DNA of 51,642 bases, taken from Clostridia bacterium DTU030. Its GTDB lineage: Bacteria > Bacillota > DTU030. The stretch lies in assembly GCA_001513125.1 (NCBI GenBank), contig LFSN01000021.1, forward strand, positions 1-51,642, read 5' to 3'. The stretch's first letter is position 1. The number at the start of each line of letters is the position of its first letter. The position numbers and the translations under genes are program-made. The notes under the pieces were generated by a model. The model worked only from the letters and a program-made list of their open reading frames with translations. It ran no database searches and was not told the origin of the DNA. Below, one piece after another: positions 1-51,642 of this stretch.

Positions 1-59
1 CCGAACGGTACGTACGGTGGTGTGAGAGGACGGGGGCTAGGCGCCCCCTCCTACTCGAT
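1..59 (+). mobile_element. 3' end of a group II intron (domains V/VI)
   Basis: The first 59 bases have the form of the 3' end of a bacterial group II intron. A domain V-like 3' strand (ACGTACGGTG) is followed by a domain VI hairpin. The hairpin pairs GAG 24-26 with CTC 54-56, AGGA 27-30 with TCCT 49-52, and GGGGGC 32-37 with GCCCCC 43-48, leaving a single bulged A at 53. That A is the expected branch point, a few nucleotides before the 3' splice site after GAT at 59, which fits the group II AY rule. The rest of the intron, including any reverse transcriptase ORF, lies outside the window. It is antisense to, and just downstream of, the TPR gene. Confidence 0.72.
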
Positions 60-79
60 TGTAGAATATATATTTTCTC

Positions 80-2026
80 TTAGGCCAGGCGCAGGGCCCG
101 ATTATAGCAGACCAGGGCTTCATCCAGCCGTCCCAGGTAGTCCAGGCATATTCCCTTGCTGCTGAGTAGTTCAGGCTCCCCAGGTTTTTGCTGTAATGCA
201 AGTTCTAAATACTCCAGGGCTCGTTCGTATTGTCCCATCTCAATTAAGCAGCGGGCTGTATTGCCGAGGAAGATGGTATTTTTGGGGTCCTTTTCCAAAG
301 ACTCTAGGTGGCACAGCAAGGCCTGCCGGTATCTGCCCAGTTTAGCCAGGCAGAGGGCCTTGTTGTTTAATACCGTCGGTTCCCCGGGTGTTTGATGAAG
401 AATTTCGTCATAACATTTGAGGGCTTCTTCACCCCGCCCCAACAGGGTTAAACAGGAAGCCTTGTTTTCCAGGACACTGAGGGCACCCGGCTGTATTTCC
501 AAAGTGAGCTCGTAGAGGGCCAAAGCCCTTTGATATTCCTTCATTTGCATGAGACAGTAGCCCATGTTGTTTAAATAATCTACATTGTCGGGTTGAGCCT
601 TGAGGGCCTGGGTATAGCATTGGGCTGCTTCCTTGAATTTGCCCCTCTTGGAAAGGACCAAGCCCTTATTGGCCAGAATAACAGGATCTCTGGGCTTCAG
701 TTTTAAAGCTTTATCACAAAAAATCTCCGCTTCCCCTGTCGCTCCCAACTGTAAATAAGCAACGGCCATGTTATTGTAAAGGCTGGGGTCACCTCCCCGC
801 AAATTTTCTATCTTGTGATAGCAGGAAAGGGCCTCTCTCCAGGCACCTTTCTTTTCAAATAATTTTGCCTTGGCCAACCAGGCCTCTGCCAGGGCGGGAT
901 TAAGGTTCAGGGCCTGATCCAATGCTTCCTCTGCCCTTGCGATTTCCCCCCAAAAGGTTTGGGCTTCCCCCAGCCAGAGATAATAATAGGGTTCCTTATT
1001 CTCTAAGCTTATGGCCTTATGATAGTAGTTATGGGCCCTTTTCCTATCCCCCATGTGCTGGTGGATAACAGCCAGACAGCAATAGAGTTCCGTCGCTTCC
1101 GGCATCTGCAGGATGGCCTGGGAAAAATACTCCAGGGACTTATGGGCCTGGCCCCGTATGAGGTGATACTGGGCCAACTTGTAATACAGGTTAACCTTGC
1201 TGAAGAATTGTTGTTGCCGTTTGCGGGTCAGCCTCTCGGCTTGCCGAATGCGTAGGAGGGTTTTTTCCAATCCCAGTTTTAGTGCAGGGGAAATCTCCCC
1301 TTCTTCTTTTATCCCTTCTCCGGGCAGGAAACCGCTTTCCTGTAAAGCCTTCCAAATCTGGCTCCCTTTGCTTTCGAAGATTGCCTTAACATCATGGGGT
1401 TCCAGGGCCCCATTTTGGAAGAGGTGCTGATTATCCTTGATAAATTCGGCAATCTCTTCCTTATTCGGAAGATGGTAATAATCCTTGTGGAGGATTTTTC
1501 CTGTCCCCTGTTGTTCCTGGTCATCGGCAAGGGGATAGCCTAGGCAGAGGATGGTCACGGGAAAGACATACTCTGGCAGTTTAAGAATTTCCTTGATACT
1601 ATTAGGGTCCTTTAAAAGGGGGTTGATGTAGGTTGTCGCCAGGCCCCTGCTTCCGGCTGCCAGGGCCATATTTTGTGCCGCTGCCATTGCATCGCAGATC
1701 CCCAGGAGAAGGCCAAGGGGATTGCCCAGGAAAAAATCTTGCTGATACTCCTGAAGAAGGTGTTTTATCCGGTATGTATCAACACAAAAGGCTGCAACCA
1801 GGGGGGCATCCAGGAGGCAAGATGGCTCCCTACAGGCTTGGGAAAGCAAGCGGCGCTGTTTCATGTCTTCTATTATTATCACACTATAAGCCTGCAGTCC
1901 AGTAACGGCGGGTGCCTTTGCGGCTGCCTCCAACAGTTGTTCCTTTATTCCGGCAGGAACGGCGATGGGGCGGAAACCTTGGCTTTTTCTTTCCCAGGGC
2001 AAAGGGGACAGTGTGCTATTGTCCAT
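80..2026 (-). CDS. Nitroreductase-like domain fused to 11 TPR repeats
   Basis: This 648-residue protein has two parts. Residues about 10-175 resemble a flavin nitroreductase: an AKAPAVTGLQAYSV segment sits where the family has its R-x-SPS-x-x-N-Q-P motif, and AAGSRGLATTYI with a closing LGYP match the later conserved blocks. Residues about 190-265 form a linker. Residues about 275-648 form 11 TPR repeats of 34 residues, several with an NNKA or NNMG helix A and a YxxAL helix B. No signal peptide or membrane segment is visible. The start has a GGGAGGGAAG ribosome binding site. The nitroreductase part would bind FMN and the TPR part would bind protein, but substrate and partner cannot be read from the sequence. 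The gene appears monocistronic, ending beside the group II intron. Confidence 0.85.
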   Translation of the reverse strand: MDNSTLSPLPWERKSQGFRPIAVPAGIKEQLLEAAAKAPAVTGLQAYSVIIIEDMKQRRLLSQACREPSCLLDAPLVAAFCVDTYRIKHLLQEYQQDFFLGNPLGLLLGICDAMAAAQNMALAAGSRGLATTYINPLLKDPNSIKEILKLPEYVFPVTILCLGYPLADDQEQQGTGKILHKDYYHLPNKEEIAEFIKDNQHLFQNGALEPHDVKAIFESKGSQIWKALQESGFLPGEGIKEEGEISPALKLGLEKTLLRIRQAERLTRKRQQQFFSKVNLYYKLAQYHLIRGQAHKSLEYFSQAILQMPEATELYCCLAVIHQHMGDRKRAHNYYHKAISLENKEPYYYLWLGEAQTFWGEIARAEEALDQALNLNPALAEAWLAKAKLFEKKGAWREALSCYHKIENLRGGDPSLYNNMAVAYLQLGATGEAEIFCDKALKLKPRDPVILANKGLVLSKRGKFKEAAQCYTQALKAQPDNVDYLNNMGYCLMQMKEYQRALALYELTLEIQPGALSVLENKASCLTLLGRGEEALKCYDEILHQTPGEPTVLNNKALCLAKLGRYRQALLCHLESLEKDPKNTIFLGNTARCLIEMGQYERALEYLELALQQKPGEPELLSSKGICLDYLGRLDEALVCYNRALRLA

Positions 2027-2179
2027 GTTCTTCCCTCCCGGCTTCGGATTTCCACATTACTAATACTACCAAAAGATGTTAATTCCTTCCATATTGCCGG
2101 GCGCAAATATCCTTTTTTTGGGCCGGAAAGGGCTATATTGCGGCCGATTTCGACTGAAAGTTGTTATCCCTTAGTGGTC

Positions 2180-3178
2180 CTATGTGGTCCCGTAATGGTG
2201 GCAGGCGACCAAATGCCCTTCTTCCACCTCGAGCAGGGACGGAGTTATGGTATGACAAATCTTCCCTTTGGCCACAAAACACCTGGGATGAAAGGGACAA
2301 CCCGGTGGCGGGTCCAGGGGTGTCGGTACGCTGCCCTCCAGGATGATGCGTCGACGGCACTGTCCCTTGTCTACACTGGGTAGAGCTGAGAGCAAGGCCT
2401 GGGTATAGGGATGGAGGGGATTGGTGAAGAGTTCTCCGGTGGCGGCGGTTTCGACAATTTTGCCCAGGTACATGACTGCAATCCCCTTGCTGATATAGTG
2501 GACAATACTCAAATCATGGGTAATGAAAAGATAAGTGAGCTGATAATCTTCCTGCAGCTCCTCCAAGAGGTTTATTATTTGGGCCTGCACAGAAACATCC
2601 AGGGCCGATACCGGTTCATCGGCAACGATAAACTTCGGCTGCATGGCCAGGGCCCGAGCTATTCCGATCCGCTGCCTCTGTCCCCCGCTGAACTGGTGGG
2701 GATAGTTGTCGATGTCTCGGGGGTTTAATCCCACCCGGTGCAGTAGATGGAGGATTTTTTCTTCTATTGCCTTCGGCTCCCCCACTCCCCTCCTCTGCAG
2801 CGGTACCGAGAGAATCTCCCGCACTGTTTTGCGGTGGTTGAGGGAAGCATAGGGATTTTGGAAAATAATCTGGGCCTCTTTGCGAAATTTCCCCAGCTCC
2901 TTGCCCCGCATCCCGTTAACCAGCCGCTTGCGAAAGTATATCTCCCCGGCCGTTGGCTCATAGAGTCGGAGCAGGGTGCGGCCGAGGGTAGTTTTGCCAC
3001 AGCCACTCTCCCCCACCAAGCCCAGGGTTTCTCCAGGATAAATTTCCAGATCAACACCATCAACGGCCTTGATGAGGAGATCCCTTTGCCCGGTTATCAG
3101 CCTGGCAATGGGGCTGGGCCGGTTGATGAAGTACTTGCTAAGGCCCCTGGTTTTAACCAGGGGTTCCCTTGCAGCCAT
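2180..3178 (-). CDS. oppF: Oligopeptide/dipeptide ABC transporter ATP-binding protein (OppF/DppF type)
   Basis: This 332-residue ATPase has Walker A GESGCGKTT near residue 57, a Q-loop in IIFQNPYASL, signature FSGGQRQR and Walker B FIVADEP. It ends with the OppD/F C-terminal extension containing a Cys cluster (PPGCPFHPRC...KICH), which marks the peptide/nickel family. It would hydrolyse ATP at the inner face of a peptide importer as the partner of the upstream OppD-like subunit, 30 bp away. The window holds no permease (OppB/OppC) or binding-protein (OppA) gene. The pair must therefore work with membrane subunits encoded elsewhere, or be a remnant. The true substrate is unknown. Confidence 0.9.
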   Translation of the reverse strand: MAAREPLVKTRGLSKYFINRPSPIARLITGQRDLLIKAVDGVDLEIYPGETLGLVGESGCGKTTLGRTLLRLYEPTAGEIYFRKRLVNGMRGKELGKFRKEAQIIFQNPYASLNHRKTVREILSVPLQRRGVGEPKAIEEKILHLLHRVGLNPRDIDNYPHQFSGGQRQRIGIARALAMQPKFIVADEPVSALDVSVQAQIINLLEELQEDYQLTYLFITHDLSIVHYISKGIAVMYLGKIVETAATGELFTNPLHPYTQALLSALPSVDKGQCRRRIILEGSVPTPLDPPPGCPFHPRCFVAKGKICHTITPSLLEVEEGHLVACHHYGTT

Positions 3179-3208
3179 ATTTTCCTCTCCCTTGTAAATA
3201 TTGACTAC

Positions 3209-4204
3209 CTAAGAGACATATAAACAGCGGACCCGATGCTGGGCCGATATCTGTTGCCAGGGAATCCTTTCCCTACGGCAGGCAGCGCGGGCCTGCTCGC
3301 AGCGGGGAGCAAAGGAACAGCCCTCGGCCAAAGCGGCAAAATCCGGCACACTGCCGGGTATGGGTTCAATTTTCTTTCTATCTCCTGTAATTCTGGGTAT
3401 AGAACGCAACAAGCCCCTGGTGTAGGGATGATATGGTCTTTCTATGACGACAGTGGTGGGTCCCTCCTCCACCAGACTGCCGGCATACATTACGGCGATG
3501 CGCTGGCAGAATTCGGCGGCGACGCCCAGATCGTGGGTTACCAGAATGATACTCGTGCCCTTTTCCCGGTTTATTCTCTCCAACAGGGCCAGAATCTGGG
3601 CCTGAATAGTAACATCGAGGGCCGTAGTAGGTTCGTCGGCCAATAGCAGTTGGGGATTACAGGACAGGGCAATGGCTATGAGGGCCCGTTGCTGCATTCC
3701 ACCGCTAAACTGGTGGGGGTACTCCTGATAGTGGATAGGGGGGGAGGGAATTCCCACTTCCTCCATCAATTCCAAAACCCGCCTTTTTTCGGCGAGACTT
3801 TTTTTCGGGCCGTATCTATCTAGAAAGGACTTCTGGGTTGTAAGGCCGTGGATCCGGAGGGCCTCCCCTATCTGTTGGCCTACCTTGAAGACTGGATTCA
3901 GGGTTGTCAGTGGGTCTTGAAAGATCATTGCTATTTCTTTTCCCCGGAGTCTGTACATTTCAGTGGGGCTTTTTTCTAAAATATCACTGCCGTTAAAAAT
4001 AATTCTGCCGCCAACTATTTTACCGGGATAGGGCACCAGCCGAAGTATAGAAAGGAGGGTCATGCTTTTCCCACAACCCGACTCCCCGACCAGTCCGAGG
4101 ATTTCGCCCCTTTCCAGGGACAGGCTGACATTGTTGACGGCCTTTACCAAACCCCTGGCCGTGGGAAAATGGGTGGACAGACTTTCTATTTTCAGCAACC
4201 TCAC
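3209..4204 (-). CDS. oppD: Oligopeptide/dipeptide ABC transporter ATP-binding protein (OppD/DppD type)
   Basis: This 331-residue ATPase has Walker A GESGCGKSM, IFQDPLTTLNP (Q-loop), FSGGMQQRALIA (signature), LLLADEPTTALD (Walker B) and the peptide-family C-terminal Cys motif (CSFAPRC). I chose the GTG at 4204, which has AAGGA six bases upstream. The longer ATG reading adds 14 residues (MCSPFPL...) unlike the family. It lies 63 bp downstream of the mtaD stop and probably shares that transcript. It would form a heterodimer with the following OppF-like protein. No permease gene accompanies the pair, so substrate assignment is open. Confidence 0.9.
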   Translation of the reverse strand: MRLLKIESLSTHFPTARGLVKAVNNVSLSLERGEILGLVGESGCGKSMTLLSILRLVPYPGKIVGGRIIFNGSDILEKSPTEMYRLRGKEIAMIFQDPLTTLNPVFKVGQQIGEALRIHGLTTQKSFLDRYGPKKSLAEKRRVLELMEEVGIPSPPIHYQEYPHQFSGGMQQRALIAIALSCNPQLLLADEPTTALDVTIQAQILALLERINREKGTSIILVTHDLGVAAEFCQRIAVMYAGSLVEEGPTTVVIERPYHPYTRGLLRSIPRITGDRKKIEPIPGSVPDFAALAEGCSFAPRCEQARAACRRERIPWQQISAQHRVRCLYVS

Positions 4205-4267
4205 TTCACATCCTTCGCGTTGGGCCAGGGGAAAGGGGGAGCACAAAAGCTCCCCCTCCCCTCCCTC

Positions 4268-5572
4268 CTATCGCAGGAGTTTCTGGGCATGGCTCTCCAC
4301 CATATACATAATCTTTTCCCTATCCAGGGTACACAGCTCTCCCCCTTCGACGACAATCTTGCCATCTACTATTACCGTATCGACGTCACTGCTCCTGGCA
4401 CTGTAAATCAAGGCGGAAAGGGGATTAAAGCGAGGATACAGGTGGGGTTGCTCCCTGTCGACAATGATCAAATCAGCCTTCATGCCGGCCTGCAGGCGAC
4501 CACATGTCTCTGCTAAACCCAGGGCCGCGGCGCCGTTGGCAGTGGCCATTTTCAGCGCTTCCGCAGCGGGAATTACCGTTGGCTGGCCGGAATAACCCTT
4601 ATGGATGAGGGCGGCCAGGCGGGCTTCTTCCAAAATATCCAGGTTATTGTTGCTGGCAGCACCATCGGTACCCAGGGCGACCAAGACCCCTGCTCCCAGG
4701 AGCTGGGGAAGGGGGGCAATGCCGCTGGCCAATTTAAGGTTGCTGCCGGGATTGTGAACCACATGGATGTTGTTTTGGGCCAATAAGTCGATATCGGCTT
4801 CTTCCAGGTGGACGCAATGGGCGGCCAGGATGTGGAGGTTGTTTAGATCCTGCTGGCAGAGGTAGGCTATGGGCGATACCCCATATTGGTCTTTAATTTG
4901 TTTTATTTCTGTTTCTGTTTCTGCCAGGTGGATATGTATGCCGACCTCTAAATCCCGGGCGGCGGCCAGGGACTGGGCCAAATATTCCGGGGAACAGGTA
5001 TAGGGAGCATGGGGTCCCAGCATGGTGGTAATCCGTCCGTCGGCAGCCCCATTCCACTCCTGACAAAAACCGATGGCCTCCCTCAATCTGACAGCAGCGT
5101 CCGGGCTGACGCCGATTAAGCCCGGGGCTATGGCTGCCCTGATCCCGGCTTCGGCCACAGCCTGGGCGATGGCATCGGGAAAGAAGTACATGTCGGCAAA
5201 GGCGGTAATACCGGCTAATAACATCTCGCCAATGGCAAGGAGGGTGCCCCAATAAACGGCCTCGGCTGAGAGCTTACTTTCCAGGGGCCAGATCTTGTTT
5301 TCCAGCCATTCCTGGAGGACGAGATCATCGGCATAGCCGCGAAACAGTACCATGGCCGCATGGGTGTGGCCGTTTACCAGGCCCGGCAGGACCAGCTTAT
5401 TTTCCGCCTTGATTACCCGCCGGGCCTTCCAGTCTGCGGGCAATCCCTCCCCTGCCGGCCCTACGTAAAGGATTTCCTGGCCCTTGATGGCTACAAGGCC
5501 AGGGTCGTATACACTGCCTTCCTCATCTACTGGGATCACCGTTCCCCCTGTGATTAGGAGATCCAACATCAT
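4268..5572 (-). CDS. mtaD: 5-methylthioadenosine/S-adenosylhomocysteine deaminase (amidohydrolase)
   Basis: This amidohydrolase of about 434 residues deaminates adenosine-type nucleosides (MTA, SAH, 5'-deoxyadenosine) to the inosine form. The metal site is visible: GHTHAAM near residue 70, HIHLAET, HCVHL and LGTDGAASNN, the last carrying the catalytic Asp. GPHAPYTCSP is typical of the MtaD/TrzN-like branch. Adjacent ATGs at 5572 and 5569 follow GAGGAGG and GGGGAGAGGG; the GTG at 5584 overlaps the ribosome binding site and is less likely. Its place beside mtnA and mtnP says it acts in MTA or 5'-deoxyadenosine salvage. The individual substrate cannot be told from sequence. Confidence 0.88.
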   Translation of the reverse strand: MMLDLLITGGTVIPVDEEGSVYDPGLVAIKGQEILYVGPAGEGLPADWKARRVIKAENKLVLPGLVNGHTHAAMVLFRGYADDLVLQEWLENKIWPLESKLSAEAVYWGTLLAIGEMLLAGITAFADMYFFPDAIAQAVAEAGIRAAIAPGLIGVSPDAAVRLREAIGFCQEWNGAADGRITTMLGPHAPYTCSPEYLAQSLAAARDLEVGIHIHLAETETEIKQIKDQYGVSPIAYLCQQDLNNLHILAAHCVHLEEADIDLLAQNNIHVVHNPGSNLKLASGIAPLPQLLGAGVLVALGTDGAASNNNLDILEEARLAALIHKGYSGQPTVIPAAEALKMATANGAAALGLAETCGRLQAGMKADLIIVDREQPHLYPRFNPLSALIYSARSSDVDTVIVDGKIVVEGGELCTLDREKIMYMVESHAQKLLR

Positions 5573-5611
5573 CCCTCTCCCCACCTCCTCGATATAAATA
5601 CTTGAAACTAC

Positions 5612-6655
5612 CTAGCTTCCCTTTTCAGACCTGAGGGCGGCAATCCCTTCCCCGTAGGGTGGACGCAAAATCCCTGCTTCGGTAATGATGGCCGTTATAT
5701 ACTGGGCCGGTGTGATGTCAAAGGCAGGGTTAAAGACAGCCACTCCTTCCGGGGCAATGGATTGGCCCATAAGGCAGGTGACTTCCCGGGGGTCCCGCTC
5801 TTCTATGGGTATCTCCCTGCCAGTAGAGATATTAAAATCAAAGGTCGAGATGGGGGCCGCCACGTAGAAGGGAATGCTGTTTGCATGGGCTAACACGGCC
5901 AGGCTGTAGGTGCCAATCTTGTTGGCTACATCGCCATTTTGGGCAATTCTGTCGGCGCCGACGATGACCAGATCTACCATTTTTTGTTGGAGCAGGTAGC
6001 CGGCCATATTGTCGGTGATCAGGGTTACCGGTATACCTTCCCTGTGCAATTCCCAGGCCGTCAGGCGGGCCCCCTGCAGCAGAGGCCTGGTTTCGCTGGC
6101 GTAAACTTGCTGGACCTTTCCTGCTGCATGGGCTGCCCGGATTACCCCCAGGGCCGTGCCATAACCGGCCGTAGCCAGGGCGCCGGCATTGCAGTGGGTA
6201 AGGACCCGGGCCGGGGAGGGGAATAATTCCTGGCCATAATTACCAATTTGCTTATTTATAGCCAGATCCTCAGCCAACATCTGCCCAGCCGCCCTTTCCA
6301 ATTCCCGGACAATTAAAGAAGGGTTTTGCCCGGCCAGTTCATCTACAACCTGGGCCATTTTTTCCAGGGCCCAAAAGAGGTTGACTGCCGTAGGGCGGGT
6401 GGCGGCAAGTTCAGCGGCAATCTCCTGCAGCTTTTGCTGAAAGTCCTGGGCCTGGAGATGGGCATATTCCTGGGCCCCCAGGACCAGGCCAAAGGCAGCC
6501 GCTATGCCTATGGCCGGGGCCCCCCTCACCTGCATTGTTTTAATGGCCTCTGCCACCTCCCTGTAGGAGGTGCAGGAGAGCCAATCCTCCTGGTGGGGGA
6601 GCCTAGTCTGATCGATGAGGAGTAACCTTCCCTCTTCCCATTTTATTGGCTGCAT
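5612..6655 (-). CDS. mtnA: S-methyl-5-thioribose-1-phosphate isomerase
   Basis: This 347-residue protein of the eIF2B-like isomerase family converts methylthioribose-1-phosphate to methylthioribulose-1-phosphate. Family motifs are all present: RGAPAIGIAAAFG near residue 44, LTHCNAGALATAGYGTALG with the catalytic Cys, YASETRPLLQGARLTAWEL, and IVGADRIAQNGDVANKIGT with the catalytic Asp. The length is normal. It sits 15 bp downstream of mtnP and ahead of mtaD, so the three form a salvage cassette. No mtnB, mtnK, mtnW or mtnD lies nearby. The product may enter a shunt encoded elsewhere, and the same enzyme could isomerise 5-deoxyribose-1-phosphate from radical SAM by-products. Confidence 0.94.
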   Translation of the reverse strand: MQPIKWEEGRLLLIDQTRLPHQEDWLSCTSYREVAEAIKTMQVRGAPAIGIAAAFGLVLGAQEYAHLQAQDFQQKLQEIAAELAATRPTAVNLFWALEKMAQVVDELAGQNPSLIVRELERAAGQMLAEDLAINKQIGNYGQELFPSPARVLTHCNAGALATAGYGTALGVIRAAHAAGKVQQVYASETRPLLQGARLTAWELHREGIPVTLITDNMAGYLLQQKMVDLVIVGADRIAQNGDVANKIGTYSLAVLAHANSIPFYVAAPISTFDFNISTGREIPIEERDPREVTCLMGQSIAPEGVAVFNPAFDITPAQYITAIITEAGILRPPYGEGIAALRSEKGS

Positions 6656-6670
6656 ATTCCTCCAAGCCTC

Positions 6671-7453
6671 CTATAGCATAGGATCGGGTTTCCGGCACTG
6701 CTGGCAGCCGGCCTTACCTTTCAGCCGGGGCAGGGCATTTTCCAGGAGGGCCCGCAGGTTTTCGGCATTGGCCCGCTGGCACTCCACAACTTCCTCATGG
6801 GTCAAGGGCTGGGAGGACAAGCCGGCCCCATAATTGGTGACCAGGGCGATTGCTGCGTAGCAGAGGCCCATTTCCCGGGCCAGGACCACCTCCGGGACAC
6901 CCGTCATGCCTACCACATCACCGCCCACCTGGGCATAGAAGCTGATCTCTGCCGGGGTCTCAAAGCGGGGCCCTTCGGTACAGACGTAGACCCCTCCGTC
7001 CTGGACCTGGCAGCCCGCCGGGGCAGCTTCGAGAAGAATACGGCGCAATTGGGGACAGTAGGGTTCCGTTAAGTCGGTATGAACGACGGGGCTGTTCTTG
7101 CCCTCAAAGAAGGTCAGGGGTCGTTGTTTGGTAAAATCTATAAACTGGTCCACCAGGACCAGGTGGCCGGGGGGCAGATCCCGGCGGAGGGAACCGACGG
7201 CCGCCGTTGCCAGTATCTGCTGGACCCCCAGCTCTTTTAGGGCCCAGATATTGGCCCGGTAGTTGATCTGGTGGGGTGGCACAGAGTGGTTCTGGCCATG
7301 GCGGGCTAAAAAGGCAGTGCCGATCCCTTGATAAAAACCCGTTTGCAGGGAAACGGCCCCATAGGGTGTGCTGACGGTTATGGTTTTTTTCTCGGCAAGA
7401 AAATCCAGGTCATAGACCCCAGTGCCGCCGATGATGGCAACTTTGCTCTCCAT
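6671..7453 (-). CDS. mtnP: S-methyl-5'-thioadenosine (or thioinosine) phosphorylase
   Basis: This 260-residue member of the PNP/MTAP family phosphorolyses a 5'-modified nucleoside to base and sugar-1-phosphate. It shows the phosphate-binding IIGGTGVYD start, RHGQNHSVPPHQINYRANI, ATAAVGSL, CTEGPRFETPAEI and GMTGVPEVVLA. The base-specificity segment reads VTNYGAG (Asn207). Adenine-specific MTAPs carry Asp here (TDYDCW), and 6-oxopurine enzymes carry Asn. Together with the adjacent MtaD deaminase this suggests methylthioinosine as the substrate (inference). Its start lies 3 bp after the surE stop with an AAAGGGGAG ribosome binding site. Confidence 0.92.
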   Translation of the reverse strand: MESKVAIIGGTGVYDLDFLAEKKTITVSTPYGAVSLQTGFYQGIGTAFLARHGQNHSVPPHQINYRANIWALKELGVQQILATAAVGSLRRDLPPGHLVLVDQFIDFTKQRPLTFFEGKNSPVVHTDLTEPYCPQLRRILLEAAPAGCQVQDGGVYVCTEGPRFETPAEISFYAQVGGDVVGMTGVPEVVLAREMGLCYAAIALVTNYGAGLSSQPLTHEEVVECQRANAENLRALLENALPRLKGKAGCQQCRKPDPML

Positions 7454-7456
7454 CTT

Positions 7457-8245
7457 TCACTCCCCTTTATTCGTTTCCAGTGAGAGTTTCCAGTCTTTGA
7501 CCTCTTCTAGGAGGGCATAGTTGGTCAGGTCAAAGTGAACCGGAGTCACAGAGACATAGCCCTTCCTGACTGCAGCGGTATCAAAATCCTCCAGGTCCTC
7601 ATCCCGGTCAACCACGTCCCCCGACATCCAGTAATAGACCTTTCCCCAGGGGTCAAGGCGCTCTTCAAAGATATTTTCGTATTCCCGGAAGCCCAGTTTC
7701 GTTACCCTTATCCCCCGCAATTCCTGGAAATCCAAAGGAGGAATGTTGATATTCAAGAGGGTGCGGGCGGGCAGGGTTCTATCTTTGATCTGCTCGACAA
7801 TGATTCTGGTAACCTGGGCTGCGGTGGTAAAGGAGCAGGGGTTAAAGGAGGCCAAAGAAACGGCCAGGGAGGGTATGTCAAAGAGAATCCCCTCGATGGC
7901 AGCCGATACAGTTCCCGAATAGAGGATGTCGGTACCCAGGTTTGGTCCTCGGTTGATGCCGGAAATAATCAGGTCTGGCGGTTGGGGCAGCAGGGCCTTT
8001 ACAGCTATTTTGACGCAGTCACTGGGTGTGCCATTTACCGCCAGGCCCTTTATCCCTCCCCCCTCCACCGCCAGTTCCACCTCATCTACCCGCAGTGGTT
8101 TGTGCATGGTAATGGCATGCCCCGTGGCACTCCGTTCCCGATCGGGGGCGATAACGGTTATCTCAGCCACAGGTGCCAATGCACTGGCAAGGCTGGCTAT
8201 GCCGGGGGCGTATATACCGTCATCATTGGTCAAAAGAATATGCAT
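7457..8245 (-). CDS. surE: 5'/3'-nucleotidase SurE
   Basis: This 262-residue metal-dependent phosphatase removes phosphate from nucleoside 5'- or 3'-monophosphates. The N-terminus MHILLTNDDGIYAPGI carries the NDDG metal motif (Asp8, Asp9). APDRERSATGHAIT, NGTPSDCVK and SGINRGPNLG complete the active site. It is cytoplasmic and of normal length. A GGGAGG ribosome binding site precedes the ATG. It heads the mtnP-mtnA-mtaD group with only 3 bp to mtnP, so it may supply nucleosides to that salvage route. Confidence 0.95.
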   Translation of the reverse strand: MHILLTNDDGIYAPGIASLASALAPVAEITVIAPDRERSATGHAITMHKPLRVDEVELAVEGGGIKGLAVNGTPSDCVKIAVKALLPQPPDLIISGINRGPNLGTDILYSGTVSAAIEGILFDIPSLAVSLASFNPCSFTTAAQVTRIIVEQIKDRTLPARTLLNINIPPLDFQELRGIRVTKLGFREYENIFEERLDPWGKVYYWMSGDVVDRDEDLEDFDTAAVRKGYVSVTPVHFDLTNYALLEEVKDWKLSLETNKGE

Positions 8246-8270
8246 TTTATCTACCTCCCAGGAGAAGATT

Positions 8271-9326
8271 TTAGCGTATATAGATAGGATTGGAAAAAAT
8301 CCAGGGATATAATCTTGTCCCGGCCTTTACCCGGTACACTTCGATCCGGTATATGCCCTTCCCGGCAACGGGTATTTCCATCCCTCGGCAGTATTTTTCA
8401 CGGTAGGGCCTGCCGTTATAAATCAGCCTTACCAGGGCCGTGGCTGGAACCTTTATTCTCAGGAGGACATCTCGGCTACCGCTTATTTCGTCCCCCATGA
8501 GAAAAATTCCTTCCCCGGTCTGGGCGATAAAGGAGAAGTCCCGGGCTTCCCCCAGCAAATTCAAGGCTAGATAAGAATTTCCCCTCTTTAAGCTGGCAAG
8601 GAGGAGCTCCCTATCCCCCGGTTTTCTCTGCCAGGGGGTCCTGGTCAGGACATAGGTGCGGAGGGTGCGAAACAACTGGTGATAGGGAAACAGGACCAGG
8701 GAGAAACCAGCCAGGGAAATCCTGATGCCATGGGCATCCAGGCCGCCGATGGCAGCTACGTGTCCCTTCTGGTTTACCTGGTCCCACCAGGCCAGGGTTT
8801 GGGGAGATGGTCCCTTGAGAAGGAAGAGGGGGAAGAAATAGCCTGCCAGGCAGCGGAACCAACTGGTCATTTCAGCACCGAGATCGGAAAAATAGTTCCA
8901 GATTTCGATGCCATCGAAGCCCGCGACGGCATAATCCGCCCAGGGATAGGGGGGTATCTGAAAGAAACTATTGCCCCTATCAGCGGGATGGGCGATAAAG
9001 CCGATGCCCCCCTGCTCCTTTACGGCCTTGATATAGGATTGGGGATCAGCCTGGGGGGGAACGGCTTTTTTCAGGTCAAGGGCTAAATAATGGTTTTTTT
9101 CTGGCGAAATCTCCTGGCCAAAGAGGAGGAGGACATTTCCGTACCAGCCCTCCCCCAGGACTTCCCTGGGAAGAAGGGTATTGTGATCAGTAATTATAAC
9201 ATAGTCGAGCCGGCATTTGTGGGCGGCCCTTAATATTTCCTGCACGGAACCAGTCCCGTCGGAGTAGTGGGAATGGCAGTGGATGACACCGGTATAGGTG
9301 TAATAAGCTCCCTCTGTCCTTGGAAC
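8271..9326 (-). CDS. PHP-domain phosphoesterase, start codon uncertain
   Basis: This is a metal-dependent phosphoesterase of the PHP superfamily. Conserved metal ligands are seen in VIHCHSHYSDGTG, IITDHNTL, GFIAHPADRG, WNYFSDLGAE and IGGLDAHG. The C-terminal third forms a beta-rich region ending PWIFSNPIYIR. The family includes histidinol phosphatases and 3',5'-phosphoesterases; the substrate is not assignable. The reading frame opens at an ATG at 9425, but that ATG lies in the loop of the upstream terminator hairpin and gives an unlikely Pro/Arg-rich leader. A strong AAGGAGG sits at about 9336-9342, yet the codons after it are ATA (9332) and GTT (9326), not a normal start. I place the start near there provisionally. 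Confidence 0.78.
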   Translation of the reverse strand, partial: VPRTEGAYYTYTGVIHCHSHYSDGTGSVQEILRAAHKCRLDYVIITDHNTLLPREVLGEGWYGNVLLLFGQEISPEKNHYLALDLKKAVPPQADPQSYIKAVKEQGGIGFIAHPADRGNSFFQIPPYPWADYAVAGFDGIEIWNYFSDLGAEMTSWFRCLAGYFFPLFLLKGPSPQTLAWWDQVNQKGHVAAIGGLDAHGIRISLAGFSLVLFPYHQLFRTLRTYVLTRTPWQRKPGDRELLLASLKRGNSYLALNLLGEARDFSFIAQTGEGIFLMGDEISGSRDVLLRIKVPATALVRLIYNGRPYREKYCRGMEIPVAGKGIYRIEVYRVKAGTRLYPWIFSNPIYIR

Positions 9327-9400
9327 TGCTATCCACCTCCTTCTTAACCTCCTACCTAGCTTACCTTGGGGGGGAAGACTAAATACATGGATGGGGTGCG

Positions 9401-9434
9401 GAAAAGGAAAAGGAGGGTGGACCATCCACCCCCC
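9401..9434 (-). terminator. Rho-independent terminator of the EF-G-like gene
   Basis: Ten bases after the stop codon a 10-bp stem (one G-U pair) with a 3-base loop is followed by two TTTTCC runs on the minus strand. It separates the EF-G-like gene from the PHP gene and contains that frame's first ATG in its loop. Confidence 0.65.
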
Positions 9435-9443
9435 TTTACAGCC

Positions 9444-11531
9444 TTATCCCTGTTCCTTTTCCTTTTGCGCCTGGGCAATTATCGCCTCGGCCGTCCGCGC
9501 CGGTACCTCTTCATAGTGGTCGAAGGACATTTCAAAGCTGCCCCGGCCCTGGGTGAGGGAGCGGAGATCGATGGCATACTTGGATAGTTCCGCCAGGGGG
9601 ACCTGGGCCTTGATCAGTTGCATCGAGCCCTTGGGTTCCATGCCCAATATGCGGCCCCGCTTGGAATTCAAATCTCCAATGACATCACCCATGTATGCTT
9701 CGGGGACCAGGACCTCCAGGTTCATGATGGGTTCCAGCAGGACGGGGTTGGCCTGTTCCATAGCCTTTCTAAAGGCTTGAATGGCAGCGATCTTAAAGGC
9801 CAATTCCGAGGAGTCCACGGTGTGGTAAGAACCGTCGTAGAGGTTAACCTTAAAGTCGACGACGGGATAGCCGGCCAGAACTCCTTCTTCCATGGCTTCC
9901 CGGATGCCCTTTTCGACGGCGGGAATGTACTGTTTAGGTACAGCGCCACCGAAGATGGTTTCTTCGAAAACAAACCCTTCCCCTTCCGGTAGGGGTTCCA
10001 TCTCAATCCAGACATGGCCGTACTGGCCGTGCCCGCCCGTTTGTTTCTTGTGCTTACCTTCTACCTTGACGGACTTCCGGATGGTTTCCCGGTAGGGGAC
10101 CTTGGGTGTTTCTGTTTCCACTTCCACACCAAATTTCCGCTTTAAGCGGTCTATGGTTACTTCCAGGTGAACATCGCCCATGCCGGAGAGGATGAGTTCC
10201 CGGGTTTCTGTACGCTTTTCCACCGTCAAGGTGGGGTCTTCTTCTACCAGCCGGGCCAGGCCTGTACCCAGTTTGTCTTCATCTCCCTGGGATTTGGCAA
10301 CGAGGGCCAGGGAATAGGAGGGCCTGGGGAATTCAATGGGCGGGAGCTGGATGGGGTTGTCCTTTTCGCCGAGGGTGTCCCCTGTGCTGGTTTCCTGCAG
10401 CTTGGCCACAGCCCCAATATCTCCGGCCACGACCCGCTCCACACCTTCCTGCTGCTTGCCCCGGGGGATGAAGAGTTGCCCAACCCGCTCCATTTTCCCC
10501 TTGTTCACGTTGTAGACCTGGGTGTCGGAGTTAAAGACCCCGGAATAGACCCTAAAGTAGGTCAGTTTCCCGACAAAGGGGTCGGCCATGGTCTTAAAGA
10601 CGAGGGCTGCCAGGGGTCCCTCCTCGCTGGGCTCAAGGGTAATCTCTTCCCCGGTTTTGACGTCGGTACCGACAATGGCCTCCACATCTTCGGGTGAAGG
10701 GAGGCAGGCAATGATGGCATCCATTAGGGGTTGGATCCCGACATTGGCCAGGGCGGAACCGCAGAGGACAGGAATAATACTGCCGTCCAGGGTTCCAATC
10801 CGCAGTCCCGTAGTAATCTCTTCGTTGGTCAGGGCTTCACCTTCCAGGTATTTCATCACCAGTTCGTCATCGGTTTCCGCTACGGCTTCGATGAGTTTTT
10901 CCCGATAGCTTTCTGCCTCGGCCTGCATGTCAGCCGGTATCTCTTCAACGGTGAAGTCCTTTCCTTTCTTCGGATCATAAAGGATGGCCTTCATGTTGAC
11001 CAGGTCAATGACCCCGCGGAAGTTTTCTTCACTGCCTATGGGCAGCTGCACGGCCACGGCCCTGTTGGACAATTGTTCTTGCACCTGGGCCAGGGCCTTG
11101 GCGAAATTGGCATTTTCCCGGTCCAGCTTGTTTATAAATACCAGGCGGGGCAGGTTATACTCGTCGGCAAACTGCCAGACCTTTTCCGTGTGCACTTCAA
11201 CTCCGGAAACGGCACAAATGAGGACCACCGCCCCATCCACCACCCGAAGGGTGCCCCTTACATCACCGACAAAATCGGCGTATCCGGGGGTGTCGATCAG
11301 GTTTATTTTGTGCTTCTGCCAGTGGCAGGGGGCCAGGGCGGCATTGATGGTAATTTTTCTCTTTATCTCATCGGGGTCATAATCAACTACCGAGGACCCG
11401 TCATCTACCCGGCCCAGCCGATCCGTTGCGCCGGAGTTAAAGAGCATTGCTTCCGTCAAGGTTGTTTTACCAGCTCCACCGTGGGAGATCAGCCCCACAT
11501 TACGCAATTGCCGAATATTATACTCTTTCAC
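9444..11531 (-). CDS. Elongation factor G-like GTPase (EF-G paralogue)
   Basis: This 695-residue protein has the full EF-G domain order: GTPase domain (G1 SHGGAGKTT near residue 17, G3 DTPGYADF, G4 NKLD), a beta-barrel domain from about 290, and domains III-V ending with the RGRILGM loop and QLIKAQVPLAELSKY segments. The G1 motif SHGGAGKT, in place of the AHIDAGKT of translational EF-G, and the RVDDGSSVVDYDPDE switch I put it in the EF-G-like or EF-G-2 paralogue family. Their role, ribosome-linked GTPase activity or a conditional function, is not settled. No rpsL, rpsG or tuf is adjacent, supporting a paralogue. It starts with GTG after GGGGGAG. Confidence 0.9.
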   Translation of the reverse strand: MKEYNIRQLRNVGLISHGGAGKTTLTEAMLFNSGATDRLGRVDDGSSVVDYDPDEIKRKITINAALAPCHWQKHKINLIDTPGYADFVGDVRGTLRVVDGAVVLICAVSGVEVHTEKVWQFADEYNLPRLVFINKLDRENANFAKALAQVQEQLSNRAVAVQLPIGSEENFRGVIDLVNMKAILYDPKKGKDFTVEEIPADMQAEAESYREKLIEAVAETDDELVMKYLEGEALTNEEITTGLRIGTLDGSIIPVLCGSALANVGIQPLMDAIIACLPSPEDVEAIVGTDVKTGEEITLEPSEEGPLAALVFKTMADPFVGKLTYFRVYSGVFNSDTQVYNVNKGKMERVGQLFIPRGKQQEGVERVVAGDIGAVAKLQETSTGDTLGEKDNPIQLPPIEFPRPSYSLALVAKSQGDEDKLGTGLARLVEEDPTLTVEKRTETRELILSGMGDVHLEVTIDRLKRKFGVEVETETPKVPYRETIRKSVKVEGKHKKQTGGHGQYGHVWIEMEPLPEGEGFVFEETIFGGAVPKQYIPAVEKGIREAMEEGVLAGYPVVDFKVNLYDGSYHTVDSSELAFKIAAIQAFRKAMEQANPVLLEPIMNLEVLVPEAYMGDVIGDLNSKRGRILGMEPKGSMQLIKAQVPLAELSKYAIDLRSLTQGRGSFEMSFDHYEEVPARTAEAIIAQAQKEKEQG

Positions 11532-11659
11532 ATTATCTCCCCCTTGTTGTGTTTCACTTTCTGCATCCCTGAAGGATTGATATTCGCCTTAGGGCAAAGT
11601 ATTTCCTTCCCCCGGGAAGAAAATCGTCTGGGAAATAGGAATTAATCTTGCTTGGACCC

Positions 11660-12664
11660 TTATAGGGAGGAAAACAAATCCTTATGCTGCAAAAAGCTGC
11701 ATAAGAGGAGGGCAGCGTTTTTTAGGTCCCGGTAATCGATGATTTCCGCCGGGCTGTGTATGTACCGGGTAGGAATGGAGATCACTCCCGTCGGTATTCC
11801 TTCCCTGGTAAGATGAATAGAACCGGCATCGGTGCCGCCCCTTTCCAGGATTTCCAATTGGTAGGGGATGTCTTGCGACCTGGCCGTCTCTTCCAGGAGG
11901 TCCTTGACTCGGGGATGGCTGATAAAGGACCTGTCCTTGACTTTAATGGCCGGTCCTTTGCCCAATTCTACAGCCATCACCGGAGCCTCCGGTGTATCGC
12001 CGGTACGGGTCACATCGACGGCTACGGCCAAATGGGGCTGCAGTTGATAGGCAGCCGTCCGGGCTCCCCTGAGGCCCACTTCTTCCTGGACGGTAAAAAC
12101 AAAATCTATCTGGTAGTCAACGGGAGGCAGGTTCCGGATCACTTCCAGGAGTACAGTACAGCCGGCCCTGTTATCCAGGGCCTTGGCCATAATGCGGCTG
12201 CCCTGGGTGGAAAAATGGGGAGCGAAGACGGCCATACTGCCGATGGGACAATTCTCTTCGGCCTCTGCCCTGGAAGATGCGCCAATGTCGATGAAGAGTT
12301 TATCCAGTTTCAAGTCTTCCTTGTCCTTGAGCTCTTCTCTGCCGATGGTGCCCATGGTTCCATTGGCAAAGATCACCCTAGCTCCCAAAAGGAGCCTGGG
12401 ATCATGACCCCCCACAGGGCTAAAGCGCAGGAAACCAAGGTCATCGATGTGGGTTACCAGGAGTGCAATTTCATCCATATGGGCGGCCAGGAGCAGGCGC
12501 TTTTCGTCCCCCGGCTTGGTCGCAATCAGATTGCCCAGGGCATCGGTTCTGATGGCTAAATTTTTATCAAGGGCTGCCAGCTCTTTGGTAAGCTGGGTGC
12601 GGATTTCTTCTTCCCTTCCCGAAGGTCCGAAGCTTTGACTCAGCCGCGCCAGGGTATCTTTCAT
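11660..12664 (-). CDS. M42 family metallopeptidase (1 of 4)
   Basis: This 334-residue cobalt/zinc aminopeptidase of the tetrahedral (TET) M42 family trims N-terminal residues from peptides. Metal and catalytic residues are intact: AAHMDEIALLV, KALDNRAGC, VQEEVGLRGART (catalytic Glu), AVDVTRTGDTPE, GGTDAGSIHL and the terminal RYIHSPAE His ligand. It is the last gene of a three-member tandem array; its ATG overlaps the upstream stop by four bases and an AAGGAGG lies in the upstream gene. No terminator is obvious downstream. Substrate preference among the paralogues (Glu/Asp, Leu, Lys) cannot be decided. Confidence 0.92.
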   Translation of the reverse strand: MKDTLARLSQSFGPSGREEEIRTQLTKELAALDKNLAIRTDALGNLIATKPGDEKRLLLAAHMDEIALLVTHIDDLGFLRFSPVGGHDPRLLLGARVIFANGTMGTIGREELKDKEDLKLDKLFIDIGASSRAEAEENCPIGSMAVFAPHFSTQGSRIMAKALDNRAGCTVLLEVIRNLPPVDYQIDFVFTVQEEVGLRGARTAAYQLQPHLAVAVDVTRTGDTPEAPVMAVELGKGPAIKVKDRSFISHPRVKDLLEETARSQDIPYQLEILERGGTDAGSIHLTREGIPTGVISIPTRYIHSPAEIIDYRDLKNAALLLCSFLQHKDLFSSL

Positions 12665-13692
12665 TTTTGGCCAGTCCTCCTTCCGGGCGCATGTGTTAAA
12701 AAGCCGTGGATCAGTTCAATCAGGTGCTGGTAATCGGCCAGGTCAATGACGGAAGCGGGCGAGTGGAGGTAGCGGCAGGGAATGGCGACGACGGCCGTGG
12801 GTATTCCTGCCCCGGTCAGATGTATGGCTCCCCCATCGGTGCCGCCCGTGGCAGTCTGTTTCCACTGGTAGGGTTTGTCCAGCCTCTGGGCTGTTTCTTC
12901 CAGGGCCTTAAGCAGATCCGGTGCGGCAATGAGGGTCCGATCCATAATGGTGAGGGCCGGCCCCTTTCCGAGGCGGGTTGACATCTGGTGGGATTTTGCC
13001 TCGGGTACATCGCCAGCCGTAGTTGTTTCCATGACCAGGGCCAAATCGGGTTTCAGATTGTAGGATGCTATCCGGGCTCCCCTTAAGCCCACTTCCTCCT
13101 GGACGGTAAAGACGGCAGTCAGGTTCACCGGGTAATCGTATTGCAGGAGCTCCACCAGGGCAGAGCACCCGGCCCTGTTGTCCAGGGCCTTGCCCCTGAC
13201 CCGGTTGCCGCCGATAGAGGAAAAGCGGGACTGGAAGACGGCCCCCTCCCCTATTGCTACCAGCTTTTCTGCTTCTTCTTTATCCCTGGCCCCGATATCG
13301 ATAAAAAGCTCCCGCAGAGACAAAGCCCGCTCCCTTTCCTCTGGCTCCAAAAGATGGACTGCCTTGGCGCCGATGACCCCCGGTACCCTTTGGCGGCCAA
13401 TTACAACGGGCTTGGCGATTAAAACCCGCTGGTCTATGCCCCCCAGGCTTTTAAAGTGCAAGAAGCCCTCCCTGTCGATCCGGGTTATCATGAGGGCAAC
13501 TTCATCCATATGGGCGGCCAGCATTATGCGGGGTCCGGCAGCATCTCTACCCTTTTTTTCTGCATACAGGTTTCCCATGGTATCGGTCCATATTCTATCA
13601 ACATGGGGAGCAATCTTTTCCCTGATGAGATCCCGAACCTCATCCTCCTGCCCCGGCGGACCAAAGGCTTCTGAAAGTTCCTTTAATAGCAC
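12661..13692 (-). CDS. M42 family metallopeptidase (2 of 4)
   Basis: This is a 343-residue M42 aminopeptidase. Conserved segments are AAHMDEVALMITRID, KALDNRAGCSAL, VQEEVGLRGARIASY, GGTDGGAIHLTGAG and CRYLHSPASV. The segment that usually reads DVT-x-AGDTP is METTTAGDVPE, so a Glu replaces the usual Asp metal ligand; Glu is tolerated in some family members. It starts with GTG preceded by GGAGGG, ten bases inside the upstream M42 gene, and overlaps the downstream one by four bases. Translational coupling of the trio suggests coordinated amounts, possibly mixed TET particles (inference). Confidence 0.92.
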   Translation of the reverse strand: MLLKELSEAFGPPGQEDEVRDLIREKIAPHVDRIWTDTMGNLYAEKKGRDAAGPRIMLAAHMDEVALMITRIDREGFLHFKSLGGIDQRVLIAKPVVIGRQRVPGVIGAKAVHLLEPEERERALSLRELFIDIGARDKEEAEKLVAIGEGAVFQSRFSSIGGNRVRGKALDNRAGCSALVELLQYDYPVNLTAVFTVQEEVGLRGARIASYNLKPDLALVMETTTAGDVPEAKSHQMSTRLGKGPALTIMDRTLIAAPDLLKALEETAQRLDKPYQWKQTATGGTDGGAIHLTGAGIPTAVVAIPCRYLHSPASVIDLADYQHLIELIHGFLTHAPGRRTGQK

Positions 13693-14819
13693 GATAATCC
13701 CTCCACAAAAGCAGGCTCCAACCCCTGGATAAAGGCGGCAAGGAGCCGGCCGGTTTCCTTGAGATCTTTGAGGGAAAGGGTTTCCACCGCCGTATGCATG
13801 TAGCGCAAGGGGAGGGAAACTAAGGCCGTGGGGATTCCTTCCCGGGCAATCTGGATGGCCCAGGCATCAGTTCCGGCGGGGGTAGGTGAAGGCTCCACCT
13901 GATAGGGAACACCTATCTCCTGGGCCGTTTCTTTTAAGGTCGTGAAAAGCCGGGGGTGGACATGGGGGCCGAGGCCAAGGGCCGGACCCTTGCCCAGGGG
14001 AAAACCTTCATCCTCAGCTACGCCGGGCATATCGCCGTGGCAGACATCGATGACGACGGCCAAATCTGGGGCAAGGCCATAGGAACTGACCATAGCCCCC
14101 CTTACCCCTACTTCCTCCTGCACCGTTGCCACTCCATAGACATCGGCCCTGTGTTTTAGCCGGGTCAATTCCTGGAAACAGGCAGCCAGCACAGTAACTC
14201 CAGCCCTGTTGTCCAGGGCCTTGCCTGCAACCAGATCATTGGCAAGGAGCTGCAGGTCCCTCTCTATGGTTACCATGGTGCCCAGGGGCACCATTTCCTC
14301 CAATTCTTCCTTCTTGCTGTAGCCCGTGTCTATGTACAATTCGTCTCCGGGAATGGCCTTCTTCCTTTCCCCCGGCTCCTGCAGGTGGGGCGGCTTTGCC
14401 CCGATGACCCCCCGCAGGGGACTGAGGCCATGGATAAGAACTTCCTGTCCGGGGAGGGTGCGCAGGTCAATCCCCCCTACCGGTGTGAAGCGCAAAAAGC
14501 CCCCCTCCAGGATCTGGGTGACCATCAGGCCGATTTCATCCATGTGGGCGGCCAACATCACCCTGGGATGGGGGTCGGGTCCCTCCCCCTTCTTGTGGGC
14601 AATTACATTGCCTAATCTGTCCCTCTCCACTTCATCGACCAGGGGATGCAGGGTTTTCAAAAGGCTCTCGGCAACCTTTGCTTCCCTGCCCGAAACCCCC
14701 TGTTCCTGGGAAAGGCGGCGGAGCAGGTCCAGGTACTCCAAGCTCTTGTCCTCCTTGGTATTGGTTGTCTTCTCCATCCCCTTTAGTTTTTGTTGCCCCC
14801 TGGAAAATATACCTAACAT
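13683..14819 (-). CDS. M42 family metallopeptidase (3 of 4)
   Basis: This 378-residue M42 aminopeptidase is the longest of the trio, with an N-terminal tail of about 25 charged residues before SLEYLDLLRRLSQ. The active site is complete: AAHMDEIGLMV, KALDNRAGVTV, VQEEVGVRGAMV, VIDVCHGDMPG, PAGTDAWAIQIA and RYMHTAVE. It lacks the RGGTD sequence of the others (TPAGTD), which lines the substrate pocket, so specificity probably differs. The ATG at 14819 has AAGGGGG upstream; an internal ATG at residue 15 has poorer spacing. It is the first gene after the ddl terminator, so a promoter should lie in 14820-14903, though I could not identify one. Confidence 0.9.
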   Translation of the reverse strand: MLGIFSRGQQKLKGMEKTTNTKEDKSLEYLDLLRRLSQEQGVSGREAKVAESLLKTLHPLVDEVERDRLGNVIAHKKGEGPDPHPRVMLAAHMDEIGLMVTQILEGGFLRFTPVGGIDLRTLPGQEVLIHGLSPLRGVIGAKPPHLQEPGERKKAIPGDELYIDTGYSKKEELEEMVPLGTMVTIERDLQLLANDLVAGKALDNRAGVTVLAACFQELTRLKHRADVYGVATVQEEVGVRGAMVSSYGLAPDLAVVIDVCHGDMPGVAEDEGFPLGKGPALGLGPHVHPRLFTTLKETAQEIGVPYQVEPSPTPAGTDAWAIQIAREGIPTALVSLPLRYMHTAVETLSLKDLKETGRLLAAFIQGLEPAFVEGLSCY

Positions 14820-14903
14820 AAGCTTCTTCCCCCTTTCCTGGAGTTATGGACTGGCGTGTATTTAGACGGCGCCTGGGCACTCTATTTGCGGACGGGCTGG
14901 CAG

Positions 14904-14935
14904 GAAAAAAGAGCAGGTGTTTCTTTCCCTGCCCT
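14904..14935 (-). terminator. Terminator downstream of ddl
   Basis: On the minus strand GGGCAGG pairs with CCTGCTC (one wobble) across a 10-base loop and runs into TTTTTT. It lies 33 bp after the ddl stop and ends the ddl transcript ahead of the M42 trio. Confidence 0.7.
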
Positions 14936-14967
14936 TCCTGGCAACCAAACCGATGTGGCAAGTCGGG

Positions 14968-16011
14968 TTAGCCCCAGCTGATCTGGTTGCGCTGTTTGTC
15001 GGCGAAGCGTTCCAGGGCCAGGTCAATTAATTTGTCAAGCAAGTCCGGGTACTGGAGGCCCGTTATTTCCCACATTTTTGGATACATGCTCAGATGGGTG
15101 AAGCCGGGGATGGTATTTAGCTCATTGACGTAGAGTTGTCCTGTGTCTTTGTCAAGGAAAAAGTCAACCCTGGCCATGCCGCAGGCCTTGACGGCCAGGA
15201 ATGCCCTTATGGCATATTCCCGTACCTCCTCTGTTTTCTCCGGGGAAAGGGGAGCAGGGAGGAAAAAGTCCGATTTACCATCGGTGTATTTAGCTTCATA
15301 GTTATAAAAGTCCAAGTGGGGTACTATTTCGCCGGGTAAGGAGGCTTCAGGCCTATCATTCCCCAGGACGCTGCATTCAATTTCCCGGCAGTTAACGAAT
15401 TTTTCCACAATAATCTCCCGGTCGAACCTGCAGGCCAGGTCTACCGCCTGCTCCAGCTCCTCCCGGTCGGTGGCCTTGCTTATCCCGACACTGGATCCCA
15501 AATTTACGGGCTTGACAAAGGCTGGATAGCCAAGCTCCTTTTCAATGCTGTCGATAATGGTAGCCCTATCCCCTTCCCAGTCCCGGCGCAGGAAGGTTAG
15601 ATAATCGACTACGGGCAGGCCTGCCTGCTGGAAGAGCATTTTCATTATCCCTTTGTCCATGCCGACGGCAGAGCCAAGGACACCGGCGCCGACGTAGGGG
15701 ATATTTAACATTTCCAAGAGGCCCTGGATAGTACCATCTTCACCAAAGGGCCCGTGGAGGACGGGAAAGACCACATCGAGTTTTTCCAGCAGTTCTACCG
15801 GCAGAGGCCCCTCCCCTTTGATGTTGCCCCTTTTTAGAGCCTCCAGGGGGTTGCCGGCAGTCAGCCAGCGTCCTTCCTTGGTAATGCCGATGGGAACCGG
15901 TTCGTATTTATCCTTGTCGAGGTAATTAAGGACCGAGGTAGCCGACATTAAAGAGACTTCATGTTCCCCCGACCGGCCACCGAAGATGATGCCAACTTTA
16001 AGTTTATCCAT
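14968..16011 (-). CDS. ddl: D-alanine--D-alanine ligase
   Basis: This 347-residue ATP-grasp ligase joins two D-alanines for peptidoglycan. Signature elements are GIIFGGRSGEHEVSL at the N-terminus, HGPFGEDGTIQGLLE, KPVNLGSSVGI (ATP grasp), IECSVLGN, RVDFFLDKDTG and NELNTIPGFT. The length is typical. A GGGAGGATT ribosome binding site precedes the ATG. It follows the small DUF2508 gene by 32 bp and is followed by a clear terminator. Confidence 0.96.
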   Translation of the reverse strand: MDKLKVGIIFGGRSGEHEVSLMSATSVLNYLDKDKYEPVPIGITKEGRWLTAGNPLEALKRGNIKGEGPLPVELLEKLDVVFPVLHGPFGEDGTIQGLLEMLNIPYVGAGVLGSAVGMDKGIMKMLFQQAGLPVVDYLTFLRRDWEGDRATIIDSIEKELGYPAFVKPVNLGSSVGISKATDREELEQAVDLACRFDREIIVEKFVNCREIECSVLGNDRPEASLPGEIVPHLDFYNYEAKYTDGKSDFFLPAPLSPEKTEEVREYAIRAFLAVKACGMARVDFFLDKDTGQLYVNELNTIPGFTHLSMYPKMWEITGLQYPDLLDKLIDLALERFADKQRNQISWG

Positions 16012-16043
16012 AGAGAAATCCTCCCTCTCAATCCTTTCTGGCT

Positions 16044-16319
16044 TCAGCGTTCACAACCCGGGTAATATCTGGGGGTCCTTTCCCTGGCCAGGGAAAACCT
16101 GATGACTTCTCCCCAGCTCAAGGTAATTCCCTGCTCCTTTGCCAGCTGCAACAGGTAATGATAGCGGCACTGGGCAGCCAGGGACCAGTAGATGGCATAA
16201 TCAATGAGTCCTGGTTCCGTAACCCAGTTAAAATAGTCCCGGGCCTGCTGCCATTCTTCCCGTGCCCCTTGGACAAGGTAACAAAGGTCTTCTCTGTCCC
16301 TTTCGATTGGGGTTGGCAC
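16044..16319 (-). CDS. DUF2508 (YaaL-like) family protein
   Basis: This 91-residue, charged, soluble protein has the pattern of the DUF2508/YaaL family: two helices around WQQARDYFNWVTEPGLIDYAIY and AAQCRYHYLLQLAKEQGI. The family has no known biochemical function and is often near recR-type genes in Firmicutes, which are not seen here. The start is a GTG with an excellent GGAGGAGGAG site. It is 32 bp upstream of ddl and probably cotranscribed. The C-terminus (RTPRYYPGCER) is not characteristic. Confidence 0.72.
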   Translation of the reverse strand: MPTPIERDREDLCYLVQGAREEWQQARDYFNWVTEPGLIDYAIYWSLAAQCRYHYLLQLAKEQGITLSWGEVIRFSLARERTPRYYPGCER

Positions 16320-16420
16320 GGAATCTCCTCCTCCCTGTCTCGGTAGAGGATCCTAACACATATTATATCATTTAATTTATATGTAAACAGGGGGAGAAGA
16401 TGACCTTAAATAGGTTCCTC

Positions 16421-17101
16421 TTATGCAAGGAAGTATTTCCCTATCAAGAGGGGGACCAGGAGGGCCGGCAAGAGGTTGGCCACCTTAATTCTACCTATTT
16501 CCAGTATGTTAAAGCCCAGCCCGATAATAAGGGCCCCGCCGACGGCCGTTACCTCCGCCACCAATTCGGGGAGCAACAGGCTGCGGACGGCACTGGCCAG
16601 GAGGGTGATACTGCCCTGGTATAAAAATACAGGTAGGGCGGAAAAAAGGACGCCTATACCCAGGGTGGAGGCAAAGGCGATGGAAGTGATCCCGTCCATG
16701 ATGGCCTTGGTCAAAAGGATAGTGTAGTCGCCGGTGAGGCCATCTTCGATGGCCCCCAGTATTGCCATGGGTCCGACACAGAAAATTAAACTGGTGGTAA
16801 CGAAGCCCTTGGTAAAACGATCCTGGGTACCCTTAAAGCGGTTTTCCAGGCTCTGTCCGATCCAGGTCAACTTGGCATCTAAATCTAGCAGTTCCCCAAT
16901 GGCAGCACCAATGACGAGGCTCAGGAGGAGGATGATTGTTTCCTGGCCCTCCTGGACCATGGAAAAACCAATAATGAGGGTTAAAAGGCCCATGCCCTGC
17001 ATGACCCTGTCACTGAGCCGGGCTGGTATGATATTTTTCAGGAGAATGCCGATAAGACTGCCGGCGATAATGGTGCCTGTATTAATCACGGTTCCAGTCA
17101 T
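16421..17101 (-). CDS. DUF554 family membrane protein
   Basis: This 226-residue integral membrane protein has about seven hydrophobic segments and the DUF554 hallmarks: N-terminal GTVINTGTIIAGSLIGILL, RVMQGMGLLTLIIGFSM, GAAIGELLDLD, and FCVGPMAILGAIEDGLTGDYTILLTKAIMDGITSIAFAS in segments. The C-terminal half repeats the topology (GGALIIGLGFNILE). Members such as YqgA/YdfK are predicted transporters of unknown substrate. It is separated from DUF5317 by 70 bp that contain a perfect 16-bp palindrome, which may control it. Confidence 0.85.
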   Translation of the reverse strand: MTGTVINTGTIIAGSLIGILLKNIIPARLSDRVMQGMGLLTLIIGFSMVQEGQETIILLLSLVIGAAIGELLDLDAKLTWIGQSLENRFKGTQDRFTKGFVTTSLIFCVGPMAILGAIEDGLTGDYTILLTKAIMDGITSIAFASTLGIGVLFSALPVFLYQGSITLLASAVRSLLLPELVAEVTAVGGALIIGLGFNILEIGRIKVANLLPALLVPLLIGKYFLA

Positions 17102-17125
17102 TGCTTCTATCCCCTTCCCCGTATA

Positions 17126-17141
17126 TTACTTGATCAAGTAA
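17126..17141. promoter_or_regulatory. Perfect 16-bp palindrome, candidate operator
   Basis: TTACTTGATCAAGTAA is a perfect inverted repeat 25 bases upstream of the DUF554 start and 30 bases after the DUF5317 stop. It has no spacer and no T-run, so it looks like a dimeric repressor site rather than a terminator. The regulator is unknown. Confidence 0.4.
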
Positions 17142-17171
17142 ACTTCGCTATCATCCAGATAAATCCTGCCC

Positions 17172-17726
17172 TTAATTGGTATGTACCGCCCTTCCCTGTT
17201 TATCCTCCCCATACATACCCATACCCTGCACAATAAGTATAAAGACACCGGCCATCAGGAAAAGGTCGCCGACACTGTAGAGCCTGTAATAGGAAAGGAA
17301 GGGAAGCTTGAGGGGGATGATGTCGGCAAGGAAGATGAGCCTGGTATTGGCGGCCATGGGGGCATGCTTTCCCCGGACCAGGTCCAGTACCCCCCCTTCC
17401 AGGGGAAGGTCCAGGAGTTCCAGGGCTACCGGCATTTGGCCGCCGTTGAGGGAGATTACCAGGGCATTGAGGAGGGTGCCCAGGAAAAGAAAGGGCATTC
17501 CCGGAAGACGGATATTGAGCGCCAGGGAAAGGAGAAGGAGCAGATAGGATAAAACCATCAGCTGGGGAGCCCAGCCCTCCATGGGCTGGGCCCGGGCCGC
17601 CAGTTGCAAAAGGAGAGAAATATAAAATAAATATACTCTTTGCAAGGGCAAATGGACCAGGTTCCTGAGATTTCCCTTTCTTAATTTACCGACAATATAG
17701 GCCAGGAGGCCCGGTATTAACAGCAA
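17172..17726 (-). CDS. DUF5317 family membrane protein
   Basis: This protein of about 184 residues has several hydrophobic helices (LLIPGLLAYIVGKL, VYLFYISLLLQLAA, LMVLSYLLLLLSLALNI, MPFLFLGTLLNALVISLNGG) and a conserved C-terminal part (LADIIPLKLPFLSYYRLYSVGDLFLMAGVFILI) matching DUF5317. Function is unknown. I chose the TTG at 17726, preceded by GGAAGGAG, so its start overlaps the gamma-carbonic anhydrase stop by ten bases. The longer reading from 17789 runs antisense-like Arg/Gly-rich sequence through that gene. The overlap implies translational coupling with the upstream gene. Confidence 0.75.
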   Translation of the reverse strand: MLLIPGLLAYIVGKLRKGNLRNLVHLPLQRVYLFYISLLLQLAARAQPMEGWAPQLMVLSYLLLLLSLALNIRLPGMPFLFLGTLLNALVISLNGGQMPVALELLDLPLEGGVLDLVRGKHAPMAANTRLIFLADIIPLKLPFLSYYRLYSVGDLFLMAGVFILIVQGMGMYGEDKQGRAVHTN

Positions 17727-18241
17727 GGCTCTCCTTCCTCCCCTGTCCCTGCGGGAGCCAATTGGCCAGAACGGTATTTTTCCCGCCACAGGCTGGCGTA
17801 GCGTTCTGCCCTCTCCCTATTTTTTTCCACTTCGGCTGGTGTAACCTGCCGGACTATTTTTCCCGGAACCCCCAGGACCAGGGAATGGGGAGGGACCTTT
17901 GCCCCCGGCGGGACGACGGCCCCTGCTCCGACTATACTCCCCTCTCCTATCTTGGCACCATCGAGGACTACAGCGCCTATCCCTACCAGGACGCCATTGG
18001 CAATATGGCAACCGTGGAGGACCGCCCTGTGGCCCACACTGACATAATCCCCGACGACCAGGGGGAAATTAGCGGATACATGGAGAACACAGCCATCCTG
18101 GATATTTGTGAAGCGTCCAATGGTTATGGGGGCAATGTCGGCCCTGAGAATACTGCCAAACCACACACTGGAGCCTTCCCCGAGGGAAACCTTACCCATG
18201 ACCTGGGCGCCGGGGGCAATGAAGGCGTCGGGATGAATCAC
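17717..18241 (-). CDS. Gamma carbonic anhydrase family protein
   Basis: This 174-residue left-handed beta-helix protein contains hexapeptide repeats (FIAPGAQVMGKVSLGEGSSVWFGS onward). The three zinc-binding histidine positions are visible in LHVSANFPL and VGHRAVLHGCHI. The C-terminal helix (VTPAEVEKNRERAERYASL) is typical of the YrdA/CaiE/gamma-CA group, which form trimers. Real CO2 hydration is proven for few members, so the activity is uncertain. The start is a GTG at 18241 with AAGGAGGGAAG; the longer frame upstream is a shadow of the M42 gene. It lies 14 bp after that M42 gene. Confidence 0.9.
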   Translation of the reverse strand: MIHPDAFIAPGAQVMGKVSLGEGSSVWFGSILRADIAPITIGRFTNIQDGCVLHVSANFPLVVGDYVSVGHRAVLHGCHIANGVLVGIGAVVLDGAKIGEGSIVGAGAVVPPGAKVPPHSLVLGVPGKIVRQVTPAEVEKNRERAERYASLWREKYRSGQLAPAGTGEEGEPCC

Positions 18242-18255
18242 CTCTTCTTCCCTCC

Positions 18256-19323
18256 TTACTCGACTAAACCGGCCACTGTCCTGGCATCCAATTTCATTAT
18301 TAACTCGGTAACGAGGCGGAGGGCCCCCCGATAGTCTTCCAGGTGCAGGATACCGGCATGGCTGTGGATGTAGCGGACCGGGATACCAATGACCAGGCTG
18401 GGGACGCCAATGTGGTGCAGGTGGATCCGGCCCCCGTCGGTACCGCCCCTCTCCATGACTGAAAACTGGTAGGGAATACCCAGTTCTTCGGCCGTTTCCA
18501 GGCAGAGATTCCGCAAGTTTATATTGGGGATCATGGAAGCGTCGTACAGGCATACCGTCGGGCCTCCCCCCAATTTTTCCTGCACTCCCTCCTTCAGCCC
18601 GGGGACATCGCCGGCAATGCTGACATCGAGGATGATGGCCACATCTGGATCAATGCTGGCAACACTGGTGGCTGCTCCCCTGGTTCCCACTTCCTCCTGG
18701 ACCGTGCCGACGGCATAAACTGTATTGGGATGCTGTCTTTTGGCCAATTCCTCACATACCTCTACGAGCAGGGCACAGCCAGCCCGGTCGTCCCAGGCCT
18801 TGGCCAAAAGGAGGTTTTCGTTCTTCAGGGTTTCGAAACTCCCGGCCGGGACAATGGGATCGCCGGGCCTGATCCCGAAGGCCTCGGCTTCTTCCCTATC
18901 CTTGGCCCCCACATCAATGAACATATCCTTTATTTTTGCCAGTTTCTTTCGTTCCTCTTCATCCAGCAGGTGGGGTGGCTTAGAACCTATTACCCCGGGG
19001 ACATCCCCTTTACTCCCTTTAACGACAACCCGCTGGGCCAGGAGCACCTGATCCGTCCAGCCGCCCAGGGGGGTAAAGCGCAAAAAACCATCGGGAGTGA
19101 TGGATTTAACCATAAAGCCGATCTCGTCCATATGGGCTGCCAGCATCACCCTGGGTTCCCCGGCAGTCCCGGCCTTTTTGGCAATAATACAGCCCAAGCG
19201 GTCTAATTGGATATCGGAGTAGGGGGCCATTTCTTCCCGCAAGATCTGCCTGATCTCACCTTCAAAGCCCGGTACACCCGCCGCACTGGTTAGCCTGCGC
19301 AGCAAGTTCTTAGTTTGCTCCAT
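18256..19323 (-). CDS. M42 family metallopeptidase (4 of 4)
   Basis: This 355-residue M42 aminopeptidase stands about 3.4 kb apart from the tandem trio. Motifs are AAHMDEIGFMVKSI, KAWDDRAGCALL, VQEEVGTRGAAT, ILDVSIAGDVPG, ERGGTDGGRIHL and VRYIHSHAGIL. The KAWDDRAGC form, in place of KALDNRAGC, marks the YsdC/CelM branch. It is probably the first gene of a unit with the gamma-carbonic anhydrase, DUF5317 and perhaps DUF554. The ATG has a GGAGGAGG site. CelM-type members were once labelled endoglucanases, but aminopeptidase activity is expected. Confidence 0.92.
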   Translation of the reverse strand: MEQTKNLLRRLTSAAGVPGFEGEIRQILREEMAPYSDIQLDRLGCIIAKKAGTAGEPRVMLAAHMDEIGFMVKSITPDGFLRFTPLGGWTDQVLLAQRVVVKGSKGDVPGVIGSKPPHLLDEEERKKLAKIKDMFIDVGAKDREEAEAFGIRPGDPIVPAGSFETLKNENLLLAKAWDDRAGCALLVEVCEELAKRQHPNTVYAVGTVQEEVGTRGAATSVASIDPDVAIILDVSIAGDVPGLKEGVQEKLGGGPTVCLYDASMIPNINLRNLCLETAEELGIPYQFSVMERGGTDGGRIHLHHIGVPSLVIGIPVRYIHSHAGILHLEDYRGALRLVTELIMKLDARTVAGLVE

Positions 19324-19468
19324 GCTTCTACCTCCTCCATCTGTGGATAATCGATCTTCTGGGGTGTAACTATATAATATATTACAATTAGAGATAATAA
19401 TTAGCCAACCCCTGTGGTTTCTATACTAATTTCTTCCTGTTTCCCCTATATCCTGCCAATATAATAAA

Positions 19469-19512
19469 ATACCCTGACATTCCCTTGGTTACAACCAAAG
19501 AAGTCAGGGTAT
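19469..19512 (-). terminator. Nested hairpin terminator downstream of speD
   Basis: A 10-bp perfect inverted repeat (ATACCCTGAC/GTCAGGGTAT) encloses a second repeat (TTGGTT/AACCAA). On the minus strand it is followed by TTTATT. It lies 28 bp after the speD stop. The near symmetry means it could also stop transcription from the other side. Confidence 0.6.
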
Positions 19513-19540
19513 ATTTGTGTTCTTTTTCCCTCCAGAGGTG

Positions 19541-19906
19541 CTAGGTATTGGGCGGTTCGTGGGTAAAAATACCCCGCCTAATTTCCGTTGCACTTACGCT
19601 TTTTGCCTGCAGTTTATCATAAAGGTAATTGTAGGCATCCCAGGGATCCACCCTTTCACCGCAGGTGAAAACATCGACGGCGGCATAGCCTATTTCGGGC
19701 CAGGTATGAATTGCCAGGTGGGATTCGGAAATGACCACCACACCGCTCACCCCTTGTGGGCTGAATTTGTGGAAGGCAACCTCCCGTACCTCAGCACCGG
19801 CTTCCAGAGCTGCTTCCACCATGATTCTTTCTACCTCCTTCATATCGTCCAGTGCTCCGGTACAACCATAAAACTCCGCCAAAATGTGACGCCCTAAAGC
19901 TTTCAA
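19541..19906 (-). CDS. speD: S-adenosylmethionine decarboxylase proenzyme
   Basis: This 121-residue class 1B (bacterial short type) AdoMet decarboxylase provides the aminopropyl donor for spermidine. The proenzyme self-cleaves at Glu61-Ser62 in [15 protein letters not shown], and Ser62 becomes the pyruvoyl cofactor. His67 and the Cys in DVFTCG match the catalytic residues. It starts with TTG after AAGGGGGG and has its own SigA promoter and terminator. No spermidine synthase lies nearby. The by-product MTA could be handled by the mtnP/mtnA/mtaD genes at 4-7.5 kb. Confidence 0.96.
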
Positions 19907-19948
19907 TTCGGTTTCCCCCCTTTTTTGTATTCGGATTTACCAACTAAA

Positions 19949-19976
19949 ATTTTAACAAATAGCTTGTAGTTGTCAA
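19949..19976 (-). promoter_or_regulatory. SigA-type promoter of speD
   Basis: TTGACA at 19971-19976 and TAAAAT at 19949-19954 are separated by 16 bp on the minus strand, about 43 bp upstream of the speD TTG, in an AT-rich gap. Confidence 0.65.
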
Positions 19977-20038
19977 GGTATATCTTAATATGTCATAATA
20001 TCTGCTTTTCTCCACTTATCGCTTGCTGTCTATTGATA

Positions 20039-22240
20039 TCACCTTATATCTATGTCTTCTGCCTGATTTTTCTTCGGTTGGTTCAGGAGAAAGAGCAGGG
20101 TAGTAAGGGGGAAGATCAGGGCCGTTGCTGCGGCCACCACCCCTGAGTCGTTGGCGATAAAGGCGGTCAGGGCGCCGGCTCCTGCGCCGGCAAAACCTCG
20201 CCAAAGGATGGGGAACCTCTTCTTTATTCCTTTCAACGGCCGGGGAGGACGGAGGGAGATGGTAACAAATATTACCAGGGTTGCCAGGAGCACTAAACTC
20301 CACCAGGAATACCTGAGGAGTTTTAGATTCATGCTGGCCTTGCGCTGCATAATGGTAAATAGTTCCTTCAGCCCTCCTTCAATGACCACCCCGGCCGTTT
20401 GTCCCCAATGGGAGGCTGCATCCCGGGCGAGGAAATGATCTGCTACTCCCACTGCCAGCAGGAAGAAGCCTCCGGAACAGGCAAGAAAAAGATATTTTCC
20501 CAAAGGTATTTTGCCTTCTTGTAAAAGGAGGATAGTTGTGCCAAAACCCGCCAGGGCGGCAATGGCCCCACCCAGATTGGCCCCCAGTTGGGGGGAGGAA
20601 ATAAAAATAAAGAGGAGGAGAAAACCGGGTATGGTAAGGAGGGAGGGAACAGGAAGTCTGCCCCTGTGGTGGAGTATCTCTGCCAGCCCCGTCAGACCAA
20701 TTATCCCCGCTCCCAGCAACAGCCCCATAAATTCATTACCGATCCCGTAGTAGCGGGCACCGCCGATGGGGCAGTAGCCCAGGATTGATTTAAAGACTAA
20801 AGACTGCTCCCAAAGGAGATCTAATATAAGAATTCCAGCCGTTGCCAGGCCTAAAAGGACAAAGGGCCGGGGGGGGTAATGGGGACGGTTTACCAGCTTG
20901 ACCAGGACTGCTGTGCCAACAACTGTCAACACCAGGATCCTTTCCAACTTATCCAGGGCAAAGGGGGGCAAAAGAAGAAAAACCAGGGGAACAGCTGCTA
21001 CCGCCACAAGTAAAGTTGCCCACAGCTGCTGCCGGCCAATAACTTTATAGACTGCCAGGAGGGTGCCTGTGAGCACCAGGAGGATAAAGACTATGTAAGC
21101 CTTTATTAAAGGGGGCCGGAATTTATAGTTATTGAGGAAATACTGGCCCAGGTCAGCCAGGTGTGCCTGGGGCCTGTCGGCAGGAAGGACGGAAACTGGC
21201 CTCCCCGTCATGTAATAGGGGATGGGGAGCTGAAAAAAAGAGAGGATGGTTGGAGCTATATCAATATTGGCAATTAACCCGGCCCGGCGGGTTGTGGGCG
21301 AAGTTAAAAGGCCGGGGCTGATCCCTTTTCCGGCTAAGAGAACCGGTGTCAGCCTCTCCCCTTCCCGGTACCCCTCGGCTGAAGGCGAGGGGCTGATGAG
21401 GAGAAACAGGGTTTTTTCCAGATCTAGCCGGGCAAAGAGCTCTCCCAGGAAGGCATCGGCCCTTTCTATAGCCCGGGACCTGGCGGCAGCTGCAAGATCA
21501 GGCAGCAAAAAGCGATTGTAGCTGTCGACCCGGGATGCATCACCCCAGTCAATAACGATTACATCGGAGTCGGCCATATCTTCAAAGGCCTTGAGGAGGG
21601 AAGGGATATCGGTTTCTTGCCCATAGGGAGCAGCCGGGTTTTCCCGGAGAATTCCCTCCCCTATAACACCCTTATCTACAACCCCCAGTTTATCCATAAT
21701 GATGCCGGCGGCAGGGCGTCTCGGCGTTCCGGGGAGATCGCAGTTGCCCAGCAGGCTCCTGGTAAGGCCCGCCTCAGAAAGGAGCTGGCCCAGGGCACCC
21801 GGGACAACCCTTGCCTGCAGCTCCCCGTTGCTGGTAATAAGCTCTCCAATGCCCAGGTGCAGGATAGAGCCCCCCGCTACCTTCCCTACCCGGCGTCGAT
21901 AGATAAGTGATCCTTCTTCCCCCTTCCACAGCTCCTTTCCTTCCACCGCCGGTTCCACGGTATCACTGCCGCAGGCCCGGGTCCCGGCGCCAATGGTTAA
22001 ATAGGCAGCGGTCTTCGCTCCACCGGAGGCGGTGGTTGTGTTCATCAGCCCAATGGCCCCCTTCTCCAGCAGCCTATCCAGGGCAGGGGTGGGGGCGTGG
22101 AGCAAATCAGTATAGGTGATGGAATCGAGGATAAAGATTACCACCTGCCTGTCGCCGGGTTCAGGGGCTGTTTGCCCCCTTTGGCAGAAAACACTGAATA
22201 AAAGCACCAGGATGAAATACATAAGAGGTATTTTCTTCAA
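20039..22240 (-). CDS. Membrane protein with alkaline-phosphatase-like ectodomain, unknown function
   Basis: This is a 733-residue protein. Residues 1-25 are a signal peptide or membrane anchor (MKKIPLMYFILVLLFSVF). Residues about 30-360 look like the alkaline phosphatase/sulfatase fold: VVIFILDSITYTDLL (first metal Asp), NTTTASGGAKTAAYLTIGAG (nucleophile region), VIVIDWGDASRVDSY, then GLIANIDIAPTILSFF. Residues about 370-720 hold nine or ten membrane helices with conserved polar spots (RYYGIGNEFMG, IANDSGVVAAA). It starts with TTG after GGGAG. An outward-facing hydrolase or transferase acting on an envelope polymer is possible, but no function is known to me. Confidence 0.8.
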   Translation of the reverse strand: MKKIPLMYFILVLLFSVFCQRGQTAPEPGDRQVVIFILDSITYTDLLHAPTPALDRLLEKGAIGLMNTTTASGGAKTAAYLTIGAGTRACGSDTVEPAVEGKELWKGEEGSLIYRRRVGKVAGGSILHLGIGELITSNGELQARVVPGALGQLLSEAGLTRSLLGNCDLPGTPRRPAAGIIMDKLGVVDKGVIGEGILRENPAAPYGQETDIPSLLKAFEDMADSDVIVIDWGDASRVDSYNRFLLPDLAAAARSRAIERADAFLGELFARLDLEKTLFLLISPSPSAEGYREGERLTPVLLAGKGISPGLLTSPTTRRAGLIANIDIAPTILSFFQLPIPYYMTGRPVSVLPADRPQAHLADLGQYFLNNYKFRPPLIKAYIVFILLVLTGTLLAVYKVIGRQQLWATLLVAVAAVPLVFLLLPPFALDKLERILVLTVVGTAVLVKLVNRPHYPPRPFVLLGLATAGILILDLLWEQSLVFKSILGYCPIGGARYYGIGNEFMGLLLGAGIIGLTGLAEILHHRGRLPVPSLLTIPGFLLLFIFISSPQLGANLGGAIAALAGFGTTILLLQEGKIPLGKYLFLACSGGFFLLAVGVADHFLARDAASHWGQTAGVVIEGGLKELFTIMQRKASMNLKLLRYSWWSLVLLATLVIFVTISLRPPRPLKGIKKRFPILWRGFAGAGAGALTAFIANDSGVVAAATALIFPLTTLLFLLNQPKKNQAEDIDIR

Positions 22241-22380
22241 TATTTCTCCCTGCTCCCCTTCTGGAAGTTAGAGGCTGGCCGTACGCCACCTGCTAATTTG
22301 CAGTATACCCGCAAAATGGGGCCAATAATCCTGGTGCCTCGGCCCTGCCTGGGATTTCGGGCCTCCTTAAAAAAAGGCAC

Positions 22381-22408
22381 AAAAAAAAGAGGGCTTAGTC
22401 AACCCTCT
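22381..22408 (-). terminator. Terminator of the tRNA-Pro gene
   Basis: AGAGGG pairs with CCCTCT across a nine-base loop and is followed by an eight-T run on the minus strand, 16 bases after the tRNA 3' end. Confidence 0.85.
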
Positions 22409-22423
22409 GTTGTTCGTATGTAA

Positions 22424-22500
22424 TGGTCGGAGTAAGCGGATTTGAACCGCTGGCCTCTAGCTCCCCATGCTAGCGCTCTACCAAGCTGAGCTATACCCCG
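22424..22500 (-). tRNA. tRNA-Pro (anticodon GGG)
   Basis: The 77-nt cloverleaf has acceptor stem CGGGGTA/TACTCCG (one G-U pair), D arm GCTC/GAGC, anticodon stem CTAGC/GCTAG with loop ATGGGGA giving anticodon GGG, and T arm AGCGG TTCAAAT CCGCT. The 3' A-CCA is encoded. It reads CCC and CCU proline codons. It has its own promoter and terminator between thrB and the phosphatase-like gene. Confidence 0.96.
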
Positions 22501-22520
22501 ACCTTTTGTTGTGCATTATC

Positions 22521-22549
22521 ATTATAACCGATGCTCTTTAAAAAATCAA
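22521..22549 (-). promoter_or_regulatory. SigA-type promoter of tRNA-Pro
   Basis: TTGATT at 22544-22549 and TATAAT at 22521-22526 are 17 bp apart, placing the start of transcription just before the tRNA. The -35 box contains the thrB stop codon. Confidence 0.75.
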
Positions 22550-23454
22550 GTGCTTTCCTGGACTTTTGCCCCTCCGGCATTGAAGTCCAGGACAAGGCTG
22601 TGGGCAGCAATATCCACACAGGCAAAGGCTTCTTCCATGGCCCGGCCTACCCTGGCGGCATTATCCTTGACAAAGGCAACTATAGTCGGCCCGGAACCAC
22701 TCAGGGCGGCGCCCAGGGCCCCAGCTTTCCTGGCCTGGGTCAGAGCCTGGTCCAGGCCGGGAACCAGGCCCTTCCGGTAGGGTTGATGCAGCCTGTCCTC
22801 CAGGGCGGCGGGGAGCAGGTCCCAGCGCTCACTTCTAAAGGCGCCTAAAAGGAGAGCTACCCGCCCCAGGTTGTGGACGGCATCGGAAAAGGCTACCTGG
22901 GAGGGCAGCACCCTCCGGGCATCTTCCGTCGCCACCAGGAAATCGGGAATACAGACTACTGCCTGCAGCTCCCTGGGCGGCGGAAGCTGCAGATAATGGT
23001 AGCCTGGACCGTCGCTTTTGGCAGCAGAGATTACCAGGCCGCCGAGGAGGGCCGGCGCCACATTGTCGGGATGACCTTCCAGTTCCACGGCCAGGTCGAG
23101 GACCCTTTCCCGGGGCAGGACTTGTCCCGTCAGCTGATGGGCGGCCAGTAAGCCGGCCACAATGGCGGCGGCTGAGCTCCCCAACCCCCGGGCCAGGGGA
23201 ATCCCATTGGTCATCTTTAGCTGGAGGGGCGGGGGCGGAGAATTAATTTCCTCGTAGTAGCGAGCCAGGGCCCGGTAGATCAAATTGTTCTCGGAACAGG
23301 GCAGTCTATCTGCTCCTTCGCCATATACCTGGATGTGGGTCCCTTCGTCAGAGGAGGCAATTTCTAGGGTGTTGTAGAGCTCCAGGGCCATGCCCAGGCA
23401 GTCAAAACCGGGACCGATATTGGCCGTTGTTGCCGGAACCATGATTTTCAGCAT
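22546..23454 (-). CDS. thrB: Homoserine kinase
   Basis: This 302-residue GHMP kinase phosphorylates L-homoserine in threonine synthesis. It shows PATTANIGPGFDCLGMAL at the N-terminus, the ATP-binding PLARGLGSSAAAIVAG near residue 87, and GAALSGSGPTIVAF near the C-terminus. The length is normal. It starts six bases after the thrC stop, so the two are translated as a pair. Its stop codon forms part of the tRNA-Pro promoter. Confidence 0.97.
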   Translation of the reverse strand: MLKIMVPATTANIGPGFDCLGMALELYNTLEIASSDEGTHIQVYGEGADRLPCSENNLIYRALARYYEEINSPPPPLQLKMTNGIPLARGLGSSAAAIVAGLLAAHQLTGQVLPRERVLDLAVELEGHPDNVAPALLGGLVISAAKSDGPGYHYLQLPPPRELQAVVCIPDFLVATEDARRVLPSQVAFSDAVHNLGRVALLLGAFRSERWDLLPAALEDRLHQPYRKGLVPGLDQALTQARKAGALGAALSGSGPTIVAFVKDNAARVGRAMEEAFACVDIAAHSLVLDFNAGGAKVQEST

Positions 23455-23460
23455 TCCAGC

Positions 23461-24513
23461 TCACCCCCATATGGCCTTTTCGACGGCTGAGAGATCTGCC
23501 TCCACGCTGGAGGGAGGGGCGATGCTTTTTAGGGCAATATCGGGATCCTTGAGGCCATTGCCAGTGAGGACGCACACAACCTTGTCGCCCTCTTGAAAAT
23601 ATCCCTGGCGGGCTAGCTTCCTCACCCCGGCCACGCTGGCCGCGGAAGCCGGCTCCACAAATAAGCCTTCCTTTTCGGCCAGGAACTTATAGGCAGCCAG
23701 GATTTCCGGATCCTTTACCGAGGCGATTTGCCCTCCCGATTCCCGGGCTGCCCCTACAGCTCCTTCCCAACTGGCGGGATTACCGATGCGAATGGCTGTG
23801 GCCACGGTCTCGGGGGCCGGAATCGGTTTACCCCCCACGATGGCCGCCGCACCTTCCGCTTCGAAACCCAGCATTTTCGGTGTCCTTGTTATTTGCTGCG
23901 CCTGGTAATATTCTTTAAAACCCATCCAGTAGGCGGTTATATTTCCGGCATTGCCAACGGGGAGGGCCAGGTGGGTTGGCGCTTCTCCCAGTTGATCGCA
24001 AATTTCAAAGGCGGCCGTTTTTTGCCCCTGTAGGCGCATGGGGTTGATAGAATTGACCAGGGTGACGGGATGTTTTTCACTCAGCTGTCTTACCAGTTCC
24101 AGGGCCTGATCAAAGTTGCCTTCAATGGCGATTACCTTGGCACCGTACATAAGGGCCTGGGCCAGCTTGCCCATTGCTATGGCGCCGGCGGGGATGATTA
24201 CTACACAATCAAGCCCTCCCCGGGCAGCATAGGCGGCGGCAGAAGCCGAAGTATTGCCGGTGGAAGCACAGATAACCGCCCTGGCACCTTCCTCCAGGGC
24301 CTTGCTCACCGCCATGGTCATACCCCTGTCTTTAAAGGAGCCAGTGGGATTGCTTCCTTCGAACTTCCCGTAGAATTTAACCCTTCCACCCAGCTCTTTT
24401 TCCAGGCTGGTTAAGGGTACCAGGGGAGTGTTTCCTTCCTGGAGGGTCACTATTGGGGTTTCTTCACTGACTGGTAAATAATCCTTGTAGGTGGCAATGA
24501 GGCCTGGCCACAT
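23461..24513 (-). CDS. thrC: Threonine synthase
   Basis: This 350-residue PLP enzyme converts O-phosphohomoserine to threonine. Lys61 in [11 protein letters not shown] is the Schiff-base lysine. [27 protein letters not shown] and [15 protein letters not shown] form the PLP phosphate and substrate sites, and [10 protein letters not shown] is near the end. It is the short bacterial form. A GGAGG site precedes the ATG. It is followed at once by thrB. The gene for homoserine dehydrogenase is not in the window. Confidence 0.96.
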
Positions 24514-24634
24514 TTCTCTTTTTCCTCCTTCGCAAAGAAAATTCCCGGGGCGGGAAAAGGAAAAACAATAAAAGGAAACCGGGATTGCCGATTTCCGTCT
24601 TCGCTATTTCTACTCCCAGTCTCCCTGTCCAAGT

Positions 24635-25084
24635 TTACCAACCCTGGCCAATGATATCAATTTTTCGCACACCATCACACTTGCGCAGCTGTTCTAAAAG
24701 GGTCTCCACCTCAATTTTCATATCCCTGGTTTCAATGGAGAGGGATACGTTGGCAACGCCCTGTAGGGGAAGACTCTGGTTGATGGTGAGGAGGTTGCCG
24801 TGGGCTTTGGCAACGGTAGTCAAAAGCTGCGACAACACCCCGGGCTGGTGATCCAGCATCAGGGAAAGGGTGATAATCTTTTCCCGGCTCAGCTCGGTAA
24901 AGGGAAAGACATAGTCCCGGTACTTGTAATAGGCAGCCCGGCTGATGCCCGCCTTTTCTACCGCTTCATTGACTGTTTTGCAAAGGCCTTTTTTCAGATA
25001 CTCCTTAACCAGGAGGGTTTTGCGCAGGGTGTTGGGTAAAGCTTCTTCTCTAATTAAGAACAGGGACTTATCCCTTTGGGTCAT
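24635..25084 (-). CDS. ACT domain-containing protein (PheB/UPF0735-like)
   Basis: This 149-residue protein has an N-terminal helix-turn-helix-like region (VNEAVEKAGISRAAYYKYRDYVFPF) and a C-terminal ACT domain from about residue 70 (REKIITLSLMLDHQPGVLSQLLTTVAKAHGNLLTINQSLP). ACT domains bind amino acids. The family is often beside hom-thrC-thrB or pheA, which fits its place ahead of thrC and suggests an amino-acid-sensing role. The ATG at 25084 has GGAGGGGAGAAGG. The 120 bp to thrC hold only a weak hairpin. It has its own SigA promoter. Confidence 0.87.
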   Translation of the reverse strand: MTQRDKSLFLIREEALPNTLRKTLLVKEYLKKGLCKTVNEAVEKAGISRAAYYKYRDYVFPFTELSREKIITLSLMLDHQPGVLSQLLTTVAKAHGNLLTINQSLPLQGVANVSLSIETRDMKIEVETLLEQLRKCDGVRKIDIIGQGW

Positions 25085-25136
25085 CCTTCTCCCCTCCCGT
25101 CTATTCCCGGCAAACATGTTTCTGTTTTCGGTAGAC

Positions 25137-25165
25137 ATTATAACACAAGGCCAGGGGCTTGGCAA
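25137..25165 (-). promoter_or_regulatory. SigA-type promoter of the ACT-thrC-thrB unit
   Basis: TTGCCA at 25160-25165 and a consensus TATAAT at 25137-25142 are separated by 17 bp. They lie 53 bp upstream of the ACT gene start and abut the spoIVA terminator. Confidence 0.7.
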
Positions 25166-25200
25166 TAAAAAAGCGCTGCTAAACTCGTTAGCAGGCGCTT
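25166..25200 (-). terminator. Terminator of spoIVA
   Basis: A 12-bp stem with one bulge (AAGCGCCTGCTAA against TTAGCAGCGCTT) and a CGAGT loop ends in TTTTTTATT on the minus strand, about 70 bp after the spoIVA stop. Confidence 0.82.
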
Positions 25201-25268
25201 CTTCCTTCCCGGCTTCAGAGGGGCTTTCCCCCGTAAAGGTGCTTTTTCCCTGGGCGAAGGAAATAGGA

Positions 25269-26747
25269 TTAGAGTATAATGCAGATCAGGCCACCGCCTC
25301 CCTCGTTTACGATCCGTTCCAAGGTCTCCTGCAGCTTTTCCTGGGCGTTTTCCGGCATCCGGTATAATTTGTTTCTGATACCGTCTTTGACCAGCTCATG
25401 GAGGGATTTGCCAAAGAGATTCGCCTGCCATAATTTGGCCGGGTTATCTTCAAATTCCTCCGTCAAATACTGGACCAGTTCTTCGCACTGTCTTTCCGTG
25501 CCCACAATGGGGGAGACCTCGGCCTTGACATCGGCCCTGATCATGTGCAGGCTGGGGGCACTGGCCCGCAAGCGCACGCCGAAACGGTTGCCGTGCCTGA
25601 CCAGTTCCGGCTCTTCCAGGATCATTTCATCCAGCTGGGGCGGGACAATGCCATAGCCGGTCCTTTCCACATCCCGGAGGGCGTCGGCCACTTTATCATA
25701 TTCCCTTTTGGCAAAGGCGTATTCCCGCAGCAGGCGCAGGAGGTCGGCTTCATCGGCCAGGGGGACCCCGGTGATTTCTTCCATCACCTTATAAAGGAGA
25801 CCTTCCTGGGGGAAAAGTTTTATGCGCCCAACGCCGGTGCCCAAATCCAGGGCAACTAAAATTGCGTTGTGCACAAAATCATAATCCTCCAGGCTATCAA
25901 TGGCGTCATCGATATCCCGGACGCGTTTAATCCTGGCCACCGCCTCCTGGCTGGCAGTAGTAAATTTCTGCCGCAACCAGTGATCGGCTTCCAGGCTTTC
26001 TACCCAGAGGGGCAGGTCGATGCTCACTTCGCCGACGGGGAACTCATACAGCACTTCCTGGAGGGTGGTATAAATGTCATCCAGGGACAGGCGGGCAACG
26101 TCCATGGGGAGAACCGGCACCTGGTAGCGCTCCTGCAATTCTTCGGCCAGGGCCCTGGTTTCCGGGGCCTCGGGCAGTACAGAATTGAGGACGACGACAT
26201 AGGGCTTCCCCAACTCCTGCAGTTCTTCAATCACCCGCAGTTCTGCTTCCTCATAGTTTTCCCGCGGGATCTCAGTTATTGTACCATCGGTGGTTACAAC
26301 TAGGCCAATGGTAGAATGCTCCGAAATCACCTTTCTTGTCCCCGCTTCGGCCGCTTCCTGGAAGGGTACTGCTTCTTCAAACCAGGGGGTTTCCACCATC
26401 CGCGGTCCTTCTTCCTCTTCATAGCCCAGGGCCCCCTGGACACAGTAACCGACACAGTCTACCAGCCGAATCCGGAGGGTGGTGTTTTCCCTTACCGTCA
26501 CTTCCACGGCTTCTTCGGGGATGAACTTTGGTTCCGTTGTCATAATAGTCCTGCCACCACCACTCTGGGGCAGTTCGTCCAGGGCCCGTTCCTTTTCCGG
26601 GCCGTCGGCAATATTGGGCAGCACCAGCAATTCCATGAAGCGCTTGATAAAGGTGGACTTGCCCGTCCGGACTGGACCGACCACACCGATGTAAATATCT
26701 CCTCCAGTTCGTTCCGCAATATCTCGGAAAAGATCAAACTTCTCCAT
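25269..26747 (-). CDS. spoIVA: Stage IV sporulation protein A (spore coat morphogenetic ATPase)
   Basis: This 492-residue protein polymerises on the forespore surface, driven by ATP hydrolysis, to found the spore coat. The N-terminus MEKFDLFRDIAERTGGDIYIG is diagnostic. Walker A is GPVRTGKST near residue 25, the sensor-threonine region is RTIMTTEPKFIP, and Walker B is RLVDCVGY. The C-terminus is the conserved GGGGLICIIL that anchors it to the forespore membrane through SpoVM. The length equals the family's. It implies the organism makes endospores. A SigE-like promoter lies about 160 bp upstream. Confidence 0.98.
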   Translation of the reverse strand: MEKFDLFRDIAERTGGDIYIGVVGPVRTGKSTFIKRFMELLVLPNIADGPEKERALDELPQSGGGRTIMTTEPKFIPEEAVEVTVRENTTLRIRLVDCVGYCVQGALGYEEEEGPRMVETPWFEEAVPFQEAAEAGTRKVISEHSTIGLVVTTDGTITEIPRENYEEAELRVIEELQELGKPYVVVLNSVLPEAPETRALAEELQERYQVPVLPMDVARLSLDDIYTTLQEVLYEFPVGEVSIDLPLWVESLEADHWLRQKFTTASQEAVARIKRVRDIDDAIDSLEDYDFVHNAILVALDLGTGVGRIKLFPQEGLLYKVMEEITGVPLADEADLLRLLREYAFAKREYDKVADALRDVERTGYGIVPPQLDEMILEEPELVRHGNRFGVRLRASAPSLHMIRADVKAEVSPIVGTERQCEELVQYLTEEFEDNPAKLWQANLFGKSLHELVKDGIRNKLYRMPENAQEKLQETLERIVNEGGGGLICIIL

Positions 26748-26909
26748 GTTTTCTTCCCTCCTCTCCCTCTTATCTTATTATTACTTTTCCCTGCCTGATT
26801 TTAGAACATTGTAGTAGATAAAGTGAAAGTGCAGGTCCTCCCCTACCCCGTTCAGCCCACCTGCAAGGGAAGGGCAGGGTAAGGAACTGCAAGATCAAGA
26901 AGACCACTA

Positions 26910-26940
26910 TATGTATATTTTGACAAACTCTACAATATGA
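26910..26940 (-). promoter_or_regulatory. Candidate SigE promoter of spoIVA
   Basis: On the minus strand TCATATT (26934-26940) matches the SigE -35 consensus KMATATT. Sixteen bases on, TATACATA (26910-26917) matches six of eight bases of the -10 consensus CATACAHT. The site lies about 160 bp upstream of the spoIVA start, in a 273-bp gap with no ORF. B. subtilis spoIVA is known to depend on SigE. Confidence 0.45.
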
Positions 26941-26990
26941 CTATATAAAGAATACTTCTCGCATGGTGAAGGGCAGGCAAGGCAGGCAGG

Positions 26991-27017
26991 AAAAAAGCGG
27001 CCCCTCTACAGGCCGCC
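26991..27017 (-). terminator. Terminator of der
   Basis: GCGGCC pairs with GGCCGC across an eight-base loop, followed by TTTTTT on the minus strand, starting five bases after the der stop. Confidence 0.85.
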
Positions 27018-27020
27018 CTT

Positions 27021-28337
27021 TTATTTTCGCCTCCGGAGCTGCAGGCGAATGGGGGTTCCCGTAAAGCCGTAGCCTTCCCTGATTTTATTTTCCAGGTAGC
27101 GGAGGTAAGAAAAGTGTATAAGCCTGGGGTCGTTGACAAAGAAGAGAAAGAGGGGGGGCTTTACGGCTACCTGGGAGCTGTAGTATATTTTTCCCTGCCT
27201 TCCTTTGCGGGGTGCAGGGGGTTTTAGGTCCACTGCTTCTCCTATCAGCCTGTTAAGTTCCGCTGTCGGTATCGACAGCTGCTGCTGCTCTGCCACCAGG
27301 TCGATTAAGGGCAGGATTCTCTGGATCCGCTGCCCCGTGAGGGCCGAGACAGAGATAAGGGGGGCATAGGAAAGGAAGGGGAGCTGGTGGCGGATTTCCC
27401 TTTCGTACTTATTTAAAGTCCGTTCATCCTTTTCGACTAGGTCCCACTTATTTAGGACCAGTATGAGGCCGCAGCCGGCTTCGTGGGCATAGCCGCCAAT
27501 GCGCTTATCCTGTTCCGTGACCCCCTCGGTAGCGTCTATAACCAGAAGGACAATGTCGGAGCGATCGATGGCCCTGAGGGCCCGGAGGACACTGTACCGC
27601 TCCGTCGGCTCGGAAACACGGGCGGGGCGGCGAAGCCCGGCTGTATCGATGAGGAGATAGCTCCTGCCTTCCCGCTCCAGCAGGGTATCGATGGCATCCC
27701 GGGTTGTGCCTGGCTCCGAACTGACGATGACCCGCTCCTGGCCCAAAAGGGCATTGATGAGGGAGGACTTGCCCGCATTGGGTTTACCTACCACCGCTAC
27801 CCTGACAACATCTTCCCCTTCCTCCTCCTCCCCTTGCTCCGGTGGGAAGTGGGAGACGATGGCATCGAGGAGCTCGCCGGTATTCAGACCGTGGATTGCC
27901 GAGACAGGGATAATGTGGGACAGGCCCAGGCTGTAAAACTCCCAGGCTTGCCCTTCCATCTCCTGGTTGTCGATCTTGTTGACGGCCACTAAAACCGGCT
28001 TATTTGTCGGCCGCAGTATCTCTGCTATATCCAGATCCCCTGGCTGCAGGCCCTCCTTACCGTCGACAACAAATACAATCACGTCGGCTTCTTGAATGGC
28101 TATTTCTGCCTGCATGCGGACTTGCTGCTGGATTGTATCTGGCTCCTGAAATTCAATGCCGCCGGTGTCGACAAGGATAAACTCCCTGCCCTGCCATTCC
28201 ATCTGGCCATAGAGCCTATCCCTGGTCACCCCCGGCTCATCCTCCACGATGGCAAGCCTCCTTTGGAGGAAGCGGTTAAACAGATTGGATTTGCCTACAT
28301 TTGGACGCCCCACAATGGCTACCAGGGGTTTTCTCAC
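27021..28337 (-). CDS. der: Ribosome biogenesis GTPase Der (EngA)
   Basis: This 438-residue protein has two tandem GTPase domains and a C-terminal KH-like domain, the unique Der layout. G1 motifs are GRPNVGKSN near residue 10 and GKPNAGKSS near 185. G3 motifs are DTGG and DTAGL, and G4 motifs are NKID and NKWD. It acts in 50S subunit assembly. It starts with GTG and overlaps the DUF512 stop by four bases, so the two are coupled. The C-terminus ends with a basic RLQLRRRK tail. Confidence 0.97.
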   Translation of the reverse strand: MRKPLVAIVGRPNVGKSNLFNRFLQRRLAIVEDEPGVTRDRLYGQMEWQGREFILVDTGGIEFQEPDTIQQQVRMQAEIAIQEADVIVFVVDGKEGLQPGDLDIAEILRPTNKPVLVAVNKIDNQEMEGQAWEFYSLGLSHIIPVSAIHGLNTGELLDAIVSHFPPEQGEEEEGEDVVRVAVVGKPNAGKSSLINALLGQERVIVSSEPGTTRDAIDTLLEREGRSYLLIDTAGLRRPARVSEPTERYSVLRALRAIDRSDIVLLVIDATEGVTEQDKRIGGYAHEAGCGLILVLNKWDLVEKDERTLNKYEREIRHQLPFLSYAPLISVSALTGQRIQRILPLIDLVAEQQQLSIPTAELNRLIGEAVDLKPPAPRKGRQGKIYYSSQVAVKPPLFLFFVNDPRLIHFSYLRYLENKIREGYGFTGTPIRLQLRRRK

Positions 28338-29653
28338 TGCTCTTCACCACCTTTTTCCAGGAACTTAACAACATCGGTGGGACAGGAGACGAGGACAATA
28401 TCTATTCCCAGTCTGCTGCTAAGTTCGCCTACAGTCATACCATCGAGGAACACATCACTCTCCCGGCGCAGCATGGCCTCGGGGAGAAATAAAATATCGC
28501 CCAGCTCCTTATCCTGGAAATGCTGTAATAGATCAGAACCGGTAATAAGGCCGGCAACGGTGACGGAGCTGCCGAAAAAGCAATTTGGCACCACTTCCAC
28601 CTGCACGGTCAGGTTTTCTACTTGGCGGAGCCGGTCGGCCAAAGCATGGACGGCCCCGGCGGCAGATACTCCCGTGGCCAGGGTGATGGTCAGGGGCTCC
28701 TTAGGTACTCCAGGCAGGGTAAGATTAGCCAGATCATCGTAAAACAGGCGCAGGAAGCCGACGCCATTTTCCAGCTGGGGAAAGTCATCGTAATGTTTCC
28801 CCTCGGGCAGGGGTTCCCCCGTCAGGACATAAAATTCATCGGCAACATATAAAAAAGTGACCCCCAATTCCTGGCGGAATTTTTTCTGCCAGCCTTGCGC
28901 CCACCTTATGACCCGCCGGGCCTGCTCCTTATTGTAGCCCTGCAGGGGATAGAGACCCTTGCGGTGTCTGGTCAGCCCCACCGGGACCAGGGCCAGGGAG
29001 CGGGCAGCAGGCCAGTATTTTGCCAGGTCACTGATGGTCTCCTCAAGGTAAAAACCGTCATTTATTCCGGGTATCAGGACTACCTGGGCATGAAACTCGA
29101 TGCCCGCCTCGGCCAGCCGCTCCAGCTGGTCCTTTATGGCCCCTGCCCTCCTGTTGCCCATCAACCTGCGCCTGAGATGGGGATCGGTAGTGTGAACCGA
29201 GATATAGAGGGGGCTCAAGCGCTGCTCTATTATGCGGGTCATTTCCGCGGGGCCAAGGTTGGTCAGGGTAATAAAGCTGCCGTCGAGGAAGGAAAGGCGG
29301 TAGTCGTCATCCTTTATATAAAGGCTGGGCCGCATTCCCCGGGGCATTTGGTCGACGAAACAAAAAAGACACCGATTGCGACACTCTATTAGTCCAGAAA
29401 AAACCTTGGTGTCGAATTCCAGCCCCAGGTCCTCGTCGTATTCCTTTTCGATCTCGTATATATATTCGGCACCGGATTTTTTCCGGATATGAAGATTTAT
29501 ATATTCGCCGGCAACAAGATAGCCGTAGTCGATCAAGTCTCGCGGTTTCTTGCCATCTATTGCCAGCAAGTAATCACCTGCGGCGATGCCTAAATCAGCA
29601 GCGATGCTTTCTTGAGCCACACTGCTGATGGGAATGCCCTCCCTTTTGTCCAT
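28334..29653 (-). CDS. DUF512 family radical SAM protein (PDZ-like N-terminus)
   Basis: This is a 439-residue protein. Residues 1-60 form a PDZ-like region (AADLGIAAGDYLLAIDGKKPRDL). Cys91, Cys95 and Cys98 in ECRNRCLFCF form the radical SAM CxxxCxxC cluster. The rSAM barrel follows (SFLDGSFITLTNLG, LSPLYISVHTTDP). The last 200 residues are the DUF512 domain, including FYVLTGEPLP and TGVSAAG. The family is widespread in anaerobic Firmicutes beside der, but its reaction is unknown. Its 5'-deoxyadenosine by-product is a possible substrate for the MtaD/MtnP route. Confidence 0.9.
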   Translation of the reverse strand: MDKREGIPISSVAQESIAADLGIAAGDYLLAIDGKKPRDLIDYGYLVAGEYINLHIRKKSGAEYIYEIEKEYDEDLGLEFDTKVFSGLIECRNRCLFCFVDQMPRGMRPSLYIKDDDYRLSFLDGSFITLTNLGPAEMTRIIEQRLSPLYISVHTTDPHLRRRLMGNRRAGAIKDQLERLAEAGIEFHAQVVLIPGINDGFYLEETISDLAKYWPAARSLALVPVGLTRHRKGLYPLQGYNKEQARRVIRWAQGWQKKFRQELGVTFLYVADEFYVLTGEPLPEGKHYDDFPQLENGVGFLRLFYDDLANLTLPGVPKEPLTITLATGVSAAGAVHALADRLRQVENLTVQVEVVPNCFFGSSVTVAGLITGSDLLQHFQDKELGDILFLPEAMLRRESDVFLDGMTVGELSSRLGIDIVLVSCPTDVVKFLEKGGEEQ

Positions 29654-29689
29654 ATTCTCCGCCCCTTCGCCTATTCTTTCCCAATTATC

Positions 29690-30181
29690 CTATATCTCCC
29701 GGTTAAGGTCAAGGTCATTCCTCTGCCTCTGGCATTGGGCCATGGTAGCCTGCACAAGCTCCAGCAGACCCCTATAGCTGAGCCTGATGCCCAGGGCGGC
29801 CAGGGGCCTGCCGCAGCTAACCAGGCCCAGCCTGCGGGACAGGAAGCCTCCTATGCGGGTCAAGGAGTGGATGCAGACCAGGGTATCTACCAGCAGTATT
29901 TCACGGGGGGGATAAGCCAATATTTTTATCAGGCTGGCAATGGTCCGCCGGATCATAACCTTATCCGGTCCCAGCCCCAGGGCATAAATTTCGTTCCCTT
30001 CCCCATCCCTTCCCATAAAAAAGGGAGTACCGATCTCCCGGTTTTCCGTCCGGTCAAAGCGCTCCTGTTTTACCAGCTCGGCCAGGGTTGGGAGTCTGTC
30101 CCAGGGTAGTTTTCTCAGGTGTATGGCGGCGGCAATCACCGAAGAGTGGGCACTGCCATAACAGCAGTAGATTATTTTCAA
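29690..30181 (-). CDS. DUF3189 family protein (copy 1)
   Basis: This 163-residue soluble protein starts KIIYCCYGSAHSSVIAAAIHLRKLP, the typical DUF3189 N-terminus, which looks like a Rossmann-type first strand with a following glycine loop. Later conserved parts are GTPFFMGRDGEGNEIYALGLG and LLVDTLVCIHSLTRIGGFLSR. Function is unknown. I chose the TTG at 30181 after AAAGGGGAAATAGCC; the longer frame upstream is out of family. It starts two bases after its paralogue's stop. Confidence 0.8.
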   Translation of the reverse strand: MKIIYCCYGSAHSSVIAAAIHLRKLPWDRLPTLAELVKQERFDRTENREIGTPFFMGRDGEGNEIYALGLGPDKVMIRRTIASLIKILAYPPREILLVDTLVCIHSLTRIGGFLSRRLGLVSCGRPLAALGIRLSYRGLLELVQATMAQCQRQRNDLDLNREI

Positions 30182-30183
30182 GG

Positions 30184-30657
30184 CTATTTCCCCTTTCCAA
30201 GGGGCTGCCCTCGGCCCCTCTGCTCTTCTACCAACCTGACCAGGGCAAAATAATTCCTTTCGATCTCCAGGAGGGGAAAAAACCTGGAACCAGCGATGCG
30301 TCCTAGGCTGCAGACAAACAGTGCTCCCCGCCGCCAATGCCGGCCTGCCGCAAGCTCCGCATCAACCAGGGAAAGCTCCCCTTTATCTACGCCCAAGATT
30401 GCGGAGAAACCAGCCACCACATTTTGCAGTATGGTTAAATTAAATCCCCGGGGGAGGAAGTAGATGCTATTGCCCCCTTCGTCTAAACCGGCTGGATAGA
30501 TCCTCCCCCTTTCTGCCCTATTCCAGGCAAAATGGTCGACAATTTCCAATAGGGACCGGGGTGGTGGTTTTTGGTCTGGCGGCAGCAGGCCCAGATGGAT
30601 TGCCGCTGCCACTACAGCCGCGTAGGAAGGGTGGGGACAGTGGTAGATGATATGCAT
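30184..30657 (-). CDS. DUF3189 family protein (copy 2)
   Basis: This 157-residue paralogue of the next gene begins MHIIYHCPHPSYAAVVAAAIHLGLLPPDQ. It shares the middle pattern (GRIYPAGLDEGGNSIYFLPRG) and the C-terminal LVDAELAAG...SLGRIAGSRFF. In place of YCCYGSAHSS it reads YHCPHPSYAA, so the small Cys/Ser cluster differs between the copies. The ATG at 30657 has GGAGG six bases upstream. Function is unknown. It follows the fni terminator by about 90 bp, so a promoter should lie in that gap. Confidence 0.78.
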   Translation of the reverse strand: MHIIYHCPHPSYAAVVAAAIHLGLLPPDQKPPPRSLLEIVDHFAWNRAERGRIYPAGLDEGGNSIYFLPRGFNLTILQNVVAGFSAILGVDKGELSLVDAELAAGRHWRRGALFVCSLGRIAGSRFFPLLEIERNYFALVRLVEEQRGRGQPLGKGK

Positions 30658-30747
30658 GGCCGGCCTCCATCCCAAGAAAATATTAAATTCCCTTGCTAGG
30701 GTACCCCTCCTTTCTTCTGGCTTATACAGGGCAGGAAAGGCTCCTGG

Positions 30748-30795
30748 CAAAAATAAAGCCTGCTTCCCAGCGGACTTCCCGCGGGGAAGGCAGGC
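30748..30795 (-). terminator. Terminator of fni
   Basis: A long stem, GCCTGCCTTCCC against GGGAAGCAGGC with one bulge, ends in TTTATTTTT on the minus strand, starting 17 bp after the fni stop. Confidence 0.75.
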
Positions 30796-30811
30796 CGAGG
30801 AACGGGGGAAA

Positions 30812-31885
30812 TTAACGTAAAGCCAGGTTTTCCACAGAAATGCCCCGGGCCCTGAGCCAGGCGGCTGTTAAGCCAGTTACCACGACGGGGGTATTGGTCA
30901 GGTCGGCCGGCCTTTTATTCCCCGTCAAGAGCAGCAGCATCTTTAATTCATCTATGAGGGCCATGATGCCCTCCCGCAGGCTATCTTCTCCCCCTTTAAG
31001 CAGGAGGCGCAGGAAATGGCCGGCAATCCCCACTGCCCTGGCCCCCAGGGCCAGGGACTTGGCGATAGCGGTGCTGTTATTAATCCCGCCGGAGGCTATC
31101 AGGACCACATCCCGTCCTTTGAGGCGGGCTGCCACTTCAAGCAAACTGACGGCCGTCGGGATGCCCCACTCTACCAGGCCCTGCCCGAGGGTATCCTGCC
31201 GGCGGGCCTGTTCGATGGCAATGAAATTGGTACCGCCCCGGCCGCCGATGTCGATTCCTTTACAGCCGGTCTCGGCCAGGGCTATGGCGTCCTCCCCTGC
31301 TATGCCGCAGCCGACCTCTTTGACGATTACCGGCACCGGGACAGCGGCCACTATGGCCCTGATATTTTCCAGCAGTCCCCGGAAATCCCTTTCCCCTTCC
31401 GGCATGACCAGTTCCTGGGCCGGATTTAAGTGGACCTGGAGCAGATCGGCAGCGACCATTTCCACTGCCCGCAGGGCGTCCTGGGGTGTGGTATGGGCAT
31501 TGATGTTGGCCAGGATGACGCCCCGGGGATTTTCTTCCCGCACAATCCGATAAGTGGCTTCCAGGTCGGGATTTTCCAGGGCTGCCGTCTGGGAACCGAC
31601 GGCCAGGCCGATGCCGGTGGCGGCGGCAGCCCTGGAAAGGGCTGCATTAATTTCGGCCACATCCTGGGCCCCACCGGTCATGGCATTTATGATTATGGGG
31701 GCCGAAAGAGAAAGGCCGAGAAAAGAGGTTGACGTATCAACCTCTTCCCAGGCCAATTCAGGCAAACAGCGATGGATTAGATGGATATCTGCAAAGCCCG
31801 TAGCACCAGGTCCCGGGGTAAGTTCCAGGGCGTGCTTGATGTGGGCTAACTTTCGTGAAGAGCGCAGGGAAGGATTACTCTTCAT
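30812..31885 (-). CDS. fni: Type 2 isopentenyl-diphosphate delta-isomerase
   Basis: This 357-residue FMN- and NADPH-dependent enzyme interconverts IPP and DMAPP. It shows RKLAHIKHALEL at the start, FADIHLIHRCLPEL, IIINAMTGGAQD, the flavin-site AVGSQTAAL, HLNPAQELVMPEGERDF, VKEVGCGIAGEDA, GRGGTNFIAIE and IASGGINNSTAIAKSLALGA. It is the type 2 enzyme, usual in Firmicutes. Its ATG lies 11 bases inside the end of ispH-rpsA with GAGGAT upstream, joining two isoprenoid steps in one unit. Confidence 0.95.
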   Translation of the reverse strand: MKSNPSLRSSRKLAHIKHALELTPGPGATGFADIHLIHRCLPELAWEEVDTSTSFLGLSLSAPIIINAMTGGAQDVAEINAALSRAAAATGIGLAVGSQTAALENPDLEATYRIVREENPRGVILANINAHTTPQDALRAVEMVAADLLQVHLNPAQELVMPEGERDFRGLLENIRAIVAAVPVPVIVKEVGCGIAGEDAIALAETGCKGIDIGGRGGTNFIAIEQARRQDTLGQGLVEWGIPTAVSLLEVAARLKGRDVVLIASGGINNSTAIAKSLALGARAVGIAGHFLRLLLKGGEDSLREGIMALIDELKMLLLLTGNKRPADLTNTPVVVTGLTAAWLRARGISVENLALR

Positions 31886-33917
31886 TATCCTCGGCTTCTT
31901 CCGCCTCCCTCTCCTCCAGGAGTTCGCCTAAGACTTCACCGATTGTTATACCACTGCCGGTAGTTTCTTCCCCTTGATAATCGGAGTAATCGGTGTACTC
32001 TTCCTGGGCCTCTTCTTCAGCAACTTCCTTGATGCTCAAGCTGATCCTCCGGTCCCTTTCGTTAACATCCAGGACCTTTACCTTAACCTCTTGTCCAACC
32101 TGCACTACTTCACTGGCTTCGGCAACCCGGTGGTTTGCCAGTTGGGAGATGTGGACCAGGCCTTCAACCCCGGGCTCCAATTGGACAAAGGCGCCGAAGC
32201 TGACGAGGTGGGTTACTGTTCCCTCCTGGATGGAGCCGACGGGGTATTTTTCCCCTACTCCTTCCCAGGGATCGGGGAGGACCTGTTTCAGACCCAGGGA
32301 AACCCTTTCCCGTTCCCTGTCAACACCCAATACCATTACTTCGATTTCGTCCCCTTCCTGGACAACTTCCGAGGGATGCTTTACCCGAGCCCAGGACAGT
32401 TCTGAAATGTGGACCAGGCCCTCGATACCGCCGAGATCAACGAAGGCGCCGAAGTCGGTCAGCTTGGTTACCTTGCCCTTGCGTACCTGGTCTTCCGCCA
32501 GCTCTTCCCAAAGGGCAGCCCGCTTTGCGGCCAGTTCCTCTTCCAGTACTACCTTCTGGGAAACGATCACCTTGTTTCTGGACCGGTCCAATTCTATTAC
32601 CCTGACCCGCAAGGTTTGGCCAACGTATTTTTCCAGGTTTGGTTCATAGCGCAGCCCGACCTGGGATGCCGGTAAAAAGCCGCGCAGTCCTACAAAGATA
32701 ATTAGTCCACCCTTGACAACCTGGAGCACTTCGCCTTCAATGATCCGGCCAGCTTCGTATGCTTCAGCCAGTTCGGTCCAGGCCTGCTCGTGATCGGCCC
32801 TCCTCTTGGAAAGGAGGGGATTACCCTCACTATTTTCCACCTTCATCACGTAGACATTTATTTCATCCCCAACTGTTACCACATCTTCTGGGGAGGAAAT
32901 CTGCTTGTCGGTGAGTTCGTGGAAGGGGATTATTCCTTCCGACTTGTAGCCAATATCTACCAGTACCTCATCGTTGTCGATGCGGACAACCTTTCCGGAA
33001 ATAATCTCGCCTTCCTGGATAGTCCGCAGGGTGCTGGCATACATGTCCTCAATATTCTGTCCTTCCGAACGCTGATAATCCATCATAACCTTAATTACCT
33101 CCTCAATGGTGACATCGGGGGTTGAGGCTCCCGCGATAACCCCGATCTTGTCTTTATTGTGCAGCCACTCCCGGCAGAGTTCTGCTGCAGATTCGATATG
33201 ATAAACAGGTACACCTGTTTGCCGGCATAGCTTAACTAGTTCCATGGTATTGGAACTGGTGTGGGCGCCAATTACCACCATGGCATCTACTTCTTTGGCA
33301 AGCTCCAGGGCCGCCTCCTGTCGCAAGCGGGTGGCCCCGCAGATGGTCGGGTATACTTCCAGTTCCGGTGCCCTATCCCTCAGCACTGCGACTACTTCCT
33401 GGAAATTTTCCTCCCGCTGGGTTGTCTGGGCCAGGACACCGACTGGCTTAGTGAAGTGCAGCTGCTGCCCTTCTGTGGGATTTTCTACAACTACTGCCTT
33501 GTAGCCAGACCAGCCGCAGATGCCGACTACTTCGGGATGGCCCCGCTTCCCTACAACTACAACATCCTTTCCCTCCTGGACCAATTGGGCAGCCTTTCTT
33601 TGACACCTTCGTACGGAAGGACAGGTTCCGTCAATGATTGTGAACCCCCGCTGTCGTGCCTCTTCAAATACCTCTGGTGGTGCACCATGGGCCCGGATAA
33701 TTAAAAGCCCGGGGGGAACCCCTTCCAAGTCTGTCAGAGGTTCGATGCCCTTTTCCTTCAGGTCTTCTATGACCCGAGGATTGTGGACCAAGGGGCCCCA
33801 GGTATACACAGGACCCTTGCCATCTTGAACAGCCTGTTCTGCCAGGTCAAGGGCATGCCTCACCCCGGAACAGAAACCGCTGTGGTCTGCTATTTTGATT
33901 TCAGAAAACTCAATCAC
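31875..33917 (-). CDS. ispH: IspH (HMBPP reductase) fused to ribosomal protein S1
   Basis: This 680-residue bifunctional protein has IspH in residues 1 to about 285. The [4Fe-4S] cysteines are Cys16 (SGFCSGV), Cys99 (GTCPSV) and Cys193 (TICGAT), with GAHTSSNT and GASTPD in the substrate site. IspH reduces HMBPP to IPP and DMAPP in the MEP pathway. Residues about 300-640 form four S1 RNA-binding domains, the third and fourth with classic FGAFVDLGGIEGLVHISEL and FGAFVQLEPGVEGLVHISQL cores. The acidic tail is EEREAEEAEDNEE. The fusion is known in Clostridia. It starts with GTG next to AAAGGG and overlaps fni. Confidence 0.96.
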   Translation of the reverse strand: MIEFSEIKIADHSGFCSGVRHALDLAEQAVQDGKGPVYTWGPLVHNPRVIEDLKEKGIEPLTDLEGVPPGLLIIRAHGAPPEVFEEARQRGFTIIDGTCPSVRRCQRKAAQLVQEGKDVVVVGKRGHPEVVGICGWSGYKAVVVENPTEGQQLHFTKPVGVLAQTTQREENFQEVVAVLRDRAPELEVYPTICGATRLRQEAALELAKEVDAMVVIGAHTSSNTMELVKLCRQTGVPVYHIESAAELCREWLHNKDKIGVIAGASTPDVTIEEVIKVMMDYQRSEGQNIEDMYASTLRTIQEGEIISGKVVRIDNDEVLVDIGYKSEGIIPFHELTDKQISSPEDVVTVGDEINVYVMKVENSEGNPLLSKRRADHEQAWTELAEAYEAGRIIEGEVLQVVKGGLIIFVGLRGFLPASQVGLRYEPNLEKYVGQTLRVRVIELDRSRNKVIVSQKVVLEEELAAKRAALWEELAEDQVRKGKVTKLTDFGAFVDLGGIEGLVHISELSWARVKHPSEVVQEGDEIEVMVLGVDRERERVSLGLKQVLPDPWEGVGEKYPVGSIQEGTVTHLVSFGAFVQLEPGVEGLVHISQLANHRVAEASEVVQVGQEVKVKVLDVNERDRRISLSIKEVAEEEAQEEYTDYSDYQGEETTGSGITIGEVLGELLEEREAEEAEDNEE

Positions 33918-34096
33918 CCCTTTACCACCGGCCGATTTGGATAAGAAAAAGGTCTGCCAATAAAATAAGGCCTAATTCATTCTTTTTTCGTTATGGAGCT
34001 AATAAATTCCTTCTTTTCTGGGAAAAAAAGCAGTGGCATCTCTCCTCCCGTCGTAGCCCTTGCTGATGTCTCCCTTGTTCTTTGTATTGTGTGCTA

Positions 34097-34654
34097 TTAA
34101 GAAAGCAATGATGCAATTTCTGCCATAATCCTTTTCCCGGCTTCCCTTCGTTCCCGGCCTTCGGCCTCGAGGTAAAAGGGTTTTCCAAACCTTATCACTA
34201 CTCCCCCGCGGCCCCTTCCCCTCTTTATGCCTGCAGGCAAGATGGGAGCCCCCGATTTGGTTGCTAAAAGGACTACCCCCGCTTGGGCTTCTCCCAACTG
34301 GCCTGTTTTGCTCCGTGTGCCTTCGGGAAACATTCCCAGGACCTTTCTTTCCGCGAGGATGGCCAGGGCATGTCGGATGGCAGCACGATCCACGGCCTTT
34401 CTCTTAACAGGGAAAGCCCCCAGGAGGCGCAAGAGGGAGCCGAAGAGGGGGTAGCGGAATAGTTCCACCTTTCCCATGAAGTTAACGGGGCGCGTCATCG
34501 CTGCTCCCAAAATGAGGGGATCCTGATAACTGCTATGATTGGCAACAACAATGAGTTCCCCTTCTTCGGGAATATTCTCAACCCCCTCCACCACCCAGCC
34601 TCTACAAAGGGAGAAATAAAGGCGCAAAATGCCCCGTGCCAGGCGGTAGAGCAT
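34097..34654 (-). CDS. plsC: 1-acyl-sn-glycerol-3-phosphate acyltransferase
   Basis: This 185-residue membrane-associated acyltransferase converts lysophosphatidic acid to phosphatidic acid. The HX4D motif is NHSSYQDP, and the second block is FPEGTRSKTG. An N-terminal hydrophobic segment (LARGILRLYFSLCRGW) anchors it. The ATG at 34654 shares its first base with the cmk stop (TAATG) and has GGGAGGG upstream. The cmk-plsC-ispH/rpsA order is common in Clostridia. The 179 bp to ispH show no clear terminator. Confidence 0.93.
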   Translation of the reverse strand: MLYRLARGILRLYFSLCRGWVVEGVENIPEEGELIVVANHSSYQDPLILGAAMTRPVNFMGKVELFRYPLFGSLLRLLGAFPVKRKAVDRAAIRHALAILAERKVLGMFPEGTRSKTGQLGEAQAGVVLLATKSGAPILPAGIKRGRGRGGVVIRFGKPFYLEAEGRERREAGKRIMAEIASLLS

Positions 34655-35352
34655 TAACCCTCCCTCCCTTCGGTACAAAGCTGTATAATTTTGTCGACAA
34701 CCTCCTCGGGCGACAAAGCTGTTGTATCAATACAGATGGCATCGGGGGCGGCCTGCAGGGGGCCGACTTCCCGCTCCCGATCCAGCTTATCCCTTGTGGC
34801 AATTTGTTTTTTAATTTCTTCTAAGGTTGCCGGCAGGCCCTTTTGTCTCATTTCAAGATAACGGCGCCTGGCCCTTTCTTCCAGGGAAGCCGTGAGAAAA
34901 ACTTTAATGTCGGCCTCCGGCAGGACAACGGTGCCGATATCCCTGCCATCCATAACGATACCGCCGCCAGCCGCCAGTTCCCTTTGGATGTGGACCAGTT
35001 CCCGGCGCACTTCGGGAACCATGGCCACCCGGGAGACCTCCTGGCTGACCTCGGGGAGGCGGATCAGGGTGGAAACATCCTCACCGTCCAGGAGAACTGC
35101 CGGGTTTTCCGGCTCCTTGGCCACTGGGAATTCAAACCTGCTTTGGGCCAGGAGTTCCATAAGGCCGCCAGCATCGGCACAGTCGACCCCTGCCCTTAAA
35201 GCCTTTAAGGTCAGGGCCCTGTACATGGCTCCTGTGTCAATGTACCTGAGACCAAGTCTGGCAGCTACCAGCTTGGCGATGGTGCTCTTGCCCGCTCCGG
35301 CGGGCCCATCGATTGCTATAACCAGGTCTTTAGCCTTCCTTTTCTCAGCCAT
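34654..35352 (-). CDS. cmk: Cytidylate kinase
   Basis: This kinase of about 232 residues phosphorylates CMP and dCMP. The P-loop is IDGPAGAGKSTIAK, the substrate part is RYIDTGAMYRALTLKA, and VMDGRDIGTVVLPEAD is strictly conserved. The C-terminus reads ICIDTTALSPEEVVDKI. Two ATGs four codons apart are possible; the inner one (35352) has better spacing to AGGGATGG, and the outer would begin at 35364. It sits between aroH and plsC with a one-base overlap downstream. Confidence 0.95.
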   Translation of the reverse strand: MAEKRKAKDLVIAIDGPAGAGKSTIAKLVAARLGLRYIDTGAMYRALTLKALRAGVDCADAGGLMELLAQSRFEFPVAKEPENPAVLLDGEDVSTLIRLPEVSQEVSRVAMVPEVRRELVHIQRELAAGGGIVMDGRDIGTVVLPEADIKVFLTASLEERARRRYLEMRQKGLPATLEEIKKQIATRDKLDREREVGPLQAAPDAICIDTTALSPEEVVDKIIQLCTEGREG

Positions 35353-35396
35353 TATTCCATCCATCCCTGTGAAATTATGGGGTGAGTTTCTCAGCC

Positions 35397-35819
35397 CTAT
35401 TTATTAAAAATGGTATCTGCTTGTCCAGAATAGCCACAGCCCAATGAAGCTGGAGGCGCATTGTCCAGGTCGGGACGCAGGGTAACTGCATCCCTTAAGT
35501 AAACATGCTGTATTTCCTCCTGGGAAAGGGAGGTATTGAGCAAGATTAAGGCCCGAATGCAGCGGGGGAGGCTGCCGGGAACAGGTATTTCCCTGGCACA
35601 GAACAGGGGAACCTGCTGCCAGCCGAGTTGGCGGGCGGCGGCAGCGGGAAAGGCGGCGTCTAAATCGGCTGTCACGGTAAAGATAGCGGCCGCCACATCT
35701 GCCGGTATAACATTATTTCTTTTCGAGATGGCCTGGAGCAATTCCCTGGTAGCAGCCAGGATCTCCCCTGCTTCATTCTTGTCCACCGTTATTGCTCCCC
35801 TGATACCGCGTACCGGCAT
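35397..35819 (-). CDS. aroH: Chorismate mutase, AroH type
   Basis: This 140-residue monofunctional mutase of the trimeric B. subtilis AroH fold converts chorismate to prephenate. Visible are [17 protein letters not shown], the [17 protein letters not shown] active-site block with its Arg, [26 protein letters not shown] and the C-terminal [13 protein letters not shown]. The length is normal plus a short tail. It precedes cmk by 44 bp and follows a small membrane protein gene by 15 bp. Confidence 0.94.
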
Positions 35820-35834
35820 TTCCCATGCCCCCTC

Positions 35835-36338
35835 CTAATGTGAGGATTGGTTTAGCCTTACCCTCCCCAGGCTTACCCGGTTTCCCCAGCAAGTAACCTC
35901 CTGTCCAATGAAGGGACTTAAGACCCCCGGTGAGACAGCGGTAACCTGGAAGGTGAGGGGTCGTTTGTAAAATGAGGCATCGATGGCAACCTCTTCGTCC
36001 TCGGCAGCGACTATTTCCACTTCTGCTTCTATAAAATTGGTAATTCTCCTTTCGTCAACCAGCACATAGGCGTGGCGAAGGGCCTGGTGGCCCAGGAGCT
36101 TGACCTTAATTCTGGCCGCATCTTCCCCCGCCTCCCCCATTCCCATGGCCATGGCTGGGAGTGGTTCTGGCGTATCGCCAAAATGGCTGTAAAGCCAGTG
36201 CTGGGCCTGGGGATTGCTGAGGACAAGCTGGACGGCAACGACCAGAAAAAGGGTTCCCAGTAGGGAATAATAGATAGCCCGTTCAACCCAGGCGGCAAGC
36301 TGCAGTAGTTTTTCTTCCGGCGGTGCAGCCACCGTCAC
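35835..36338 (-). CDS. Single-span membrane protein of unknown function
   Basis: This protein of about 167 residues has one N-terminal membrane helix (YYSLLGTLFLVVAVQLVL, residues about 24-41), then an external or cytoplasmic domain. The domain contains a Met-rich stretch (PAMAMGMGEAG), an acidic VEIVAAEDEEVAIDA and a beta-rich C-terminus ending GRVRLNQSSH. I do not recognise a family. GTG starts at 36338 and 36332 are both possible behind GGGGGAGG. It lies 15 bp ahead of aroH and 86 bp after the next unknown gene, perhaps in one transcript. Confidence 0.6.
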   Translation of the reverse strand: MTVAAPPEEKLLQLAAWVERAIYYSLLGTLFLVVAVQLVLSNPQAQHWLYSHFGDTPEPLPAMAMGMGEAGEDAARIKVKLLGHQALRHAYVLVDERRITNFIEAEVEIVAAEDEEVAIDASFYKRPLTFQVTAVSPGVLSPFIGQEVTCWGNRVSLGRVRLNQSSH

Positions 36339-36424
36339 CCCTCCCCCATACGTGGTTTTCCCTATGATATGCCTCGAGGAGGGGATTTATTCCGGGATTG
36401 GACGGAGCTTATTCTCGGCTTACC

Positions 36425-36874
36425 CTATCTTCTCCTGGAGTTTTGCAAGGAGTAGAGGAAGGAGCGGAGCTCGCTGTTAAATTTAAAGAGCAGTCGTTCC
36501 AGCTGGTAGCGAGTCAGGTCAAATTCCCCGGGTTCCAGGACCTCAACCTTGCGAAATTCTTCCCGCATAATAAAACCAATTGCTTCTTCGAGGGAATCAA
36601 GATCTACTACAACTTCGGCCGGGGCAAAGGCAACCTCCGTTCCCAGCTCTTCATCATAAATCCGGTAGATGTCGTGGGAAAGATCCACCTCTTCAATGGT
36701 TACTCCCTGCATGGGTACGTTGCAGAGGAGGGCAATCTGCTGTTCCCTGGTTTCCTCCGCAATTCGTTCCGTACTCTTGCCACCCCAGAAAAGAAAGCGG
36801 CCCGGTCTTACTGTTCCCCGATAATCAAAACGAAACTTTAGTCGGATTTTTTTCCTTATCCTTTCTTCAGCCAT
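36425..36874 (-). CDS. Conserved-looking soluble protein of unknown function
   Basis: This 149-residue protein has no membrane segment or signal. It begins with a very basic region (AEERIRKKIRLKFRFDYRGTVRPGRFLFWGG). An acidic middle follows (IEEVDLSHDIYRIYDEELG, VVVDLDSLEEAIGFIMREEF), and the end is helical (YQLERLLFKFNSELRSFLYSL). The ATG is preceded by GGGGAGGTGG. The composition resembles neighbouring housekeeping genes, so it is probably a resident gene. The family was not recognised. It is the first gene after the cob operon terminator. Confidence 0.6.
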   Translation of the reverse strand: MAEERIRKKIRLKFRFDYRGTVRPGRFLFWGGKSTERIAEETREQQIALLCNVPMQGVTIEEVDLSHDIYRIYDEELGTEVAFAPAEVVVDLDSLEEAIGFIMREEFRKVEVLEPGEFDLTRYQLERLLFKFNSELRSFLYSLQNSRRR

Positions 36875-36976
36875 TACCCGCTTCCACCTCCCCTATTCCC
36901 TGCGAAACTGGCAAGTATGTCTTGTCCCCTGTTTTTTTGGAGGTGTCAATGTGGCCAGGAGCACAAAATAAAGGGG

Positions 36977-37011
36977 TTAAAAACCGTTCCCTACCGCCTG
37001 TGATAGGGAAC
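36977..37011 (-). terminator. Terminator of the cobalamin operon
   Basis: GTTCCCTA pairs with TAGGGAAC over a ten-base loop, then GGTTTTTAA on the minus strand, about 75 bp after the cobC stop. Confidence 0.75.
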
Positions 37012-37085
37012 AATATCCCGGGTCTAATGCAGTTATTCTCTCCCAAAAGGATTATTCCTGCCAATAAAGCTCCCTTATCGCCTGA

Positions 37086-37694
37086 CTAAAGATTTAAGAT
37101 TAAAGACCTTGGATAACCGCCGCCGGCCGAGAAAGAGGCATATATGATTCCACAGTGGGGAAGGGAAAGGTTCCAGAAGGCTCCCCGATTCAGCCAGAGG
37201 CCCAGGAGAAGCCGGATGGGGCCGGCATGGGTGACCACTACTATCGTGCCCGTCGAATTATGTAATAATATGTCCTTCCAACCTTCTCTAATCCTGTCGG
37301 TTAATGCCGAAACATTTTCCCCTCCAGGGGGAAGGAACTTTTCCGGCTGGGTCAGTAGGCAGTGGGCCTGCCGGGGAAATCTTCTTGCCACCTCGGCGAA
37401 GGTTAATCCTTCCAAGGCACCAAAGTTGAGTTCCCGTAAATCTTCCCGTAAAGTAAATTTCCGGCAGCCTACCTGTTCCTGGATTATGGCCGCCGTTTCC
37501 CTGGCCCTCCTCAGATCACTGGTGTAGATATGGGATATTCCTTCCCCCACCAGTTTTTGGCCAGCGAGGCGGGCATGCTGCCGGCCCTTGCCGTTGAGGG
37601 GAATATTGCTGTGACCCTGGTATAAACCCCGGGCATTCCAGGCCGTTTCACCGTGGCGCACCAGGAAGACCCGCAAAAGATTCTTGCCCTCCAT
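37086..37694 (-). CDS. cobC: Histidine phosphatase, probable alpha-ribazole-5'-phosphatase
   Basis: This 202-residue phosphoglycerate-mutase-like phosphatase has the phosphohistidine motif LVRHGETAWN (His14), GRQHARLAGQKL, YTSDLRRARETA, the acid residue in LRELNFGALEGLTF, and the second His in VVVTHAGPIRLLL. The family is broad; the cobU and cobS neighbourhood assigns it to removing phosphate from alpha-ribazole-5'-phosphate. It is the last gene of the operon, 18 bp after cobU, with a terminator behind. Confidence 0.87.
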   Translation of the reverse strand: MEGKNLLRVFLVRHGETAWNARGLYQGHSNIPLNGKGRQHARLAGQKLVGEGISHIYTSDLRRARETAAIIQEQVGCRKFTLREDLRELNFGALEGLTFAEVARRFPRQAHCLLTQPEKFLPPGGENVSALTDRIREGWKDILLHNSTGTIVVVTHAGPIRLLLGLWLNRGAFWNLSLPHCGIIYASFSAGGGYPRSLILNL

Positions 37695-37712
37695 GTCTCT
37701 TCTGCCCCTCTA

Positions 37713-38303
37713 TCAGCGGTGTTGGCCCCGGCTGAGGGACTTCAGCTCCAGGGGTATCCCGGCTGCTACCAGGTAGACCTCCTGGGCGCTGGCGGCCAGG
37801 GCACAATTGGCCCGTCCCAGAAGGTCCCGGTACCGGCGCCCCAGGGGGGTAGGCGGAACCAGGCCCCAGCCGACCTCGTTGGTGACGATAATGGTGTCGG
37901 CGGGAATTCTCCCGGCCACTGCTATTAGGGCCTCAACCTGCTCCCAGGCCCGTTTCTCCCCCTCTGGCTCCCCAGGGGGGGAATTCTCCTCGGCCAGGGT
38001 GCCGCCGGTCAGGTAGTTGGAGATGAGGAGGGCCAGGCAGTCGATCAAGACCACCCTGCTCTGGTAGCCCACCGTCGAAAGGACTGCCGCTACCTGAAAG
38101 GGCTCTTCAACGGTTGCCCAGGCAGGGGGACGGCGCCGGCGATGGATGGCTACCCGTTCCCGCATTTCCTCATCCCAGGGCTGACAGGTGGCGATATATG
38201 TCACCCTATCCCCACCCCTCTGGGCCGCTAGTTTTTCGGCAAAGGTGCTTTTCCCAGAGCGGGCTCCGCCGGTGATTAAAGTCAAAGTACCCTGCCCCTT
38301 CAT
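37713..38303 (-). CDS. cobU: Adenosylcobinamide kinase/guanylyltransferase
   Basis: This 196-residue bifunctional enzyme phosphorylates adenosylcobinamide and transfers GMP to it. The P-loop is TGGARSGKSTFAEKLA (residues 11-26). YIATCQPWDEEMRERVAIHRRRRP carries the guanylylated His. VLIDCLALLISN and VTNEVGWGLVPPTPLGRRYRD complete the family pattern. Its ATG overlaps the btuD-like stop by four bases. It activates salvaged cobinamide for CobS. Confidence 0.96.
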   Translation of the reverse strand: MKGQGTLTLITGGARSGKSTFAEKLAAQRGGDRVTYIATCQPWDEEMRERVAIHRRRRPPAWATVEEPFQVAAVLSTVGYQSRVVLIDCLALLISNYLTGGTLAEENSPPGEPEGEKRAWEQVEALIAVAGRIPADTIIVTNEVGWGLVPPTPLGRRYRDLLGRANCALAASAQEVYLVAAGIPLELKSLSRGQHR

Positions 38304-39574
38304 TGTGGCGGCACCTCCTCTTCCAATAACTGGTGGATTTCTGCCTCTTCCTTAACCTTGGCTACTCCCATGGCCAGCAGGCGCTGGTACTCTTCGAAAG
38401 CCCTGCCCCCGGTATAATCCCTCCTGTGTATGGGGATCCCGTCGATGACAATTACCCGCTGGCCCCTGGCCGCTGCCACCTGAAGGGCTTCTAAATTTTT
38501 CATATTCCCTTCCCCAAAGGGTATGGGGGCGAGGATTACCCACTGGGCCTGCTCAATTAAGCGCAGGTTTTTGGCATGGGCCTCTTCGGTCAGGGGGGAA
38601 AAGGGAGGAGCTTCAACGGTGGGAATACCCAGGGCTTTGGCCTGCTCCCAATCGCTGTCGCCGATATTTAAGACCCCTGCCGTCACCTGGTAGCCGGCAT
38701 AGACCAGTTCACCCATGAGGGCGGCAGCCATACCACCCCCACCCACCACATGAACCCTGATCTCCCTTTTCCTTTGGGCAGCAGCAGTGTTCCGGCTCAG
38801 TATGGTGATCTGGGGACGGCCGTGGAGGGGGTGGCGCCTGATCAAAACCCTGGAACCGTACACAGCGGCAATACTCTCCCTGGTGATGACCTCCTGCGGG
38901 GGACCCATTTTGAAAATCCGGCCCCCTTTCAGTAACAGCAGCTGATCGCAGTATTCGGAGGCCAGGTTTAGATCGTGGAGGACCATGATCACCGTAAGGC
39001 CTAGGTCCCTATTCAGCCGCCTCACTATGTTGAGGATTTCCGTTTGGTGATTGATGTCCAGGTGGGCTGTCGGTTCATCTAGAAGGAGTATCTTTGGTTC
39101 CTGGGCCAGGGCCCGGGCAATGGTTACCCTCTGCCTTTCCCCACCACTCAGTTCCGTAACAGCCTTGTGGGCCAGGTGGGCACAGTTGGTAATTGTTAAG
39201 GCCTCTTCTACAATTTTCCGATCCCGGGGGCCCTCCTGCTGGAAACGGCCTAAATGGGGTGTACGCCCCATCATGACGATCTCCTCCACCGTGAAGGGAA
39301 AATCATAGCTGTTTTCCTGGGGTACGACGGCCATTTGCCGGGCTATTTCCAGGCTGCCCATGCTGGTTATATCCCGGTTTTCCAGCAGCACCCTTCCCAG
39401 ATGGGGCTTCAGGGTCCGGCTGATGTTCCGCAGCAGGGTCGATTTACCGGAGCCATTGGGCCCGATGATCCCCAGCAGCTGGCCGGTGGGAACGGTGAAG
39501 GATACCTGATCCAAAATGGGCTCTGCGCCGTAGGAAAAGGATATACCCTCGATCTCTAAATGAACCTTACCCAC
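38300..39574 (-). CDS. btuD: Cobalamin/iron-chelate ABC ATPase with extra C-terminal Rossmann-like domain
   Basis: This is a 424-residue protein. Residues 1-260 are a FecE/BtuD-type ATPase: Walker A GPNGSGKST (38-46), signature LSGGERQR (142-149), Walker B ILLLDEPTA (162-170) and H-loop His200. Residues about 271-424 are extra: a strand and glycine loop (RVHVVGGGGMAAALMGEL), then a Rossmann-like alternation with IGDSDWEQAKALGIP, WVILAPIPFGEGN and RVIVIDGIPIHRRDYTGG. The function of this tail is unknown, perhaps corrinoid sensing. The GTG at 39574 follows GGAGG; the longer frame runs into btuC. The context fits corrinoid import. Confidence 0.9.
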   Translation of the reverse strand: MGKVHLEIEGISFSYGAEPILDQVSFTVPTGQLLGIIGPNGSGKSTLLRNISRTLKPHLGRVLLENRDITSMGSLEIARQMAVVPQENSYDFPFTVEEIVMMGRTPHLGRFQQEGPRDRKIVEEALTITNCAHLAHKAVTELSGGERQRVTIARALAQEPKILLLDEPTAHLDINHQTEILNIVRRLNRDLGLTVIMVLHDLNLASEYCDQLLLLKGGRIFKMGPPQEVITRESIAAVYGSRVLIRRHPLHGRPQITILSRNTAAAQRKREIRVHVVGGGGMAAALMGELVYAGYQVTAGVLNIGDSDWEQAKALGIPTVEAPPFSPLTEEAHAKNLRLIEQAQWVILAPIPFGEGNMKNLEALQVAAARGQRVIVIDGIPIHRRDYTGGRAFEEYQRLLAMGVAKVKEEAEIHQLLEEEVPPQ

Positions 39575-39594
39575 ATTGAATACCTCCAGCCCCT

Positions 39595-40653
39595 TTAATA
39601 CAGGGTGTGTTTGCGTTTGCGCAAAAGATAAAGGAAAAAGGGCCCCCCGATCAGGGCTGTCAATAGCCCCACAGGCAATTCCAGGGGAGGGAGCAGGATC
39701 CTGGCACAGGTATCGACCCAAACCAGGAAGATACCACCCGACAGGGCAGCTGCAGGCAGGAGTATCCTGTGGTCAGGACCAAAGAGCAGGCGGACAATGT
39801 GGGGTACCACAAGGCCGACAAAGCCAATGAGGCCGCTGGTGGCAACGGCGACGGCCGTTAGCATCGAAGCTGCCCACAGGAGATGTCTTTTGGTCCTTTC
39901 CACGTCAATGCCAAGGTGTTGGGCCGGCTCTTCCCCCAGGAGAAAGGCATTTAGGTCCCGGGCGTACATCCAGATAATGAGCATGCTCGCCAGGGCATAG
40001 GGCAGGGACAGGAAAAAATAGTCCCAGCTGCGCCCGGACAAGCTGCCCATCAGCCAAAAAACAATTTTCTGCAGCTCACTTTCACTAAAATAGGTGACCA
40101 GGGATACCAGGGCCTGGAGGACTGAGCCTACCGCAATACCCGCCAGGAGGAGGGACATTACCGGCACCCTTTGGCCAACCCGGGCCAGGTTGTAGACGAG
40201 GCCCATGGTTAATAAGGCCCCAAAAAAGGCAAAGAGGGGGACAGCCCCAATGCCGAGAAAACGAAGGCGCAAACTTAGGGCCAAAGCCGTTGTTCCGCCC
40301 AGGGCAGCTCCGGCTGAGACACCGATTATGTAGGGGTCGGCCATGGGATTTTTGAACAAGCCCTGAAAGGTGGCTCCCGATACGGCCAGGGAACTGCCCA
40401 CCAAAACCGCCAGCAGGACCCGGGGAAGGCGAAGTTTTGTGACAATGGTATGGTGGCTGGGAGCAATATAAACAGCATCCTTCGAAAACAATCTACCCAC
40501 CAGGGGAAGCCGGCCGCCCAAAATCCCAATTGTTTCTGCAGCAGAAATGGGGACCGCCCCTATTCCTAGGGCCAGGATTACACTCACCAAGAGTAATAGG
40601 AAAAGTATTAATATTATCGTTGGCTGCTTAAAGCCCCTTTTCCCGGAAACCAT
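39595..40653 (-). CDS. btuC: Cobalamin/iron-chelate ABC transporter permease
   Basis: This 352-residue FecCD-family permease has about ten membrane helices. Characteristic parts are LRLPRVLLAVLVGSSLAVSGATFQGLFKNPMADPYIIGVSAGAA in pieces, the GLIGFVGLVVPHIVRLLFGPDHR coupling region and the C-terminal LPVGLLTALIGGPFFLYLLRK. It forms the membrane channel with the btuD- and btuF-like products. It lies 13 bp after the binding-protein gene with AAAGGGG upstream. Corrinoid specificity is inferred from the cob neighbours. Confidence 0.94.
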   Translation of the reverse strand: MVSGKRGFKQPTIILILFLLLLVSVILALGIGAVPISAAETIGILGGRLPLVGRLFSKDAVYIAPSHHTIVTKLRLPRVLLAVLVGSSLAVSGATFQGLFKNPMADPYIIGVSAGAALGGTTALALSLRLRFLGIGAVPLFAFFGALLTMGLVYNLARVGQRVPVMSLLLAGIAVGSVLQALVSLVTYFSESELQKIVFWLMGSLSGRSWDYFFLSLPYALASMLIIWMYARDLNAFLLGEEPAQHLGIDVERTKRHLLWAASMLTAVAVATSGLIGFVGLVVPHIVRLLFGPDHRILLPAAALSGGIFLVWVDTCARILLPPLELPVGLLTALIGGPFFLYLLRKRKHTLY

Positions 40654-40666
40654 ACCAATCCCCTTT

Positions 40667-41593
40667 CTAATCGCCGGGGTATAAATCAGGATGAAGGATC
40701 TGCACCAAATCCTTCAATCCCTGGACACAGCGGGGACCGGGACGGGAAATGAGGTCGTCTTCTACCAGATAGATTCTCCCCTCCCGCACAGCTGTGATAT
40801 TTTCCCATCCGGGCCGGCTGGCAAAATCTTCTTTCTTCAAGGCCGCTGTTCCCATGAGGACCCGGGGACGGATAATTACCTCCGGGTCCTTTTCGATCAA
40901 GACCTCCAGGCTGTATTCTGGCCAGGCCGTTTGGGCATCGGCGGCAATGTTGCGCCCGCCGGCCAGGGTGATCATGTCGTGGATATATGTTTGCGGTCCG
41001 ACGGTTATGAGGGGTTCATACCATATTTCATAGTAAACGGTAGGCTTGTCCTCTTCTGCCAGGTCAGCCAGGGGGGCGGTAAGGGCGGCTACCTCCCTCT
41101 GCATTTGGTCGACCAATTCTTCTGCTGCTTCCAGGGCTCCGGCGGCCTTACCGATCCGGATTATGGTATCATAGACCCCGGCAACGGTAGCGGGATCGAA
41201 GGCCAGGACCGGGATACCCAGGGCTTCCAATTCCTCCACCGTCTTTTGGTGGATGCTGTCGGCCAAAACCAGGTCCGGCTCCAGGGCAATGATATTTTCC
41301 AGGTTGGGGTTTTCGTAGTCGCCCACCTTGGGGAGGGCCAGGGCCTCCGGCGGATAATTGTCGTAATCTGTGCCCCCTACCATCCGGGGACCCAGGCCGA
41401 GGGCAAAGAGGATCTCTGTCCCTGAAGGGGTGAGGGAAATTATCCTCTCCGGCACAGCATGGATCACAACCTGGCGGCCAAAATCGTCTTCGATGGTTAC
41501 ACCCTGGGCTACCTCTGCTTCCTGGCCGCACCCCAGGGTAAAACAGGAGATAATTATCAGGAGAAAACAAATAAATAGGGCTCTCCTTTTCAT
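40667..41593 (-). CDS. btuF: Cobalamin/iron-chelate ABC transporter substrate-binding lipoprotein
   Basis: This lipoprotein of about 308 residues has an N-terminal signal MKRRALFICFLLIIISCFTLGC, whose Cys is the likely lipid anchor. It then shows the periplasmic-binding class III form (BtuF/FhuD): RIISLTPSGTEILFALGLG, VGGTDYDNYPPEALALPKVGDYENPNLE, ALEPDLVLA and YYEIWYEPLITVGPQTYIHDM. The start is the ATG at 41593 behind GGGGGAG; a GTG three codons earlier (41602) overlaps that site. It captures corrinoids outside the cell for the permease. Confidence 0.93.
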   Translation of the reverse strand: MKRRALFICFLLIIISCFTLGCGQEAEVAQGVTIEDDFGRQVVIHAVPERIISLTPSGTEILFALGLGPRMVGGTDYDNYPPEALALPKVGDYENPNLENIIALEPDLVLADSIHQKTVEELEALGIPVLAFDPATVAGVYDTIIRIGKAAGALEAAEELVDQMQREVAALTAPLADLAEEDKPTVYYEIWYEPLITVGPQTYIHDMITLAGGRNIAADAQTAWPEYSLEVLIEKDPEVIIRPRVLMGTAALKKEDFASRPGWENITAVREGRIYLVEDDLISRPGPRCVQGLKDLVQILHPDLYPGD

Positions 41594-41636
41594 TAGCGAC
41601 ACTCCCCCATAAAAGAATACCTGCGCATCAACCTGC

Positions 41637-42371
41637 TTACCGACAACCCCAAAGGGCCATTAAAAGCAAGAATAGAAGCTCGCTGGTTTCGCACAAAGCA
41701 CCGTAGATGTCCCCCACCAAACCGCCCAGGCGCCTGGTCAAAAGTAGGCAGCAGCCATGGGTGAAAAGGCCTATGAACAGCATTGCTACCAGGCCGGCAG
41801 GACCCAGGAGGTGGGCTGTTACCAGGAGGGTAAACAGGCTGGTAAGGGCCAGGTAACGCCTGTTGCTGCCGGCAGTAAAGGATGTTCCCAGGCCGTTGGG
41901 ACGGACATAGGGAAAAAGAGTTATGGCCCAGACCATGGTCCAGCGTCCCAGGACAGGCATGACCAGCAGGACCCGGTACAGGCCGGGCAGGGTAAACTCG
42001 GTTAGTAAGGCAAATTTGGCCAGGAGCAGGGCAATAACAGCCAGCACACCCTTGGCCCCCGTATTGGGGTCCTTAAAAATTGCTAAGGTAGTGTCCCGGT
42101 CCTTGCCGCTGGCCAGGGCATCGACGGTATCGATAAAACCATCGAGATGAAGGCCGCTGGTGAGGACCAGCTCCCCGATTACAACCGAGGCGGCAGCCAC
42201 CAGGGGGCTAAAGGGGCGGGTGGCAAAAAAATATACCAGCCCCAGGCAGAAGCCGATTAATAAACCTACCAACGGGAAAAAAAGGGTGGCCCGGGGAAAA
42301 ATATCGGCGGAAAAATCCCTCTTGACTGGTACAATGGTGAGAAACTGCAGTGCCAGTAAGAAACTTCCCAT
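41637..42371 (-). CDS. cobS: Adenosylcobinamide-GDP ribazoletransferase (cobalamin synthase)
   Basis: This 244-residue polytopic membrane enzyme joins adenosylcobinamide-GDP and alpha-ribazole to give adenosylcobalamin. Conserved parts are LQFLTIVPV at the N-terminus, LVLTSGLHLDGFIDTVDALASGKDR with the metal-binding Asp residues, FKDPNTGAKGVLAV, and VGDIYGALCETSELLFLL. It is the first gene of the operon. The gap to rluB is only 99 bp and has no cobalamin riboswitch. A GGGAGGGAG site precedes the ATG. Confidence 0.95.
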   Translation of the reverse strand: MGSFLLALQFLTIVPVKRDFSADIFPRATLFFPLVGLLIGFCLGLVYFFATRPFSPLVAAASVVIGELVLTSGLHLDGFIDTVDALASGKDRDTTLAIFKDPNTGAKGVLAVIALLLAKFALLTEFTLPGLYRVLLVMPVLGRWTMVWAITLFPYVRPNGLGTSFTAGSNRRYLALTSLFTLLVTAHLLGPAGLVAMLFIGLFTHGCCLLLTRRLGGLVGDIYGALCETSELLFLLLMALWGCR

Positions 42372-42470
42372 CCTACTCCCTCCCTACTCCCGCCCTAATT
42401 ATATCCCAGGAGAAGAGGGCAAAACAAGCCGGGAACCGACAAATTAACGTACCGGTAGACCCCAGCCTTT

Positions 42471-43181
42471 TTACCGGACCAGGGCCTGCAATTTCTTAAC
42501 CTCGGTCCTGGTCAAATGGCGATAATCCCCCGGTTTAAGCCGCCCCAGGGTAAGGAAGGCGAATTTTGTCCGCCGCAATTTTAAAACAGGGTAGCCAAGC
42601 TTGGCCCACATGCGCCGCACCTGCCGGTTGCGGCCTTCGTGGATGGTCATTTCCAGCCAGCTTTTTCCCCTGCCCCCTTTCAGAAGGCTGACCCGGGCAG
42701 GGGCTGTCCAGCCATCTTCCAGCAAAAGGCCCTGCCGTATGCTTTCCAGGTCCTCTTCGGTAGGCTGACCTTTGACCAGGACCTGGTAGGTCTTATCTAT
42801 CTCGAAGCGGGGATGAGTCAGCTTATAGGTTAAATCACCATCATTGGTTAAGAGGAGCAGCCCTTCGGTATCATAATCCAGGCGTCCTACAGGATGTACT
42901 ACCGCTCCTATATTGCCAATAAGGTCCATAACCGTCTGCCGGCCCTGGGGATCCCGGCGGGTAGTCACTACCCCCCTGGGTTTGTATAAAATTAAATATA
43001 CCTTTTCCTCCGGGGCTACTACCTTCCCTTCGACCTTCACAATATCCTTATGGGGCTGCACCTTGGTACCCAGGACAGCCCGCCTTCCGTTAACGGTAAC
43101 TTTTCCCTGGCGGATCAATTCTTCTGCCTTGCGGCGGGAAGCAACCCCGGCGGCAGCGAGGAATTTCTGCAGGCGTACCAC
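42471..43181 (-). CDS. rluB: 23S rRNA pseudouridine synthase (RluB/RsuA family)
   Basis: This 236-residue protein has an N-terminal S4 RNA-binding domain (RLQKFLAAAGVASRRKAEELIRQG) and an RsuA/RluB catalytic domain with VHPVGRLDYDTEGLLLLTNDG (catalytic Asp in RLDYDT), YKPRGVVTT and EGRNRQVRRMWAKLGYPV. It modifies uridine in helix 89 of 23S rRNA in RluB-type members. It starts with GTG after GGGGAGGG. Near scpA/scpB and spmA/spmB this is a common Firmicutes gene cluster. Confidence 0.94.
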   Translation of the reverse strand: MVRLQKFLAAAGVASRRKAEELIRQGKVTVNGRRAVLGTKVQPHKDIVKVEGKVVAPEEKVYLILYKPRGVVTTRRDPQGRQTVMDLIGNIGAVVHPVGRLDYDTEGLLLLTNDGDLTYKLTHPRFEIDKTYQVLVKGQPTEEDLESIRQGLLLEDGWTAPARVSLLKGGRGKSWLEMTIHEGRNRQVRRMWAKLGYPVLKLRRTKFAFLTLGRLKPGDYRHLTRTEVKKLQALVR

Positions 43182-43246
43182 TTCTTTCCCTCCCCAACTA
43201 TAAGGTGCTTGGGAACAGGCCTATTTAGTTCCCTCCTGGTCCATGG

Positions 43247-43275
43247 CACACTTTTTCCCTATCTTGCATAAGATA
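43247..43275 (+). promoter_or_regulatory. Candidate SigK promoter of the plus-strand orphan gene
   Basis: CACA (43247-43250) and gCATAAGATA (43266-43275) are 16 bp apart and match the SigK consensus mACm-N16/17-gCATANNNTA at every fixed position. The site lies 37 bp upstream of the GTG of the only plus-strand gene, between divergent starts. Confidence 0.45.
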
Positions 43276-43311
43276 CTCCTGTAACGACGGACCATTAGGG
43301 AGGTGCCAGTA

Positions 43312-43776
43312 GTGAATTTTGGGGCAGAATTACTCACCCTCAGGTCCCTGTCCCTGCAGCCGCAGGATTCCTTTGAACTTTTTATTACCATCGATGGTAA
43401 ACCCATTCCAGAGACCTTTGGGAAGGATGATTATCTCTTATCCCTCTCCCTTGCTGAAGGCAGGAGGATATGTGCCACGGGTCGGAAATGTATGCACCGC
43501 CGCCCCAATAATGGGGAGAAGTTTTTTGAAACAGGACCTGCGGAACCGGCCTGTCTGCCAGAAATCATCAATTCCCGAAAGGTGCTCTTATTTGTTAAAA
43601 ACTCTGTTGTCGAGGAAGCAAGCCTTTTTCGGGAGTCCTTCATCTTGCGCATTCATATTGATGGAAATTTGAGCCGGGAGGTTCCCCTTACAGCCCAAAA
43701 CGTAATTACCGATTGGAGTAATCACGGGAAATTCCTGGTCGATTTGTCGGCAGTTTTCCAGGAGCTTGGGGCTTAA
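43312..43776 (+). CDS. Unknown protein, only plus-strand gene, possible late sporulation gene
   Basis: This 154-residue soluble protein is of no family I know. It starts with GTG at 43312 after GGGAGG (a GTG at 43303 overlaps the ribosome binding site). Two stretches resemble each other, SFELFITIDGKPIPETF and SFILRIHIDGNLSREVPL, suggesting a duplicated beta unit. A Cys/Arg-rich piece (RRICATGRKCMHRRP) lies between. No signal peptide or membrane helix is visible. Its stop overlaps the spmB stop head-on by three bases. The candidate SigK promoter and the spmAB context suggest a mother-cell spore protein (inference). Confidence 0.62.
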   Translation: MNFGAELLTLRSLSLQPQDSFELFITIDGKPIPETFGKDDYLLSLSLAEGRRICATGRKCMHRRPNNGEKFFETGPAEPACLPEIINSRKVLLFVKNSVVEEASLFRESFILRIHIDGNLSREVPLTAQNVITDWSNHGKFLVDLSAVFQELGA

Positions 43777-44312
43777 GGACCAAAGGCGAGCTGACAAATA
43801 TAGAGGGAGGCCAGAAAACCAGCTAAATCCCCCATGAGCCCAGCAAACAAAGCATGGCGGGGTTTTTTTATCCCTACTGCACCAAAATAAACTGCCAAGA
43901 TGTAAAAGGTCGTATCGGTACTTCCCTGCATGGTAGAAGCCAGGCGACCAATAAAGGAGTCTGGACCATGGGTATTAATCAGATCCACTGTTAAACCGAA
44001 GGCTGCACTCCCCGACAGGGGCCGGGTCAAAACCAGGGGAAGAATATCCGGGGGTACGCCGCCCAGGGACAAGAGGGGATTGAGGAGTTTAGTTACCAGG
44101 TCTAGGGCCCCCGATAAACGCAAAAGGTCAATGGCGACAAACATCGCCACCAGCTGGGGGATGATCCGCACAGCGGTAGTGAAACCTTCCTGGGCTCCCT
44201 GAATGAAGGATTCAAAGACATTGACACCCCGCCAGTGGGCCACCAGCAGGATACCGGCGATGAGGAGGGGAACTGTTCCCTCAGATAGGATTTCCAGGGT
44301 CTTCAGTAACAC
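43773..44312 (-). CDS. spmB: Spore maturation protein B
   Basis: This membrane protein of about 179 residues has a nucleoside-recognition (Gate) domain. Its conserved parts are VNVFESFIQGAQEGFTTAVRIIPQLVAMFVAI, LTRPLSGSAAF, and STMQGSTDTTFYILAVYFGAVGI. SpmA and SpmB act in spore core dehydration in Bacillus and Clostridium. I chose the GTG at 44312, which overlaps the spmA stop (TAGTG) and has GGGGGG eight bases upstream. It is coupled to spmA and convergent with the plus-strand gene. Confidence 0.93.
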   Translation of the reverse strand: MLLKTLEILSEGTVPLLIAGILLVAHWRGVNVFESFIQGAQEGFTTAVRIIPQLVAMFVAIDLLRLSGALDLVTKLLNPLLSLGGVPPDILPLVLTRPLSGSAAFGLTVDLINTHGPDSFIGRLASTMQGSTDTTFYILAVYFGAVGIKKPRHALFAGLMGDLAGFLASLYICQLAFGP

Positions 44313-44911
44313 TAGCGCCACCCCCCCGGTTTCTTCCGTCCCCAGTGGCGACAGAAGGCATCGACGGTCAAGGCGGCCATGGTGGAGCAGCAGGTGGCAA
44401 TAATGGTAGTACCGACAATTTCCGCCGGGTTTTTGGAACCGGCGGCGGCCCTGGCGGCGATAACCAGGGTTGGTATTAAAGTAATGCCGGAAGTGTTAAT
44501 GGCCAAAAGGGTGCACATACTGTTGGTCGCAGTGTCCGGCTCTTCATTTAGCTCCTGTAATTGTGCCATGGCCTTTAAGCCCAGGGGTGTGGCAGCATTT
44601 CCCAGGCCCAGCAAATTGGCACTCATGTTGAGCAGGATGGAACCCAGGGCCGGGTGATTGGCAGGCACCTCGGGAAAGAGCCACCTGACAAAGGGACGGA
44701 TAATGCGGGCGAGAAGAAGGATTAAGCCGGCATCTTCTGCAATGCGCATCAGTCCCATCCAGAAGGCAATGGTACCGATAAGGCCGAGGGCAGTTTCCAC
44801 GGCTGTTTGACTGCCCTCAGTTACCGCCCTGGTCACCACCTCAGCCCGGCCCCCCAAGATCGCTGCTGCAATACCAATCAGGATAAAGGAAAGCCAGATC
44901 CTGTTGAGCAT
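44312..44911 (-). CDS. spmA: Spore maturation protein A
   Basis: This 199-residue membrane protein of the Gate-domain family shows GLIGTIAFWMGLMRIAEDAGL, FPEVPANHPALGSILLNMSANLLGLGNAATPLGLKAM in pieces, and TNSMCTLLAINTSGITLIP. The pair SpmA-SpmB is needed for normal spore dehydration. Start ATG with GGAGG. The 114 bp upstream carry the MazG-gene hairpin; a sporulation promoter was not clear there. Confidence 0.94.
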   Translation of the reverse strand: MLNRIWLSFILIGIAAAILGGRAEVVTRAVTEGSQTAVETALGLIGTIAFWMGLMRIAEDAGLILLLARIIRPFVRWLFPEVPANHPALGSILLNMSANLLGLGNAATPLGLKAMAQLQELNEEPDTATNSMCTLLAINTSGITLIPTLVIAARAAAGSKNPAEIVGTTIIATCCSTMAALTVDAFCRHWGRKKPGGWR

Positions 44912-44976
44912 TGGTGCCCCTCCTCCCTACATTTTCACTTTAGCCTATGAGGGCAGGAGAGGGCATAGAACAGTAA

Positions 44977-45002
44977 CCCCGCCCGGAGGTGACCGGGCAG
45001 GG
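44977..45002 (-). terminator. GC-rich hairpin after the MazG-like gene
   Basis: A 10-bp stem (CCCTGCCCGG/CCGGGCGGGG with one wobble) lies 23 bp after the stop. The following bases TTACTGTT are only weakly T-rich, so it may be an inefficient terminator. Confidence 0.42.
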
Positions 45003-45025
45003 CAAAAAATGCAGGGAAATCTAAA

Positions 45026-45430
45026 CTATTGATTTTCCTCAATAACGGTACAACCAAATTCGGCGGCAATTTGCTTGGCCTGATTCCGATCCTCCGGTCC
45101 CCAGACCGACCAGCCTCCCTTTAGCTCACCGTTAACATATATTTCTACCCGGTTGGCCGTGATGAGCATTACCTTGTCCCGGCCCTTGCGCATATTCTCA
45201 ACCTGTTGTTTGACAACCTCCTCGGCATCCATTCCCAGTACCTTGAGGGCGATAAAGAGACAGGCAAGGGCATCGCCCAGTTCCTTTCGTGCCCGGTCTT
45301 CATCATTGCGCAACAGGGCTTTGAGGGATTCGGCCACTTCCTCATTGAGGTGGCTCAAGGCCTGCTTCGGGTCCAGGGTTATGTAACGCCGGTTTTTCCA
45401 TATTAGTTCTACTGCATCGGCTAACAGCAT
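45026..45430 (-). CDS. MazG-like nucleotide pyrophosphohydrolase domain protein
   Basis: This is a 134-residue protein. Residues about 20-85 have the all-alpha NTP pyrophosphatase pattern HLNEEVAESLKALL and KELGDALACLFIALKVLG, whose Glu and Asp residues bind Mg. The chain then continues with VENMRKGRDKV, usual in MazG-like proteins, and with about 45 residues of another small alpha/beta unit (VMLITANRVEIYVNGELKGGWSVWG). The substrate is unknown; housecleaning of non-canonical nucleotides is the family role. Start ATG with AAGGAGG. Confidence 0.78.
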   Translation of the reverse strand: MLLADAVELIWKNRRYITLDPKQALSHLNEEVAESLKALLRNDEDRARKELGDALACLFIALKVLGMDAEEVVKQQVENMRKGRDKVMLITANRVEIYVNGELKGGWSVWGPEDRNQAKQIAAEFGCTVIEENQ

Positions 45431-45608
45431 TGTGCTCTTCCTCCTTTGCCGCCTCCACTTACTAACTACATTAGTTTTCTACTAAATGGAGCAACAATCC
45501 TGCCAATTACCGGGAAAAAGGGGAATTAATTAGTTATCTGGACAGGAATTAGGCAAAGGAGGAGGGCCTACAAATGGAGGCCGGCCCGTTGACCGGCTGC
45601 CCTTTGTT

Positions 45609-46046
45609 TTACGCCAGGGGTTGATAGCCCGGCGGTGGTTGGCTTATTTCTTCTTTTCTTGTGCTTCCTTCCTGGCCCTTCACCATGAGTCCCAGCTGCT
45701 GCAAGAGCTGGGGGGCCAGATCGATTAACCGATCGTAGAGGGCCCTGCTGTCTACGGGCAGCAGTCTCACCTGGCCCTGGCCCACAACAAGGAAGGCCAC
45801 GGGCTGGACCGATACTCCTGCCCCACTGCCCCCGGCAAAGGGGAGATTTTCACCACCGCCTTCGCCATTCTTCTGCTGGTAATCCCCCCCTCCGGCGGCA
45901 AAGCCAAAACTGACCCGGGAGATGGGGATGATCACATTCCCATCGGGTGTTTCCACGGCGTCACCGACAATGGTATTGACATCGACCATTTCCTTAATAC
46001 TCTCCATGGCAGTTTTCATTAAACCTTGAATTGGATGTTCGTCCAC
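45609..46046 (-). CDS. ytfJ: GerW family sporulation protein YtfJ
   Basis: This protein of about 145 residues has the YtfJ/GerW core: EHPIQGLMKTAMESIKEMVDVNTIVGDAV, IPISRVSFGFAAGGG and the GSGAGVSVQPVAFLVV block, followed by a Gln/Pro-rich tail. It acts in spore germination in Bacillus (known for the family). I chose the GTG at 46046 with AAGGGAG upstream, which gives the usual N-terminus; an ATG at 46067 is possible. Its start lies inside the last 53 bases of the DUF2953 gene, so the two are coupled. Confidence 0.9.
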   Translation of the reverse strand: MDEHPIQGLMKTAMESIKEMVDVNTIVGDAVETPDGNVIIPISRVSFGFAAGGGDYQQKNGEGGGENLPFAGGSGAGVSVQPVAFLVVGQGQVRLLPVDSRALYDRLIDLAPQLLQQLGLMVKGQEGSTRKEEISQPPPGYQPLA

Positions 46047-46689
46047 CAGCGTCAACTCCCTTGCCATATTTTTCCCATATTATCTTTGCCAGTAATTGTC
46101 CCATGACAGTAATAATATGACCGGGCTGGACCTGCAATATACCGCTGACCTCTATTCTCAGGACCTGGCGATTAAAGTGGGGAATAATTGTAAATTTCCC
46201 TCTCCCGGTCCTTGCTCCCAAATGGTGCTGGAAGATGCCGAGGAAACTCCAGAGGAGGCCCGTGAGGATTCCTGTTTCTGCTGCGTCACCTGTACCAAGT
46301 TCCATATGGAAAGACTTTATTTTCAGGCTTCTTAAAGGCAAAAGCCGCCGGCAATAGGGCAGTGCTTTGGTGAGAAGGCCGACCCAGTCCCTCAATAAAG
46401 ATACTAGCCCTTCAATTTTTACCCTTTCCCCCTCCCCCCCTTCCCTTTTAACCAGGGATTTGGCGGGGACGGGCAAGTAGAGGGGAATGGTAAGTAAGGG
46501 ATGGAGAAGGGTGAGCTGCAGGCCCTTCAAATCCTTTGCCCAGGCCAGGGTAAGAAGGCCGAAAAGTATGCGGGCCTTGACAGCAAACTCGCTGCCCCCC
46601 TGCAGGTAACGATAACTGAAGTGGACCTGTACCGGCAGCAGGAGGAAAAAGATCAGGACTCCTAAAAAAAGCAGCAGATAGCGGAGCAG
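45994..46689 (-). CDS. DUF2953 family protein, start codon uncertain
   Basis: This frame encodes about 231 residues: an N-terminal membrane helix (YLLLFLGVLIFFLLLPV), then VHFSYRYLQGG, and the family segment SFHMELGTGDAAETGILTGLLWSFLG. DUF2953 proteins usually stand next to ytfJ in sporulating Firmicutes, as here. The first ordinary start codon is the TTG at 46530, which would delete the helix and about 50 family residues. Upstream only CTG (46689) or GTT (46692) follow the purine-rich AAGAAGGGACGGGAAG. I place the start at that CTG provisionally. Function is unknown. Confidence 0.72.
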   Translation of the reverse strand: MLRYLLLFLGVLIFFLLLPVQVHFSYRYLQGGSEFAVKARILFGLLTLAWAKDLKGLQLTLLHPLLTIPLYLPVPAKSLVKREGGEGERVKIEGLVSLLRDWVGLLTKALPYCRRLLPLRSLKIKSFHMELGTGDAAETGILTGLLWSFLGIFQHHLGARTGRGKFTIIPHFNRQVLRIEVSGILQVQPGHIITVMGQLLAKIIWEKYGKGVDAGGRTSNSRFNENCHGEY

Positions 46690-46775
46690 AACCTTCCCGT
46701 CCCTTCTTTAAGGCTTTATCTCCTAGTCTAACCAGAATTAGGTAATAGATACCAGTTTTAGAAAAAGCCAAGGAC

Positions 46776-46805
46776 AAAAAACCCAACCTAAACCTTTAGG
46801 TTGGG
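46776..46805 (-). terminator. Terminator of the scpA-scpB operon
   Basis: CCCAACCTAAA pairs perfectly with TTTAGGTTGGG over a two-base loop, followed by TTTTTT on the minus strand, 11 bp after the scpB stop. Confidence 0.9.
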
Positions 46806-46815
46806 AAAGGGTAAG

Positions 46816-47361
46816 TCAAACCTTATTGGCCCTGTCAGGGTTTGCTTCCTTATCTACCCTGGGCAGATCTTCTAAATCCTTTAAACCAAAGGCTGTTAGA
46901 AAATACTTGGTGGTCCCATAGAGGATGGGTCGACCGGGGACAGCCTTCCTTCCTATTTCCTTAATTAATCCCTTCTCCATCAGGGTGTTCAGGACACTGT
47001 CTACCCTGACGCCCCGGATATTCTCAATCTCAAATTTGGTAATCGGTTGTTTATAGGCGATAATGGCCAGTGTCTCCAGGGCCGCCTGGGAAAGGGTATT
47101 CTTTTCCCGCTTCCCCAGCAGATTTTCTATGTAAGGTGCGAACTCTGCCTTTGTACACAACTGATAACCACCGGCAACATAACGCACCTGCAGCCCCCTC
47201 CCCTCCCCTTCATACTGGCTTTGCAGTTCCTGCAGTGCCAGCTGGGCATCATCGGGTGCTAAACCTGCCGCGGCACAGATTTCCTCCAGGGTCAGGGGAG
47301 CTCCGGCGACAAAGAGCAGGGCTTCTATTAAGGCGGGCAAGGATTGGTAAATTGCGATCAC
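46816..47361 (-). CDS. scpB: Segregation and condensation protein B
   Basis: This 181-residue winged-helix protein forms the condensin complex with Smc and ScpA. Conserved parts are ALIEALLFVAGAPLTLEEI, ALETLAIIAYKQPITKFEIENIRGV, SVLNTLMEKGLIKEIGRK and PGRPILYGTTKYFLTAFGL. I chose the GTG at 47361, whose GTGA overlaps the scpA stop; a GTG at 47370 is the alternative. It is followed by a strong terminator. Confidence 0.95.
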   Translation of the reverse strand: MIAIYQSLPALIEALLFVAGAPLTLEEICAAAGLAPDDAQLALQELQSQYEGEGRGLQVRYVAGGYQLCTKAEFAPYIENLLGKREKNTLSQAALETLAIIAYKQPITKFEIENIRGVRVDSVLNTLMEKGLIKEIGRKAVPGRPILYGTTKYFLTAFGLKDLEDLPRVDKEANPDRANKV

Positions 47362-48077
47362 TCCCCACACCGTAGTATGAGAATATCACCGAAGGTATTT
47401 GCCTGGTAGGCCTTTAATTCACCCCTGTGTATTAGTTCCAGGAGGGCCAGGAAGGTAGCGATGATATCTAAACGATCACTTCTTTTTGTAAAGAGGTCCT
47501 TAAACCAGAGGCGGGCATTTGCTCCTGGCAAGGCCTGGCGCAGCTCCTGGATTTTTTCTTCAATACTGATCATCCTTTCCCTGAGGGGTATGGTTGGGAC
47601 GGAGGCAGCCTGCTGCAATACGGCGCGAAAGGCTTCCGTCAGATCAGTCAGGGTTACTGCTTCCAGGGGCTTTCCCTCGGGGAACCAGTGGGCGGGATCG
47701 TCCCCAGCCCTGGTGAAGATCTTCTCTTGATCCCGGGCTATCTCCTCAAGGAGGGCAGATAGCCTGCGAAAGAGTTTATATTCCAACAGGCGCTCGACAA
47801 GCTCTTCCCTGGGATCGATTATCTCTTCCTCCGGGGTCACCCCTTGTTTTTGGGGCAGGAGGAGCCTGGCCTTAATCTCAATTAGTTTACAGGCCAGGAG
47901 GAGGAATTCGCTGGCTTCATCGATGTCCATATCCTCCCAGGTATTCAAGTATTCCAGATACTCCCTGGTAATCTGGGCTATAGGAATATCGTAGATATCA
48001 ATTTTGTCCTTCTCTATGAGGTGGCAGAGAAGATCGAAGGGACCTTGAAAGTTCTGCAGCCGCACCTGATAGGACAC
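47358..48077 (-). CDS. scpA: Segregation and condensation protein A
   Basis: This 239-residue kleisin bridges the Smc heads. The N-terminus YQVRLQNFQGPFDLLCHLIEKDKIDIYDIPIAQITREYL is the family signature, followed by ASEFLLLACKLIEIKARLLLP and the C-terminal winged helix (RSDRLDIIATFLALLELIHRGEL). It starts with GTG, 19 bp after the trpS stop, and overlaps scpB by four bases. Confidence 0.95.
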   Translation of the reverse strand: MSYQVRLQNFQGPFDLLCHLIEKDKIDIYDIPIAQITREYLEYLNTWEDMDIDEASEFLLLACKLIEIKARLLLPQKQGVTPEEEIIDPREELVERLLEYKLFRRLSALLEEIARDQEKIFTRAGDDPAHWFPEGKPLEAVTLTDLTEAFRAVLQQAASVPTIPLRERMISIEEKIQELRQALPGANARLWFKDLFTKRSDRLDIIATFLALLELIHRGELKAYQANTFGDILILRCGE

Positions 48078-48096
48078 TGGGGCTCACTCCCAGGGC

Positions 48097-49077
48097 TCAA
48101 ACATTCATCGCCTGCCGGACTTCCTCCAGGGTCTTGGCTGCGACTTCCCTGGCCTGGGCGGCCCCCTCTTTGAGAACATCCCGGATATAGTCGGGACGTT
48201 TTTCCAGTTCCTGCCTCTTCTTGTAAATGGGTTCCATCCGTCCAATAATCAATTCCGTCAAACGCTTTTTACAGGCTACACAGCCGATCTCACCGGCGCG
48301 GCATTGGTCGAAGACCTCGTCCACTCCCTCGGGGAGGAAAACCTTATAAAAGGCCGCAATGGTACACACCTCGGGATGTCCCGGGTCGTCCTTGCGGATC
48401 CGGGCCGGGTCTGTAACCATCTGCTGTACCTTTTCCCGGATCAGATCGGGACTGGCCGACATGGGAATGTGATTGCCGTAGCTCTTGCTCATCTTCCTCC
48501 CGTCGATCCCGGGGAGGAGGGGTACCTTGGTCAGCTTGGCCTGGGGTTCGGGCAGGATGGGTTTGTAGAGGTGATTAAAGCGGCGGGCCACCTCCCGGGC
48601 AAACTCCAGGTGGGGAAGCTGGTCTTCTCCCACCGGAACGGTATCTGCCTTGTAGGCCAGGATATCGGCGGCCATCAAAAGGGGGTAGCCGAGGAAACCG
48701 TAGGTGTGGATATTGCGCTCCTTTAATTCCCGCAGTTGCTCCTTGTAGGTTGGAACCCGTTCCAGCCATCCCAGGGGGGTGATCATGGACAGTAACAAGT
48801 GGAGTTCCGCATGCTCCTTCACATGGGACTGGATAAAAATAACGGCCTTTTTCGGGTCTACCCCGGCACTCAGCCAGTCGATGGCAATGTCGAGGATATT
48901 GTCCTGTAACTCTTCTGTATTTTCATAGCCGGTGGTCAAGGCATGCCAGTCGACAATGGCATAGAAGCATTCGTATTCATCCTGAAGGGCAACCATATTG
49001 ACAACGGAGCCAAAATAATTGCCCAAATGCAGCTTGTTCGTTGGCCGCATGCCGTTAAGCACCCTACCGCGCACCAT
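48097..49077 (-). CDS. trpS: Tryptophanyl-tRNA synthetase
   Basis: This 326-residue class I synthetase charges tRNA-Trp. The HIGH-like motif is KLHLGNYFGSV near residue 15, the KMSKS motif is GRKMSKSYGNHI, and YPLLMAADILAYKADTVPVGEDQLPHLEFAREVARR (in pieces) forms the Trp and ATP pocket. The length is normal. A GGGAGG site precedes the ATG. Only 25 bp separate it from the M50 protease gene, so no T-box leader is present and it is cotranscribed. Confidence 0.97.
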   Translation of the reverse strand: MVRGRVLNGMRPTNKLHLGNYFGSVVNMVALQDEYECFYAIVDWHALTTGYENTEELQDNILDIAIDWLSAGVDPKKAVIFIQSHVKEHAELHLLLSMITPLGWLERVPTYKEQLRELKERNIHTYGFLGYPLLMAADILAYKADTVPVGEDQLPHLEFAREVARRFNHLYKPILPEPQAKLTKVPLLPGIDGRKMSKSYGNHIPMSASPDLIREKVQQMVTDPARIRKDDPGHPEVCTIAAFYKVFLPEGVDEVFDQCRAGEIGCVACKKRLTELIIGRMEPIYKKRQELEKRPDYIRDVLKEGAAQAREVAAKTLEEVRQAMNV

Positions 49078-49102
49078 AATTTATATACCTCCCATCATAA
49101 AT

Positions 49103-49744
49103 CTACCAGAATTTAAAGAGGAACCTGTAGAGCAAACCAAAAACCAGCCCGTGGCTCAAGACTTCCAAAATCCTGGCAAGGAAACTAACCACTGGATAAA
49201 GGATTTTCCCGACAACACCGAAATAGATTAGTACAATCAAGATAATGGGGCCGTAGACCTCCAGCTGGGAATAGGCGTAAGCCTGGGGGCCGGGCAGTAT
49301 ACCCTGCAGGATTTTTGAACCGTCCAGGGGCGGGAGGGGGAGCAGGTTAAATACTGCGAGATAAAGATTGTAAATGAAGGCAAGGGATAAAATTTGTTGG
49401 GTAATCAAGCCCGTCCCTGGCCAGAGCTGCAGGAGCAGGAGAATTATAAAGGCAGTGATAATATTGGCAGCCGGCCCGGCCAGGGATACCAGGACCAGGC
49501 CCTGGCGGCGGTTGCGGAAGTGTATGGGATTGATGGGCACCGGCTTTGCCCAGCCAAAGCGAAAGAGCCATAACATCAACAGGCCCAGGGGATCGAGATG
49601 GGCCAGGGGATTCAGGGTTAGCCTGCCGGCATATCTGGGAGTCGGGTCACCGAGGCGATCGGCCATCTTGCCATGGGCGTACTCATGGACGGTGATGGCC
49701 AGGAGCAGGGCCGGAACACGGAAGATCATATCCTGAGCAAACAA
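49103..49744 (-). CDS. Site-2 protease family (M50) membrane metalloprotease
   Basis: This 213-residue intramembrane protease has zinc-binding HEYAH (His20, Glu21, His24) in the first membrane segment and a later NLLPLPPLDGSKIL with the third ligand Asp. Between them are PTPRYAGRLTLNPLAHLDPLG and SLAGPAANI, which mark the compact YwhC-like subfamily without a PDZ domain. Its targets are unknown. It starts with TTG after AGGAGG. It heads the trpS-scpA-scpB group and lies 70 bp past the lysA terminator. Confidence 0.93.
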   Translation of the reverse strand: MFAQDMIFRVPALLLAITVHEYAHGKMADRLGDPTPRYAGRLTLNPLAHLDPLGLLMLWLFRFGWAKPVPINPIHFRNRRQGLVLVSLAGPAANIITAFIILLLLQLWPGTGLITQQILSLAFIYNLYLAVFNLLPLPPLDGSKILQGILPGPQAYAYSQLEVYGPIILIVLIYFGVVGKILYPVVSFLARILEVLSHGLVFGLLYRFLFKFW

Positions 49745-49813
49745 TAGTTTGTTACCTCCTAATATGGCTTCATCTGCCAGCCAACACAGAAAATTATATC
49801 ATAAAGGGGATAA

Positions 49814-49835
49814 GAAAAAAAGCGCCCGAGGCGCT
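49814..49835 (-). terminator. Terminator of lysA
   Basis: AGCGCC pairs with GGCGCT over a three-base loop and is followed by TTTTTTT on the minus strand, one base after the lysA stop. Confidence 0.9.
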
Positions 49836-49836
49836 T

Positions 49837-51177
49837 TTACATTACTGCCGGGAGGGTATCCTTCTCCGTCCAGGCAGGGGGTATGCGGTCACAGCGGATC
49901 AAATCGCTGTAGGTTTCCCGGCGGACGATAATTTCCGCCCGCCCCTGGGCTACGGTAATAACGGCTGGCCTGGGCAGCCGGTTGTAATTGCTGGCCATGG
50001 CGTATTGGTATGCACCGCTGGACAGGACGGCAATCAGATCGCCGGGAACGAGGCGGGGAAGCTCTATATCCTGGATGAGGATATCGCCGGATTCGCAGCA
50101 CTTGCCGGCAATGGTGTATGTCTGTTCCCGGGGGGCATTGGCTTTGTTGGCTACCAGGGCCTGGTAGCGGGCTTGATAGAGGGCCGGGCGCGGGTTATCG
50201 GCCATACCCCCGTCAACGGAGGCATAGGTCCTGACGCCGTGAATTTCTTTAACTGTTCCCACCCTGTAGACGGCTATTCCTGCTTCGCCTACCAGGGAAC
50301 GGCCTGGCTCCACCACTAGGGTGGGCAGGGGGAGATTGTAGTTGGCACAGGCCTCCTTGACGGTAGCGGCAATTCCCTCGATATAGGTGTCTATAGGATC
50401 CGGCTGGTCATTTTCTGTATAGCTGATACCCAGACCGCCGCCCAGGTTCAATACTGTCAGCTGGTGTCCCGTTTCCTCCTTAACTGCCGCCATGAAATCT
50501 ATCATTCTTTCGGCAGCAAAGCGGAAGGATGCGGAATTAAAGACCTGGGAGCCAATGTGGCAGTGGATGCCCACCAGCTCAATCTCGGGCAAGGCCAGGG
50601 CCCTTTTCACTACCTCCATGGCCGCCCCCCCGGACAGGGAAATGCCGAATTTCGAATCCAGCTGCCCGGTCTGTATATAATGATGGGTGTGGGTCTCAAT
50701 ACCAGGGGTCAAACGCAGGAGGATTTTCACCCTGGTTTTTCTTCCTGCCGCCAGCTGGGCCAGATTCTCCAGCTCCCAGGGGTTGTCGACGACAATGTAC
50801 CCGACACCGGCGGAGAGGGCAAGATTTAACTCCTCGATACTCTTATTGTTGCCGTGGAAGTAGATTTTTTCCGGGGGAAAATCGGCAGCCAGAGCAGTGT
50901 ACAGCTCTCCGCCCGAGACAACATCTAGGCCCAGACCTTCCTGCTCCATCAGCCGGCAAATTGCCAGGGAAGAAAAGGCCTTGCTGGCATAGAGCACCTT
51001 GTAATCCTGATAATTGGCAGCCAGGGCCCGATGGTATTCGCGACATTTTTGCCTTATGCCCATTTCATCATAAATGTAAAGGGGAGTTCCAAAGGTCCTT
51101 GCCAGTTCTACCACATCACAATCGCCCACCTGCAAGTGACCCTGTTCATTGATACAGATGGTACCCGGTAAATTCAT
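49837..51177 (-). CDS. lysA: Diaminopimelate decarboxylase
   Basis: This 446-residue PLP enzyme of the alanine-racemase fold makes L-lysine from meso-diaminopimelate. Lys66 in VLYASKAFSS binds PLP. HFHGNNKS-type residues, HCHIGSQV, LNLGGGLGISY, EPGRSLVGEAG and GKCCESGDI complete the active site. The ATG at 51177 has AAGGAG ten bases upstream; the longer frame reads into the leader. Expression is controlled by the lysine riboswitch directly upstream, which should stop transcription when lysine is plentiful. Confidence 0.96.
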   Translation of the reverse strand: MNLPGTICINEQGHLQVGDCDVVELARTFGTPLYIYDEMGIRQKCREYHRALAANYQDYKVLYASKAFSSLAICRLMEQEGLGLDVVSGGELYTALAADFPPEKIYFHGNNKSIEELNLALSAGVGYIVVDNPWELENLAQLAAGRKTRVKILLRLTPGIETHTHHYIQTGQLDSKFGISLSGGAAMEVVKRALALPEIELVGIHCHIGSQVFNSASFRFAAERMIDFMAAVKEETGHQLTVLNLGGGLGISYTENDQPDPIDTYIEGIAATVKEACANYNLPLPTLVVEPGRSLVGEAGIAVYRVGTVKEIHGVRTYASVDGGMADNPRPALYQARYQALVANKANAPREQTYTIAGKCCESGDILIQDIELPRLVPGDLIAVLSSGAYQYAMASNYNRLPRPAVITVAQGRAEIIVRRETYSDLIRCDRIPPAWTEKDTLPAVM

Positions 51178-51232
51178 TGACGGCCAGCTCCTTCCTCTGT
51201 TTTTTGCATGGGTGGCATGGCCGGCAGGAACG

Positions 51233-51260
51233 AAAAAGACCAATGCACGTGGCCTTGGTC
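51233..51260 (-). terminator. Expression-platform terminator of the lysine riboswitch
   Basis: GACCAA pairs with TTGGTC around an 11-base loop and runs into TTTTT on the minus strand. It lies between the riboswitch aptamer and the lysA ribosome binding site, as expected for lysine-induced premature termination. Confidence 0.78.
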
Positions 51261-51296
51261 GTTACATTCCAAGCACGCCCATCCCCTCCAGGCTGT

Positions 51297-51480
51297 GAGA
51301 TAGCGCTCCACCAGGATTGGAGGAATAATCCTGGTGACAGTCCTACACCTTTTCAGTGCAGGCCCAGCCACAAGGCCAGCAGCGGACCTTGGACTTCGGC
51401 GGTGTCCCCTTTTACCGGGGGTCATCAATGCCCTTCTCTCCTCCGGCTACTCATGAACACCGCTCCTCTACCCCACCCCT
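51297..51480 (-). promoter_or_regulatory. Lysine riboswitch (L box)
   Basis: The minus-strand leader contains the L-box conserved cores in order: GGTAGAGGAGC, then GAGTAGCCGGAGGAGA, AAAGGGGACACCGCCGAAG, a variable stem with CTGGCC, GGACTGTCACC with its P5 hairpin AGGATTATTCCTCCAATCCT, and the closing GAGCGCTATCTC. Lysine binding should favour the downstream terminator and lower lysA expression. All helices appear present. Confidence 0.92.
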
Positions 51481-51520
51481 TGTGTTAAGAGATGAGGTAT
51501 GCTTTTATTGAATTTTGTAC

Positions 51521-51549
51521 ATTCTAACACGGCTGCATGTTCCTGTCAA
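51521..51549 (-). promoter_or_regulatory. SigA-type promoter of lysA
   Basis: A consensus TTGACA (51544-51549) and TAGAAT (51521-51526) with a 17-bp spacer lie about 40 bp upstream of the riboswitch. Confidence 0.82.
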
Positions 51550-51559
51550 CCACTTTGCC

Positions 51560-51642
51560 TGTCATGTTGTAGTTATTCTGTGATAATGTCATGTTGAATT
51601 TATTCTGATAAAATGTCACCTATGAGAGAGGAGATATTCAAC
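51560..51642 (+). mobile_element. Probable left end of an insertion sequence (27-bp spaced repeats)
   Basis: TGTCATGTTG occurs at 51560 and 51587, and TGTCAC at 51614, each 27 bp apart; the first two are followed by TTATTCTG-type AT-rich sequence. A good ribosome binding site (AGAGAGGAG, about 51625-51633) then points rightward with an ORF expected just outside the window. Iterated terminal repeats before a transposase are a feature of IS21-like and related elements. No transposase sequence is visible, so the family is a guess. Confidence 0.45.

Follow-up and report, generated by a model that had tools for sequence, protein, structure and literature searches.

The 51,642-nucleotide contig of Clostridia bacterium DTU030 analysed here, referred to as the window, raises the question of what is encoded by a single plus-strand gene, X, that lies tail to tail with spmB, and at which stage of sporulation it might be expressed. 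The sequence-only reading had proposed that X is the sole credible plus-strand gene in the window, and this view holds, as the other coding-like plus-strand ORFs oppose minus-strand genes; of the minus-strand genes that were tested, the majority have Pfam matches. The best-scoring of these other ORFs (17181-17552, plus strand) has no Pfam match, and the minus-strand ORF overlying it is DUF5317. Elsewhere on the minus strand (29690-30750), DUF3189 is matched by two neighbouring, overlapping ORFs. The features of the X locus are as follows.

43246-43275, plus strand: SigK-type promoter of X, -35 GCAC at 43246-43249 and -10 CATAAGATA at 43267-43275, retained at the aligned position in 9/9 class relatives
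43298-43303, plus strand: ribosome binding site of X, GGGAGG
43312-43776, plus strand: X, encoding a 154-residue soluble protein
42471-43181, minus strand: RluB-type pseudouridine synthase, divergent from X (PF00849, 4e-23, plus an S4 domain)
43773-44321, minus strand: spmB, its stop overlapping that of X (Gate, PF07670, 1.8e-15; synteny with spmA and ytfJ)
44312-44911, minus strand: spmA (Gate, PF07670, 1.6e-13)

Comparative analysis indicates that X is a protein-coding gene. Its preferred start is the GTG at 43312-43314, downstream of GGGAGG, from which the relatives align; an alternative GTG at 43303 overlaps the ribosome binding site and is less good. Homology and codon bias had been suggested as checks on the gene. 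With a profile search, X homologues were recovered from 9 of the 13 genomes of the class and, across the phylum, from 40 of 399 sampled, the frame being unbroken and the length similar in nearly all of them. Codon bias was weak at 0.177 bits per codon, above the minimum (0.157) but below the mean (0.300) of the minus-strand genes in the window, and is therefore insufficient as proof by itself, so that the homologues decide. Between X and its nearest homologue (85% identity), differences are concentrated at third codon positions (19/10/54 for the three positions) and dN/dS is 0.11, similar to that of the sporulation neighbours of X, which shows from the aligned sequences that purifying selection acts on the X protein itself. 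Together with the homologues, this selection rules out a spurious ORF.

The search covered this phylum and plasmid records, the latter giving no X match. All 40 X-bearing genomes carry spoIVA, compared with 336/399 overall (p = 0.001, ignoring relatedness), and this marker discriminates poorly among close relatives, nearly all of which carry it. Among the genomes sampled, the family thus appears to be found only in spore-formers. Three relatives in which spmB and rluB are adjacent cleanly lack X while keeping spoIVA, indicating that X can be lost and lies outside the essential sporulation set. None of 39 members had a credible match in Pfam or NCBIfam, known coat families included, and no PDB chain was matched by the family profile; by these searches X represents an unnamed family missing from the family libraries. 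A literature search via the neighbouring gene names found no paper on X.

In the family alignment, E6, D39, R52, G57 and R58 are near-invariant, and ATGRK forms the most conserved block. The Cys/Arg-rich "linker" described earlier for X is actually this conserved core, whose Cys is not retained outside the class, and the duplicated motif described with it did not withstand comparison of the two halves (p = 0.064 by shuffling; hhalign probability 1.3%). By hydropathy the window protein is soluble, with no membrane segment and no evident signal segment. A structure model of X, built with the window and L023 sequences as its only input, was too poor to use (mean pLDDT 50), and Foldseek against the PDB gave a best E of 0.96. 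The coat protein CotE, which is similar in length to X and has an A-x-x-GRK motif in common with it, was considered as a relative and rejected, as none of the 39 members gave a CotE HMM match even with E allowed up to 1.

The full match to the SigK promoter pattern reported upstream of X was confirmed as exact, AC-N17-CATAAGATA (AC-N17-CATA), or GCAC-N16-GCATAAGATA across 43246-43275. Only two sites in the 51 kb match the strict pattern on either strand, namely the X promoter (in two registers) and one at 4890 on the minus strand. The upstream regions of the nine class members align, with CAC and an ATA core both invariant and equally spaced, and an invariant GGAGGTG follows. With a relaxed pattern, AC-N15..18-[CA]ATAnnnT[AG], the motif was recovered upstream of X in 9/9 class orthologues and 19/31 more distant homologues, so that the promoter conservation put forward as a check is indeed seen in relatives. 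The total of 28/40 X loci compares with a shuffled expectation of about 2 and with 4/196 upstream regions of other gene families at the same loci (Fisher p about 1e-22, ignoring relatedness), a tally that omits a divergent PRK05802-like gene which carries the motif too. A reading of GCATA/GAATA as a SigG -35 element, in place of a SigK -10, was set aside by eye, with no CATnnTA seen at a fitting downstream distance. The organism of the window itself encodes SigK (351.9 bits against a curated cut-off of 298.65) and has spoIVA.

The sequence-only reading had further suggested that X might be an undescribed late mother-cell protein of the coat or cortex. The findings are in line with this suggestion: X belongs to an unnamed family, its SigK-type promoter is retained in relatives, and the organism has both sigK and spoIVA. 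SigK-made soluble products without a signal generally remain inside the mother cell, working on the forespore or in its vicinity. X resembles SigK regulon genes of Bacillus and Clostridioides in its AC-type -35, its CATAnnnTA-type -10 and their standard spacing, and likewise in encoding a soluble protein without a signal peptide, but it matches no named SigK-regulon protein family in Pfam or NCBIfam. A late mother-cell product is the best reading of this promoter, and a location at the coat or cortex is a reasonable guess. Because X is soluble and a predicted SigK product, our preferred reading is an auxiliary protein of spore maturation in the coat/cortex zone; a late mother-cell protein of this kind, made under SigK, is on balance probably what X encodes. 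Transcription of X by SigK polymerase would come late in the mother cell, after that of spmAB, a target of SigE in C. difficile (PMC3789822). The soluble 154-residue product, having neither signal nor membrane segment, would remain in the mother cell and assemble on the outer surface of the forespore. Counted against this reading are the 12 of 40 X upstream regions in which the motif is missing within the stretch scanned, the absence of X from three relatives with spoIVA and spmB, and the fact that enzymes, not coat components, are the products of many genes under SigK control.

The main rival, which is compatible with the coat/cortex reading, comes from the genomic neighbourhood and casts X as a soluble protein that partners or regulates the SpmAB-type Gate membrane proteins late in spore core dehydration, with subfamily I serving SpmA/SpmB and subfamily II a protein here called F3. 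When neighbouring gene families were clustered around 39 loci with X oriented forward, two settings emerged. In the first, rluB lies on one side of X in most loci and spmB-spmA-ytfJ-scpB-scpA on the other; in the second, X lies beside F3, a NIF3-like protein and a small protein with no match in Pfam. F3, found in the spore-former loci L021, L022 and L054-L080 (for example L067:6579-7664, minus strand), is a Gate-type membrane protein of roughly 360 residues. Gate was matched in 10/15 members (best 1.4e-8), and the first and second halves align in order to SpmA and SpmB, weakly (p about 0.005), which suggests that F3 may be an SpmA/SpmB-like fusion. One genome carries a tandem pair of X paralogues facing the F3 gene (L061:6658-7772, plus strand).

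SpmAB or F3 occurs within about 6 kb of X in 34/40 genomes, always on the opposite strand, while the sampled genomes hold only 6-16 Gate matches each, and the X tree separates an spmA-spmB clade from an F3 clade, excepting loci with neither, its deepest split being weakly supported. The neighbourhood with spmA-spmB is common to the whole class and more distant families, and these genes, like X, point to mother-cell sporulation. However, as neighbours are inherited together, the association may reflect few independent events and is a lead rather than proof. The spm genes differ from X in strand, solubility and sequence, X and Gate genes never share an operon, X alone of these genes carries the SigK-type promoter (1/20 for F3 and 1/13 for SpmA), and six of the 40 genomes have no Gate gene within the stretch examined. 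A partnership with SpmAB appears possible but doubtful. That X should be a late SigK product and the first soluble partner to be known for SpmAB-type Gate proteins, its two subfamilies matching the two forms of membrane partner, seems a somewhat slimmer prospect from these comparisons.

Control of X by SigE, as an early mother-cell gene, would also fit a sporulation role. The SigE and SigK promoters of C. difficile have closely similar -10 elements and are told apart at -35 (ATA for SigE and AC for SigK), and spmAB is under SigE control there (PMC3789822). The conserved -35 of X is GCAC/AC rather than ATA and is thus of the SigK type, and a SigE-type pattern was found in only 2/40 X upstream regions, so that control by SigE is unlikely.

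Membership of X in a late redox module is more improbable again. Divergent from X in seven f2 genomes are a gene for a PRK05802-like FAD/NAD protein and, after it, one for a FAD oxidoreductase; the oxidoreductase is found close to X in 13 loci. At L014-L020, the SigK-type promoters of X and of the PRK05802-like gene stand back to back with their -35 elements (GGCAC) only a few bases apart, so close that two polymerases could hardly bind simultaneously. Both genes are nevertheless missing from most F3-setting loci, and in the genome of the window the FAD oxidoreductase lies on another contig (G000:C55:14211-15488) with no PRK05802-like gene adjacent to it.

The overlapping stop codons of X and spmB noted earlier were likewise observed, the X stop TAA (43774-43776) and the spmB stop, the reverse complement of 43773-43775, both lying within TTAA. 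No terminator-like site turned up around the X stop, and with the two stops overlapping, the X transcript could run antisense into spmB. Stops overlap in the window and three relatives, whereas the stop-to-stop gap ranges from -15 to +67 bp among relatives, and the antisense arrangement is thus not a conserved design. That the useful product is a late antisense transcript silencing spmB, with the X protein of little importance, is highly improbable despite the overlap and the missing terminator-like site, given the variable gap, the selection on the protein and the many F3-setting loci in which the Gate gene is divergent and an antisense overlap impossible.

Nearly all spore-formers retain SpmA and SpmB, for which a 2012 survey knew of no biochemical activity (PMC3533761), although dehydration of the spore core requires both (PMC8745062). 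With its conserved late mother-cell promoter and its recurrence beside SpmAB or an SpmAB-like fusion, X is a concrete new candidate for a role in core dehydration. As a late mother-cell protein, X would enlarge the late sporulation set of anaerobic Bacillota, whose genes of this kind may be missed by Bacillus-based catalogues. If X is moreover a partner of SpmAB, it would provide an entry point for studying how SpmAB dehydrates the core of the spore.
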